DNA from: Branchiostoma floridae
Lineage: Eukaryota; Chordata; Leptocardii; Amphioxiformes; Branchiostomatidae
Length of the DNA: 64,000 nucleotides
Assembly: GCF_000003815.2 (NCBI RefSeq)
Contig: NC_049991.1
Coordinates: 14,926,154 to 14,990,153 of the forward strand
Direction of reading: 5' to 3'
Below the pieces are notes generated by a model. The model had not been told where the DNA came from, searched no databases, and saw nothing but the letters and a program-made list of their open reading frames with translations. The position numbers were made by a program, and so were the translations under genes. Shown here one piece after another: positions 1 to 64,000 of this stretch. Numbering within the stretch: the stretch's first letter is position 1; the number at the start of each line of letters is the position of its first letter.

Positions 1-22
1 GAACTTAAATGCATTTACAGTA
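1..22. mobile_element. End of a TACTGTAAATGCA-family MITE, cut by the window edge
   Basis: The first 22 bases end in ATGCATTTACAGTA, the inverted form of the terminal repeat of the hairpin MITE family found whole at 60,706-60,917 and 48,899-49,107. The rest of this copy lies left of the window. Confidence 0.6.
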
Positions 23-187
23 TTACTGTTGCAGAGAATTTGTTTCCACCACATGTCTTTTCCCCCTCCCACTGTAATTCTGATCCCCACAAAAATAAAA
101 GAATCCACAGTATATCATTATATCACAATGTTATGAGTGGGCCATAATATTAAATCTTTAAAATGGGAACAAAATCTGATTAAAACC

Positions 188-505
188 TATGAAATATGAC
201 ATAACCATCTACTGTACATATGGCACAGTACTTTCTCTTGCTTCAATACTGGCTATCACGTGGAAGGGCAAGCTAGATGCTGGCACTGCTTTGACAAATG
301 GCTGCTGGATTTTTGGCGCTGAACAACATTTTAAAGAAAGCCAAATTCCTATGAAATACTACATAACCCTTTACTACACATATGGTACAGCACTTTCTCT
401 TGCTTCAGCACTGGAATCACGTGAAAGAACAAGCTACATGCTGGTACTGCTTGGAAAAATTACCACTGATTTTTGGCACTGAACAGAAAGAAAGAATTCC
501 TGTTT
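188..505. repeat. Two-copy tandem duplication, unit about 160 bp
   Basis: Two head-to-tail copies start at about 188 (CTATGAAATATGACATAACC) and 349 (CTATGAAATACTACATAACC). Both carry ACTTTCTCTTGCTTCA and a TTTTTGGC-CTGAACA block near the end. The open frame across both is a by-product of the duplication and shows no protein family. Confidence 0.75.
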
Positions 506-3500
506 AAATATAAAAAAGGCTGATATAAATTTTTCCCAACTAGGCGAGGCTTGCATCCTTGTTTTACAACCACCTTACCACTATGGAGCCAGACGCAGGG
601 AGATGCTGCATGTTGATGCATGGTAAATTGCATTATGTAGCAGCCTTGTTATCTGGGGCTGCATGCATGGAGGCTGGGAGCTGGAGAATTGTGGATCTGA
701 CAGGACTTATTTCCCATATTGATCCTGCGCTGCATCCTGACAGGGCCCAGGGTCTGCAGGCATAATTCCGCTCCCAACGACACACTCGCCACAATCAAAT
801 TTCGCACTCTCGTAACTTCCCCCTCCCCTCGGACGGATTAGAATGTTTCTGATATCCGAGCACATTAAAGTTTATCCTGCAGTTTGCAGAAGTTCCACCT
901 TGATTATTTCCAGTTGAGGATTTGGTGAGAGACGTTACTTTATATTTCATTATTGTGGTAATCATTCCTGGCAATCCCGAGAGAGCGCCCCTCATTTCCA
1001 GAGCTAATAGCAAGTCCCTACCAGCCATATTTACTATTTCCCACAAGAAATTTCAACCCATTTCCAAGTACCGCAAAGAGAGTTCACATATCTCCGAGCA
1101 TCCTCTTCTGCTTACTACGACTTGTCCAATTTATGCATGAGTGTGATTCACAATTTATTAGCTCCTATCTTCCGCCTGACACGCCGTAATACCACGAGAA
1201 GAAGCAGATTAAGAAAATTCTCACCTCTATTTTCTACGCTCACGTTATCTTTCGGTTTGAATTTTGTAAAAGGTTAAGTCTGTACGGTAGCTTCCACCCT
1301 GTCTCACCCTGGCCTATTTGTAACCTGCATGAATCGCTGTATACATTAATCCTGACATAATGTAATCAAACAGCTTTGTAAAGGATAATATTCATCAATT
1401 GTTGATTATACAACAACTGAAGGTCAATCAAATACCAGACAATCAAAATACATCAGCAAGTCGCTGATATCTGGTGAATTATTCAACAACGCTGAAAGAA
1501 TCTTCAAAATATCACTTCACAGAGTTTACATGAGCTGTTGTTTTTCTTTACTTTGCCCTTTAACAAACTACTTGCTTCTTTAGATCTGTACGTGCAAGCG
1601 TACATGTGGCAAAGAATTATTCTCGCAACGTACATGAAGGGAATGCCAACTCTACCGTGCCCAAAAAATTCTGCATGATGATTTGCTGCATAATTTCCCG
1701 TCACAGTATCGACCACTGGGGCCATTTTAATACATACAGAATTGGGTATAATGCCAGCGTGCCCCGGCTGTATGTGTTTTACATGGAGCCCCGTGAAGTA
1801 TTGATTGTGTTTTTACAGCAGGGAAGGCAACATAGGGATACAGGGGGTACAACAGAGCCCACGCTAAACAGCAAGAACAACAAGCCTTTTTAGCACCCAT
1901 AGCAAGGCTGGAGTATATTTAATGTATGTTTCAATGTCAGTTTGGTTTCTTGTCAATTTTATTGTAGGCAGTCATTACCAGCCTCAGCCTTTGTAATATT
2001 TTGTTACATTCTCGGTAATTCCTAAAAAAAACAACAACAAGGCTGTTCAATCATTGAGAAATCTTAAGATGTAAGCAAACCAAGTGTCTGGTTGATCGTA
2101 ATAATAATATACAATATGAGAATATTAGTTGCAACAAAATATGATGCTATAAAAATCTTGCTTTTATATGAACATGGAGTACAGGTGTAATATTTCATTT
2201 ACTCATAATAAGACTCAGTGCAGAACTACATCATATCAAAACAATTTATCAGATTCTTATTAAGTTATTGTTCTTGGTTAACACAAACTATAAAATTTTG
2301 ATTTTGACTTTGCATTCAAAGGAGTGTTCGAGTATTTACCAAACTTTGTCACTTATAGTAATACACATGCAGGATCTTTTATTGAAGTCTTTCATTTGCC
2401 GAACCTTAACCAATAAAAACTGAAAAAGAATTTTTCCAGGGAACTGTACAAAATAGAAACATGTCCATTAAATTATCATCAGACGTAGCGTCACAACTCC
2501 TATATCATATAATAAATGTAGCATTCAAGCATCATATCTACCTACCTATCAAAGCAACCTTCACCTATATCATGATATATTAACCAGATATGATATGATA
2601 TGAATAAATATGAATATAGAATAGCTTACTTGTTGCAAGGTAAAGAAGTGTGAATGATGCCCAAAGCTGATGACTACACTCAGAGCACCACTGTGCCCTG
2701 TTGCTTATAGATGATATCTTTTCCAACATTGGACAGTCAAAATATAACTGTATAAATATATCCAGGAATCACGTTAACAAAACACAAGCAATGCATGATT
2801 CAAGTACTTAGAAAATATACATTATCTTTTTAGGTCTATTTTCTGACCTTAAGAAATATCTAACATACTGACCTATGGCACCTACATCATGTCTTGCATG
2901 TAAATGTCTACTCAAAAGTGTTGTAATTATGTAACAGCTACCTAATTGATTTTGGGTGTATTTTCTGAACACTAGTAGTAGTAGTAGTACTGTACCACAG
3001 AGACTAAGTGTACGGTGTAGTATAAGTAAGAAACTAACATAAGAGTTTATTAGATACATCTCCTATTTAACTACATACACATGCACTCATCTATGATGTG
3101 ATGAATAATGATAACAGATTGAATCCCTATATCTAACCCCTACTTTCATACAATGAGATGCCTCCACATTAAACAAAAGTTGATGTCGCTCAGGGGAAGC
3201 TAGGAATATCAGCGGGGAGGCTCTTGACCTCCAGTGAAGATGTATTCGCATGACGTACCCCTGGGATGGTGGGGGGAAAAATGGCAGGCCAACAGGAGTC
3301 CAGGCCGACCAACCCGGGATCAATAGCCATTAGAATGTATTGCCAAAGGAATAGCACAACCTTGAAATATTCAGCATAGTTTTACAGTCACTTGGCATCT
3401 TACAAGTACTGTTAGGACAACGCAGGTGTCCGTTTTTTACATTACCAGGACAGTAAGTGCAATTCCTCTCATGTTGGATGTCAATATATCTCTGTAAGAC

Positions 3501-3856
3501 AGGAAATGGACAATAAAACAGGAAGCAAACTTTTGTTCCAGTATCTCAAGTTAACCAGGACAACAAAATCATGCACTTGACATATCCGTAAGAAAATACA
3601 GTACACAATTTGAGATTTACAGTAGTAGTCTGACCTAAAGTGACGAATAGGCAGTTAAATTTCAATCAATTTTTTATAGCAACAGAAAACAGCAGCAAGG
3701 TCTTGCCAGTCCTTGTCGAAGTGTGGCCCACTTAACTTAAGATGTTGAATTTTGCTCATAAAACTGGGACATCATTACAGTACATCTTCCTGGGCACTGA
3801 GTCATGGAACACCTGCAGTGCTCATCCTATTGTGGCATGTCATGAACTTTTAATAA
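506..3856. other. Intergenic stretch with no gene seen
   Basis: AT-rich sequence with only short open frames on either strand, none resembling a known protein and none flanked by good splice sites. A short GTA trinucleotide run lies near 2,974. No RNA gene or clear transposon end was recognised. Confidence 0.55.
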
Positions 3857-4587
3857 CAGGGCTCGAAATACACTTTTCAGTCAACTTGCACCAGTGCAAG
3901 TTAAGCCAAAGGTAACTTGCACCAAAAGAAACTTACTTGCACAACCCAAAATAGTGAACTGTTAACCCTTTATTCTTCTTCTGAAAATTTGCAAATATAT
4001 GGGGATACATAAAGACCACATGTTTGGATATTTGTTTTCCAAAGCGTATTTTATTTTGGATTTCAAATTGTACAACAAATGTGAATTTAGGCTTAATTTA
4101 AGACAATTCAATGTCTACAACTTGATAAGATCAATAGATTTCTTCTGGACTCTTCGAGTGACTTCCATCACTATTCTTAACCATCGCTAGAACAACTCAA
4201 TACAAACACATATAACTGGAAAATCCAGTTGATCATATCAAAGTCACTAAATTGTATGCAAAATGTATTTACTCATATGCAAATCAAGGTAAGACAACAT
4301 CATAGGAATTATTAGCATTATAGAGATGGAATTGTCTTCAAATTTTGTTTACCTGGATGTCTAACCAAGTTTAGAAATAACAAATTTAGGCTATTTTTTT
4401 TATTCAGTGTTGTTTTCTTTTACCTTTCAATGGCAGACAATATTGTTGGTGTGTGTAAGCTTTTTCTAAAGTCAGGTATTAGTGGATAAAAGTAACTTGC
4501 ACTGGTGCAAGTTTGGTCCAAACTTACTTGTACCACACCAATTTTACATGCACAAACTTGCATATGCATGTGGTATTTCGAGCCCTG
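3857..4587. mobile_element. Non-autonomous TIR element, hAT-like ends (CAGGGCTCGAAATAC)
   Basis: The ends are inverted repeats: CAGGGCTCGAAATAC on the left and GTATTTCGAGCCCTG on the right. Both ends carry subterminal copies of a near-palindrome, CTTGCACCAGTGCAAG on the left and CTTGCACTGGTGCAAG on the right. AATAA directly abuts both sides, a possible short target duplication. The roughly 730-bp interior has no transposase. A CAGGG start is common in hAT elements, but an 8-bp duplication was not found, so the superfamily is provisional. Confidence 0.7.
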
Positions 4588-5455
4588 AATAAAGACCATG
4601 AAAAACACTATACTTGTCCCTAGAGTAGTGGAAGATGTTACTGCTTTTTGTATGACTTGATTTCTTCACCTAAAACTTTGCGGACAACTTAGGACAGGGA
4701 CTAGACGTCACAGCGAGAGGCAGTATTTAGCTAGTATTCTAGCTGCAGCTTGTTTTGCTACCCATATGATAGACATACATCTTTATATGGACTGTCATTA
4801 CCACAGCTTATTTTCCATATTCTAATAAAGCCTGCTATAGCCTTAAACAATGTTTTCCCCAAATTGTATCCAAATAGAGCACCAAATAGAACAAAAATGT
4901 TATGTCTTCCCGAAATAATATGTAAATTTGCATAAAACCCCAGACCGAGATTTTTCTGATATCCCACTCCCAACAGGTTGACTTTACAAATGCCTGGAGC
5001 TGTTGGGAGACTGCCACTGAGTACAGTACAGAACAAGTAGTACTTTGTAGCTGTCTGGGGGTGAAGGAGGTTTCCGAGATACAGTATCAGGAAAAGTGGA
5101 AAAAAGTTTACGTCATCCGGATATCTCGAACTTCTATGACTAGTATGAGTTAAGTGTGCATATGTTTGAAGTTTGGTATGTCCTAAAAACTTCTAATGGT
5201 GCGAATGGTTTTCCTGGCTTGCCCGTGATAATCTAAGTGCCGCTAGGATGAACATTATACAACAGACCTTCACTGTTGTGTAAATAACTTCACAGCAGTC
5301 ACATTAGTGATGATCACCTGCCTGTGTTAAAGAAAGAGGCATGAAACCCCAGGAAAGACTTCTGTGGGTGACAATACATTTCTGGCTGTAGTTGACAGAA
5401 TTAAATTTATATATTAATGTGTCAGAACTGAGAAGAAAATAGCTGCATAAACACT

Positions 5456-5561
5456 TACTCTCCAAGCAGAGGTTAGGCTCCGGCTGTTTCTTGACCTTTT
5501 TCTATCAGGCTTTCTATCATGTACTGAAATCTTGAGTCTCCTAACATCTGCTTGGAGAGTA
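5456..5561. mobile_element. 106-bp MITE, CTCTCCAAGCAGA ends
   Basis: Inverted ends TACTCTCCAAGCAGA and TCTGCTTGGAGAGTA are followed inward by matching GGTTAGGCTC / GAGTCTCCTAAC blocks. Flanks ATAAACACT and ATAATTACT match at 7 of 9 positions, consistent with a decayed 9-bp target duplication. It is related to the TAATCTCCAAGC elements at 48,517 and 59,159. Confidence 0.7.
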
Positions 5562-6239
5562 ATAATTACTTTCTCAATTCAGTGGGAGTTTAAGGTCCTT
5601 GATTGGTACAGATAATATGTTTCAAATCGCAAGAAAAATGTGTGTCGAGAGTATTACACAAACTTCCAAATTATCATATTTGTTGCACAGGTACTTCTAA
5701 TAGTTTCTGTGACCTTGGCCATGAATTCAACAACAATGTAGTTATAATATCTACAGATACTAGAGGTGCTCCTAGTCATTCCAAACATGCAATTCAAGCA
5801 CTCTGGCAGTTGCTCTACGTCACCCTGAGGGAAACATCTAGATGTATTTATAGATATGACAGTCCCATTTCAAATGCACTATGTAGCAGTTCTTGGAATT
5901 GACAGCACTACTTCCTGTGAATAAGATGTTTCATATTCACACTATGCATATAATGATGTATATGCCTCTAATATATGTGCTTAGCAGATTGCTTTTACCA
6001 CTTATTTAAAATTTCAATTTTAGAAGTTAAATTTTTGTGAATATTTCAGTCATATTTTACATGTTATAATATTTGTGATTAGCATATCTCACTTGCAATT
6101 AAACGTTTCAATTCTTTTCAAATATGACCCAATTACACTAACTGTTGGAAAGCCTATTGAATCTATTCTTGCATTTTTTTTCTCTAAAAAAATTGCCCTT
6201 TTTAGAATTTTTTCACTGAAAAATTTGATTTTTTATATT

Positions 6240-6502
6240 CGCAAATAATTGCACATTTTAGATCTTTAATTGCATGTATGATAACCTTGTTTGGCTGTAA
6301 ACTAGAGCCCCAGAGAAACCTTTTAGAATTTTCCTGGAAAAAATATTGCCTTTCTTACATTATTTCAAATTTAAAAAATCGCCTTTTTAGATTCCCAATT
6401 AATTGCACATTTCAGATTTTGAACTGCACGTATGATAACCTTGTTTGGCTGTCAACTCGAGCCCCAGAGAAACCTTTTAGAATTTTCCAGGAAAACCAGG
6501 CA
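6240..6502. repeat. Two-copy tandem duplication, period about 154 bp
   Basis: GTATGATAACCTTGTTTGGC occurs at 6,276 and again at 6,430, each followed by the same AGAGCCCCAGAGAAACC / TTTTAGAATTTTCC segment and preceded by ATTGCACATTT. No coding content was recognised. Confidence 0.8.
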
Positions 6503-7121
6503 GGAATGCAATCACAGCTACAGGGCAGTGGCTGACCCACACCCCCATTACCATGCGGAAAAGCCTCCAAACGCAGAACCCCGTGGAGAACTGTTGATCA
6601 AATGCATCAGGGCAAAATTACTCTGCTACAGCTGACGATCACATGTGGAACAGGAGCGGGGAGAGACAAATCTATTCTCGCCTTATTATTACGCAGCGAT
6701 GGCGATACGATAAGAATGCCCCACAGTAGTACATGTAATTTGATGGGATAAGTCTTGTAGGGTGGAAGGTGTGTTTGGTTGAGTGTGGAGTGGGAGGGGG
6801 GCATGTGTGATGTTTTCCCAAAGATATTCTAAGAAGATGCTTGCCATTGACATAATGAAAAATTTATGTCCTAAAAAATTATACTAATACCCTAAATACC
6901 TTTAAGTTGGGGGGGGGGCTTTAAATGGGGTAGGGAAAATTTGCATTTGCAGTAGTTTTCAGTTCATGTTCAAAACAAGGGGCTGGAAAAGGTGGGCAGA
7001 GGACAGAACAAATATTTTTGGCGACGCCTGATTGGCGAGCCTAATAGTATAGTGAGCGACCATTTGCAAAGAATTCTAAAAACTGTACAGGCATCTCAGG
7101 AATTTTTTTTCCGCGCATCAT

Positions 7122-7665
7122 GCCGCGCATCATGCCGGACTGAACCATTACCTTCACGGGTATGCTTTCCAGACGTGTGCACAGCAGTGTATTCTCGCGG
7201 GGCGATTTTCGATTGATCGCCGTGCAAAATTGAGAAAAGCCTAGGACTTCAGACGTACCAGAATTGTAGTATGTAGTATGGTGGTCATGGAAATGTAAAC
7301 ATTTGAAACAGGGGATAAAGGATTGTTGAAATATGTTCCTCGGAAAATAACCCGTGAGTCGTGGAAATCACTTCCGGGTTTTGCCGCGCATCATACCGGA
7401 CTGAACCATTACCTCCACGGGTATGCTTTCCAGTACCAGGTACCAGGGCACATATACGTGTGCACAGCAGTGTATTCTCGCGAGGCGATTTTCGATTGAT
7501 CGCCGTGCAAAATTGAGAAAAGCCTAGTACTTCAGACGTACCAGAATTGTAGTATGTAGTATGGTGGTCATGGAAATGTAAACATTTGAAACAGGGGATA
7601 AATGATGGTTGAAATATGTTCCTCGGAAAATGACCCGTGAGTCGTGGAAATCACTTCCGGGTTCG
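7122..7665. repeat. Recent tandem duplication of about 265 bp
   Basis: Two adjacent copies (about 7,122-7,382 and 7,383-7,665) both begin GCCGCGCATCAT and end CACTTCCGGGTT. They are nearly identical, which points to a recent event. The second copy has about 22 extra bases containing a CCAGGTACCAGG repeat. No TIR or open frame explains the unit. Confidence 0.85.
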
Positions 7666-7842
7666 TTCGTTTGGAGTTTGGAAAGTTTGGTGCGGCCTTC
7701 TTCACCTTTGATATCTTTGTTTCAAAAATGCAAACTAATGTGTGAAACAAGCATTGTTTGAGCTTAAATGATGTATAACATGTGGGGTTGTGAGATAGCG
7801 ATGTGATAGTTAACATCGCCATTAAAGAACGTTATATTTTGG

Positions 7843-8215
7843 GTAGCGTTTGTATGTGTGTCTGTTTGTAGAAGACCACCATAACTCTAGAACGCCTGGA
7901 TGGATTGTATTGATATTCGGTATGTGGGTAGGTCTTGTTGAGACCTGGAAACGATTAGATTTTGGGTCCCCTAGCGGCCTGTTACGGTACTGCAGCGGAA
8001 CTTCCTGGTTTGATATCTCGAGTTCTGGACATGTCGCGGCTATGAATTTTAAGTTGTAGACAGCTTTTGATGCCGTGAGTAAGTGGTATAGGTTTGGGCC
8101 CCCTAGCGGCTTGTTTTGGAACTGCAGGACAGGTGTAGTGTCAGACTTTGAAAGGGAATAACTCAAGAAGGGGTTGACGGATTGTTATGATTTTTAGTAT
8201 GTGGATAGGTTACGT
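7843..8215 (+). repeat. Dispersed repeat family, two tandem copies
   Basis: Two diverged copies share the order: TTGATATTCGGTATGTGG-type block, CCCCTAGCGGC, TTGTTTTGGTACTGCAG-type block. The same series occurs inverted at 10,262-10,430, and a fragment (CCCCTAGCAGCTTG) lies near 37,982. No protein or tRNA-like part was seen, so the class is unknown. Confidence 0.55.
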
Positions 8216-9155
8216 GATGCTTCATATAATTCTATATCAATTATGCAGATTGGAAGCTAATTTGCATAATTGATTGGAAAATCGTCTAAACATGCTCAGT
8301 TCAATTATAGGACCATTGCAACATGTGACCTTTGTAACTTAAAAAGAGAATATTGATAGATATATATTGTGCAAAATAAAGACCTAATTTGCATAATTAA
8401 TGAGAAAATGCTTTCATGTCATTGTGGTAAATGGCGGGAATTTCATACTTGTAGCATTTGGAAGTTATGTACAGGTGAACATCGTTGAATATTGATTATG
8501 CAAATGAGGTCCTTATTTGCATGAATTATCAGAAAAAGCGACAAAATCCTCCTTTCTTAACATATATTGCGCACGTCTGTTTGGTGAAGGAGATGATCAA
8601 GTTATATAATTTATGCAAATGAGAGCCTTATTTGCATAATTAATGACGAAGGTATGGGGTCGTGGAACTCTAGTTCAACATGTGTGACTTGCTCTAAGTG
8701 GTGCGCCGCATCCGGACCATGAAAAACGGCCGTATCTAGAGGCGTAAGTGCGCGTATGACTCTACATCAGTTATCAATTCATAGCCGCGTAATAGGACAC
8801 TCAGTCAAACATATAGCATATGCAATTTAAAAATAGAGAAATATAGATAGACATAAAATGATACAAATTGTTATCTAATTTGCATAATCATTGAGAAATT
8901 GTTATAATATCAAAGTGGTTGATGATGATAATTTCATTCTTGCAACATTTGGCAAATACGATATTTGAACGTTATTAGACATACATCAAGTAAATTAGGG
9001 TCTCATTTACATAAATTATTAGAAAATACTACAATAGCTTTCTTTGCTAAGACTTTGATATTTCTAGCCTATTGTTATTTAGCTAGAGAAGATGATCAAC
9101 TGATGATATGATTTATGTAAATGAAGGTCTGATTTGTAAAATTGATGAGAAGCAT
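8216..9155. repeat. Degenerate ~125-bp tandem array rich in ATTTGCAT motifs
   Basis: Blocks resembling TAATTTGCATAATTAATGAG recur near 8,257, 8,389, 8,513, 8,630, 8,877, 9,005 and 9,131. Spacing is 117-132 bp apart from one double gap of 247 bp, and divergence rises to the right. Several units also carry an upstream TGCAAATGAGG, so many hold two opposed octamer-like motifs. Confidence 0.65.
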
Positions 9156-10261
9156 TCACATTATTAGTTCACCCTTCACTCACAAGAGAACCCCTTTTGA
9201 CAGCAATCCTCTCTAAACATTAATCGCCAGGCGAATGGAATACGACTATTAAAACCCATTGATAACAACAATCCTTAATATTTATAAACAATAAAACCGT
9301 CGCCATGGCAATAATTTTAATTGCCACACTTTTTACTGTAGGTTCAAGATGTTTAAGATTGCAGTTTTATATTTAAAGTTTAAGATTGCAGTGGAGAAAT
9401 CCAAGCAAAAAACTGTGAACAATAAACTACTGAATAGATTTCAACATTTACAGCAACTGCTTCCTTGTACTAGTACTCTGGATTAACTTTTAGAATGCCT
9501 AGAGCAATATTCCGAGACAAGTGACCTTCCAAGGTCAAAAGAAAGCAATACAATTTTAACATTCCTCTTTATTTTTTATTCCTAGTTGCCCTTGCCCATA
9601 AAAAGACATCCACAATTCCACATACATATACAGTGAATTAAAATGGCATCATAATGATGTTTTATAACCAGTAAATGAAGATGCACATTAACATGGGAAA
9701 TAAGATTTCAGTTGTTCTTTTATTACTATAGAGTAATACCGCACAAAATCATACTGCATCACACATATTCGTCTTAACCTTACAAAGCTGTGAAATTTAT
9801 CGCCTAGCTTCCGAAGAATATAATTAACTTGAACAGTTCAATATATATTTGTGCCAAAGTCATAAATCTGTGTTCCTCGAGCAATTCATTTCTGCTACCT
9901 AGCCACAGGTGCTACTGAGGAATTGACAGCAGAACCAGGAATGACACGTTTGAATTGCCTCATCTTCCATAATGGGCATCTAAGACTTCGGGAAAAAATC
10001 CTATCATATCAGGTAAAGGATGAAAGACAGATTAGATGGAAAACTAAATAAGGGATGATATTTTTATCTTCTTATAAGTATTGATCATGGGAAGTGAGGT
10101 CCTTGCCACCATTCAATTAGGGATTATTGAATTATGCTGATATTGCCTGCAGATTGTGCACTGTGAATATGTGCTTCACCCTAAATATTCGAGGCAAAGT
10201 ATGAAATGATGTTAAGGTGTTTGAGTGCAAAAGCTGTTAGGGCTAAAACCTACACAATAGC
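9156..10261. other. Intergenic stretch with no gene seen
   Basis: AT-rich sequence with no open frame of note on either strand, no tRNA-like folding and no recognised repeat. Confidence 0.5.
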
Positions 10262-10430
10262 ATGTCCAAAACATACAATACAAAAACCAGAAGCTCTAAT
10301 GCAGTACCAAAACAAGCTGCTAGGAGGCCTAAAATCTTATAACTTAGAGGCCTCATAAAGACCCCACATACCAAATATCAAACAATACACACAGATATTC
10401 TTGAATTATCGTGTTCACAGATAGACGAAT
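10262..10430 (-). repeat. Inverted copy of the 7,843-8,215 repeat family
   Basis: Read on the minus strand, this stretch follows the same order as the copies at 7.8-8.2 kb: TATTTGGTATGTGGGGTC, a purine-rich spacer, GGCCTCCTAGCAGCTTG, then TTTTGGTACTGCA. It is a diverged, opposite-strand family member. Confidence 0.55.
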
Positions 10431-11523
10431 ATATGTAGCCTACAGCAAATGTTATCAAAAGTCATATTGCCAAAATTTATGCATACTGTAGAGTGCTGAA
10501 AGTGAAAGGAAAGTGATACTAAAATAGCACAGCAACCTCCAGCAACAGAGGGGGCAAATTTGATATTGTCTCAGGATAATAATGACTGTGGGGGATGGTC
10601 TTCAGGAGAGCTTTCATTCCGTCAACACTAATGTTAATGTGTGTGACATTTTTGGAATATTCTACTGTTTATTTACAAAATAAAAACTGATTACATAATA
10701 ATACTCAATGGAATGATACACATCTGATATAACTGTCATTTTTTTTAAATGTGCAAGAACAGGTCCTAATCAAGCAGCTATTCACATCCACGATATCGAT
10801 GGCTTTGCATACTTTATCTATAGAAAACATGGAGTCATCCTACAACAAGCACAAGTCTACCAGTATGCCCATAAATAAGACAACAACTCTAGGGGTTCAC
10901 GCCTCTAACCAAAACTGAACCCAACTGCTGCCTTTGCCTCAGGACTCAAAATGATTTTGTACCTACCCCAAAAATTCAAGAGAAAAAGAACAAAAATGTT
11001 TAGGTGCATAGAATTATGTACTTAATTACAAACCTTGCCAATGCCTCTCTTCACAATTTGAATCTGAAGTAAAATAGCTAACTTCAAAATCTTGAAACAG
11101 GTAATATACCATATTTTAGGTTTTACCCGGCATAATCCATTGTTTTTTTTATGCCTAGATGTCAAGAATATAATATCCAGAGTATAATGTATTATAGTGA
11201 ACAATCCTTAGATATCATGTAATCCCCACAAACATCTATGGTGCATGCAAAATACAAAATTAGGTGCTCTGTTCCAATTTTGGGTGCATAAAAGTACAAA
11301 CACAGCCAGTATTTTGAGCCCTCTTTGGCTCAAGCACAGAAATTTGTATAGTCTGAATCGACGCCATACAAAAACACATGTACAATGAGACAGAAGGCAA
11401 ATGTCAGCTACAGTTAGCGTAGCAGGCAGGAATGCTGCCGTGAATTCTGAATGTTGCTGAGGAGCCGGGAGAAGCAGTGCATATTTCTATGGCAACCATT
11501 GTAGGTAAGAGTGGCCCACAGGC
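10431..11523. other. Intergenic stretch with no gene seen
   Basis: No coding exon, RNA gene or clear transposon terminus was recognised on either strand. Confidence 0.5.
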
Positions 11524-11973
11524 TAGGGGTGGGTACCAGTACAGAAAATTCAGGTACAGGTTTTGCTTAGGTCTAAAGAATCAAGTCCAGGTCCGGACAT
11601 GAACCTAGACCTGTTTATCTGTGAAAACATATGAATGGGCGATACTCAAAACAATGGTCCATTTCGCTTCAAAGGATTCTGTCTGGTGGAGTATGCAACG
11701 TCCATTGGCGTTTTAAAATTCTATCTTCATGTAAACAACTCTAACTGCCTATGTTTTATACCAAGTTGAACTGTAGAAACTTAACTAACGTAAAAATCAA
11801 CTCTCCTCTACATGTACTTCGCCCTTGTTCTTTTCTTTTACCTGTAAGCCCCAAACACATTAACGCCTGCCGACAAAATCTTTTCTGGAATCAGGTATAC
11901 ATGTAGCATCCAGTCCACTGATTTTTTTCTGAGAAAAAATGGTTTTGGTACACCGTAATGGTTCCCGCCCCTA
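11524..11973. mobile_element. hAT-like MITE, TAGGGGTGGGTACC ends
   Basis: The 450-bp element starts TAGGGGTGGGTACC and ends in the imperfect inverse GGTTCCCGCCCCTA. Flanks CCACAGGC and CTACAGGC agree at 7 of 8 bases, as expected for an aged 8-bp hAT duplication. A related piece lies at 47,428-47,490, and the 41,966 element has similar ends. No transposase is present. Confidence 0.7.
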
Positions 11974-12271
11974 CTACAGGCCAAGACATGCTCGTAGCCA
12001 CATTCATAACATAAAACAATTTCCCAGCAAGCCGCTCCGAATATTTGAAGCAATATAGAAAATGTAAGTCATGGACCGTCGTAATATTGGGTTGCTGGCT
12101 TGGCTGTGATGTGTTGGACAGGGCAAATAGGATAGACATTTTAGGTGCCATATTGGACCACTAACTTACTTTATCCCATGATCACAATGCTAGTATCATC
12201 ATCATCATTGTCGCATATCAGTGTTCGCTAGTGTACCACATTAGGTACAATACTGACTAAAGCAGTTGGTA

Positions 12272-12301
12272 TTTGACTTGACTTGACTTGACTTGACTTG
12301 G
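12272..12301. repeat. (ACTTG)n microsatellite
   Basis: Five consecutive ACTTG pentamers, preceded by a partial TTG unit. Confidence 0.9.
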
Positions 12302-15229
12302 ATCCACATTTAGCTTAACAATGTTGTCAGCTATTCTTCCTGCAGTCCTCCACATAGAAAAAAAGAATACAACTTATATAAGTCATAAGAATAATATCTT
12401 TATATCCAATGTCAATATTAGAGAATCTAAAAGTGCATAGTACATGTCGTGTAAAGATTTGTCCCTCATCCCAATATGGCTACTAGTAACTTGCATGTAC
12501 ATTCACAAGTTGTAAGGAGAAGTGTTTATTAGGATAAAGGATTATCTGATCAGAAACATCTTGATTCGCTAAAAGTAAGACCTAGTAATAGATGTACATA
12601 GCCCACTAGAATTTAGTAGAAAGAACCAGGTATGCAAAACATGGCCCAAACAAATACCAGTCATAATCCATTTAAAGGGAAACTGCCTGGCATTTCTGAT
12701 GATTTACGTTGCGTTTTGTTTAGCTTGATGTTCAGATCAAATGTCCAGCAGTTCAGTCAGAAATGCCACTTCAACTGCCAGCAAACACATTAACAAGCCA
12801 CATTCAAACTTGGAGTTGACAAAGATCAAATACTAGTACCTTTCACTTGCAAATTGCCTGTGTGTATGATTCCCGTATCCCTCCAAAGTCACTGCAATAT
12901 TCCAATTCAATATTGTACGCAAGAGACGCAAACTGCTGGATGCAGGCCAATCGTGATGAGGAGACCTTATCAAGTAAGTAGTAAGGAAGTAATATTCAAT
13001 GCAGTTTATGAGTTTTTAAGACTTGATTTTATTTTCCCATTAAATAAATATGTACCTACTGGCTGCAAAATACACCTGATATCATACACCCGATATTATT
13101 AAGATACAAAAATTACAAAGTAAAAATTAAAAAAAAATGCAGGTACTTCTGTGATTCTGTTCAACTTTATTCTGCTCACTTTCTGGGCTTTTCCCACCCA
13201 ATAAGCAGGGGTGAGGAGACAGATGAGAGGGGCTAACAAACGTGGCAGGCTGTGTAGACCATCACAATCTTCTCCATACATCAACAAACTTCTGTAGCCA
13301 CTGGCGAGGCCAACCTTCAGCACTACTCCACCTTTCCTGCCTTCATCTCTACACTGTGAGTTATGTTGCATCGACTGAAAATAACAACTTGCCTCTATAC
13401 CTTTACATCCCATACAGATCAGTAGCCACCATTGTGGTGTATTACATAACAGAACCATAAAATCATCGAGCCAGTCTTCACAATAATCTACTAGCATTCT
13501 CTTATGTCGTTCACAGCCTGATAGTGTTTCCAGCCTACAACGGAATCAGCTTGTTGAAACGGAAAGGAGAACCTTTTTGTTTTTGAAGACGGATAAACAA
13601 ATAAGAGAGAGATTTAGGGATTTGGCTGGTTGACTGTGATGTACACAAGCCATTTGTAACTGTGGTCACAACTGAAGAGAAGTATGACCTGCTGAATCTT
13701 ATCTTGCCTTTTACGCAACAGCTGATCGATCACATGCTTGTCCGCAGAGACGACCAAAATATCATCAGAACTTTATTTCTACAGCCTGTGTTAAAGACAC
13801 CAGCATAGAATAAAGTCTTACCCTAGTCTTAGTTACTGCGCTATTTCTGTACTAGTACAGTACTGCTACTAGACTTCTTGCTATGACAACTAGGAATAGC
13901 GAATGTCTGACAAGCGATACTCATGCTACATAGTTACAAGCTGGAAAGGTCAAATGTGACGGTGAAATTAAAAGGGTATCAGAACAACTGGTCTGTGCCA
14001 AAACTGTCGTGTAAAACTGAGTGGTAAGCCAGTCATTATGTCAAAATGTAAATTCCACATAACGTTAGCATGTCTTGTCTAGATTTAGACTGGCGATAAT
14101 TTGGATCTATTCGATAGAGTTCTTTTTTTCTTTTTATGATACAAAAATCTTATGTGCAAAGATGTTAAGCCTGGGTATGTCTACAGATTTAGATTCTTTT
14201 CTGTCCCACTCATTAGTTGGGAGTTGATATTGCTGTTTTTTTGTTCTCAAATCTGTCATTATAAGCTTACGAAAATCCGTTTACATCAATTTAATATCAT
14301 GAAGTTCAAATTTTTGGTCAGACAGTGTGACGTTTTCTTCCACCCTGAGAAGGAAATTGTCGTCCCGGTACGGAAGGACGGCTATTGGAGATAGCCCTGG
14401 TTTAGACCTATTAACTCCATCATCCACACAAAGTTTTACCTACAAGGGATGAAGTGATGATAATGTACATGGAGGTGCCAACGTTAACACATTTATCAAA
14501 CATCCCACGTCTTCCCTTAGTCACTTTTACCACAAACTGTCTCATCAGTCATGTGTCTTCCCTTGATGACAGAATTAGGTAGAGGTGAATTTTACAGTCT
14601 GCACCTTGTGGAGAATTAGCTAGGGATTGTGTTAAAAAAAAAACACACCCATAGGGCTCCTGGTTCAACCCTCGCTATCACAAATTCATGGGAGGGAGTC
14701 GACAGCCATTCCCATCATTGTGGGGTCAGCGCAGCAGCATTTGTCTTCCCTCCAACAATGGAGGCCGTCGCGGCGCACACTTGTGGAACGTAATGAGCAG
14801 CCAAAGGACAATCATTCCACAATCACGCAAATGGAAAGGATCACGCGCAAGCCAGGTCGTTGGCACCATGTGTCCGTAAATTGTTATGCTGAAGTGCTGA
14901 TCTCCGAGGCTTAGATTAAGTGATAAATATTTCGAAGAAACAGGATGTTGAGGATCCTACCACAGGAAAGGAACGTAATCTCACAGAACAGAGATACGCA
15001 CACATGGAACAACTCTACTAGGATGTAGCGACATCAGCATCAATGCCTTAAGACAGAGAGCTTTCTTATCAACATCAACCACGTGTACGTTTCTCTGTGT
15101 TCTAGTCAACACCTAGTAATTATTAAAAGTGCATTTTCAAATGCTGTCTCCTGTCCATTGTCATAATGTGCTTTCCTAAATGTACACTACGATAGTGTGA
15201 TGAACTCTAATTTAATTTTATGGCCAAGT
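12302..15229. other. Intergenic stretch with no gene seen
   Basis: Open frames exist here (for example minus 13,099-13,497), but both strands are open at once, composition is unremarkable and no family is recognised. The GC-richer patch at 14,690-14,900 is open in two frames and also unassigned. Confidence 0.5.
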
Positions 15230-15845
15230 TTATCATCCTGAATAACGTACATGCAGGTAACATATAATTACTCAATTTTCAGAGCAGCCTTGCTTAGTTA
15301 ACCCTTTAGATACATATTTACTGCTTTATGTACTATATATGACGTCTATGACTTGAATAGACAAACAGACATCAAAGCTGCCATATCCTACTAAAGAACA
15401 TAGCATTACTGGCAATTTTTAAAGCAACCTTGCTTACTTAATCGTCGGAAAATATTCACCGATTTTATGTACAACACATAATGTGTGCGACTAGACGAAC
15501 AACCATATCCATTTTCAGAACATACAACTAAAGGCAACACACAGTTACTCTATTTTCAAACCAACCTTGCTTAGTTAATCATCAGATACATATTCACTGA
15601 CTTTATATACAACACAAAATGTCTATGAGAGACAAACAACCATGGAAGTTGCCATATCCTACTACAGAACATAGTTTTTTTAATGGTTACACACAGTTGC
15701 TAAATTTTCAAAGCAACCTTGCTTAGTTAATCATCAGATACATATTTACTGACATTATGTACAACACATAATGTCTATGAGAGACAAACAGCCAGGGAAG
15801 CTGCCATATCCTACTACAGAACATACCATTAATGGTTATCAAGGC
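15230..15845. repeat. Minisatellite, unit about 125-150 bp, four to five copies
   Basis: CATATCCTACTA-type starts recur at about 15,382, 15,505, 15,652 and 15,804, and a more diverged first unit starts near 15,240. Each full unit contains AACCTTGCTTAGTTAATC, a CAGATACATATTTACTGA block and ATGTACAACACATAATG. Copies 3 to 5 are most alike, suggesting growth at the right end. Confidence 0.8.
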
Positions 15846-18800
15846 ACAAAGCCAGGTAATTTAATGTAGTGGCCCCTAAATCTGGCCACAAAGATGGTAT
15901 CAGCTGGGCTGTGAGTGGCAGACCAGTGTAGTAATAACCTGGCTGTGATAATGTGCTGGAAACTCTGCCTGGAATTAAATCAATACTGTGCAACAAATTG
16001 GGTTGGTCGTGTGGTAGCTGCGGCAACAGAAATCGGCTCCCAACATGGCTGGTTGACGCGAACGAACATCTCAGATTGTGCCTCCAAGCAACTCTTTTTA
16101 TCATTTCAACCAACTAGGTCAGCCTTAGGTTTCAAACTGAGAGCCGCAAATTACAATCTTTTCGGTTCCTCAAGTAGATTTCGTATGAAGTAAAAGATCA
16201 ACATACAACTAGGTTTATGACATTAAATTTGAAGGAGTTTATGCACTATTATATCTTATAATTCGATTATATCATCCTATGCATTCATATTACATGTAGT
16301 CGTGTAAAATATTATACTTGAAACACTGAAAATACCCATGTTTTCATCAAAATATTTCTATCACATCAAAATGTCACCAATTTTCCCCGTCCGTATCTTT
16401 ATGGTCATACTGCATGCACATAATAAACTCATTTATGTACTCAAGTTCATACAATGCGCTTTGCTTGACTTTAATATGCAGCTGAAGGGTCCTGGTCTGA
16501 TCCTAAACCCTAGTTCTAATTGGCATTGACACCGGGAAGGTTAAACTCTGGGTGAAAGTTTAGAGCCATTAAGGTTTGGCCTGACAGAGATTTCTGACAT
16601 CACGCAGACATACTTATTCATCACACATACTGAACATCGTGTAACTACAAATCTTCACATTCTTACTTAGCCCTGAAACAGGAACACACTTCCTAAGTAT
16701 TGGTGAAACATCTACTTAGAATTCCACATGCAGAATTCCTGCAGACAACTTCCGTCTGAGCCGAGAAGACCATCCAAAAGACAATTTCCCTGCCCAGCCA
16801 CCCGAATAATTGTGAAATGAATCATACAGGAGACTGGGGAGAGGCCTTTTGCCACAACAGTGCGCCGACATCCTGGGAGAGAGAGCTGTTGAGGAGAAGA
16901 CAAATGCAGCTGAGAGTTGCCACACTCCCTGACAGTCCCCGTTTGTACAAACATGGGAAGATATAGTATGTCCTGGGTGACATACATGTCTGAAACATTA
17001 GAGCCACCATCCAACAAATTTCCCTATCCCTTTCACTGCAACCTGCTGACAAGTGCTGAAATATCAGAAAAGGTGTTTATGTACGGTTGCCTCTATCTGA
17101 TACTCTATATATACAACAAATGTAATAACTAACTAAAAACAAACAGTGCGAGAGTGCAAAATGTACATATACATGTTGCAAGGATACTTGTGGCAGAAAT
17201 GGCACTTAAGAAAAATAAACGGAGCCCACTTATTTGTCTACAGTGTATGCAGAGCTATTGACATTGTCTGAATGTGGAGCCAGTACTGTTCCCCTGAATA
17301 CTTTCACTTCAACTAGTCAAGGTTTACTTTTTGGACGTGTGTCAACCTGGGACAAAGGTCGGCCGTCTACATTTTTGATCTGGTCCTGTTTATGTTCACA
17401 TCTAACTTTGGCCACAGTTTTGCTATCACTGAGTGCATAGATTATTTGATAATACCACTGACTGTACTTAGTCTATATGTACTTGCTGAAAATTAGCAAC
17501 GTTTAAGTAGCATTATCAGTTTTTCTGCTATGAAAGTATGAATTGTAATATAAGATATCAAATAAATGGAATATTATGTTTACATTGCTATGCTGTTACA
17601 AGCAAACTATGCACTAATCCACAGGAACATTTATCTACCCTGCTCTGAGCCTGACAAACAGCATAACAACTTTCCCCTCACCCCTCCCATACTGTTGTTG
17701 GTGTAACATTCTGGAGAAGACAGGACCAAAACAAACAGAACTGGTTCCCCACCTCTGGGGATGTCAGAGGTCAGGGAGAGAATTTGGTTGGCACGCTGCG
17801 TCCTGTCTTCTCCCCTATCAACCAACTGTTTTGGGCTGATGTCAAAAGATACGGCAGCAAGATATATGTGGACAACTTGTTGCTTTTCATTATGATAGAA
17901 AAGGAACCTACAGGCTATACATGGCATTAAGGTTCCATCAATCTCAACAGGTACATGTACCTGCAAAATTAATGTCACCACTACCGGGAAAGGGCTGTAC
18001 AGTAAAACTGTTTTCAGATAACAAGCATCCAGGTCAAGGCAATCTAAGGAAATTGAGTCCTATCATTGACAGCATTATGCACCTCGTACAATATAAGTTG
18101 TAGAAATTTGCTAAAAAGGGCTTGGGGCTTGGAAGTAAGGAAATAAAATCTTTGATAAGGTGTTAAAAGAACAACATTAGATAGAAACATCTTGACAGGT
18201 ATCAACATCTTTCTGACAAGCTAATTTACAACTAGTTGGTCATAATTATAAATTAGCACCTATTCATTTGATTTGCTGGACTGACAACAATGACTGAACG
18301 AGGACAAATTAAGAAGTAAATGTTCTTCCACAACCAACCTATAATTTACAAATAAACAGCTACCTCCTGATCATTTGTCATGATGAGCAATGATTAGGGA
18401 TAGGTAATGACGGAGGAGAATAATTGTTTGTTTTACGAGGTGTCTGTGAGATGGAGTAATGGAGCCGGCACCTGTCTCCAACTGCCGTACATCAAACACC
18501 TCAACTCAAGTGTGATCATCCTTACTACAGCAAACATTGGACCTAATTGAGCGTGTCATTGGCACAAAGCGAATGATAATGACAGAAAAATTTACTTCCC
18601 CTGCACCAAGCCAGGCCAGATTGATGAGGAAATCTGCTGTGTTAATTACGCGCAGCTGAGGAAAATCAATGCCAAGCAATGAGTTGGTGGAGCCCCTGAT
18701 TATGACCTGGTAAGAAATGATGGCTGACCTATGACCCAGACCATTCACATCATGCAGCCATGACAGCTCTGGTGGACTTTGTATTTTATAAACAGGTGGA

Positions 18801-19477
18801 CAGAGTCGGTGCTAATGTTGTCCTTCCCTTGTTTGCTCTACTAGAACTGTTTGCTCTGGAGTTATCGCACATGACACTGTTACAAAGCTGAACTGCCCTT
18901 CCCCTTTAAAATGGCATAAAGCTACGTTCCTAAGTAATACAAATCAAAACATTGTCCTTTAAGTTATAGTTTTATTGGCTAAAATGGGGTGCTGTATCAA
19001 CAAACCTGTTTATTTTACACTTAGCTGTAATCTTTGTAATCCTTATCTGCATGGCTGACCATTTAGCTGTTAATTTTTAGCAGTTCAAAAATGTTACGCT
19101 GAAACGTTAGGAGAGAAACTGTGAAAACAGAGAGAGAGATAACAACTTTTACAGGGTCTCTCTCGCATGTTGTAGTTTGTTTTTCTATGAAGTGAAGACA
19201 AAAGAATGTGTTTTCATAGCTCAGACAACAGAAACCTGTTCCTCTACTTTCTCCTGTGACACAGACTGGCCTCTCTAGTGTAACAAGATACACCAGAGGC
19301 AGCAAACACCTTTTCAAAAGCTTCCAACCAAGGCTTCTAACAAAGGCACCTGGGCGGGAAGTGTAAACAAAGGGACCTAATGATTTAGCGAGTAACTCAC
19401 AACGAGGACACCACTTGTTTCTGCTCCAGGCAGTGAGTTTGGTGGGCTGTGCCACTTTCTATGTGTTCTGTGTTACG
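15846..19477. other. Gene-free interval with a possible regulatory patch
   Basis: No coding exon is recognised. At 18,340-18,780 the sequence is less AT-rich and holds many TAAT/ATTA cores, including TTAATTACGCGCAGCTG, plus CACCTGTC and TGATTATGACCTGG, the texture of a developmental enhancer. AATAAA signals on the minus strand at 18,971-18,976 and 19,009-19,014 could end the SAM-domain gene. The enhancer reading is inference only. Confidence 0.3.
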
Positions 19478-20471
19478 TTATCCAGTATGGCAAGGCACTG
19501 GCAGGGTTGTGGCAGACCCATACTGCACACCGGTGTGTGAATATGTGTGAATTCCTACCGTTTGCTGCTGGACTTTGGGCGGGTTTGGCACATTTTGTGT
19601 GGGTGGCGGTCTGTACTGCTCTTCTACATAGCCTGGAGGGCCGTACATTGGTTTGGAAGGCGCTGAGTCGAAGTTCTGTGGCGGTGGGCCAACCATTCCA
19701 GGGGAGGTGGGGTGAGTGTAGGGGTCAAGTTGCGAGCCCTCTGGTGTACCTGTGGATGGGGAGGAAAGCGTCACGTCGTGAGCTCGGATGTCACGAGGGG
19801 ATGTTAAAGACTAGAGAGGAATACAGCACGTGAACAGGTGTCATACGGAACCCACCTGACATCCCGCGACTCGTGGCATTCCTGGCCACGTTCCTGAGAG
19901 CCGAGCTGGCGGGGTTGACGATGGGGTTGGGGCCCGGCGAGGGCGTGTGATGCGGCGGTGCGGGCATGCCGCCGACGGGGTCGGGCAGGCTGGGGACGTT
20001 CTGCGGCGGCGTCGACCCCGCTGTGGAACGATACCCTACGAGTCAACAGCCATGATTACTTGCGGGGCATCGTCAGAGATTTTCAACAAGTCAATCAAAG
20101 CACTCAACACTGTTATAATTCCCAAATGAATACAACGAACGTACAAAGAAGAGCGATACGTACCCAGAATCGTCTGTTTTAACACCGAGACGTTTTCCAA
20201 GATTTTCTCACAGTCTTCCGGCTTCACTCCCATCTGTTGGAGCGTGTGAAGTTGCAGTTGACAAACCTAGGGAATCAGAAATAGCACATTTAGCGACGTA
20301 TCTACCCCCCTCCCCATACATGAGGAGTTCGGCGCCGAAAAAAATGAGCTCGACCATGTTGGCTGACTCGCCACTCACCGATTGAAGCGTCTCAAATCCG
20401 AATCTGTGAAAGATTTCGGCGTATTGTCCACACATAAATGTGTCGAGCCATCTCTCCACTGGCCCAGGCAT
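19478..20471 (-). CDS. Small SAM-domain protein with proline-rich tail
   Basis: Four exons on the minus strand: 20,379-20,471, 20,164-20,266, 19,856-20,020 and 19,478-19,749, all with GT/AG sites and matching phases, give 210 aa. The first two exons (residues 1-65) form an Eph-type SAM domain, starting with the PVERWLDTFMCGQYAEIF helix and ending GVKPEDCEKILENVSVLKQ. SAM domains mediate protein-protein or sometimes RNA contacts. The remainder is low-complexity, rich in Pro, Asn, Gln and Tyr, with PPQN and YGPPGY motifs. The start is the only ATG before the SAM domain. I cannot name the orthologue. A possible donor inside exon 4 (GTAGGA after VQQQT) means the true C-terminus could come from further exons. 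Minus-strand AATAAA signals lie about 470-500 bp downstream of the stop. Confidence 0.7.
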
Positions 20472-20598
20472 CGCTGCAACCTGCTAGCCGACGTTATTTT
20501 AGACTAAAACCGGCAAACTTAGTTGCAGGAAAGGGCAACACGACGAACTTTGTCAGCTACTCATTATCATAATTGATGCAAAGGTGAAATCGAAATCC

Positions 20599-20607
20599 TC
20601 ACGTGAC
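20599..20607. promoter_or_regulatory. E-box TCACGTGAC upstream of the SAM-domain gene
   Basis: The palindrome TCACGTGAC lies 128 bp upstream of the SAM-gene start codon. It matches the extended E-box bound by USF/MITF/TFE-type bHLH-zip factors. Position near a likely start site supports a promoter role, but this is unproven. Confidence 0.4.
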
Positions 20608-20639
20608 TTTGTTTATCGAAGTGCATGACGGGTGGCGCG

Positions 20640-22415
20640 GATATGGGACTAACCATTACTCCTGGGTGGGGGTGGCTACAAATAATGATAGATTATCCAT
20701 CAATATATCAAAGTGGTTGGTGTGTGTGCGTGGGTACGCATACGAAGACCTACACCATCTTGTTTAGCAGCAATAAAGTTGCTGATTTTTCATCTAACAC
20801 CTCTCCATCGAAGTTGTATTTTAGCATACACCAGCAAATTGTCCGAAAGACATGGGCAGCCATAACATTACATCATGTTATGTTTTGAACTTGATGCTGT
20901 CATCTTCTCATCCTTATGGTGGTGGATTTATATCTCATATGTAGTGGCACCTAAGGTGACAAGCTTCCCATCAATGCACCAAATCATATTGTACCAATTG
21001 TCTCTGCCAGAATATTTCCAATTTTATTGCTCTAAAAATCGCTCTGGGCCCCTTTAATACTTCCGACAAATGTTTTAAAAATACCAGCAATAACAATACA
21101 GAAGCAATGAAGAAACAGCACTTTATCAGGAAAAATTGTCATATTAAAACAAAGAATGCAACAGTTCAGCTATATTCTTCGATGCCAAACAATGTGCATT
21201 TCCTTGATTGCTGACAAGGCCAGTTCACATTACGTATGTTCTAATCTTACAAGTTCAGACACAAAAAAAACACATACTGAATACCAATTAAGGGCTGTCT
21301 TTAATCTGTCCTTGAAGTTGACTGTACATGACCTTGGCAGTGCGGTATCTTCAAATAAGGGAGTACATGTAGGCACCTGACCTGTCAGTAGTACATGTAA
21401 TTACAATTGGTACATGGCATAGGCCTTAAACACACAGAGTGATATTGTCACAGAAAGCCAAGGTACCCTATAAAGGTAAGCAAAATGAATTTATTGTTTG
21501 CAAAAGATTAGGTACAATCATACAAAAAGTAATAACAATAATCAGAGGCTGCCATTGATGTTTGTACAACTGAAATATCAACTGCTATGAGAAAAAAAAT
21601 TGACCCAACTGGTATGAACCACTAGGTTGTGTGCCATCCTCCGTAGTTACCACTGGCAAAATCCTTTCGCTTGCTTGCCACAGAAGACATTTGGAGGTTT
21701 GTATTGCTTTAGCAAAGGCAGTGGCTCACCTTGTACACCAAGGTTGAAAACCTCATAAATATCTAAAATGCTATCTACAGGATTCACTGAAAAAATTGTG
21801 ATGAAAAAAATCATGTTACATGTCACTACTCCAGCATTTATAATGAATGAAGATTTCTATGACATCATGTCTCTTCAAATATCTATATAAACAGTAATAC
21901 AAAACTGTATTTCATGAAGAGTTGCCTGAGTATCATCAGGAGAAAGAAACAGTGTGTGAGTGTTTCACATATACAGTCATTTCTTGATGCTTATTTTACT
22001 ACCTTTGGTTCCGTAGATCAAATCACAAAATCAGTTTAACTATCAAGCAAATACTTTTCCCAAACAGAAGAAATAAAATCTGATAAATAGATTTCATTCT
22101 ATTATGTATTTTGTATCATGTTATTTGTATGAGTAATAGTATGAGTAAATGTAGAACTTAACATGATGTAATCTGTATCTTTGTTACATTTTGTCTGTCC
22201 CTTACTTCTTCCCTCATGACAAGTAGCCTGCAGGCTGATTTTAGCTTCCCAGGCAAACTATTTACAGTCATATAAATATTGTTCCTAGTACATGCATAAA
22301 CTGTACCTATAAAAGGCCACAGGCATACCAAAAAAAGGACAAATTTTCTTCTAACTTAAGATTTCCTCATTAGGCCAGAGAGACATAAAATAGCTTCAGA
22401 CATTACAATAGAAAA
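20640..22415. other. Interval between the SAM-domain gene and PRPF31, no gene seen
   Basis: AT-rich, with short open frames only. It may include the PRPF31 3' untranslated region and downstream sequence. A fragment resembling the 28,478 hairpin (CGTAGTTACCACTGGCAAAATCCTTTCGCTTG) lies near 21,640. Confidence 0.45.
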
Positions 22416-22749
22416 CAGGGTTGGACAAGTCCACTAGCCCTATTGTCCAGGGCAAGTAAAAGTGCTGATTGGACAAGTGCATGACCTACCCCACTTGCCC
22501 GATCGGGCAAGTAAGATTTTTCCATTGAGTGAGATTTTGATATACTTGTTCCTTTTTACAGTCATGGCATCAAACAATGGTCAACATAGAAAAATAGAGG
22601 CAATAATAAGAATTCCATTGCTGGAAGTGAAAATGAACATAAAAGTGACATTTGAATTTTAGGCAAGTGAAAAATTGGTTCGGGCAAGTAATTTTTTTGT
22701 GTGCTTGCCCGATAGGACAAGTGAATTTTAGAAAACTTGTCCAACCCTG
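22416..22749. mobile_element. 334-bp MITE, CAGGGTTGGACAAGT ends
   Basis: CAGGGTTGGACAAGT at the left is mirrored by ACTTGTCCAACCCTG at the right. Inside lie several GGCAAGT/ACTTGCCC repeats, including the perfect 20-bp palindrome at 22,493-22,512. It ends 45 bp from the PRPF31 stop, so it probably lies in the 3' untranslated region. A-rich flanks hide any target duplication. The ends suggest hAT. Confidence 0.8.
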
Positions 22750-22794
22750 AAAAAGAGTCCTCGATGCAAAGAAAACCTAAACATTCTGTAAGCA

Positions 22795-25700
22795 TCACTG
22801 CTCCATGCTGTCCTGTTCCACCTTGACGAAGCCAGTGGTACTGGAGAAATATTTTCCCTGCTTGTCACCCATTTTCTTCTCCGCTGCATTTGGATTCACA
22901 ATCTCCAGACCCTGATGGGAAAAGAGCGAAATAAAATCTTAACTACAAAAGCATGGCACTTTCATCATCATCATAACCATCATCTTCTTAAATCACAGTG
23001 CATTTGTCAATAAGAACAACAAACACGTCAAAGAAGGTTAGGTTTCCACTAGGACGGCACTCTCACCGCTCTCTCTCTGCCAAATAAAATTTGACATATC
23101 GGTGATGATATCGCTCAACGAATTGTATAGAAAAGAAACAAATCTTTTTATACTTTGTTTATTTTTTTGTCTTCTCAGTCACACTTTTACGTTTTGTATA
23201 ATATACCGAGTGTGAAAGCAAAGGTTACGCATATCCTATTTAGGTCGCAGTGAGAGCGCAGCGCGATCGCTGTCTAGTGGAAGGGGGGGTCGAAGATATG
23301 TGAAAAACCAGTTACTCAAGCAACTGGATATGATTTTGGAAACCTTTATTAACAAACAGTAGCATTGATAAAAGCATCTTCTTTCAATTTATGACTTTCT
23401 GAAAACAGAGACAAAGAAGTAATGCTCTTCACCACGGTTGAAAAAGGTTAAAACACAAAGTGAGTCATTTCATCAGGTTCTAAAATCACTGGATAACAAC
23501 CAACATACAGATAATTTTCAACAATAGCCACTGTTTCGGTGATTGTCTGTCACCGGAAATACTGACTGGTTCTACTCCACAAAGCAACTAGGTGTTGCTG
23601 CTAGCAATGTGATGCCAAACATTGTCATACCAGTACATACAAAGATGTGATAGTACAAATATTTATATCTGTTGTAAATTAAGAACCCTGTTATATGGTG
23701 GAACATAACATAAGTGGAGACAAATGTCCAAGTCTCTGAAACACCATATTTGCTTTGAAGGAGTCTTGTCTTAAGAAAGTGAGCAATGTGTTCACCTGTA
23801 GTGGAGTGAAGGCTACACTTGAGGCTGTTCCTGACACCTGCCCTCTAACAGAGGTTCTCCCACCATAACTAATCTTTCCTGCGTACGTTGTTCTTCCTCC
23901 ATACACCTGCTGCTTCTGAAGGTTTTTCTGATAAAAAAACAGAAGACATAAAACCATTCATTAATCCAACATGTACAGCTTTCCCATCATTTCCCCATGA
24001 AAGATATTCAAAAAATACTGCTTTATAGTGTAGAAAATTGCCATGTTTCATTTGGACCTCAACAACTACCAACATGCAAAAATTCAAACAAATTCATTAA
24101 AAGGGTCCTGAGTTATAGGTGTAAACGCACAAACACAGACAGAAACAGTACCCCATTGTAAGTAAACCTCCTTCCCAGAAGTAACAAGTAGTTTTCATCA
24201 ATATAATAATAATTTTTTTACAATATAATAAATTGGTCAAGCATGAGAACTGTCCAAATATGCGACATAAAAGTATAAGACTTAATTCTGAGACATTTAC
24301 ATAATAAATCGGTCAGGCATGAGAGCTGTGCAAATATGCTACACGAAAGTAAAAGTGTAGTTGGCTAGGTATCAGCTGACTTTCAATGTTTCCTTCTCAC
24401 CTGTAGTGTCTTGGAGATCTTGACCTGTGTCTTGTTGTCTACCTGTGGCCCACGGACTCTCCCTGTTCCTCCCTTCCCAACCATACCTAATGAGAAGCCC
24501 AGGTCGTCCTGGTAGGCATCCTCTTCAATCTGGAAGGGAAAAATAACCACATAAATAGGTTTTGATAAGTAATTGAATACACAGAATAGACAAAACTCAA
24601 ATATAATAATGAATCTTCTGATTGAGCTAGTTAGTAGTAACAGCTGGCTCAGACATTTCACTAACCACCATGGCTAGCAAGTGAAAGGATTGAGCCAGTA
24701 GTCTCAATGGAGGCCGGCACTCAGGCTTTTACATGCAGTTAAGTGAATCTTTTGATAATAAGTCTATTTGACAAGCAAGGTGCAAAAATTAATTGAGTTG
24801 GACTGTCACCACAAGAAAAATAGAGCTAGTTACAGTACAGTGTACTACACTTCGCCTCTGCAAACTGCATTCTGTTGGCCTGTTTACTAAAAGTTGAAAA
24901 AATTAACTGAGTTGGACTGTCACCACAAGAGAAATAGAGCTAGTTGTAGTGTACAGTGTAGTATACTTCACCTCTGCAAACTGCCTTCTGTTATCCTGTT
25001 TTCTAAACTATGTCATCCCTAGCCTCTCTTAGTAACCCATCTACTTAACAATAACAAGCAAAGTAGGCGAGGTCCCTAAAAACTGGACTGTTACCACAAG
25101 AGAAACAGAGTTTGCACAGTGTCGTACACTTCACCTCTGCAAACTGCATTCTATTGGCCTGTTTTCTAAACTATGTCATCACTAGCCTCTCTTAGTAACC
25201 CATCTACTTAACAATAACAAAGTAGGCAATGTCTTAAAAACTGGACTATCACCACAAGAGAAATAGAGTTTGCACCATGCACTACACTTCACCTCTGCAA
25301 ACTGCATTCTGTTGGCCTGTTTTCTAAACTCCGTCATCCCCAGCCTCTCCTTCATCTTCCTGTACCGCCGTCCTCCCCGCTTCTTCCTCCCGGGATCGAT
25401 GGGCGCGGGTAGCGGCTTCTCGTGTTTGACGGGAGGAGGCTCCTGCCACTTGTCCAGCTTCTTCTGTATCTCGTCCTTGAGGTTGCTCCCGACAACGCCG
25501 CTGGCCGACTCGTGGAAACTGTCCACCCGCGCTGCTAGGGTGCACTTGGCTGATACCAAACGGGCAGCTTTTTTTCTTAGATCCTATAGCAACAAATGGA
25601 ATACTTGTTCTTGTCACAGAGAGAGAGAGAGAGAGCAACTTAACATTTTCTATTGCTACTTCTGTTACATATAACTTCACCAGTTTGGCTTTTTTTTACC

Positions 25701-28700
25701 ATTATCATCTTTTTCTCACACATCAACTGCTCTTGCTCTTATAAAGTGAATACTTTTCATTTTTGGCACATCAAAAGTGAAATGAACACAAAGGATAACA
25801 ACACAGTGCCCCTACATCCTCCAAAGGGCTATGAACTACATTTACCTTCTGTCCTTTTGTATGTCTCTCACTTTAGTAGTACATCTTTAATATGTGGCTC
25901 TGTCAAAATAAGTAACTAACTTGTTGCAACCTGAATAAAGTCAAAGTTATTAACTTGAGTCCAGTGCCAGTCTGCCTGAAAGAAAAATAAATGTCAGAAG
26001 AAGTACCCACCGCAGGCATATTCTGCACCTGCTCACTGTAGTAGATGAAGCCGGTGTGGGGCATGATGGCAGTGGAGGAGAAACCAGCTAGTGTTCTCTT
26101 CTGGGCACCCAGAACCAGCACGTTACAGGACGGCATCTTGGAGAGAGAAGTCAGGCCTCCTGCCACACCTGAATAACAGGAGTGCCATTGGGTTAATTTT
26201 TTTTAGATGGCTTCAAATAGTAGTGACCTGTTGTTATCACAAGCTGACCCTTGAAGCATTTTAATGGTAATGCAATATTCTAACTTCAAATTGAAAAAAA
26301 ATGGTTTAATGAGTATTTTTCACATCACATCATCTTCATGTCCAAATTTAAAGAGGCCCTCTGGGCACTTAGCTGTTTAAATGTTTGAATCATTTTAATA
26401 CAAACTACAGTTAAGGATAGACTACACTCTACGTGTGTTGTTCTAATTACTGAGATTTTGGAAACGAAATAAGAATTGTTTCTAAAACAGTGGTAAAATT
26501 AAAAATGGACTCCCCAAGCACAAACTTACCCATGAGTTTGGCGGCTGTTGATGCCCCTACAATGATGGACAAGTTTGGAGCGATGAAGGACATTCTGGAC
26601 TCCACGTACTCATAGATCTTCAGCTTGGCTGCGTTCAGGTCCACGGCCATGTCACAGGCCTCGTTTATGTCATTCAGGTCATCTGAGGACAGGATAGACC
26701 TGAGAGGGGAAAAAAAGTTTCTGTCACCTCTAGGCATGATGAATAATAATATTTATAAACCTGTCAACAAAAAAGAGCCATGAAGTTTTATGAAGAGCAA
26801 GCAGTTTTATTTTCTATTTCTTTTTCTCCAAGTCAAATGCAGCCACACTCTTAAGCCTTTGGACAATGATGTGATTCATGTACTGCTCCTTACAGATTAA
26901 AACAGTTGTATGCTCCTGCAAGTTTTTGGCTATGTATTTAGAAAAGTGATAATTAAATCATACTCTGCTGGGAGAGCTTGGATGCATTAGCCATGACATG
27001 AGAGATGCTGCCTGGCCAGAACCTCCCAGAGTAATCATTGTCTGATGGAAGCTGCAATATAGAAAATGATGTCTACCAAGACAAAAAGAGTTTAGGAAGA
27101 GATTAAATCATTTCCACACAAACCTACCCTTGAGTGGTGGAGGCGGTGACACTGACCACCATGATGGTAGCGTTTGTCAGGATGGTCGGGAGGACTTCGT
27201 TGTTCTTTGTCTTTTCTAGATCATTGCCAATCTCCTGTTCAACAGAAAAAAAAAAACATTGACTGTTAACATCTCAATGTAAAAGTAGGTCTGGAAAATT
27301 TTGTGATTCAGAACTCTTCAGCTCTATACACAGTCTTTCAAAATATGTGTACATCAAGTTTACAGTGTAAGGGGCATTCTGAAGTCCAGCCTTGTTATGC
27401 TTTGGTTGCTCCCTAAAGGTATCTTTCTGCCAACAACGGAATAGCCCCATATGCTGGTTGCAACAAACCGTAGGGGATACAAATCAAAGCATAGAGATCC
27501 CAAATGCCCAACTGAGCTGGGTGAGAACCGTGTGCATGCACATCATTTGGACAATATACATGTATGTTTACCTAGAACACAGGGATAAGACACTAACCCT
27601 GACAGTCCTGATGTAGTCCAGTGCCATGGGGACCAGAGACTCCAGCTCAGGAAATCTTTTGGAGTAGATGTCACGGACAAACTTGTGGATGATGTCTGTG
27701 GAGGAAGCATACAAGTTAAAACCTCACTGGCACTGGTATAATGTTTTCTTACCAAAGAAAAACTTGCCATCATCAAAGCTTGACATCTGAGGAAGCACAT
27801 CTAATGCTCTTAAGATAGAGGACAAGAGATGATAAACCAGACAGTAACTGAGTTAGAGTGTCCGCAAACTGTGAGAAATGTCCAGTGTATTGTTTCATGA
27901 CTACAGGTTTGTAAGTCTTGGTACTCCTTTGCAGACAACAATGACTCTCATTATACTCTTCATCAAATTCATGGGGTGTATGACATCATGTGGCTTCTGA
28001 GACCAAAAATTGATGTACAGAGACGTCTAAACTTTGCACTTTGTGGTTTGTTGTGAAAAGTTATGAGTAATGCAGTATCCTGTATATTACTGATGAAAAG
28101 AAGAACAAGCCATACTTACTGATCTCATTCTCAATCTCCACAGTGAGGTTGTTAGCTTCCACAATCAGCTGGTACTCTGGGTCAGCTTCCACTGGTCCCA
28201 CCACTGGGGGAGAGGCAAGGGCTTGGTCAAGATGTTTTCATTTGGACAAACTAATGAAGATGACATACCAAACTAATAATCTTGGTCCTAATGAATCTTA
28301 TGCGTTGTATTACATATATTACAGCATAGTTCTCAACAAGCAAGTCAAATGGATGTAAAGCTAAAAAGCTGCAACCACTATGAAAAGGTACACAGGTATA
28401 CAAGGCAGTCTTTGCAATACAAGAAAGGGCGAGCTATTGACAGGATGTTCTAGCCTTTTCACTACCATCTTCTGTAGTGACTGCTGGCTCAATCCTTTCG
28501 CTTGAAAAAGGATTAAGCCAGCAGTTACTACGAGGATGTACTCAGGAGGCTAAGGATGTTCTTGTCAATATCCATGTCAAAAATACAGGCCATTCACTGT
28601 AAGTAGTGATTCACTGTAAGTAGTGATTAACTGTAAGTAGTGTAACCCTGACATACTTTCATCCCTGAAGCCGCTGCTTGTGTAGTGATCGATCTGTTCC

Positions 28701-28867
28701 ATGATGTGTTTTAACTGCTGCGAATCCCGCAGCTTGGCGATGGAGGCGATCCCGTCCTGCTTCACCTCCATCTCCATGGTAACCTCCTCCACATCCTCGA
28801 TCTCCTTCTCCTCATTCTCCGGAGCCTCCTCCTCCAGATCAGCCAGGAGCTCGTCTGCTAGAGACAT
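22795..28867 (-). CDS. PRPF31: U4/U6 small nuclear ribonucleoprotein Prp31
   Basis: Ten coding exons on the minus strand: 28,657-28,867, 28,120-28,203, 27,598-27,695, 27,128-27,234, 26,530-26,699, 26,011-26,168, 25,293-25,583, 24,401-24,529, 23,796-23,927 and 22,795-22,911. All have GT/AG sites and consistent phases and give 498 aa, against 499 in human. The protein bridges U4 snRNA and 15.5K and holds U4/U6 to U5 in the spliceosomal tri-snRNP, in the nucleus. The order is an acidic N-terminus ([14 protein letters not shown]), the NOSIC region, the Nop domain ([44 protein letters not shown]), the basic nuclear localisation stretch [16 protein letters not shown] in exon 7, and the conserved [13 protein letters not shown] near the C-terminus. 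A splice acceptor at 28,904 indicates at least one upstream noncoding exon. No inactivating change is seen. Confidence 0.97.
24840..25292 (-). repeat. Tandem partial copies of PRPF31 exon 7 end and donor site
   Basis: Exon 7 ends at 25,293 with its 5' splice site just below. Copies of the last ~40-60 exonic bases plus intron sequence recur with the exon edge at 25,135, 24,972 and 24,856 (spacing 158, 163 and 116 bp). The two nearer copies keep a GTGAAG donor; the farthest has GCGAAG. In the two nearer copies the GAG of MTEFRK has become TAG, so they are pseudo-exon fragments. Confidence 0.85.
28478..28535. repeat. Short perfect-type hairpin in PRPF31 intron 1
   Basis: The arm GTAGTGACTGCTGGCTCAAT and its continuation CCTT are mirrored by AAGGATTAAGCCAGCAGTTACTAC, with only scattered mismatches over about 24 bp and a short CGCTTGAA-type loop. 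Related fragments lie at 24,620-24,700 and near 21,640, so it is more likely a tiny MITE than a microRNA gene. Confidence 0.6.
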
Positions 28868-29162
28868 CCTGATTGGCTGGCAGTCTCAGCTGGGCACAGA
28901 ATACCTGAAGTTGTGAACAAAGGGATCAGAACAGCTGTAATGTTAATAATAGTATTGTAAAAGGGTAAAATGTTTGCGCTGGTTATGTATGTTAATTACA
29001 GTTTTCGCTGTGACCTCTTTACTGCAAACTTTATATACCACCAGTGACCACTTATTGCTGTGTTTCAAACACAAAGTAAACACCACTGAACACCCCATTT
29101 CCCAAAAATAACTAGATACTGTACTGGAATTGAATTATTTTGACTAGTTCATTCTGCTTTTG

Positions 29163-29195
29163 CTGAAGAAGAGTGATGGATGTCACTCGAAACGT
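29163..29195 (+). repeat. Hammerhead-like / Penelope-type motif
   Basis: CTGAAGA, a perfect 6-bp stem GAGTGA/TCACTC around a TGGATG loop, then GAAAC reproduce the conserved core order of a hammerhead ribozyme (CUGANGA, stem II, GAAA), with one extra A between CTGAAGA and the stem. Similar sequences are known in pseudo-LTRs of Penelope-like retroelements. No reverse transcriptase is nearby, so this would be a remnant. Confidence 0.35.
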
Positions 29196-29258
29196 CCGGA
29201 AGTAAATATCCGTTTTTTATCCAGTTGTAGAAATTGAATTGTATTTGAATATCGCTGT

Positions 29259-30242
29259 GGCTATTGACACACTCAGTGTGCCAATAGCCAAACAGGCTAT
29301 TGACACACCGAGATGCCAGTCAGCCAATCAGAGCTTGTAACGCTCCTTTCTGGCAATATTTTACACAAGCAATAGTTGATTAGACATTGTTCGGAAGATT
29401 AGACATTGGAATCTTTGAATCTTGGAATGAACGGACGTATTCAAGTTATGCCCTACATTTGGATACCTGTTAATACAGCCCTCATCGTGAATGTTTGGCG
29501 TAGCGTAGTGGATAGAGCGTTGGACCCGGGAATTCGTGACAGCAACTCCGACCCGGTTCGAGTCCGCGCCCGAGTTTTTTTAAATTTTTTTTTTCAATTT
29601 TTTCTTGTCCCTTTTTAAACATCCATTTGATATAAGAATATTTTATATATAAACAACTTTTAAAGTTTCTGTTAACATCATAAACCAAAAATAACACTGA
29701 CCACAAAACATGTCATAATTTTCGGCCGTGTGGTTCCGGCGCTATCGGCAGCGACTCAGAAGAATATTTCTTTCACATTAAAAATAATGGAGGTAAAACA
29801 ACAACTATAACTTCGCTTCCTTAGTGATATAAGTTTTGAGGCCGCAAATTCTCCAATACGGCAGGAATTCGTCGGTAAACACAGCTGAAAACGTGTTCCT
29901 GACCGATCCAACATGGCTGCCATGATCACATGCGGTGACAGTAAAACTAGCACCCTATATGATAGCAGATTCCGATGTTTAAAATTGTGCCGTAAACACG
30001 TGAAAAAGATCGTATTTTGGTTTGATAATGGACACAGGATGCCATTTGTATTTTTCAGAGTGTTGATTGTCAAATATAATCGTAAGATTTCCTCATTTTA
30101 GTGGTTTCTAGCACTGGGTGTGTCAATAGCCTAAACAGGCTATCGCCACACTGAGTGTGCCAATAGCCTAAACAGGCTATCGACACACTCAGTGTGTCAA
30201 TAGCCTGTTTAGGCTATCGACACACTGGGTGTGTCAATAGCC
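29259..30242. mobile_element. 984-bp TIR element with palindrome-array ends and internal tRNA-like module
   Basis: The left end begins GGCTATTGACACACTCAGTG and the right end is the inverse, ...GTGTGTCAATAGCC. Each end is built of ~31-bp near-palindromes centred on CACACTCAGTGTG, separated by AAACAG/CTGTTTA; the right end holds about four. Flanks TCGCTGT and TCGCTCT agree at 6 of 7 bases, suggesting a short target duplication. The interior has no transposase but contains the tRNA-like segment at 29,497-29,573. Confidence 0.65.
29497..29573 (+). ncRNA. tRNA-like module with pol III A and B boxes
   Basis: TAGCGTAGTGG fits the A-box consensus and GGTTCGAGTCC fits the B-box consensus, about 45 bases apart as in a tRNA gene. 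The ends GGCG and CGCC could pair as part of an acceptor stem. A T-run, which could terminate pol III, follows at once. The full cloverleaf is poor, so this is a tRNA-derived promoter or degenerate tRNA, not a confident functional tRNA. Confidence 0.5.
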
Positions 30243-30508
30243 TCGCTCTTTGAATATTACTTACCTGGATGTCTGCAGGTAAGAAATAAAAGCATAAAAC
30301 AGTACATTGAACATGGAATAGACACTATTTAATACCAGAACAAAACAGAAGCATGCACTGGTGCTGGTCCAAAGCATCCCATCCCAAACAAATGCCCCCC
30401 TCCCTCCTCGCTAAAACCCTTGACTGCTTTGATAATTTCAAGCCACAAAAATGATTCCGAAACATTCGAACATCTCAGAATATACGAAAACTGTGAGAAT
30501 GTACTTAC

Positions 30509-30953
30509 AGTTCCTCACAGCACTACAGAAGGAGTGCCAAACAGACGTTTTCCCGAAGTTGATGGCCCAAATTTCGCCTCACGCTGTTTCGACGTTCAGT
30601 AGGCAAAGCATTGTGGGAAATTTGCCATATCCACTGCAAAAAGAGGTGAATCGAATAACAATTCTTTAAATACATACAAAAGATAAGCTATGATAGTATA
30701 AATAAAAGTACAGAAAGATACTTTAACTTACTTTCAGATTCCTTTAATGCAGTCAATCATCAATATCATGTAAATTAGGGTACAAACAGGCTGATGTAAC
30801 AATTTTATACCCCTATAGAGTAATGTAATACTAATAACCTGTCAGGGTTAGAGGTTACGTGGCTTGGTGAATCAGTGGGTTCGGGAGCGTGCTCTGGACT
30901 TGGTGGAAAAACTTCAATTTCTCCCTCAACAAACCTATCTGTAGCGTGCAGGC
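30509..30953. promoter_or_regulatory. Bidirectional promoter region of PRPF31 and RBM7
   Basis: RBM7 begins at 30,954 on the plus strand. On the minus strand a GTAAGT donor just below 30,509 could end a noncoding first exon of PRPF31. GCATTGTGGGAA at 30,608-30,619 is the inverse of TTCCCACAATGC, close to the ZNF143/Staf site typical of housekeeping and bidirectional promoters. A shared core promoter is inferred; start sites cannot be seen. Confidence 0.5.
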
Positions 30954-32591
30954 ATGGTCATGGAAGACGGCAAAGAAGAGCGGACTCTGTGGGTCGGGAA
31001 CCTCAGCTCTCAAGTCACGGAGGAGCTTCTTTATGAGCTTTTTCTCCAGGTCTGATTTGGAAATCTTATAATGAATTTGTTGCCAGCAAAATGCGGAGTG
31101 GTTGTTTGTATGATAAAGTCTAGTATAACGCCTATTAATGATGATAGTGAAATTATGGTAATCAATTAATGGGTCCTTAATAGTCTATGAATATGATACC
31201 ACATTTACAATAAGCAGCCATCACAATGATGAGCATCAAAACACACATCATAACTTTCTACAGAAACTAAGCATTTTAATGCGCTTCGGCCGCTTCCTAA
31301 TTTTCCAAGGAAAGAAGTAAATTACTTTTGGAGCTTGAATAAACAGTTTATGTTTTGTTACATTTCAGGCTGGTCCGCTTGTTGGAGTCAAAATCCCTAT
31401 GGATGCCAACACCGGCAAGCCTAGGAGCTACGCGTTCATAGAGTTCAAACACGCTGTCTCCGTCCCCTACACCATCGAACTGATGAACGGCATCCGGCTG
31501 CACGAGCAATCGCTGCGCCTGCAGTGCCGCACCGGCTCCAAGCACGCCAGTCCCGCACATGGCGGCGTGGACAGCCCCAACGCCACCCCCACCCACCAGC
31601 CACAGTTCGCCTCCCCCACCCCGCCCCAGCTCCAGAGGGCCTTCACCATCCCCGCCATGAACCCCCCACCCCAGGGGTTCAACCACCTGCTGGGGTTCCC
31701 CACCCCCATGACCCCAGGGGCAGGCATGATGCCGTCCCCCATGGGCTTGCCGATGATGAACCCTCACCAGATGGCACAACAGGTAAATATGACTGCATAG
31801 CCGGCATGTGGAATTTTGTCAGTTTTACCACTTTTCAAGTACAGGATAGGTGCTAGCCTGTTTTAACGTGTTAACAGGCATTTCTCTCTGGCTTTCTATT
31901 TTCTCAAAAGTTTTGGCACAGAAACAAATTTTGAATGCTCACCAACTAGAGAACAAATTGTTAAATCCTGAAAAACAAGTCTTTTCTTCTTTATTTAGTT
32001 GAAAACTGTTTCTTCTCTGTTTGTCTGTGTGTCTCTCTATCAAGTCACCACCTTTGGTAGAGAGTGGTCCAGATGATGTAAGTATGGACTACTAGAGACT
32101 GTCTTTTTCGTGTTTTGTGACTTATTTCAACATACATTGTACTATATGTATGTAGATTTGAACTTGTCCTCTTCATCCCATGTGACACATAAGGCTGTGA
32201 TCAGTTTCTTCCACTGGTGTCTAGGTATGCAAAAAGGTAAAAATTGAAGCTATAGAACCTCAAACTCAGGAGAAAGCACGATGCTGGGTATCTAATGTAT
32301 TCAGATGTAATAATGACATTCGGAACATTGTTCTTACAGATGCAAAGAACGCCGATGAATCAACAGATGCAGATGAGCCACCACAGGTCAAACTACAACA
32401 ACATGGGCAATCGGAACGACTACAGTCCCATGGACACCCCTCACAGGGGATCCAGGGACAGAGACCACAGAGACCAGCGGGGCTGGGGAAGGGATTCGGA
32501 CTACCGTGGGGGGAGGGACGCAGATTATCGTGACCGCAGCAGGGACAGAGATAACAGGAGAGATAGCAGACACTATCAGCACAGGAGATAG
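30954..32591 (+). CDS. RBM7: RNA-binding protein 7 (NEXT complex RRM subunit)
   Basis: Three exons, 30,954-31,049, 31,369-31,782 and 32,340-32,591, give 253 aa (human 266). An N-terminal RRM has RNP2 LWVGNL (residues 12-17) and RNP1 RSYAFIEF (51-58), with the family-typical stretches VTEELLYELFLQAGPLVGVK and FKHAVSVPYTIELMNGI. A Pro/Met-rich linker and an Arg/Asp/Ser-rich tail follow. RBM7 binds U-rich nascent RNA and, with ZCCHC8 and the helicase MTR4, targets promoter upstream transcripts and snRNA extensions to the nuclear exosome. RBM11 is a vertebrate paralogue; the single invertebrate gene would be co-orthologous. A second ATG two codons later is also possible. A candidate 33-nt cassette exon lies in intron 2. 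Confidence 0.93.
32045..32077 (+). CDS. RBM7: Candidate 33-nt RBM7 microexon
   Basis: A strong pyrimidine tract (TTTCTTCTCTGTTTGTCTGT and onward) ends in CAAG, then 33 nt, then GTAAGTATG, a near-ideal donor. Flanking exons are both phase 0 and the insert reads SPPLVESGPDD without a stop, so inclusion keeps the frame. It would add an SP-containing acidic segment to the linker after the RRM. No expression evidence is available. Confidence 0.4.
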
Positions 32592-33830
32592 GGCTTTTGT
32601 TGTGTGGTTCCCTGAGATTCTTTGAAGATATGGACAATAGATTGTTTTTCAACATAAAGGACATGGACTTTTTTTTACTGCATTTCTGGCTTGATTACTT
32701 TTCTCTCTGTAGAGAGATGGGGATAAAAACTAGTTTTAAAGTGAACAACCTTTTTTCGTGTGAGGGGATTATATTAAGGCAAACATTGCTCATTGTTAAT
32801 CTCCAGCCATACTTTGTGAATGGTTTTACTCAAGTTTTTTTACACAGTGGATCATTAGCATTGCTTTGGGCCTCCAGGCAATTTACAAATATGTCTTATG
32901 TCCCTAAGAAAGGTTTTACTAAGAGAGGCAATAACTACATGGTTGATCCATCCGGTGATGTTTTATTTTGTTTTTTAAATCCATTTTCTGTGTACATATT
33001 GGCTTTTACTACTAACAATGTACATACATGTATTTGATTTGATTGTTCAAGTTACTTGTACTAATCTAAGTTTAGTGTTGTCATAGATAGGTTTCACACT
33101 TTTGTAGCAACTGTGCAATGGTGGGGATGTTAGCTGCGCAACAAAAGATCTTATAGTTATACACACATAACCGGTTACTTAAAAACTATTACAGCACATG
33201 TTTTATATCTTGGATCATTCAACCATTTCCATCTAGAGTAAACTGAAACTGAAACTACATCACATGGACATTAAATATGACGGTTTTTGCTCTGTCCACA
33301 AGTCTGTGTTGTCTAATTTTTTTTACAGATGACATTATTCACGGTGTTGTTTTATATAACAAAGAAGCTAACGTAACCTCTCAATAGATGTGAAACAAGT
33401 AAGCAGTAAGCAAGCAGATGTGAATTTGTAGTATAGAGTTACACTGAGCTGCTCAGTTCAAGGAGGTTATATAGAGACCTCCTTGCTCAGTTCAATGCCC
33501 ATGAAAGTGAAAAAAAAAAGACCTTTTAACATAAAAAATGGTGGTGGACAGCCACTCCTAGATTAAGGTTAGTCTATATAAAAATATCAATGAAGGATAA
33601 ACCTTGATGCAAATGAAAATCTGTCTTTGTCGATACAGATTATATGGAGAGTATGCTGTTGGAGAAGTCCTGGCGAATTTGTAGCAAATATTCTATTTTA
33701 TTAGCTTCAAGTTCACTCATTTTCCTGCCCCAAAATAGCGCTATTTTCAAAACGATATTTGAAATCGGTACAGCCCACATGGACCTAGTGGAAGACTGTT
33801 GAGGCACTTGTGTTACGTTGTTATTTATGT

Positions 33831-33912
33831 CCGCCAGAGGGCGCAGCTGAGTGGTGCACGCGATGAACGACTTTTGTGTTGCGTTACTCATCATATCTGC
33901 TAGGCGGCGTAG
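33831..33912 (+). promoter_or_regulatory. Pair of CTCF-like motifs
   Basis: CCGCCAGAGGGCGCAG at 33,831-33,846 closely fits the CTCF core motif. A weaker relative, TCTGCTAGGCGGCGTAGC, lies about 66 bp downstream in the same orientation, within what looks like a local duplication. They sit in the interval between RBM7 and LRRC45. Binding is unproven. Confidence 0.35.
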
Positions 33913-34148
33913 CTGAGACGTCGCTGAGATTGTAGACTATTTCAAGTACATTAGGGGTGTCTTGTTATGTCAACCTCGTAAATGAGAGGTTATGCCAGTT
34001 ATAGTATACTAAAAGAAACCAATTATACCAGTAATAGTATAATTTATTTACTTAAAATAATTGAATTTGTATATTTTAGCTACAAAACGTGATTTTATAT
34101 AGTGATTAATTTCAAAGCCTCCCCACAAACCTAATAGATTGTTCCTTG

Positions 34149-34240
34149 AAGATGGCGGCTGACTCAAACGGTTGAAGCAACAACAACATTCAAGCAGACG
34201 CAATTAATTCACTTTTCGGTGAAATTTCAGCGTTTTCGTG
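34149..34240 (+). promoter_or_regulatory. Likely LRRC45 promoter and noncoding first exon
   Basis: AAGATGGCGGC at 34,149-34,159 is the canonical YY1 element found near start sites of housekeeping genes. About 80 bp further, GTGAGT at 34,236 could be the donor of a noncoding exon, and a good acceptor ends at 35,387, 59 nt before the LRRC45 start codon. The exon edges are inferred. Confidence 0.5.
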
Positions 34241-35207
34241 AGTATCCACATGTGTAGTTACAATACAAGGAGATACTTAGCTTGTTACATGATGCTTTGA
34301 TTTGTTTCCATTCAGATTTCGTCATTTTTAGATTCTGGAGCGTTATTCGATTTTACAAATTCAGTTTCAATTTCATGGCCTTGGTTTGTCTTTGTAAAAG
34401 TTGTACTTGTAGTTCAAGCAATCCACTCATTGTGCAATATCCTTACTGCGAAAAATATCTAGATTCCTATATCTGTGTATTGAAAGCAATTTTGACGAAT
34501 CCACCAAACTGTGGATTTTGAAAGGAGCGTAAGTACATTTGCTTTTACGGCCGGATGCATGTCGAACAGTAAGATGCTAATTATGGCTTTTGTTGTAAAG
34601 TTGAGTTATATCTTGTATCCAATGATTCCAATGTATTTCTAAACATGAACTTTTGCATAATATTAAACGTTGTAGCGCCTCGACCACGTACTAGTATAAG
34701 ATTATTAATCATTAGCCGTATGAAGATCAAATTTATAAGTTACCAAGCACCAACACAATGTTGAAATTACCCTGAGTACAAAGGCTCTTTCCAAAATGAT
34801 ACCAACACCTTGACCAACACACCAGTCTGATTCTTATCCATTACAGGCAGCAAATATTTGCCAATATATCTATATAATCAATTTATTAAATGTATAGGTA
34901 GCATGTCTGAAAAACTTAGAGCTAAGCAGGATATACAAGACAAAGGGAAAAAACAAGATGGTGTAATTACATTTGTAATTTAAAATTGCTGTAGAAGGGT
35001 TAGGAGGTTTTTCATGTTTTAAGTTTGCAATCAAAACAATTCTGTAATACATGTTCATAATTAAAATTGGGAATGCATATTCGTGGTGTAGTGAAGAGCC
35101 ACAAAACTAACACTGTAAACATTTCAAGATTTACAGTAGTGTGATAGATGATGGATTGAGGTTAAAAATTCTAAACGACAACAGGCTGACAATACAGAGG
35201 GTTGTGA

Positions 35208-35335
35208 CCTGGATACCAGACCCCAGCCCGATATCAATAATATCTATCGTGCAGAGACAAATTCGGGGGCCTGCTGTTGGCCCTAGAGCCGAGGAGTTGG
35301 GCTGTATAGGCTGTGAAAATAGTCTGGCATCCAGG
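35208..35335. mobile_element. 128-bp MITE, CCTGGATACCAGAC ends
   Basis: CCTGGATACCAGAC and GTCTGGCATCCAGG are inverted with one mismatch in 14. The adjacent inner block CCCCAGCCCGAT recurs in the element at 52,333-52,428. It lies in the inferred 5'UTR intron of LRRC45. Confidence 0.6.
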
Positions 35336-35446
35336 CCAAGATGGATTTTGTCTAACTGCCATCTTTGCCCCTATAATATTACTTCAGGTATCACACTGAC
35401 TGCGTTCACTTTCCGATCCCCAAACACAGTCACAGTTGTCATCACT

Positions 35447-38400
35447 ATGGATGAGTTCCGTCGGCTGTACCTGCAGCTGTGTAAGGACCACGACACCGAA
35501 CCTCAGGAGTCGGTACTGCAGCAGGTCAAGGAGCTGGGGTCGTCCCCGAAACATGGGCCCAGCAGACTGGATCTTTCCACTATCAGGTGCGAGAGCACTT
35601 ACCTGAACTCTAAACTCATGGGCCCAGTAAACGGGATCTGTTTAACTATAACTAGTATCAATTAGGAACAAGAGCACTAACCCTAACCCCCAAACATGGG
35701 TCAATGAGTATTTTTATTCTAGACCTTCCACTGCCTGCCTTATATAATGTGTGATGATTGTAAAGTTTGTGACGGATACCCGAAAACAATTAGAATTTAC
35801 TACAAATAGTGCAAGATTATACATGTTCTACTAGTATGACATGTACTTGTAACTTAATATGCATCATTATATGTTTTTCACTCAACATGTGTGTTGTTTC
35901 TGTAGCCTCCATGTGGACACGTGTGCAGTCCTGGGGAAGGCCTTGTCGACTGACCGGTCCTTCTCTGAGATCAGACTTGCTGACTGTATGCTGAATGAGG
36001 AAGGTACTACTACATGTACTTGTTAGAAATTACAACCCAGTGCCATAAATTTCTCTTTGGAAATTCCTTCACCATTATTATTGTGTATGACATTTTCATC
36101 CTTCAAGCTAAAAATTCAGAATCTCATGGAAGTCCGCTGTTTCTTTTCTCAGGTGCCAAATTGCTACTACATGGTTTGTGTTCTAACACAATGGTCAAGA
36201 ACCTGGACCTCAAGGTATGTTGTTGCTGTGCATAGTGACACATAGGTCAGCAATTTCCTTGCTTACAGTTACTGTAGCAGAGTATATGTTTCCGGGGGAA
36301 AGGTTGCTAGCCCTCAATGTACCAGGGTATGTACAATTTAGTTTTTGTTTTATCAACTTCAAACTGCATTTGGATATTGTTTACTCACCGTATAAAGTGC
36401 ACAAAGAGATTGTTTGCAATTTTACAGCATGCATTTATTTTGATAGATAGGAAAATTTATATTCATGTACAGTGGAAAAGAGCACAGTCTTTTGAAACGT
36501 GATTTTGTAATACAAAAATGTAACAAGAAGTATTTTCCCACAGCTGTATCCTGTTTATGTAAAGGTTGTACAGACACATGTTTACCTAGTTAATGGTTTG
36601 TGTCATGTTTTTCAGGGGAACAACTTGAGAGGTGTGGGTGCAGAGTCCATCGGAAAACTGTTGAAGTTTAACAAATCCCTAAGAAGGTCAGTGGACATGG
36701 AAGATGGTAGTGATTAGAATCGGATATGTGTTGGCAAATCATATGTTTTAATCAAGCCTTGCATTTGTAGAGGTTAGTCATCAATAACTGAAAACAAACT
36801 AACATAAAAGTACATATTACAAAGTACTTGTACAAAGTACATCCAATTTGGAAACATCACAACAATACTAGTACAATGTATTGCATTGCAACTTTAAAAT
36901 GAGAAGTCAATTTATACACAAGGTCACAGTTTACTGGATCTAGAAGGTCCACTGGGTCAATTTTTTTGCATGACTGTGTACGATTTGCCCTTTTCTTCTG
37001 TTTTTGTTTAAAAAATATAATATTTATATATCCATCAATTTTATGTAAGGATCTTCAGTTTTTGGCTAGACTAGTTTAAGGTGATTTCCGTCCCAATAGG
37101 AACCTTTCTGTCTTGGGACACCGAGGGACGTGTCCTGTAGACAGCCAGCCCTTTAGTACTGACTATCCAAAAGCCCAAGGGAAATTATGTTACTATAATG
37201 TATTGGGTTTTAATTGCTGCTATCAATGTGTTTAATGTTGAGGTCATTGAAGTGTCCTTGTGGATTTGCTAATGTGTGAGATGTGGGGTAAACTGCCTAA
37301 GGGCATCTTGCTGCTATAGAATATGTTGGGGCTTGAAATTCATAAGCAGAATGTTAATGAAACCTTACTGCCACTCTTCAAAGCTTGAATAAAAAACTCT
37401 ATTTCTGACTTTAAAATTTTTAAACAAGTTAGAGACAACAAAGAAGGGTTTATTTTTTCCTTACACTTTTCTTGTGTCTACTATCATGCAAACATGTAGC
37501 AGTGTTGAATATCATAATTTCATGTTCTGAAAGTGAGACATTCTGCACTTTCAGAACATGAAATGATACTCAACAGTGTTGGTTAGTTCAACAGTGTTAG
37601 TTCCATTGACATTTTTTTGTCTGAATGCACCCTCCTTGTCCCACAGTGTGTGTCTGGAGTGGAACTCCCTGGGCATGTTTGCCAGTTCCTTCACCATCCT
37701 GTGTGAGGGTCTGGGTGCTAACCACACGCTGCAGGTGTTGGACCTCAGGAACAACCAGATCACTCATGACGAGGCTGCCGAGATCGCAGCAGCTCTCAGG
37801 AAGAACCAAACTCTCAGGACATTAGGTGGGTATAGTGGACTGTACCTCTAGCTGGTTTCTTGTCCAAGACGTTTGTGTTAGACTTGGTAGGCTAGTATCT
37901 CTGTTCATAAACTGGACAGGTAAAATTATAATCATTAGCTTTTTGTAGGCCTTTGCCAAGGTAAAGAAATAGTTATGTGATCAGTCCCCTAGCAGCTTGT
38001 ATTTAAACTGCAGATTACAATCATTTATGGAGACAACTTAAGCATTTCTACTATGGTATTCTGAGATTTGTAATCTACAAGTGCCATCTTAAGTTTCAGA
38101 ATTTGACACTAACATATGACAATCACATTTATATATTTTCTGTGACATCTATACTCTATACTTTCCATTCCCAAAAGCTGCGTGGCCGAGCCCGGTTTGG
38201 AAATGTGATGTAGGCCTTAAAGCAGGATTTGTGTTCCCTTTTCCAGACTTGAGGTGGAACAATGCAGGGATAGTTGGAGGGAGGGAGCTGTTGTCTTCCC
38301 TCCAGCAGAACAAAACCCTGACTAAGATGGAGCTCAGTGGCAACAACGTGCCTGCAGACACCATCAAGGCTATAGGTAAAGATAACACTCCATCTGAGCC

Positions 38401-41400
38401 AAAGGGTGGTGATTTGCCATACTATTAAGTTGTCTTCTGTGTACATGTACTTCTTTACCTTTGACGGCAATTATTGGTGCTCCCTGATATGTAATATTTG
38501 ATTCCTGTTATTGTCCTTATTTTGGAGGGGGGGGGGGGGTACTATAATTAAGGAATATCCTCGTGCAACTTGTTTCTGGGCTGTTTTTAACCGCTCAAAG
38601 TATCAAATTATGATGTAAATGTGAGAATACAGTGCAGTAGATGTCAATATCATGCAGATTGCCTTATTCAGAATATTTCCACTTTGACGCTGTAATATTG
38701 CTTAGGTTGCCTTTAATTGTTAAGGATTTTCAAAAGAGTCCAGCTCCAAAAAATATACATTTTCTATTGTTTCATGTTTCAGAACAAGCCCTGTCCACCA
38801 ACGCTGACCGTATCCTGATGACCAGTGAGTACCAGGACAGGACCCGCATGCTGACCAACGAGATAGACAGCATCAAGAAGGACAGATCCCTGCAGGTGTG
38901 TGGGCTGAAGGCTGAAATCTGTTACCACACTACTTAGGTTTTACATCTGATTCAGTGCGCAGAGAAAGGGAAGTTGTTTCTATCATCCATGACTACGTGT
39001 AAAATATTCCATGTATTTGTGGCTATCTGTCTCCAAAAATGGTGACAAAAGTATCATTAAAGAAAGAAAACAATCAACTACATTGTGCAATATGAAAAGG
39101 TTCTATTCACTAGCTAAAAATGCTTGATACTGTAAATGCCTCTAAGTTCAAGGTCATTTGATTTTGCAGTAGGCAGAAATGGTCAGGAGTGTTCCCAGTG
39201 GTTTTCAGTTTGTGGGCAAATGACTCGGATCGGGGGAGCTAAGGTGTACAGAAGAGAAAACAGGCATTTTTGCAATAGTGGGGCTACCATAAAAGCCACA
39301 AACATTAAACCATGATGAAAATTTCAGCATTTACAGTGTATCAGTCATCAGTGATATGTCTCGTGGGATTTGGCTGTCTTCTCGGTATTAATGCCCATCT
39401 ACAATGATTAACATGTAGGATCCGTCCCTGTAGACTCGGAGTGTCAGGCTCAGTAAGAACATCCATCTGTAGTACCACATGGGCATAAATCATTCATGGG
39501 CGCTGCTAGCCTGTAAGCCACCTGGGGACGGATCCAGGTGTTAAGGTAGTGTTTATAGACTGGCTCCCTAGAGGCCTGTAAGTCTGCATATTGTGGTTGT
39601 GTACTAAGCTGACTCAATAGTGAATGTTTGACACTTGTGCCTTGCTTGGTTTGATCTCTCTCTGTCTATTTCATGCCTAGAAAAATAAGCTATACCAGGG
39701 AGGCAGGTTTCTAACCAAAATCCATATTTAGTTTTGGTTAAAAACCTGGTGAACAACAGATTGCGTTCAGTCACCGATGAATGGTAGTGCTAGTGGATGC
39801 TGTCTAAAATGTCTGATCGTTTCCAAAATCAATCAGTTACTTTTTTAGTAAACGTTATGTTGCATAAACCAGGGAGTCATCATGACAGCTTACCGAGGCA
39901 GCCGCTCTAAACATGTGAGTTTAACTGGTTTTGATAGTTGCTTATTGTATTGAGAGGGGCCTAAGAAAGGGTTGTGGATAACAGGTAAGCACATTGTACA
40001 GTTGAACGATGAGTATGAAGAGAGTTAACGTTGTTGATCCAGTGTCTTGGTCCACATTCTTCTGGTATGTTATGAGGAGAAGGTATCTGTTAAAACAGGT
40101 AAGAAGATGTGATATGTTTTGTGGCACATGCTAGCTATAAATTGCAGAATTGCAGCTTGTGTTCTAAGTCCCAGTAGTTCCTGCCCTGTGAAACAAGGGA
40201 GCTGCTGCCATGGAGAAGTGGACACATGTAGATGGCTGTCTCCAAGACCTGTCCTAGGATGGATATTTTCTTGTTGGGAGAGACAAAGATTTCACCCTGT
40301 CCATTCAGAGTATCCAAATCCATGACTGATAAAAATGAATTCAATTTTCTGTAATCTTAAAATAACAGATTCAACAAATTGAATAAAAACCAACGGCATG
40401 CACTCTCAAACAATGAGTGGGAGTGAAAATATTTAATGCCTGAGTGTACATAAGTTGGAAACGGCTGTTATTGCCCTGCATACTAGCCTGGGGTACCATC
40501 CATTTTTTTCTGGGGCTTCTTGAACTTGCTGCCACAAAAAAATCAGGGCAGCAAGTGCAAGGAGCCCCTCTAGAAATCGGACAGCTATAGCTAGATACAG
40601 GCAGGATGCTTAAAGCTGACAGTACATTTTGTATCTGCTACCTGTGTTGTGCAGGTCAGTGACCTGTTGGACAGGATAGACCAGCAGAATGAGAATATGT
40701 CTAAGACACAACGCTCGTCGGCGCACAAGATTGGACGCCTGCAAGAAGCCCTGGAGGAGAGGAAGTCTAACTTCAATTCTCTGGCTGCCAAGTACGTTTT
40801 CTTTGTGTTGCAGAAATCATTGTGTTCTTAATGTGTATGGAGCATAATTTCTTAATCATATGTAACAATTTTTTCATGTCCAAAATGTTTGGATTTGAAC
40901 AATTCGTATGACTTTACATGGTTTTATGTCACAGTCATTAACAAAGTATTTTCATGTACCTTTCAAGCAGTTACAAATTCCAGATTCTTATACTGCCCTG
41001 GGAGTTGCCAAAAATATTTTTCAACATTTATATATTATCTGCTTTTCTCAACATTTCTGGCATCACAAATCATCGGCTTCTGTCCTATTTTCACAACAAT
41101 TCATCTGACATAGACTTCCGCAATAAGAAAATCATAATCTCTTTCAACAGATTGAAAATGACAGAAGCAGCCCTGGCATTGGCTGAGCAGAAGTCACATG
41201 ATCTGGGGGAGCTGCTGACCAAGTCACGACAGGAGAACAACCAGTCACAGGTGCACCATCAGGCAGAGCTCATGAAGGAAAAAGAGGTAAGAAGCTCAAC
41301 TTTGCTGAGGGAAAAAAATGAGAAAGTGTAAGCCTAAAAAATCTTAAGTCCAATTCCAGAATGATCTCTTCAGGGTAAAAGAGGTTAGTTAAAGAAATTC

Positions 41401-44400
41401 ACCCCAAAGAAGAATTCAAAGTCGCGAAAACAAAATTGGGTCCTGTGGCACCCCTATTAAGAAATTTGTACAGATTTTCAATTTTTCATTTGAATTTTCA
41501 GTCCCAAATTGTAAGAGGAGACAAATGTTTTTTTTTAAAACACCACAGATATTTTTTTTGACACTTGTGACATTGATTGAAATTTTCAGTAACAAATTGT
41601 CACACATGAATTGCTTGCATTGAGATTGAAAACAGGACTCAGAGATTTAATCACCTTCAAGCCCTAAATGTGATAGATGAAGTGTGATGAGACAGTTGAA
41701 GTGAACTTTAATGGCTGTCATGTCTGCAGGACCGTAATGCTTCTGATGCCAAGATGAGGAAGGATCTGGCAGGGGTGCACGACAGGAACCTGCAGCTGGA
41801 GTCAAAGGTCAGGGCCACAAGTCACCGTTTCATTGATTTTGTGATGCCACTTGAAGATTGTACCGGTAACTAAAATGTGATATTTGATATGATATGAAAA
41901 GAGTTGATGATCTAGTTGACGTATATGGTGGGTCTTGAGTGTTGAAGAAAAGTTCTAGTGGGAGGTAGTGGTGCGTACCGAAGCTCACATTCCGGTTCAG
42001 GTCCGGACTCGAGTCCAAAGATTCCGGTTCAGGTCCGGACTTATAAGTCCGTTTTTTTACGGTCGCTAAAGTTTCCCAATTAACGTTAGACACAAGCATA
42101 AAGCGACTTGCTCTACTGCAGCTACCCATTTGCGTATCCGGCGCCCGCCGCTGGGCCGCATGCTATCAAAATATTACCAAAGACGACTGCATCATTTTCA
42201 AAGGTGTAGAAACATCGATTTTTAATAAAAACTATCGGGAAATCACGGCAAAATTCGACATTTTCCGCTTGTTTTTTCCGCTTTCCAGAAAACCGGTTTT
42301 TGACGTTCCGGTTTTAACCGGACTTGAACCGAAAGTTATAGCAAGTCCAAGTCCGGTTCGACGAACCGGTACGCACCACTAGTGGGAGGTAAATTTCTTT
42401 CCAATCTTTTGAATCAATGTGTATGGGCCATTCTTGTAGTGATTCAGCAACAATCTTAAAGAGGATCAATATCTATTGAGTTGTGTCAATACTTCAGTCT
42501 GTGACACCTTTCACCATACATGTAGACTGAAACTTTTTATGCAGATCTTGGCATGAAGTAGACTCCCTTGCAGTCTTCGGGAAGGGCTGTTGAGGAAGGG
42601 AGTTTGCAGAAACTCGCTATCACGGCAAACTCCCTTTCTCAACAAACTCCCTTTCCTGGCACAATAGAACATAGCCAACGTTGAAAATCGCAGACCAACG
42701 CGCCCCCCCCCCCCCCGTGTAGACTATTTGACATTCAGTAGTTTCTAGCGAGGACCAATCAGATAGCTGCTGGCAGGTCACTGACATTGGGCGATAACTG
42801 CGAGCTTTTCGCACCCTTCCTTATCATGCAAATGCCGTGAACTCAAATCAAGCAGGCATTATTGTTCGTCATTTTGCACCGTGCGGGAGCTTTACTTGCT
42901 CACAAACAACTCTACATATCAGTTTAAAAAGTTTACTTTGGTGATCAAAAGGTGATGGGACTGTAGCGAGTTTTCTTGCCATTAAACTTGTTGAAATGAT
43001 GGCCTTACAGTTTATTTCCGTCTCTTTTATTACGCGCTTTTTTCATTAAATTGAATCGCAAGGCTTCGTGGCGTAGTTGACTGGTGATTGGATTTCTAAC
43101 TTTTGGACCAGAGTTCGAACCTGACGTGGTGCAATTTTTTTTACTTTTTTAAAAAGTTTTTTTCTTTGTTGAATATTTTACTATTTATCACTATGCGGTC
43201 GTACTTTTGTAACTGAAGTGTTTCGCTTCTTGTCACTCCCCAAAAATGTTGTCACCCCAAAAAAGTTGTGACTTTTAGTACGTGTCACCCTATGTTTCAG
43301 TGCTATTTCCTTGCATTCACAAAAATAAAAACAGTACGTAGTTCTACAACTTACAACTTGTACCTTGTAACAAGGTAAAGAGACGTATCTGATGACCCGG
43401 TGTACAGCGGCTGTAGTAAGTTGTCAAATATATGCGTTATGCACTCAAGTCGTGTTGTTTGCTGATTATTCAGTCCGTCCTTCTATTCTATATAACCAGC
43501 ATTCAAAGGGACCAGCTCATAAAAATACATGCTGCAAACTAAAGGAAGCCCCACAAAGATGTCCTTTGTAATGTAGTGACGGTATTTAACAGCTAGTAAT
43601 CGACGGACAATAGGTATGAAACATTCCTCCCTGACCCTCGCGTACCACCGGTCTGACGTTAATTGGTTACTCTGCATTTGAAAGAACCGGCTTCATGGGC
43701 GTTGACCTCGCTAGAAATCTACTTCATAACATTTAGAGCTAGGCCCCCCCCCCCCCAAAAAAAACAGCCCCTTCCCGAAGACTGCAAGGGAGTCTAGGCA
43801 TGAAGTAGCTATTTGGAATAGACTAAAAGCTCAATGTAGAATATATGAAATTACATGATGGACATAAATGTGCTTTTGACAAAATATTTAACATGTGGCT
43901 GGTGATGTTTACTATCTATATACAACTATGTTTTTGAAATCAACTAGATCTAATTAGACTGTGATTATAATAAAAAGATATACAACTACAACTTTGAGAT
44001 TGGAACAACGAGAAATCACCGACTGTGGTTATTGGAAACCTTGATAGATGTCATTTGATTGACAGGTGGACGAGTTAGAGAGGCGGAACCGGGCCCAGCA
44101 GGACCAGGTGTTTGAGCTGAAGGAAACTGTCGCACATCTCAACGCACAGATCAAGGTTACAAACACACAGTCTGATGGTAAGGTTTGGTGCCAACAGAAT
44201 TCTGTAGAGGACGTAAAATAAGATACAGTCAAACTTGCAAGTTTCCGGGGATTAGATTTCGCATTAACGGGAAAATGGAGTGTTTGCGGTGGTTTTGAGT
44301 TCATGGTAGCACCATCCCGCGTTGCATTTACAATTCTGTACTGTAGTCACATACTACAAATCGCCAGTCAGAAACCACTTACTGTTTACTTGGCAAAGGT

Positions 44401-47400
44401 ACTACAAAGGGACAGAATAGTCTCAGACTGGCAGATTTTCAAATACTATTAGGTAAATAGTTATGTAACCAGTCATCATGGTATATTTGTGACTTCAAGA
44501 ACAAGTGGTTACTATACCGTACTGTGTAAATCGTCAACTGAGTCAATCCTTTTATCTATTCTCACACATACAGAGAGACAACAGAGAGAACAGCAGAAGC
44601 ACAAGGATGCCATGAAGGATGCAGAACACCTCAGGCAACAGGAGGTGGATCAAACATTACAGTACAGTTTTGTATACTAAGGTTACAGAATCTTCAGCAA
44701 ATTGAAGTTGTTAGTTTCATAAATGAAGAAGGAGTAAGTCCCCAAACCCCAAATTTGATCCATATATGCATTACCTCTTTCATCTTACATTTTTGCCATA
44801 GTTATGGTTTTAGCTCTTACAACATGTAACTTCTCTTTGTAAAATGTTCCTGACATCCATGTATCTCCTCTTCCCCCTGCCAGGTGAGCAGAGTGCGGCT
44901 GGAGGCGGAGGAGACGGAGCGGGTTCTGAAGGAGCGCATACAGAAGATGGAGATGCACAGGATGGAACTGGAGGAGGTCAGAGTTATTGTCTCAACAGAG
45001 CCTAGAATCAGTGTTACTACTGTTAGGACAGCTAGTTTGGCCAATTTAAGACATTTAAAAAAAAGCACTAAACTGGCTGGAAGACATGAAGAAAAAAACG
45101 CAAAAGAAAAACGAACGCCTAAAAATGTCAATAAAACAGCTGGAGCCAAACCTCTTCTTGGAGAGTATGTTAGTACATATGTTGGTAGTATGGTGGCTAG
45201 TTTGTGGTAGCTTGGAGCCTTTGTACTTGAAGAATCATAGAAAATTGTCTTGCAGCCTAAGGCCAGAGCTGGTGCGGGTAAGTTTATATATACAAATGTA
45301 GCCACTGCAAGTATGCTGAGAAAACTAATTTGGTGACTCTAAAGGCAAAACAATTTCCAGCTGATTGTCACCTGATTGTCTTCCTCTGTGTTGCACTTGT
45401 GTCATCAAGCAGCATTTTGGTTTGTGCTATAGGAAATCAGTCGTCACAAGTCTTCCCTGGTGTCGGAGAAGTCAAAGAATGAGGAACAGTTGCAACAGGC
45501 CAAGACCAGGATCAAACATGAACAGGTACTTCTGCAACTTTCAGCTTCACTCTTGCTGTAGCTGTAGAGAAATACAAGCCTCCTCTATACAAAATTAGAG
45601 TGAGACCAATTGTACTGTATGGGGTCATATTGTGTTCAGATCCTGTCTTGTTACTTATCTTTTTCCCTTGCTGAAGGCACATTACACGTTACTTTCCTCA
45701 CTCCATGCACTTGTAAAAAATGGGTACCTGACTTCGGTTGGGGAGGTAAATGGGAGTGGAAGGGGAGGTTTGAGCTCCACTTCCCAGTACATGCACATTT
45801 TTTTGTATAATGATCAGTGCAGATAGATCAGTTCTCAACGTAAAAAAAGCTTTCTCCTTCAAGATTCAAATGTGAACATTTCCACCTGTAGCAACAGCGG
45901 GTTACCCAGCTGGAAGAGAGGCTGCGCATGGAACAGATGTCCAAGGAAGAGTTACAGGTATTGTCACAATTATTACAATTTTTACAAGAGTACCCAAGGG
46001 ACCTAGATAATCTGGTCATCTCAGACAAGCGGTCTTTTTAATGAAGAAGGAGAGTGACAAGCTGCAGAGCAAGACAGACAGTCAAGGATTTCAAAGTTCA
46101 TCTCCTTAAATCATTGACATCCATGTTCAACTTGCAAATAGAATATATGTGTACATGAAATGTTATACCTACTGATTGAAGTAAAATTGAAATGCTTCCC
46201 AAATTTAGGGGTTTTCGTCCCTATTTTATGTATTTGTTGAATGGTTGTGATCTGAAAGCATTCCTGTGATAGTAATGCATGATTTGTACAAACTTTAGCC
46301 GCCTTGTTATGGAAAAAGCTTCCTTGGATCCTTGTCAATGGTTGGTTTTGTAAGTCTGCTTGAAAATTCTTTGATGTCAGAATTGTACGACAGCTTATGG
46401 TGATTGTGACTGCGCCATTAAATTGATATTTCTGTGTCCCCAGAACCACAGCGACCACCAGTCATCACAGATCACCGAGCTCCAGACCAAGCACACGGGG
46501 GCTGTCATGGAGGTCGAGGGCCTCAAGAGGAAGATAGAGGAGATCAACCAGGTGGGCGTTTCATTTGTTTTGTATACTGTAAATGCATTTAACTTTTTGC
46601 GGGATTTACTTTGAAATTCGCATTAGCAGGAAAATGGAGTGTTTGCGGTGGTTTTAAGTTTGCGGTACTGCCATAAACTGCAGTCTCATACTATAATGGA
46701 AAATGTTCGCAGTGGTTTTTAAGTTTGCGGTGAAGTGTTCACCGCAAAAACCGCGAACTTGAAACTACCGGGTGCTGCGAACATTTTTGCATTAATATTA
46801 CTGGTACATGGTACAGGCTGAGTAAAACCAGACTGTAATGTTTGATGCACTCATGTACAGGGATGGACCCCTACCCTTCTTGATAAGTGTGGTGGGTTCT
46901 TTAACGTGCTTGAAGTTTGGCTCTCCTCAAATGCAGGACCTCCAACTTTTTATCCCATCCAGTAGGACATTCCTAGTAGTATCCATATAGTAGTATTTGA
47001 TTATACTGCTGCTGAGGTCCCTGACACAGGGGTAGGCAGCAGTCGGCTAGTCTTCACTTCCTGACCATTGAATTTATACTCAAATGTTGTGTTTTGACAG
47101 CACCTTTTAACAAAATAGTTTTCTGAAGCCCAAGGCGACTACATAAAACAACCCTTCAACTCCTGATGTGCTTTTCAGGAGCTTGCTGGGAAGAATGCGG
47201 AGAAGATGACAGCCGTGGAGAAGGTTCGACTGGAGCTGAATCAGCAGACGTCCAAACTGGAGGCTGAGAAACTTGCCAACAGCGAGCTGAACGAGAGGCT
47301 GGAGAAAGTAGAAAAACAACTCAGAGGTCAGACTTCTATTGATGTAGATGCAATGCAGGAAATTTTGTTTGACTGAGACCCAGGATTTCTGATTTAAACA

Positions 47401-49371
47401 TTCCTGTCATTGAGGTGTTACAGAACTAGGAGTGGGTACCAGTGCAGAAAATTCAGGTAGAGGTACGGTCCAGGTCCAGAGGATCAGACTTCCATTGATT
47501 AAGATGCAGCGCAAGCAGTTTTGATAGTAAGACTGGCACTTAGTTGCTGTTGCCCCAGAATTTCTGATTTAAAAGGCTACACATTAACCAGTATAATTCT
47601 CGTTATTGAGATGTTAAGGTTCATATTCTTAACAGGTGTTAATCCAAGGTTTGAGAAAGGGTGAGGTGTCTATCACAGGCCTTGGCTGGCAAACCATGAT
47701 TAATGGTTGGCACGTTGCAAAGGAAAATTTTGGTTTCATTGTAAATTTGTTAACTTTCATTGTTGAATCTGACATTTTAAACTCAAAAAATATATTTTCA
47801 TGTCATCAAATCAACATTCTGTCTATCACAAGACTGAAGCAAATTTCCATCCTGGGTTGGAGGGAATGTCCTAGAGAAAACCCTGGCCCTGTACATGTAT
47901 CTTTGTGTCCTTGACAGTCAGGATGTTCAAGTACATCAATATAATTTGCAGCCTCAAAGGTCCTTGTTAACATCTCCAGACACATCCTTAATTCAACTCT
48001 TCCTCCGCATGATTTACGACACAGTTAACACAGGGCTGTACCCTAGTCATACTTCATAGCTCTGCCTGTCTCTTACTCTGCAATGATGAATGAACTTGAA
48101 CACACAATTGGCCAGAAGCCATCTCATGAGCAATGGGAGTAGAATACAAATTCACCTGTGGCCCATTTAGTTGAACGTGAAGGATATACTTGTTCATGGA
48201 GAATGGCTGGTTCCCCCTTGATCTTTAAAGGAAATCACTGGAGGAGTTTTATCTGTTAGATTGTTTAACTGTTAGTGCCATAAGATCATGTAGCTTGTAT
48301 TGAAGACTTTGTTGTGTAAGAATTATGTTAAATTTATTAACAATACACATGTTGCCATGAATTACTATGATGTGATACACATGGCATTAATAATAGGTAC
48401 TTTTCTTGTACTTTTCTACTTGCTTCAGAGACTGACATAAGAAAATTTTGAACAAATCAGTGACCTAAAAAAAAAGAACTGCAATGTTTACTATCCTCCT
48501 TTTATTACAAGGATGCTAATCTCCAAGCATATCCTAAGGTGCCATAAGATAGTATCAATGCTGGCCAAGGAGTATAGCCGGCCAAAGGGAGTCAAATGGC
48601 CACCTACGGTGGGTTTGATACTATATTACGCCACCGTGGATCTGCTTGGAGATTACAAGGATGCATCATAACAAATCATTGACTTGCCCTCAGATAGGAC
48701 GTTAAATGGAGGTCCCACACCTCAAGTACATTAAAGAAGACACCACACAAGACTAGGGGTCCTTCCCAGAGTGAGTGGATCAAACCTCACAGCCTGGTTT
48801 CTGGGTTGACATCTTGAAATGGTGATGTCACCTTTTACTTTTAGGATTTATGTCAATCCTTCAACAAATAAGATACAACTTCAACAAGTAAAATTAACTA
48901 CTGTAAATACAGAAACTTTTGTGGTGGTTTGATGTTTGCGGTTTTCACGGTGACAGCTTCACCACGAGCTTAAAACCACCGCAAACATTTTTCCATGGCG
49001 GTAAGAGACTACAGTGCATGGTGCTACCGCGAACTTAAAACCACCGTGAAAAGTCCTTTTTCCTGCTACTGCAAAATTAAATCCCCGCGAACTTGTATTT
49101 ATAGTATTTATATGTAAATAAAAAATGCTGGTTTTAATTTTACCTCCTTTTGGTCCTACAATCCTCCCATCTCCCTTTCTCTCCAGACCAGAACCACCGG
49201 CACCGTGAGGAGAGGCGCGACCTTGAGACGGAGGTGACATCCCTGAGGGAGCAGGTCCGGATGAAGGATGCTGAGATCAGCAGGATCAGGGATGAGGAGG
49301 CGCAGAGAGCCAGGATGCTGCAGTCGGCCATCAATAACTATGTGGGCGGAGCTACCGGGGGAAGGAGCTGA
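35447..49371 (+). CDS. LRRC45: Leucine-rich repeat-containing protein 45
   Basis: Eighteen coding exons give 672 aa (human 670): 35,447-35,586; 35,906-36,003; 36,153-36,214; 36,616-36,686; 37,647-37,825; 38,247-38,375; 38,783-38,895; 40,655-40,791; 41,151-41,286; 41,730-41,807; 44,066-44,177; 44,574-44,644; 44,884-44,976; 45,433-45,525; 45,892-45,957; 46,444-46,551; 47,179-47,326; 49,187-49,371. Phases agree throughout. Residues 1-245 carry ribonuclease-inhibitor-type LRRs ([53 protein letters not shown]). The rest is a long coiled coil with [29 protein letters not shown] and the near-invariant [14 protein letters not shown] end. In human cells it is a fibre-like component of the centrosome linker and acts in ciliogenesis. 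The [15 protein letters not shown] start matches the family. AATAAA signals lie at 50,400 and 50,416. Confidence 0.97.
37502..37579. repeat. Long hairpin in LRRC45 intron 4
   Basis: TTCATGTTCTGAAAGTG and CACTTTCAGAACATGAA are perfectly inverted over 17 bp around a 10-base loop. The pairing extends outward with few mismatches (TGTTGAATATCATAAT / ATGATACTCAACA) to an arm of over 30 bp. This size suits either a short MITE or a microRNA precursor, and the sequence alone cannot decide. Confidence 0.55.
39128..39340. mobile_element. Diverged TACTGTAAATGCA-family MITE, LRRC45 intron 7
   Basis: It opens TACTGTAAATGCC and closes GCATTTACAGTGTA, 213 bp, with decayed versions of the family's internal GTGGTTTTCAGTTTG blocks. 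Confidence 0.6.
39418..39535. mobile_element. 118-bp MITE, GGATCCGTCCC ends
   Basis: GGATCCGTCCCTG at the left is mirrored by CTGGGGACGGATCC at the right, within LRRC45 intron 7. The interior is noncoding. Confidence 0.55.
41966..42381. mobile_element. hAT-like MITE with exact 8-bp target duplication
   Basis: TAGTGGTGCGTACCG and CGGTACGCACCACTA are perfect inverted ends of a 416-bp element. The 8-mer GTGGGAGG directly abuts both sides (41,958-41,965 and 42,382-42,389), the length hAT transposases leave. Subterminal CCGGTTCAGGTCCGGAC repeats add to the structure. It lies in LRRC45 intron 10, with no transposase. Confidence 0.88.
42559..43796. mobile_element. 1.24-kb TIR element with 9-bp duplication and internal tRNA-like module
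   Basis: Inverted ends of over 30 bp start TAGACTCCCTTGCAGTCTTC and close with the inverse ...GGGAGTCTA. GGCATGAAG flanks both sides (42,550-42,558 and 43,797-43,805), a 9-bp duplication typical of Mutator-like elements. Near the left end lies a GGGAGTTTGC / GCAAACTCCC inverted pair. A poly-C run (about 42,703) and a tRNA-like segment (43,062-43,133) are inside. No transposase frame was found. It lies in LRRC45 intron 10, about 180 bp from the hAT-like copy. Confidence 0.85.
43062..43133 (+). ncRNA. tRNA-like module inside the 42,559-43,796 element
   Basis: TGGCGTAGTTGACTGG resembles a tRNA D-arm with A box, and GAGTTCGAACC resembles the T-arm with B box, at tRNA-like spacing. A T-run follows at once, as after a pol III gene. 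Acceptor pairing is partial, so a degenerate tRNA or tRNA-derived SINE head is the safest reading. Confidence 0.5.
44222..44350. mobile_element. Fragment of the TACTGTAAATGCA MITE family
   Basis: GGGGATTAGATTTCGCATTA, GGAAAATGGAGTGTTTGCGG and TGGTTTTGAGTTC follow the interior order of the 46,575 copy. The terminal repeats are decayed. It lies in LRRC45 intron 11. Confidence 0.5.
44684..44735. mobile_element. Fragment resembling the SINE tail at 52.3 kb
   Basis: TCTTCAGCAAATTGAAGTTGTTAG is close to the TCTTCAGCAAGTTGAAGTTGGTAG segment of the SINE at 52,150-52,322. No tRNA-like head remains. Confidence 0.4.
46042..46083 (+). pseudogene. Coiled-coil-like pseudo-exon in LRRC45 intron 15
   Basis: This stretch reads [14 protein letters not shown], similar in composition to neighbouring coiled-coil exons. 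It lacks a phase-0 acceptor compatible with exon 15 and a donor that keeps phase into exon 16. The spacing to human LRRC45 is exact without it, so it is probably a dead exon or chance. Confidence 0.3.
46575..46803. mobile_element. TACTGTAAATGCA-family MITE, LRRC45 intron 16
   Basis: It starts TACTGTAAATGCATTTAAC and carries inverted GCGGTGGTTTTAAGTTTGCG / CCGCGAACTTGAAAC blocks centred on a TGAAGTGTTCACCGC turn. The right terminus is worn. Confidence 0.75.
47428..47490. mobile_element. Truncated hAT-like MITE related to 11,524
   Basis: TAGGAGTGGGTACCAGTGCA and GAAAATTCAGGTAGAGG match the left end of the 11,524-11,973 element. The right end is missing. It lies in LRRC45 intron 17. Confidence 0.6.
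48517..48655. mobile_element. 139-bp MITE, TAATCTCCAAGC ends, exact 9-bp duplication
   Basis: TAATCTCCAAGC and GCTTGGAGATTA are inverted ends. CAAGGATGC abuts both sides (48,508-48,516 and 48,656-48,664). The arms pair over most of their length, including GATAGTATCAA / TTTGATACTAT. A 9-bp duplication suggests a Mutator-like source. It lies in LRRC45 intron 17. Confidence 0.9.
48899..49107. mobile_element. TACTGTAAATGCA-family MITE, LRRC45 intron 17
   Basis: TACTGTAAATACAG starts and TTTATAGTA ends a GC-rich body of repeated GCGGT/ACCGC hairpin blocks (ACCACCGCAAACATTTTTCC and similar). It lies 80 bp from the acceptor of the last LRRC45 exon. Confidence 0.8.
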
Positions 49372-49393
49372 TACAAACCATGGAATCTCAGTG

Positions 49394-49803
49394 AGGCCAC
49401 ACCAACTTAATTTCTCGGTTCTCAAATTCTTTGTAAAAATAATGCTGGGTTGGAATATCATCATAACTGAATGAATGATTGGTTTATTTGCAACAAATAA
49501 GCATACACATACATACCGTTACAACCTTACATTGCTAAATTAGGGTATGAGACGTAAACATTTTTTAAAAATTCATTCAACAATGTTTAACTAAAAGGTA
49601 AGGTGGTATTTCTGAATCTGGATGTTCTACATCTGAACTGTATAATTATGAAAATATAGTCTGAGCGGAAAGTCTGTACCTTAGTCGATACAGTTTCAGA
49701 AACTGACGTGAACAGATTGAAAAGCATGTTTTACTCCCAGCCTCCTGTTCTTATGATTTTACAAAACATTTCTTAGAAACAACAAGTTAAATTGGTGTGG
49801 CCT
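49394..49803. mobile_element. 410-bp MITE in the LRRC45 3' untranslated region
   Basis: AGGCCACACCAACTTAATTT and AAGTTAAATTGGTGTGGCCT are inverted ends, matching those of the copy at 60,947-61,309. It starts 23 bp after the LRRC45 stop, before the AATAAA signals at 50,400 and 50,416, so it should be transcribed in the mRNA. Confidence 0.8.
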
Positions 49804-50361
49804 TAAATTGTAAGACGTACAGAGCATTGCCATTATCTTAAAATGATCTTTTTCAGCAGGTAACAATATGTTAAAAACATACCTGACAGATAAGAATGAA
49901 ATAGAATCAGCAATGTAGAGCAGTGATCTTACAGGATATTTTTTGCAGCCAAAAATGTCTTCTTACAAGAAGTGAATGCTGGGAATGAAGAGTACTAATA
50001 TCATCCTTTTACCAACAATATTTTTCTACAGTCTGAAACTTTTTTTACATCCTGAACATGGTTCTACTGTATGTGTGTCACTGTCAATTATACTAAATTT
50101 TTATGTACTGTGTGTGCCATTGAGTCTTTCACACAATCACAGGTTACTTCACTTGAAAATTGCACTGTATTGCCATTCTGTACTAGCATTATTTTAGATC
50201 ATGTAAAACTGTCTTCCAGTTAGTCCTTCGAAGTTCAAGGATAGCTGAAAAATCTAGAGGAATGAATTCTACTGTCCTCATATAAATGTTGTGTTTGAAA
50301 CTCACATTTTACCTTAAGCAATTTTTTCCGTTTTAAACTCACATTGTACCTTTTCTGTAGC

Positions 50362-50421
50362 TTTATTCACAGAGACCCTGTACATACATTAGTTGTTCTA
50401 ATAAATGTATTGAGCAATAAA
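50362..50421. terminator. Facing polyadenylation signals of LRRC45 and SGSH
   Basis: AATAAA on the plus strand at 50,400-50,405 and 50,416-50,421 can serve LRRC45. AATAAA on the minus strand at 50,362-50,367 can serve SGSH, 367 bp after its stop. If both are used, the two mRNAs overlap by a few tens of bases at their 3' ends. Confidence 0.5.
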
Positions 50422-50733
50422 ACAGAAATGTCATATATTAAAGTGCTTTATACAATGTGTACTTGAAGGGTTTGGAATGATTTTTTTGAAAAAGTAAAAA
50501 AGACCGTGAAAAAAAGAGGATGCTGCCTTCATTATGAAATCTAAATATGGCTATGCTCGCATGGATGTCATTCATATAATTGAATGCATTACCCAAGCAC
50601 AAAATGAAAGCTGGAGACCCTGTTTAGAATATGTATTAACGTTACATTCACCTGCATAATTTGCATAAAACTGATAACTCATCTAATCAATACTTTGCTG
50701 TGTAACGACTGTGCGACTATGGTAAGAACTCTC

Positions 50734-53700
50734 TCATGTTCCATTGTCCATACTCATACAGACGGGGTTGTCCTTATATGGGCCTTCGTCCTCCAAAACT
50801 CCCCAAGGAGCACAAATCCAGGGGTCATAGGTCACTTTCTGCCAGGCTTGCAGCTGGCTGCGCAGCTCCTGCAACACGTCACGGTAGTCACTGTTATCCG
50901 CTAGGTTAACGGTCTCCTGTGGATCGCTCTTTAGGTCATACAGCTCCCATTGAGGGCGGTAGTAGTAGTTTTTCAGCGTTTTGAACCAGTGCAAGGGTTG
51001 CCCCTTCCTAGTCCTGTTCAAAAGGTCCTGAAAGCTTGGGGAGAGGTAGAAGTCTTGATCGATGGGGAAGGGCATGGCAAAGTTGAGGTTCTGGATGAGG
51101 TGATAGTCTCCTGTTCTTATAATCCTCATGGGGTAGAACATGGTGACCTCGTGAAGGTCATGGCTTGCGTAGACCGTGTTCCACGACTGTTCTTCCTTCA
51201 GTGCTGGCAGGAGAGACTTCCCCGTCAGCTTCACTAACTTGTTCTTACCAAATATCTCGTACTCTGGATACTCCAGCCCAAACCAGTCCAGTACTGTTGG
51301 CACGACATCCAGCAGGCTGGCAAAACTGTCGGTGGTTTGACCCCAGCGCGAGGTGTGGAGGGGGGAGGACAGGAGAAGGGGTTCCGCCATGCCAGAGTTG
51401 TAGAGGTTGGTGCGACCGTTGGGGAAGGGGATGCCGTTGTCGGAGCTGTACAGGATCAGCGTGTCCTTGTCGTGGCCGGCAGCTTGTAGTTCCTGTAGGA
51501 TCAGGCCAATACCTACAAGGACACAAGAAAAGTTGATGCATGTTTCAAACTGTTACTAAGAACAGAAGGGAACCTGTAAATACACCAAAAAGCAGTTACT
51601 CAAGCAACTGGATATAATTTTGGAACTGCGGCGTATCTTATTACCTGCATGTCTAACCTTCATCGACGTAACCTGTAATAAATGTAAATGTCTTAACATC
51701 ATTAACCAAATCTACATAATAAGTGTGATCCAAAGAGCACACACAGAGAAGTAGCCAACTGAAGGGCCTGTGCAAAAAATTTAAAATGCTATAGAGATCT
51801 CTACAGCCACCAAATACATCAGCATTGATGCCTGCAGACAATTGTCAGAAAGAGCACTTGAAAATGTTTCAATGGTATAACATGGAATGGCTGTCAAGAC
51901 AGAAGAAAGAAAGCATCAAAAGAGAATGATGGTGCACTATGCAAGAGTACCTGATGCGTGCAGATAATGGATTGAAAGCTTACACAAAAAATCTATCAAA
52001 AAATGGAAGGGATCTTCCGAGATCAAGAAAAATGGAAAAGACGATGCTCTCAGCTGACAGGCCCTAAAGCCTACCTGGCGAAGATGTAAGATGGTATAAT
52101 ATTTGGAGTGGCTATGAAGACAGAATGTAGAAAAGGAGAACAGCAGCCAGACCGTGTGGCGCAATCGGCAGCACGTTTGACTCAGATCCAGAAGGTCCCG
52201 AGTTTGAACCCTGCGTGTCACTGATCCTGTGCCCTTGGGAAAGTCACTTTACACGACTTTCTTCACTTCACTCAAGTGAAAAATGAGTATATAGGCTACA
52301 AAGGTCTTCAGCAAGTTGAAGTTGGTAGCCTCAAAACTAGTCTGGTTACCAAACCCCAGCCCGATCTCAAGTATCTATATCCCAGCACGAAATATATTTT
52401 TGAGGTTGGGGTATGGTATCCGGGCTGCCTCAAAATGAAAGAAGAAGAAGAACAGCCCACCTTGATCCAACCTGCTGATGGTTGTGTACTGAGCTGCCAG
52501 GTCACTCCTTGCCGCTGGCGTGTCCTGTACGAACGGAGGCACCACCACTTCCTCTGGGGAGTAGTGCACAGGAGTCCAGTCAGGAATCAGCCCCATGCCC
52601 GGCTCCCCGTTACCAAACTTCTCACAGAAGTTCCCGAACTGCGGGTTGGTGTGGCCACAGCGATGAGGGTCATGGAATCCGATGTACAGGAAGAAGGGCC
52701 TAGAATGATAAATGTATTACCAGGATTTAATAAATGTTCTGCTTTATTAAGGAATAATCAACAAATTATGACATGAAAAAAGGGATACATGAGTATCTAA
52801 AATACGTCTGGTTTGCCAGAGCTCGTTACTCCATAACTACTAAACTTCACTTGACAGATCACTCAATGAACTAACTATAGGCACCAATTTTTAAAAAATT
52901 GAACGTGTTGTGTATTTTGTTCTTTTTTAAATCACACGAATCTAATCCTTGTCAACCCACGGTCAGTCAGCAATTGCCATCTACTGGAAAGAGAGCCTAG
53001 GACAGTCTGTTTATTCAGACCTCCATTAGTGTATAATAATGTTGTGACACTTCTTCCTGGAGACCATTCAAGTACAAATAATGAAATTTAAAACTTATAC
53101 AACAATGAAGAAAATTGAATGTAATATATGAAATCAACATAGAGGAAAAATATATAAGTACAATATAATGAAATGTGGTAAATAAAATTGTGAACTGAGG
53201 TCGGTAAGAATCCCCACCTGTCATCCTTCTGCTGCAGGAACTTCCTGACCAGGAGTTTGATGAGGGTGATGTTCCTGCCCACCTGCATGATGTGGTTGTT
53301 CTCCTCAGTGTGAGCAAACTCAAAAGGGTACACGGACTCGGGACCAACATGCTTCTTACCTACAATCCCTGGGGAAGAAATTAATGAATAACATATACTA
53401 GTAGTTACAATGTATCTTCAAGATAGGTACAGCTCAGTCAAGTACTAACTTGTGTCTACATGATATGTTCTGGCTTTCTTCCACTGATTTATTGTAAAAC
53501 AAACGTGTTTGTTAGTATGGTACCTCTTTTAAAAGACATACCCATAATTTAGGCATAAATGGATGTGACAGTTACAAATTGTCATTTATGAAATACAAAA
53601 TGTAGCTACTTAGAATTAGTTAGATAAGGTCTTGTACTGTAGCTGTAATTTGTAGCTGAAATCTAATTTTTGGCAAATATGGCTCTGAAGATTATTTCTA

Positions 53701-55490
53701 TGATACCTGTTCTTATTCCAGATTGATTGAGCAGGAGAGGTAAGCTTCTGACAGTGTCAAAAGAGTTGAAGTGATGGTAGCCCTGGTGCAACCCATACAT
53801 GCCATTCTGGTGCTGGGGAAGACCTGGAAACGAAATACAAACAACAAAAATATTGGCATGTCTAACAAATATTTTCATTTGTTTGACTGAATATAGTCCA
53901 TGATTGTCTCCATCAGACTGTCTAACATGGGCCCTTTTAAAAATGGTCACCTCGGTTGAAATTATGGGGTAGGCAAGCAGAAGAGACAAGCATTTTTGCA
54001 ATGGGTTCATAGACACTGCCTGACCACCACTGAGGATCTGCTTGGAGATTAGGGAGCAGCATGCAGCCTCATAAAATCCAGCCATGAATTCAACACCCAC
54101 CCTATTTTGCTATAAATGTCAACATTTTTGTAGTAGTAGTACAGTGAAACCTGTCCAAAAAACAACCTGCCGCAGGCAACCACCTGCTGTCAGAGTACAC
54201 ATTGAAACAGTCCTGTCCATTTTTACATAGTTAAGACCCCCTTCCAAGCAACCACCTGTCTTCCCCAACCAGCAACTACTTTTTTAAAGTCCCAAAAAAG
54301 CATTCAACCTCCAATAACGTTTGTCTGGTCCAATGGCAAGCTTACATACTGCCACTTTGAAAAGTGTGTTTGAGAGATCTTTATAAATCAAGTGCAGTAT
54401 CCCCAGGTATGCACAGTTTAGATCATACAGGAGTGCATTATACTGCATGCCACCGAGGATCTGCTTGAAGACTAGTTGCTGCCCTGACCTGTGAGGATGG
54501 CGGAGCGGCTGGGTGAACAGCTGCTGACAGAGGTGAAGGCTTGTGTGAAGGTCAGGCTGCGGCTGGCCAGGCTGTTCAGGTGAGGGGTCTTACACACCGT
54601 GTTGTTGTACACCTGCATCTCAAAACCTGCATCGTCACCTGTTGTAAAACATAAAGACATCAAGATATGGACTCATGAATGGGGTCTAAACTCCTTTGCA
54701 AAATTCACTACGCTTGTGCGTATGTCAAAGGTAAAGGCCCGTCAGACGTAAACTGTCTCGTCTCCACCATTGTCTTGATATGGGTAACAATGTCTGGAAC
54801 TTAATGGTGCCTGCAAAATGGCACAACGTTTAGTAGTAATATGTTCATGGGGCCTTATGTTCACTGGCAATATTACCCAAGAACTCCTGTCTTCTGCACA
54901 TGCATAGTGAACTCTGCCAAAGAGCTTATTATTACTCAGTATGATACTTTAATTCCACCATTTCTCCCCGTGGCTAATGGCAACACCATAGCTTCTTCTT
55001 CTTCAATGACCAAAAACATTCCCTACATTATAAAAATAAAGTTTCCGGTTGCTGACTTCCTGTCTATAATATTTCTTGGCAGGGCACTTTGCTTTGCTCA
55101 TAAATTGTTACAACTTGAACAACACAATTTTATTCATATGCCCCTGACAAAGAAGAAAGCTACCTGTCAACATACACCACATGAAAACATAACTTTCTCC
55201 CACGACGAGTTTCATATACTAGTAACCCTTCATAGCTGCTTGCTCTATGTTTACATGGTATATCATTTGTTATACATCATGGATCATCTTGAGTTAGTAC
55301 GCCCCTCCCACCTACGTTTTATAGGATTCTCCAACTGTTGTATCAAGAACCTTTCTTCTCTGTTGCTTAAGACATGAACTTAACCTTCACCTATAATGAC
55401 GAGGACGTTTCTGTTCCCTGAAGCGCTCCCAACACGGCTGGCAAAACAAAAACACGACAGGAAGACAAAAAATCTCGTGATGTTCGCCAT
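50734..55490 (-). CDS. SGSH: N-sulfoglucosamine sulfohydrolase (heparan N-sulfatase)
   Basis: Six exons, 55,391-55,490, 54,489-54,638, 53,707-53,823, 53,218-53,368, 52,461-52,699 and 50,734-51,512, give 511 aa (human 502). It is the lysosomal enzyme that removes N-linked sulfate from terminal glucosamine of heparan sulfate. A hydrophobic leader ([11 protein letters not shown]) precedes [15 protein letters not shown], whose Asp35/Asp36 are the expected calcium ligands. SSCSPSR places the formylglycine cysteine at residue 74. Other family blocks are [53 protein letters not shown] and [10 protein letters not shown], and the C-terminus keeps [13 protein letters not shown]. All catalytic-site blocks are present. 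Its last exon alone encodes half the protein. Confidence 0.97.
52150..52322 (+). mobile_element. tRNA-derived SINE in SGSH intron 5
   Basis: The head has a tRNA-like A box (TGGCGCAATCGGCAGCACG) and B box (GAGTTTGAACC). It is followed by a body with CCTTGGGAAAGTCACTTTAC and CTCAAGTGAAAAATGAGTA, reminiscent of the conserved cores of animal tRNA-SINEs, and a CTTCAGCAAGTTGAAG tail. It is antisense to SGSH. Confidence 0.7.
52333..52428. mobile_element. Hairpin MITE next to SGSH exon 5
   Basis: GGTTACCAAACCCCAGCC is mirrored by GGTTGGGGTATGGTATCC with a few mismatches. The inner CCCCAGCCCGAT block is shared with the 35,208 element. It lies about 30 bp beyond the exon 5 donor site. Confidence 0.5.
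54130..54330. repeat. Degenerate CAACCACCTG-type repeat in SGSH intron 2
   Basis: CAACCACCTG recurs at uneven spacing with AAACCTGTCC and AAACAGTCCTGTCC. Two pieces of the TAATCTCCAAGC MITE family (GGATCTGCTTGGAGATTA near 54,034 and GGATCTGCTTGAAGAC near 54,454) bracket it. Confidence 0.4.
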
Positions 55491-55494
55491 CTTT
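55475..55494 (-). promoter_or_regulatory. YY1-like motif overlapping the SGSH start codon
   Basis: On the minus strand CAAAGATGGCGAAC contains the SGSH ATG inside an AAGATGGCG YY1-type core. This arrangement is common in housekeeping genes with very short 5' untranslated regions. Confidence 0.35.
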
Positions 55495-56822
55495 GTTTTG
55501 ACCTTTCACCTCAATATTGCGGATTGGGGACGTTTCAGAAAACATTGCATGGTGGTGGATAGTAACGTCACGCCATTGCGTAAGTCTCAAGGATTATATA
55601 AGGGGATGAAATAATAATTTGCGCAAGAAAAATAAAATAAAAATTAAATTGTACACGCTAAAAATGACGTGAAATGCATGGTGGAATTTGCCCCGATAAT
55701 AAATCCCGTTTGTGACACTTTCTGGTTGATCCCTTAAATCAATGGATAGAATTTATAGAAAGGAGCTTGTTGTGGAAGAAAGATAATCTGACGATGAATG
55801 TGCGTTTCAAAAGTACAGTGTAAAAACTTACATTGCTGCCACAAATGAATTCAATTATTGTTTGTCTACTTTTGACCAATGATACAACCCCCCTTGTTTT
55901 ACACATTTCCACAACTTATTTAACGTTATTCATTCATTCATCTCAAAACAGGTGGGTGGCCCCTAACCGTTACGACTTCTGAAAGTTTTCCAAGGGGGGC
56001 CACCATACATGTAAAATACACTCTGTAAGTTCTTAAGGTGGCACAATGGCACGTTTCTTAAGAAAATCACTCTTGGGTAACAAATACTAACTATAGTATT
56101 GAACAAAGTTTTATTGTTGAACTCTTCAGTGAGCGAACAAACTTTAATTTGGCTCCACATGTCAATGTCAACTACAAGAGACGCTCGTGTGAATCGCCCA
56201 CCATTTCCGTCCAGACGAATATTAGGTTCTTTTTCTCAAGCCAATATTAAAGATTATTTGAGGAGCCAACTGCAAGGGGCTTGCTGCCTACAATGTCTCG
56301 CGCGTTCAATGACGTTAGTTCATTGATCGGTAAATCAGCAGAATATCAACAGTTGTTAACGTTATGTGAAACGAAAGAAAGAAAGAAACAGAAAGAGAGG
56401 AAGAAGGAAGGAATGAAAGAAAGAGAAATAAAGAAACAAACAAAGAAGGAAAAGTGCAGATTTGTTTTTTTTTTAAATTCTAAAATGAGTTCACATTTGC
56501 TACAATTCGATGCTTTTACTAGTACTTTTACCAACTTCGGCTGCTCTAAAAGCAGAAACAATCAAATATTTTCTTCATTCTTCAACCAATATTGTGGTTA
56601 ACGGCGTTATAGCCTGAACGTTATTTGCTCATTTTGTAGTCCTAAACATTTTGGAACATAGTCCTAAACATTTTGGAAGGAACGGACGAAAATTGATGCA
56701 GGTTGATATAACATTCATATAATCAAGGAGTTTATAGAAAGAACCGTCTCGATATCACCAAGTCCGTATTTCATGATGAAAAAAAAATCTGTCTCAATCC
56801 TCTCATGCCTCCGTATCACATT
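55491..56822. other. SGSH-GSPT1 intergenic region
   Basis: No gene is recognised in this 1.3-kb head-to-head interval. A purine-rich GAAA/GGAA tract runs from 56,370 to 56,455. The two genes are probably driven by separate promoters at the two ends. Confidence 0.45.
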
Positions 56823-56900
56823 GCGCAATCATGTCGTCCTTCCGCACGTGCGCACATGCGTGGTACGCGCCAGATGACGTCACGCCGGCACACGAGGTTG
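56823..56900 (+). promoter_or_regulatory. GC-rich GSPT1 promoter with E-box, NRF1-like and CRE motifs
   Basis: Within 150 bp of the start codon lie CACGTG (56,845-56,850), TGCGCACATGCG (56,849-56,860, NRF1-like) and a full CRE, TGACGTCA (56,875-56,882). CpG density rises sharply relative to flanking DNA. Assignment of the factors is inference from motif match. Confidence 0.5.
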
Positions 56901-56970
56901 TGTCGTGAGTTCTCCTGTAGCCTCTCAGAAGGCACCGTTTCTACTTAAATTCCGCGGTTTTACGCCCAAC

Positions 56971-59900
56971 ATGGACCCAACGAACGGACAGTACCAGGAG
57001 CCCGATTCTTGGGAGCAAGTAGCGGACTCAGGACCGGCAAACACCGAGGCACCGCTACAAATTCAGAAGCCTTTTTCCAGCTTGAACATCAATGCCCCGG
57101 ATTTCGTACCATCTTGGTTGACAAAGACCTCTCCGTCCCAGGAACAGCAGCCAGGTTCGCACGATTCTGATAAAATACTCGATCTGAAGACATGTATTTT
57201 GTTCCCTGCAATACTAGGTCGGGAGATGTGCCGATTTCTACCTGATCTTGCTGTCTGTACACTCGTACGAACGTCTGTCGATTGTCCGAAAAAATGTCCG
57301 CCATGTTTTTGGCGCACGCAGGCATGGGGGAAAATATGACATGGCATGGCACTTTTCACACGATCAGCTGACTGGTCTGCCTACGCCTACATCACCGCAG
57401 GTCTTTCCTAAAAACTCTGTACCACTTCTTCTATTCTCTTTGGTTGGTAAATTATACATGTCACTGGTTTAGATACTAGGGCAGATGTCTGTCCATTCAA
57501 AATATGTGGTGCGAAGTGGGGGGGGGGGGGCATAATGGTGACTCACTGTTATGCTCAACCATGTATGGTAAACAAGACATTTTCTGTAACAACCGTTGTA
57601 CCAAATCTCCTCATGGAAAAACACTATGGAATTTTCATATGTATGGTTGATTGGCAGTCAGTTGTGAAGTGTTGTTGGTGTTCTCGGCTGTTATTAACAA
57701 CTTAGTGGGAAACAATTTGTGGCCTACTGCTCCCATCTTGCTTTTCAGTCAACTTTCAAGGAGATGTAAACAAAAGCTTGAAAAGGGGAACTGGGTTTTC
57801 ATTCATTGTTGGTCAGGAACGCTAACATTTTAGTTTCCGTGATCTAACTGGAGCATGTGCACCCATCTCAATAGAAGACTGGCAAGCACATAGCTTGGCA
57901 TTTGTAATAATTTGTCAGGTGCTGATATTTACACATATCATACATGTAACGTTATAACGTTAAACTTAAACTGTTGTTTCTCTTGTAGACTATGCCAAAA
58001 TATTTCATGCTGACCATGAATTCACATGCGAAACTTCACAGTCAAAACTCCAGGCCCATTGCTTAGTCATGTTGAGTACGTACCATATGTTTCATGGAAC
58101 GATATAGAGCCTATTGAACTGCCACTGCCCACCATGCATCAAGTAATAACCCCTCATGGTTGTACAGTATGTTGGCCTTAGATAACCTTTTCCTGTTTTA
58201 ACATCAGCCATTATTATAATATGGCATTGACCTGGTTATTGGACTTGTTATTTGGCCAACAGTCTGTCTGTAAGGTGACCTTGGATTTGATATTTTGTAA
58301 ACTGGTAGAAAGGTAGTCATTTGGATACTCACTATGATCTTTTGGTATGTAAAGACATCCACAACTTACAAGCTCTTTAAGATTGTCTGTATGTAGTTAT
58401 TCTCCACATTCTCTATCCCCTCTTTCCTATAGATGCCCAGCAATATTACGGTATGGAAGAAATGTCAGGTTATTGGACTCGCTTCTTGGGCAACAGCCTG
58501 TAAAGTGACCTTGAATGTTATATTCTTTAAACCTATACAAAGGTCGTAATTTATCGAAAGTGTAATTTGGATAGTTCAGAATTTTGGCAGCTAAAGATGG
58601 CTACAACCTACAATTTCTCTTCCTGTAAGTGTAAACTGTAATTATTCTCCACTTTCCTTGTCCCTTTTCTTACCTCGACTCGTCCTGCAATAAAAGAGTA
58701 CTAGTATGTAAGAAAAGTGCAGGCTGAGAAAACCAAGTCTAAGTAAATGGTGCCTATTTCTCTGTACAAAACAATAATAACTCTTCCTGGACACTACTCA
58801 GTATACTTATATTTTGGAGTTGATAACAAGATTACAGACTTAGCCATAACTTGATAAGTAAGGTTACATGGTAGAAGAACTAAAGCTGTTTGCAGCAATT
58901 TTCTGTCTAGGCTGAGTCTGAAAAGACTTGCCTGACTTGCATTCTTACTTTCAGAAGCTTGCATGCTTGTAAACTCAATATGTCCCATCATGATCATGGC
59001 CTTGAACAGTTGTCAATCAGTATTCTGAACTGACTGGTAGTTTGTAGACGGGAGAAGTTGTTATTATATGTCTATACTGGATGATAGATTTGTCAGAAAT
59101 GGGGAGAGTGGCCCAGATGGCCAGAGACATCGCACACTTCCCCTTAAAGTTGAATAAGTAATCTCCAAGCAGATCCTACGGTAGCATAAGATAATATCAA
59201 AAGCTGCCAGAGGAGTGAAGCCGGCCTAAGGAGTATGTTTGGCTACCAGTGGCTGATGACACCCTTTGGCCAGCTATACTCCTTAAAGCCAGCTTTGATA
59301 CTATTTTATGCCACTAGTTAAATGTGCCTGTAGATTATGTATAAGGTGTTTCACAGGAAGTGTGTTGCGTAATTTGTAAACAAACATAGATGGAGCAGAT
59401 AGCGATGCTGTGTATGTGTTATGTAGGGATTGTCCCATTTTGAAATTGCTATCTTTGCCTTATCTGGTGCCTAATTCACTACAGTACAGGATGGTATACA
59501 TATAGGTGTGTATGTTAAAGTTGTCTGGTGTTAAGCCAACTTTTCCAGTTGTATTTTTAGCCAGCTGTAGCGTAGACATATCATCTCAGTGACAGTAGTA
59601 AGGGCACAGGGGTAGGGCCAAGGATATACTGTTTATGGTAATTCCTGATTTTTTCAATGTACTTTTATGTTCAAAGTTTTCAAGGTGACAACTGTAACAT
59701 GAACATTATTGATAACAAATAAATTGCCGACTTTGTTTTTTTACCTGCACCTGCCGCCACTGTGAACATTTAGTTCTGAGAACAAGTTAAATTTTCTTAG
59801 ACTGTGAAAGTTTGGTACCGAGAAGACAAAGTGAATGAATTACAGTAGCTAGCCTTGGGTGACTGTTCTTTAGTCTGTGTAATGCAGACTCCACTGTCTG

Positions 59901-62900
59901 GGGCTAACTGGATGTTGGGTAGGCTGCTATAATCACAATTTAATCAGGTTCTTTATTTTTCCCAAACATTGCTTTTGGCCTTGTATTCTAACTATACACA
60001 GTATGCCAGTGGTCAATTGATAACCATTGTAAGCATCACCAACCAAACATGTTGAAAATGCTGGTGAATATGTATCATACTTTCCGTATGTTTTGTATTG
60101 TTAGATAAAATACTACCTAAACACTGCAATGTACTTCACAGTCACAGTAGAAATACAAGGCACAATTCTGGTTAACCATGGTTTGGTATGGTTCTTTCCA
60201 GATGCAGTACAGTCAGATTATACTAAGCTGTCCTCATCTATGCTTGAAAAGGTAGTGTTAATAATAGAGCTTAAATATGTAAAGGAAATATTTTGCTTAT
60301 AACACAGGTACTAAATATAACAAGCAACTTCCCTAAAAGGTTGGTGTTCCTTATTAATTTGGTAAACATACTTACCACCTCTATGCACTTTATATTGATA
60401 TTTAATGACAAAGGCCAAATGTAGCCAGTGCCCTTGAGGCTCTACATGTAGAGAGTTTGGTTTGACAAGGCCGTGTTTGAATTAACAAGCAGACAAGACA
60501 AGTGATTGAATAGCAAAGTTACCATTGTTGACTCGAAAGCCTGTGAATTGGCTTCATAATGGTTTTGTGGGGAGATAGTGAGAGCTTTGAGTCAGGCCTG
60601 AAATAAGGTAGAGTCAGATACAGATGAAAATACAGTCTATAGATATAGATACAGATACAGATACAGTCATCAGTGCCAGTGGGATAGTGCTATGTTCCAA
60701 GGCAGTACTGTAAATGCAGAAATGTTCGCGGTGGATTAATGTTCGCGGTATTCGCGGTGACCACTTCACCGCGAACTTAAAACCACCGCGAACATTTTTC
60801 TATAATGGTATAAGACTGCAGTCTATGGTGTTACCGCGAACTTAAATCCACCGCGAAAAGTCCCTTTTCCTGCTACTGTGAAATTAAATCCCTGCGAACT
60901 TAAATGTATTTACAGTATTAGCTATCTTGTCATATATTCTGTCCTTAGGCCACACCAATTTAATTTCTTGGTTCACGGATTTTTTCATAAATAATATGGA
61001 GCGAGAGGGCGAAATAAAAATAAAAATTGTAAAATGGTTGGGGTAAAGGTAACGGCTAATCCAAAACACAAAGAAAAAAAGTTTTCAGCTTGAAAAAAGT
61101 ACAAAAACACTATTATTGTACAGTAACAGCACCTGTACCCACACTTTAAGGAGATTATAATATAAAGGCCAATTTGCTACACCAGAAAGTTGCTGAATGG
61201 CTTCATTAATGGTGAAAATTTGCTGAGTGGTAATTTTTATTTTTATTTTTTTCCCCAAAAAATAGGAGCGAGCGAATCCGTGAACCAAGAAATTAAATTG
61301 GTGTGGCCTTAAATGGCCTCAGTCCAAAAACGTCTGAGCATTGATAATCAATAACAACCAGTTTCCCAAAATACTGACAGAATAACATTGATAATATACC
61401 ACAGCCCATTGACACCTTTTGGAAAGCCTGTGTCATATGATGTGTACTGAATGCATAATGTATATATGTTTGGAAAAGCACATGTTAAATCATCCCATGG
61501 GGTTGAGAGTACCACCCCAAACACCTGTTGGCTTCATTTAGATGCACACCACTTAGCATGCACAGACAGCCCTACACCAGGGTGTGGTTCTACACTTGAA
61601 GCATTCAGACTGCAGCACTGTCCATATCAAATTCTGCCAATAAGTCCATACCGATATCTGTATGCCAAAGGTTAGCAGTATTGACATGACTGTCACCACA
61701 GTAAGGTAGACAGATGCTGGGACCAGCTAGTTAATGGTGTTTGGGGCCTTGCCATGTGCAATTAGGAAAGCAAGTGCACTGTAGAGTAATAAGTTGGTGG
61801 AAAATGATTCAGCGTTGTTGGTTTTTACTAGCATTGAGGTTTAGCCCAATTTCATGAAGCGGCAAGGAGTTCTTTGTCTACGTTTACTGTAAAAGGAGAA
61901 ATCTTTGCGGGGATTCTATTTGGTGATGGTCTGAAAATGGAGTGTTTGTAGTGGTTTAAAATCTGGGGTCAAAATTGCCATGCAGGATTTTACTGTCAGA
62001 GGAGAAATGTTTACAGTGGTTTTAAGTTGATGACAAAGAGGTCACAGTGAAAACCATGAACATTTACCCATCTTGAACACTTATCCATTTACAGTATAAG
62101 TCTTGCTGTCAAGATTAGAGCATGTTTCTGGATATAGAGAAACTATGTCTATGAAACAAAGATCATGCATCTGCTTTTATTTTGAAAGTTGACATTTGAA
62201 TGCATCTTCAAGTTGTATGTGCACTGTAGCTATTATTATCAATGACAAAAAAAGCACACATCAAATTTCAAATACCATGACAAGTTAATTATTTCATTTT
62301 GTATTTTCCCAATGAATGAATAAGATTCTGAATAGACAACGGATTTTTTTTTTTTTTTTCAATAAACATTACAAAGACATACAAAGGACAAGTGCCACAA
62401 CTTGGATGGATACAGACAGAGAAGGACCTTTTATCTTACATGTTGTATGTTCGGAATTTTAGTTGTAAAAGGAAATGTCGGATACTGGGTTTGATGTCAT
62501 TAACAAAGCAGATGTATAGGCTATATTTAGCTATCATTATACAAAACTCAAGGTATGCTGGTTCTATTACACAATATATTATCGTATTCTTGCTTAAACG
62601 TATATCTTGCTTTGTCACGCTTTTCCACCAATATCTAAATTGTTGCCAAAATTCTATAGTATATCTACAATGAATAAACAAATGTTCTATGGTATGCTTT
62701 TCATCGCAATTGTTACAACTGTCTTTCTCTACCAGGTTTACCTTACTTAACCAACTGTTAGTCGGCAAGAAATGGTGTACAATCTTATATTGAAAGTATT
62801 GCAGTTTAGTTTCTTTGGTAGTTGTGAATATAACACTATAAGCTTTTTTAACATTATCTTCACCGATGTCATTATAGACAACGGATAGATTACAAACCAC

Positions 62901-64000
62901 GTCTCAAGTTGAAGAGCTGAGATAAATAATAAGTAAGGTGTTGTTATCTTAAGTTAACCTTGGCAGGGTTTTAACATTGTAAAGCGCTGCTCAGCGGGGT
63001 GTTGTGTTGATGTGGATATATGATAAGACGTGTGCAGTGGCTGATATAGTGGCCATTACGGCCCTGTGGAGTATTGCCAGTAATGGGGGTTATGTCCTTC
63101 CTACAGATTTTTTTAAAAATATCCAGTCGTTTACTGATGATTCCACTAAAAAGCTACAAAAGGACTGAGATTTTTGGAGCTGTAAGAATCTGGACAAGTG
63201 AATAATTTGAAAAGTTTGACTTGGAACAATGAAACAGAGAGAAGGACTAAAAAAAACTGCTGTTCTGTCCTTCCTACAGACGCAGCGTCCCCAGCAGCAG
63301 GGTCAGCAGACAATGCCATGGACGTGGAGACTGCTGCGGGAGGAGATACACAAGGTAGAACTTTTTTTTTTTTAATTGAATTTTTCAACATGAAGTTATA
63401 GATACACACATACAGAAAAACCGAACCTCTCTAATGCACCAAGCTATCCTTATCTATCATCCCTCATTGTATACATAACAAGTCATATAATTTTTTATAT
63501 ACATGTGGTTATATCATGGTTATTATCAAAAGGTAAACTCTCCTCATTTCTACAATTCCCTAGCCTGGGTGCCATCCGGATGGTAGTTCACTCTGACGTT
63601 TATTATACACTAAATACAGTCGCTTCTCGCTCTGACTTTTATTATATGCTATATACAGTCACTTTTCTGCTATTCCGTCAGGGAACCTTTAATAATGTCT
63701 GCAATCATCCAAATTTTGGACGGGAGCATGGTTAGTCAATACACATGAGCAAATTAAAGATTGGGTTCAACCGCTTGTTTGAACAGGCCTTCCAACACCC
63801 GAAATGCCCTCCGTCCGCTTGCGAGAGGGCCTGTTGTCATTGAACAAGTGCTCCGTTCCTTAATTCGCTCATTAACTGACGTTACCACCAAAAGATTTGA
63901 ACATATATCTCCCCAGACGGGTAGCAGAAGCAAACATAGGAACAAACTGGATGGTAGCCAGACAGTTGCCCTACGTGAAGTTCAAATGAGATTAGAGAAG
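56971..64000 (+). CDS. GSPT1: eRF3 / GSPT1-like translation termination factor, 5' part only
   Basis: Two coding exons are visible: 56,971-57,154 and 63,280-63,354, joined in phase; the GTP-binding exons lie beyond the window. The first encodes 61 residues with PDSWEQVAD, like the PDCWDQ start of vertebrate eRF3, and a textbook PAM2 motif SSLNINAPDFVPSW (36-49), which binds the MLLE domain of poly(A)-binding protein. The second is low-complexity, Ala/Gly/Asp-rich. eRF3 is the GTPase partner of eRF1 in stop-codon recognition. The exon 1 donor (GTTCGC) is weak. Without the GTPase domain, another PAM2 protein cannot be excluded. Confidence 0.72.
57155..59158. other. GSPT1 intron 1, left part, no other gene seen
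   Basis: Open frames at 57,063-57,359 on the minus strand overlap exon 1 and show no protein family. The rest is AT-rich intronic sequence. Confidence 0.45.
59159..59337. mobile_element. TAATCTCCAAGC-family MITE in GSPT1 intron 1
   Basis: The left end TAATCTCCAAGCAGATCC and the inner GATAATATCAAAAGCTG / CAGCTTTGATACTATTTTATG arms pair as in the 48,517 copy. The right end has decayed to GTAGATTA and no clear duplication remains. Confidence 0.7.
60620..60666. repeat. (GATACA)n simple repeat
   Basis: Imperfect GATACA/GATATA units upstream of the 60,706 MITE. Confidence 0.8.
60706..60917. mobile_element. Best-preserved TACTGTAAATGCA-family MITE
   Basis: TACTGTAAATGCAG opens and ATGTATTTACAGTA closes a 212-bp element. 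The body is nested GCGGT/ACCGC hairpins (TTCGCGGTGGATTAATG, ACCGCGAACTTAAAACCACC, ACTTAAATCCACCGCG). CpGs are intact, suggesting it is young. It lies in GSPT1 intron 1. Confidence 0.88.
60947..61309. mobile_element. 363-bp MITE, AGGCCACACCAATTTAATTT ends
   Basis: AGGCCACACCAATTTAATTT and AAATTAAATTGGTGTGGCCT are inverted; the pairing continues inward through CTTGGTTCACGGATT / AATCCGTGAACCAAG to about 36 bp. TTA/TAA flanks suggest a 3-bp target duplication. The same family sits in the LRRC45 3' end (49,394-49,803). Confidence 0.9.
61885..62096. mobile_element. Diverged TACTGTAAATGCA-family MITE
   Basis: It starts TACTGTAAAAGGAG and ends CCATTTACAGTA, 212 bp, the same length as the 60,706 copy. 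CpGs have largely become TpG/CpA, suggesting greater age. Confidence 0.7.
62345..62873 (-). mobile_element. 5'-truncated L1-type LINE insertion
   Basis: Read on the minus strand, the element ends in a run of about 17 A. It encodes the C-terminal part of an L1/Tx1-type reverse transcriptase ORF, with the zinc-binding-like block SCNNCDEKHTIEHLFIHC followed by FWQQF, ending in a stop at 62,436. The 13-mer ATAGACAACGGAT flanks both sides (62,332-62,344 and 62,874-62,886), the hallmark of target-primed reverse transcription. The open frame is still intact from the truncation point, so the insertion is fairly recent. It lies antisense in GSPT1 intron 1. Confidence 0.88.
63762..64000 (+). other. Open frame without ATG at the right edge, unassigned
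   Basis: One plus-strand frame is open for about 80 codons up to the window end (RGPVVIEQVLRSLIRSLTDV and LREVQMRLEK are in it). Composition is less AT-rich than its surroundings. No family is recognised and the minus strand is also open here, so it may be an exon, a retroelement piece or chance. Confidence 0.25.

Follow-up and report, generated by a model that had tools for sequence, protein, structure and literature searches.

The stretch of Branchiostoma floridae DNA analysed here, hereafter the window, is 64,000 nucleotides long (C13:14926154-14990153), and the mobile element that concerns us lies between a left neighbour on the minus strand with a Nop domain and a right neighbour on the plus strand with an RRM. 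These domains and strands agree with the placement between PRPF31 and RBM7 in an earlier note that was made from the letters of the window, and we take the two neighbours to be these genes. A third frame at 28577-28885 had no match to any Pfam family and is read as the start of PRPF31. Directly to the left of the element, at 29160-29243, is a stretch of the form ctgaagaag...cgaaacgtcc, which we take to resemble the hammerhead-type motif of Penelope-like elements and which had no match in Rfam at the gathering score. The element may have landed in an old repeat at this place. Its features, in window coordinates, are as follows.

29244-29252, no strand: left copy of the 9-bp target site duplication, TTTGAATAT, an exact match to 30249-30257.
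29253-30248, plus strand: whole element, a putative non-autonomous Mutator-like transposon of 996 bp, with the ends CGCTGT...TCGCTC common to the genomic copies.
29253-29331, plus strand: left end, CGCTGT followed by one near-perfect and one degenerate palindrome of 31 bp.
29318-29473, plus strand: left flank of the tRNA-like module with a CCAAT sequence, by eye partly common to the transposase-bearing locus L060.
29474-29574, plus strand: tRNA-like unit, hypervariable; it spans consensus 222-321, starts about 27 bp before the A box and reaches to the T-runs.
29501-29511, plus strand: A box, TAGCGTAGTGG, matching 11 of 12 consensus positions.
29555-29565, plus strand: B box, GGTTCGAGTCC, a perfect match at 11 of 11 consensus positions.
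29575-29604, plus strand: T-runs, from the sequence a likely pol III terminator.
29608-30110, plus strand: right interior, conserved (0.23 minor alleles per site, 40 copies) and without a long ORF (longest frame 113 codons).
30112-30248, plus strand: right end, made of 3.5 units of the 31-bp palindrome spaced at 37 bp, then TCGCTC.
30249-30257, no strand: right copy of the 9-bp target site duplication, TTTGAATAT.

The limits of the element had been set at 29259 and 30242, and the alignment of genomic copies shifts each of them 6 bp outward, to 29253 and 30248. A short duplication at the element edge, TCGCT, was dropped because the genomic copies assign those bases to the element. Palindrome arrays had been described at both ends, and these were borne out by a repeat search, by shuffling and by folding. 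On the left, where one to two units had been counted, the units start at 29259 (near-perfect) and 29295 (degenerate), in agreement with that count; on the right, the array at 30112-30242 consists of three full units and a half unit instead of the four proposed. Within the window, 10 sites match the half-site GGCTATYGRCACAC at up to two mismatches, all of them inside the element, against an expectation of 1.15, and 10 occurrences were reached in none of 100 shuffles. Furthermore, the right array folded as single-stranded DNA gave a z of -12. The description as a TIR element holds for the 31-bp units, which are inverted between the two ends and constitute terminal inverted repeats, but not for the outermost 6 bp, which are not inverted copies of each other. 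A microRNA at the right palindromes was rejected, as mir-1263 and other Rfam families stayed far below their gathering scores (50 against 95 bits), a resemblance in the hairpin only. Scans of viral contigs with the palindrome and with the module gave no match.

The 513.4-Mb assembly (431 contigs) was searched for the element, and the best 40 of 415 candidate places were scored; these are the highest-scoring copies and not a random draw. The scored copies are 834 to 995 bp long. In the 30 copies checked for a target duplication, a 9-bp duplication at the element junction is exact in 23, one of which (L012) is a poly-A run, and has at most one mismatch in 26; three copies have one mismatch, and four (L015, L022, L023 and L028) do not fit. 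Divergence of the copies from their consensus ranges from 0.4 to 4.8%. Exact 20-bp ends occur genome-wide at 152 places for the left end and 92 for the right. When 45 loci were fetched by the left end (L042-L086, with many of the earlier copies among them), the module was directly visible in 41; another (L054) is the cut-off end of L028, which carries the module, and three (L048, L056 and L060) are without it. L048 and L056 have the common left end and different interiors, with arrays of GCACTGG/CCAGTGC-type palindromic repeats nearby.

The earlier note had named two ways in which the tRNA-like part could prove to be a later SINE insertion, namely its absence from most copies or a target duplication of its own. 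However, it is spanned by all 40 of the scored copies, and it is the element as a whole that the 9-bp duplication flanks. Likewise, when the module alone was used as the query and the best 40 of 92 candidates were scored, 31 matches had an exact left end at a distance of 212-236 bp, 6 were within scored element copies and 2 were at most 1.4 kb from an exact right end in fitting orientation; the remaining match is unplaced relative to the left ends listed, which leaves 39 of the 40 in or beside an element. A later SINE insertion is thus rejected, and the tRNA-like unit is part of the consensus. The idea of a cut-and-paste-type element that brings its own pol III promoter is accordingly one that the 9-bp duplications, together with the presence of the module in every scored copy, appear to support.

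The copies differ in how they are arranged. The number of right palindromes varies among them, and one copy (L037) has a single half unit together with an exact duplication, so that some 26 bp of right end apparently suffice. In another (L041:984-1343), an insert of about 360 bp with the inverted ends CCAGGCTTTTAGC and GCTAAAAGCCTGG lies inside the tRNA-like unit. Three pairs of copies are inverted relative to each other at distances of 0.5-1.3 kb (C1:4858256/4859924, C17:1790375/1792586 and C5:865678/867171); the C1 pair consists of L005, with an exact duplication of its own, and L012 in the poly-A run. Yet another copy (L025) seems to be nested within the palindromes of another. Local hopping or a preference for nesting are possible explanations for the inverted pairs and the nesting.

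Classification of the family is helped by L060 (C2:20558208), which shares the left end of the element over 64 bp by BLAST and about 100 bp by eye. The locus opens with the left palindromes and the CCAAT region, and an exon matching ZSWIM3_N (29 bits against a cutoff of 27.8) starts at an ATG about 175 bp further in; its frame runs into a splice donor-like GTAAGT. The stretch that follows (L088) contains an open-ended frame of at least 769 codons with matches to the models PF21056 ZSWIM1-3 RNaseH (E 4.7e-36) and PF10551 MULE (E 1.2e-20). Taken together, the left end and the ORF suggest that L060/L088 is likely the transposase source and autonomous partner of the short family. A 17-kb autonomous element from C2:20558208 to C2:20575364 was rejected, since the flanking 9-mers differ and the right end tested is not the partner; the 9-mer whose repeat would mark the duplication of the transposase-bearing locus is ATCTTTTTT. 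No transposase was visible in the ORF list of a larger copy, L085.

Because the same left end adjoins a MULE/ZSWIM transposase ORF, we regard the family as Mutator-like and non-autonomous. The superfamily is described as having target duplications of 8-11 bp in the part of PMC6446971 available to us, and the 9-bp duplications, exact in 23 of 30 copies, fall within this range. MULEs have also been reported in Branchiostoma floridae, where according to the same text the authors could not detect their transposases (PMC6446971), and MULE-derived FHY3-type genes are listed for Branchiostoma in the accessible part of PMC10027918. The element, of which there are many near-identical copies, is best read as a young non-autonomous member of the Mutator-like (MULE) superfamily, ordinary in its class. 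L060 lacks a tRNA-like unit where the other copies have it, and the short family therefore looks like a MULE end to which other sequence has been joined, the pol III unit among it.

The proposal that the interior carries A and B boxes followed by T-runs was confirmed, and among the sites listed across the 64 kb there is no rival to the pair at 29501/29555 in match quality. In nearly all of the copies examined, a type-2 pol III promoter occupies the same fixed position. The tRNA-like character is confined to this promoter: the gene finder ARAGORN at default settings called no gene in the module, and at a lowered threshold it gave a poor 84-base match; Rfam had no match to the module at E values up to 10, and the fold of the module RNA was not better than that of shuffles. 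A true tRNA gene was rejected on these results. We refer to the module as pol III-type, a designation suggested by its promoter boxes, its T-runs and the mutation pattern described below.

In the 40 scored copies, the unit outside the boxes (consensus 222-321) carries 85 distinct minor alleles at 78 sites (1.09 per site), against 155 at 637 sites in the flanks (0.24 per site), which amounts to four to five times more distinct substitutions per site (p 1e-23) in copies that are about 1% diverged. The excess persists at non-CpG sites in these copies, and CpG decay is therefore rejected as its cause. Variability of the T-run is also raised in the 40 copies. Pairs of copies that are less than 0.4% apart outside the module differ by a mean of 9-10% within it (16 pairs, not independent). 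Private changes in 30 copies number 40 over 81 sites in the module and 99 over 657 in the flanks, an approximately 3-fold elevation (p 7e-9), and when all differences are considered, the module differs at 6.1% per site against 0.9% outside, a 7-fold elevation. Indels are also found within the unit, among them a 9-bp insertion (L013), an 8-bp deletion (L025) and a deletion of about 45 bp (L064). Variability is raised over some 80 bp that are balanced in composition, and has no particular link to the T-run.

The types of substitution are not clearly different, with 45 transitions and 40 transversions in the unit and 91 and 64, respectively, in the flanks of the 40 copies. A transversion bias in the module, which the private changes in 30 copies had suggested, was gone when all distinct alleles in 40 copies were used, and was rejected. 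The relation between the number of changes per copy in the module and outside is weak (rho 0.30, p 0.06). The least variable part of the element is the left palindrome, with 3 minor alleles at 65 sites (29253-29317, 40 copies). Even among private changes, substitutions per site are about 5 times rarer in this palindromic end than in the flanks, for which hairpin-mediated correction or sampling bias could account.

A second set of copies, here called subfamily B, consists of 17 loci that carry the element behind an identical 9-mer, TTGTTATAT, inside an unrelated repeat that measures about 1.77 kb and has different ends (TTTTTGCCTTGCCGCCAGGCAAGGC and AAGATTTCTTGTTT) and no target duplication that is clear by eye. 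One locus (L051) differs upstream of the 9-mer. BLAST pieces of the repeat at L045, L053, L063 and 14 other loci are 97.7-100% identical to L072. It seems that the repeat captured a single copy of the element and carried it along as it spread, and that the transposase of the element itself was not responsible. The unit in subfamily B is clearly diverged; it occupies the same position and has a T-run and well-matched A and B boxes. In the 17 copies, the unit outside the boxes has 14 alleles at 68 sites against 83 at 1642 sites elsewhere (p 3e-5). A deletion in L069 gives a false variable window when all 17 copies are used, and in the figures recomputed on 16 copies, from which this misaligned copy was excluded, the contrast is 14 at 68 against 40 at 1642 (p 2e-8). 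The boxes in this subfamily have 1 allele at 22 sites. The most variable 67-bp window in subfamily B is not the module; it lies 486 bp upstream of the element, has 12 alleles and is probably a single block common to L045, L046, L050 and L057. The two sets have spread differently and both are raised, and the elevated rate therefore appears to follow the unit and not one way of moving.

Whether the promoter is under selection was considered from the distribution of changes over the boxes. In the 40 copies, each of the 6 alleles in the B box is private to one copy and none is shared; the remainder of the unit holds 45 private alleles and 40 shared ones (p 0.03 for the difference). The A box has 8 alleles in these copies, 6 of them shared and some at degenerate positions. 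Both boxes together have 14 alleles at 22 sites against 85 at 78 for the rest of the unit (p 0.07, not significant), and for the B box alone the allele count gives a p of 0.11 in the 40 copies. Private changes per site are about equal in the B box (0.55) and the spacer (0.57), as mutation after insertion predicts, and no change in the B box has been passed on, as selection on source copies predicts. We also compared 11 members, chosen by hand as diverged, with the family consensus. In these, the A box and the B box each differ by 6.6%, the part before the A box by 30%, the spacer by 18.8% and the part after the B box by 22%, and the left and right flanks differ by 6.6% and 5.2%, respectively; put differently, the A box is 93% identical, the upstream part 70% and the spacer 81%. 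Since the plain box counts are not significant, the argument for the boxes rests on the split between private and shared changes and on the diverged members.

On the sequence evidence, we consider it probable that the unit is used by pol III in the germ line, that transcription raises its mutation rate and that the promoter is kept by selection on the copies that propagate. The transposase would bind the palindrome arrays at both ends and move the element, and TFIIIC and pol III would occupy the module and transcribe it in the germ line, with local mutagenesis as at tRNA genes. Copies with a damaged B box would fail to propagate, and selection would act on the promoter or the bound complex and not on the RNA. 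The RNA itself cannot matter much, because its sequence is not kept and its fold is no better than that of shuffles. An elevated mutation rate beside tRNA genes has been described (Thornlow 2018, as cited in the accessible text of PMC8113476). Several observations count against the pol III reading: the variable stretch starts about 25 bp upstream of the A box, which is at or before the expected start of transcription; the types of substitution are not clearly different from those in the flanks; the changes per copy in the module and outside are only weakly related; by plain counts the boxes have not significantly fewer alleles; and in subfamily B it is another window that is the most variable.

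A plausible benefit is that the bound complex may keep the element open, or bounded against silencing, and so give the transposase access. A role of the pol III complex as a chromatin boundary or opener would be the most likely benefit of the promoter; mouse B2 SINEs act as boundaries, for which CTCF and not TFIIIC is named in the available portion of PMC8136502. A more far-reaching hypothesis, which we advance tentatively, is that the family needs its pol III promoter for the complex bound there and not for the RNA, which would make the element a mobile TFIIIC boundary or open-chromatin beacon, and that the body of the unit is free to hypermutate and might record the strength of germ-line transcription of each copy.

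Of the alternatives, the one that survives best, unlikely as we think it is, attributes the hypervariability to the stalling of replication forks at a bound TFIIIC complex or at the T-rich tract, with germ-line transcription being irrelevant. The three indels in the unit and the variable T-run would be in line with such stalling, but the elevation over about 80 bp of balanced composition is not tied to that tract. Furthermore, TFIIIC binding normally accompanies pol III activity. Diversifying selection on the unit RNA, for example to escape silencing by small RNAs, so that changed source copies win, is somewhat less probable still. It could explain why inherited changes are more enriched than private ones, as the 7-fold elevation for all differences and the approximately 3-fold elevation for private changes indicate; however, private changes should not be raised at all by selection among sources, and small RNAs should target the flanks too.

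We attach slightly less credence again to the idea that the unit is an inert SINE or tRNA pseudogene from one progenitor, varied by gene conversion with tRNA-like repeats. Its promoter boxes do resemble those of tRNA-derived SINEs, and a donor pool would give near-identical pairs that differ by 9-10% in the module. No such pool is seen, with 39 of the best 40 of 92 module matches in or beside an element; nor was a target duplication of the unit's own seen, and the boxes are kept across the diverged members while the rest drifts. Finally, a foldback (FB/TU-type) or Rehavkus-type element that is not a MULE relative is the least probable reading, for although ends of repeated palindromic units and 9-bp duplications would suit it, and Rehavkus is described in the accessible part of PMC6446971 as having 9-bp duplications, a minisatellite near its 3' end and a transposase with a PHD finger, the transposase beside the same left end matches the ZSWIM1-3 RNaseH and MULE models, and no PHD finger model was among the Pfam matches (E up to 0.01) of the incomplete L088 ORF searched.

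We thus favor the reading of a MULE with a pol III unit that is used in the germ line and kept by selection. To present knowledge, a kept pol III promoter in a non-autonomous MULE is unusual and the local hypervariability over the promoter is new; in the portions of the open-licence literature available to us, we recognised no description of a DNA transposon in which a pol III unit is under selection. The family raises the question of why a cut-and-paste element keeps a pol III promoter, and it bears on the role of TFIIIC as a chromatin boundary. It also provides a place and an open frame for a lancelet MULE transposase, where one survey, in the part accessible, reports having detected none (PMC6446971). 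Mutagenesis in the gene body is hard to study at tRNA genes, where selection eliminates the mutations. In this family, a single pol III-type unit is found in near-identical flanks at many places and the unit's body seems able to vary freely outside the boxes, so that the number of mutations per copy could be tested against pol III transcription.

Several known systems share some of these features. Like MULEs with a ZSWIM1/3-type transposase, the family has 9-bp duplications, a left end that is found beside a MULE/ZSWIM RNaseH ORF and small non-autonomous copies, but it differs from them in that the outermost 6 bp are not inverted and in its arrays of 31-bp palindromes and its fixed internal type-2 pol III promoter. 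Foldback elements, such as FB of Drosophila and TU of sea urchin, also have terminal arrays of repeated sub-units in varying number, whereas in the family described here a half unit coexists with an exact duplication (L037). The tRNA-derived SINEs carry A and B promoter boxes, and the T-run terminator and the short non-coding unit are likewise in common; here, however, the unit makes up a tenth of a cut-and-paste element, the T-runs follow directly after it, and the copies found are those of the whole element and not of the unit. A mobile element with a pol III promoter is also known from the Cassandra TRIM retrotransposons, which have a 5S RNA promoter unit in their long terminal repeats, whereas the present family would be a DNA transposon with an internal tRNA-like unit. 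Lastly, the raised substitution at pol III units recalls tRNA genes, the flanks of which are mutable (Thornlow 2018, as cited in the accessible text of PMC8113476). The body of a tRNA gene is held by selection, whereas in this element the body outside the boxes seems free and itself shows the raised rate.
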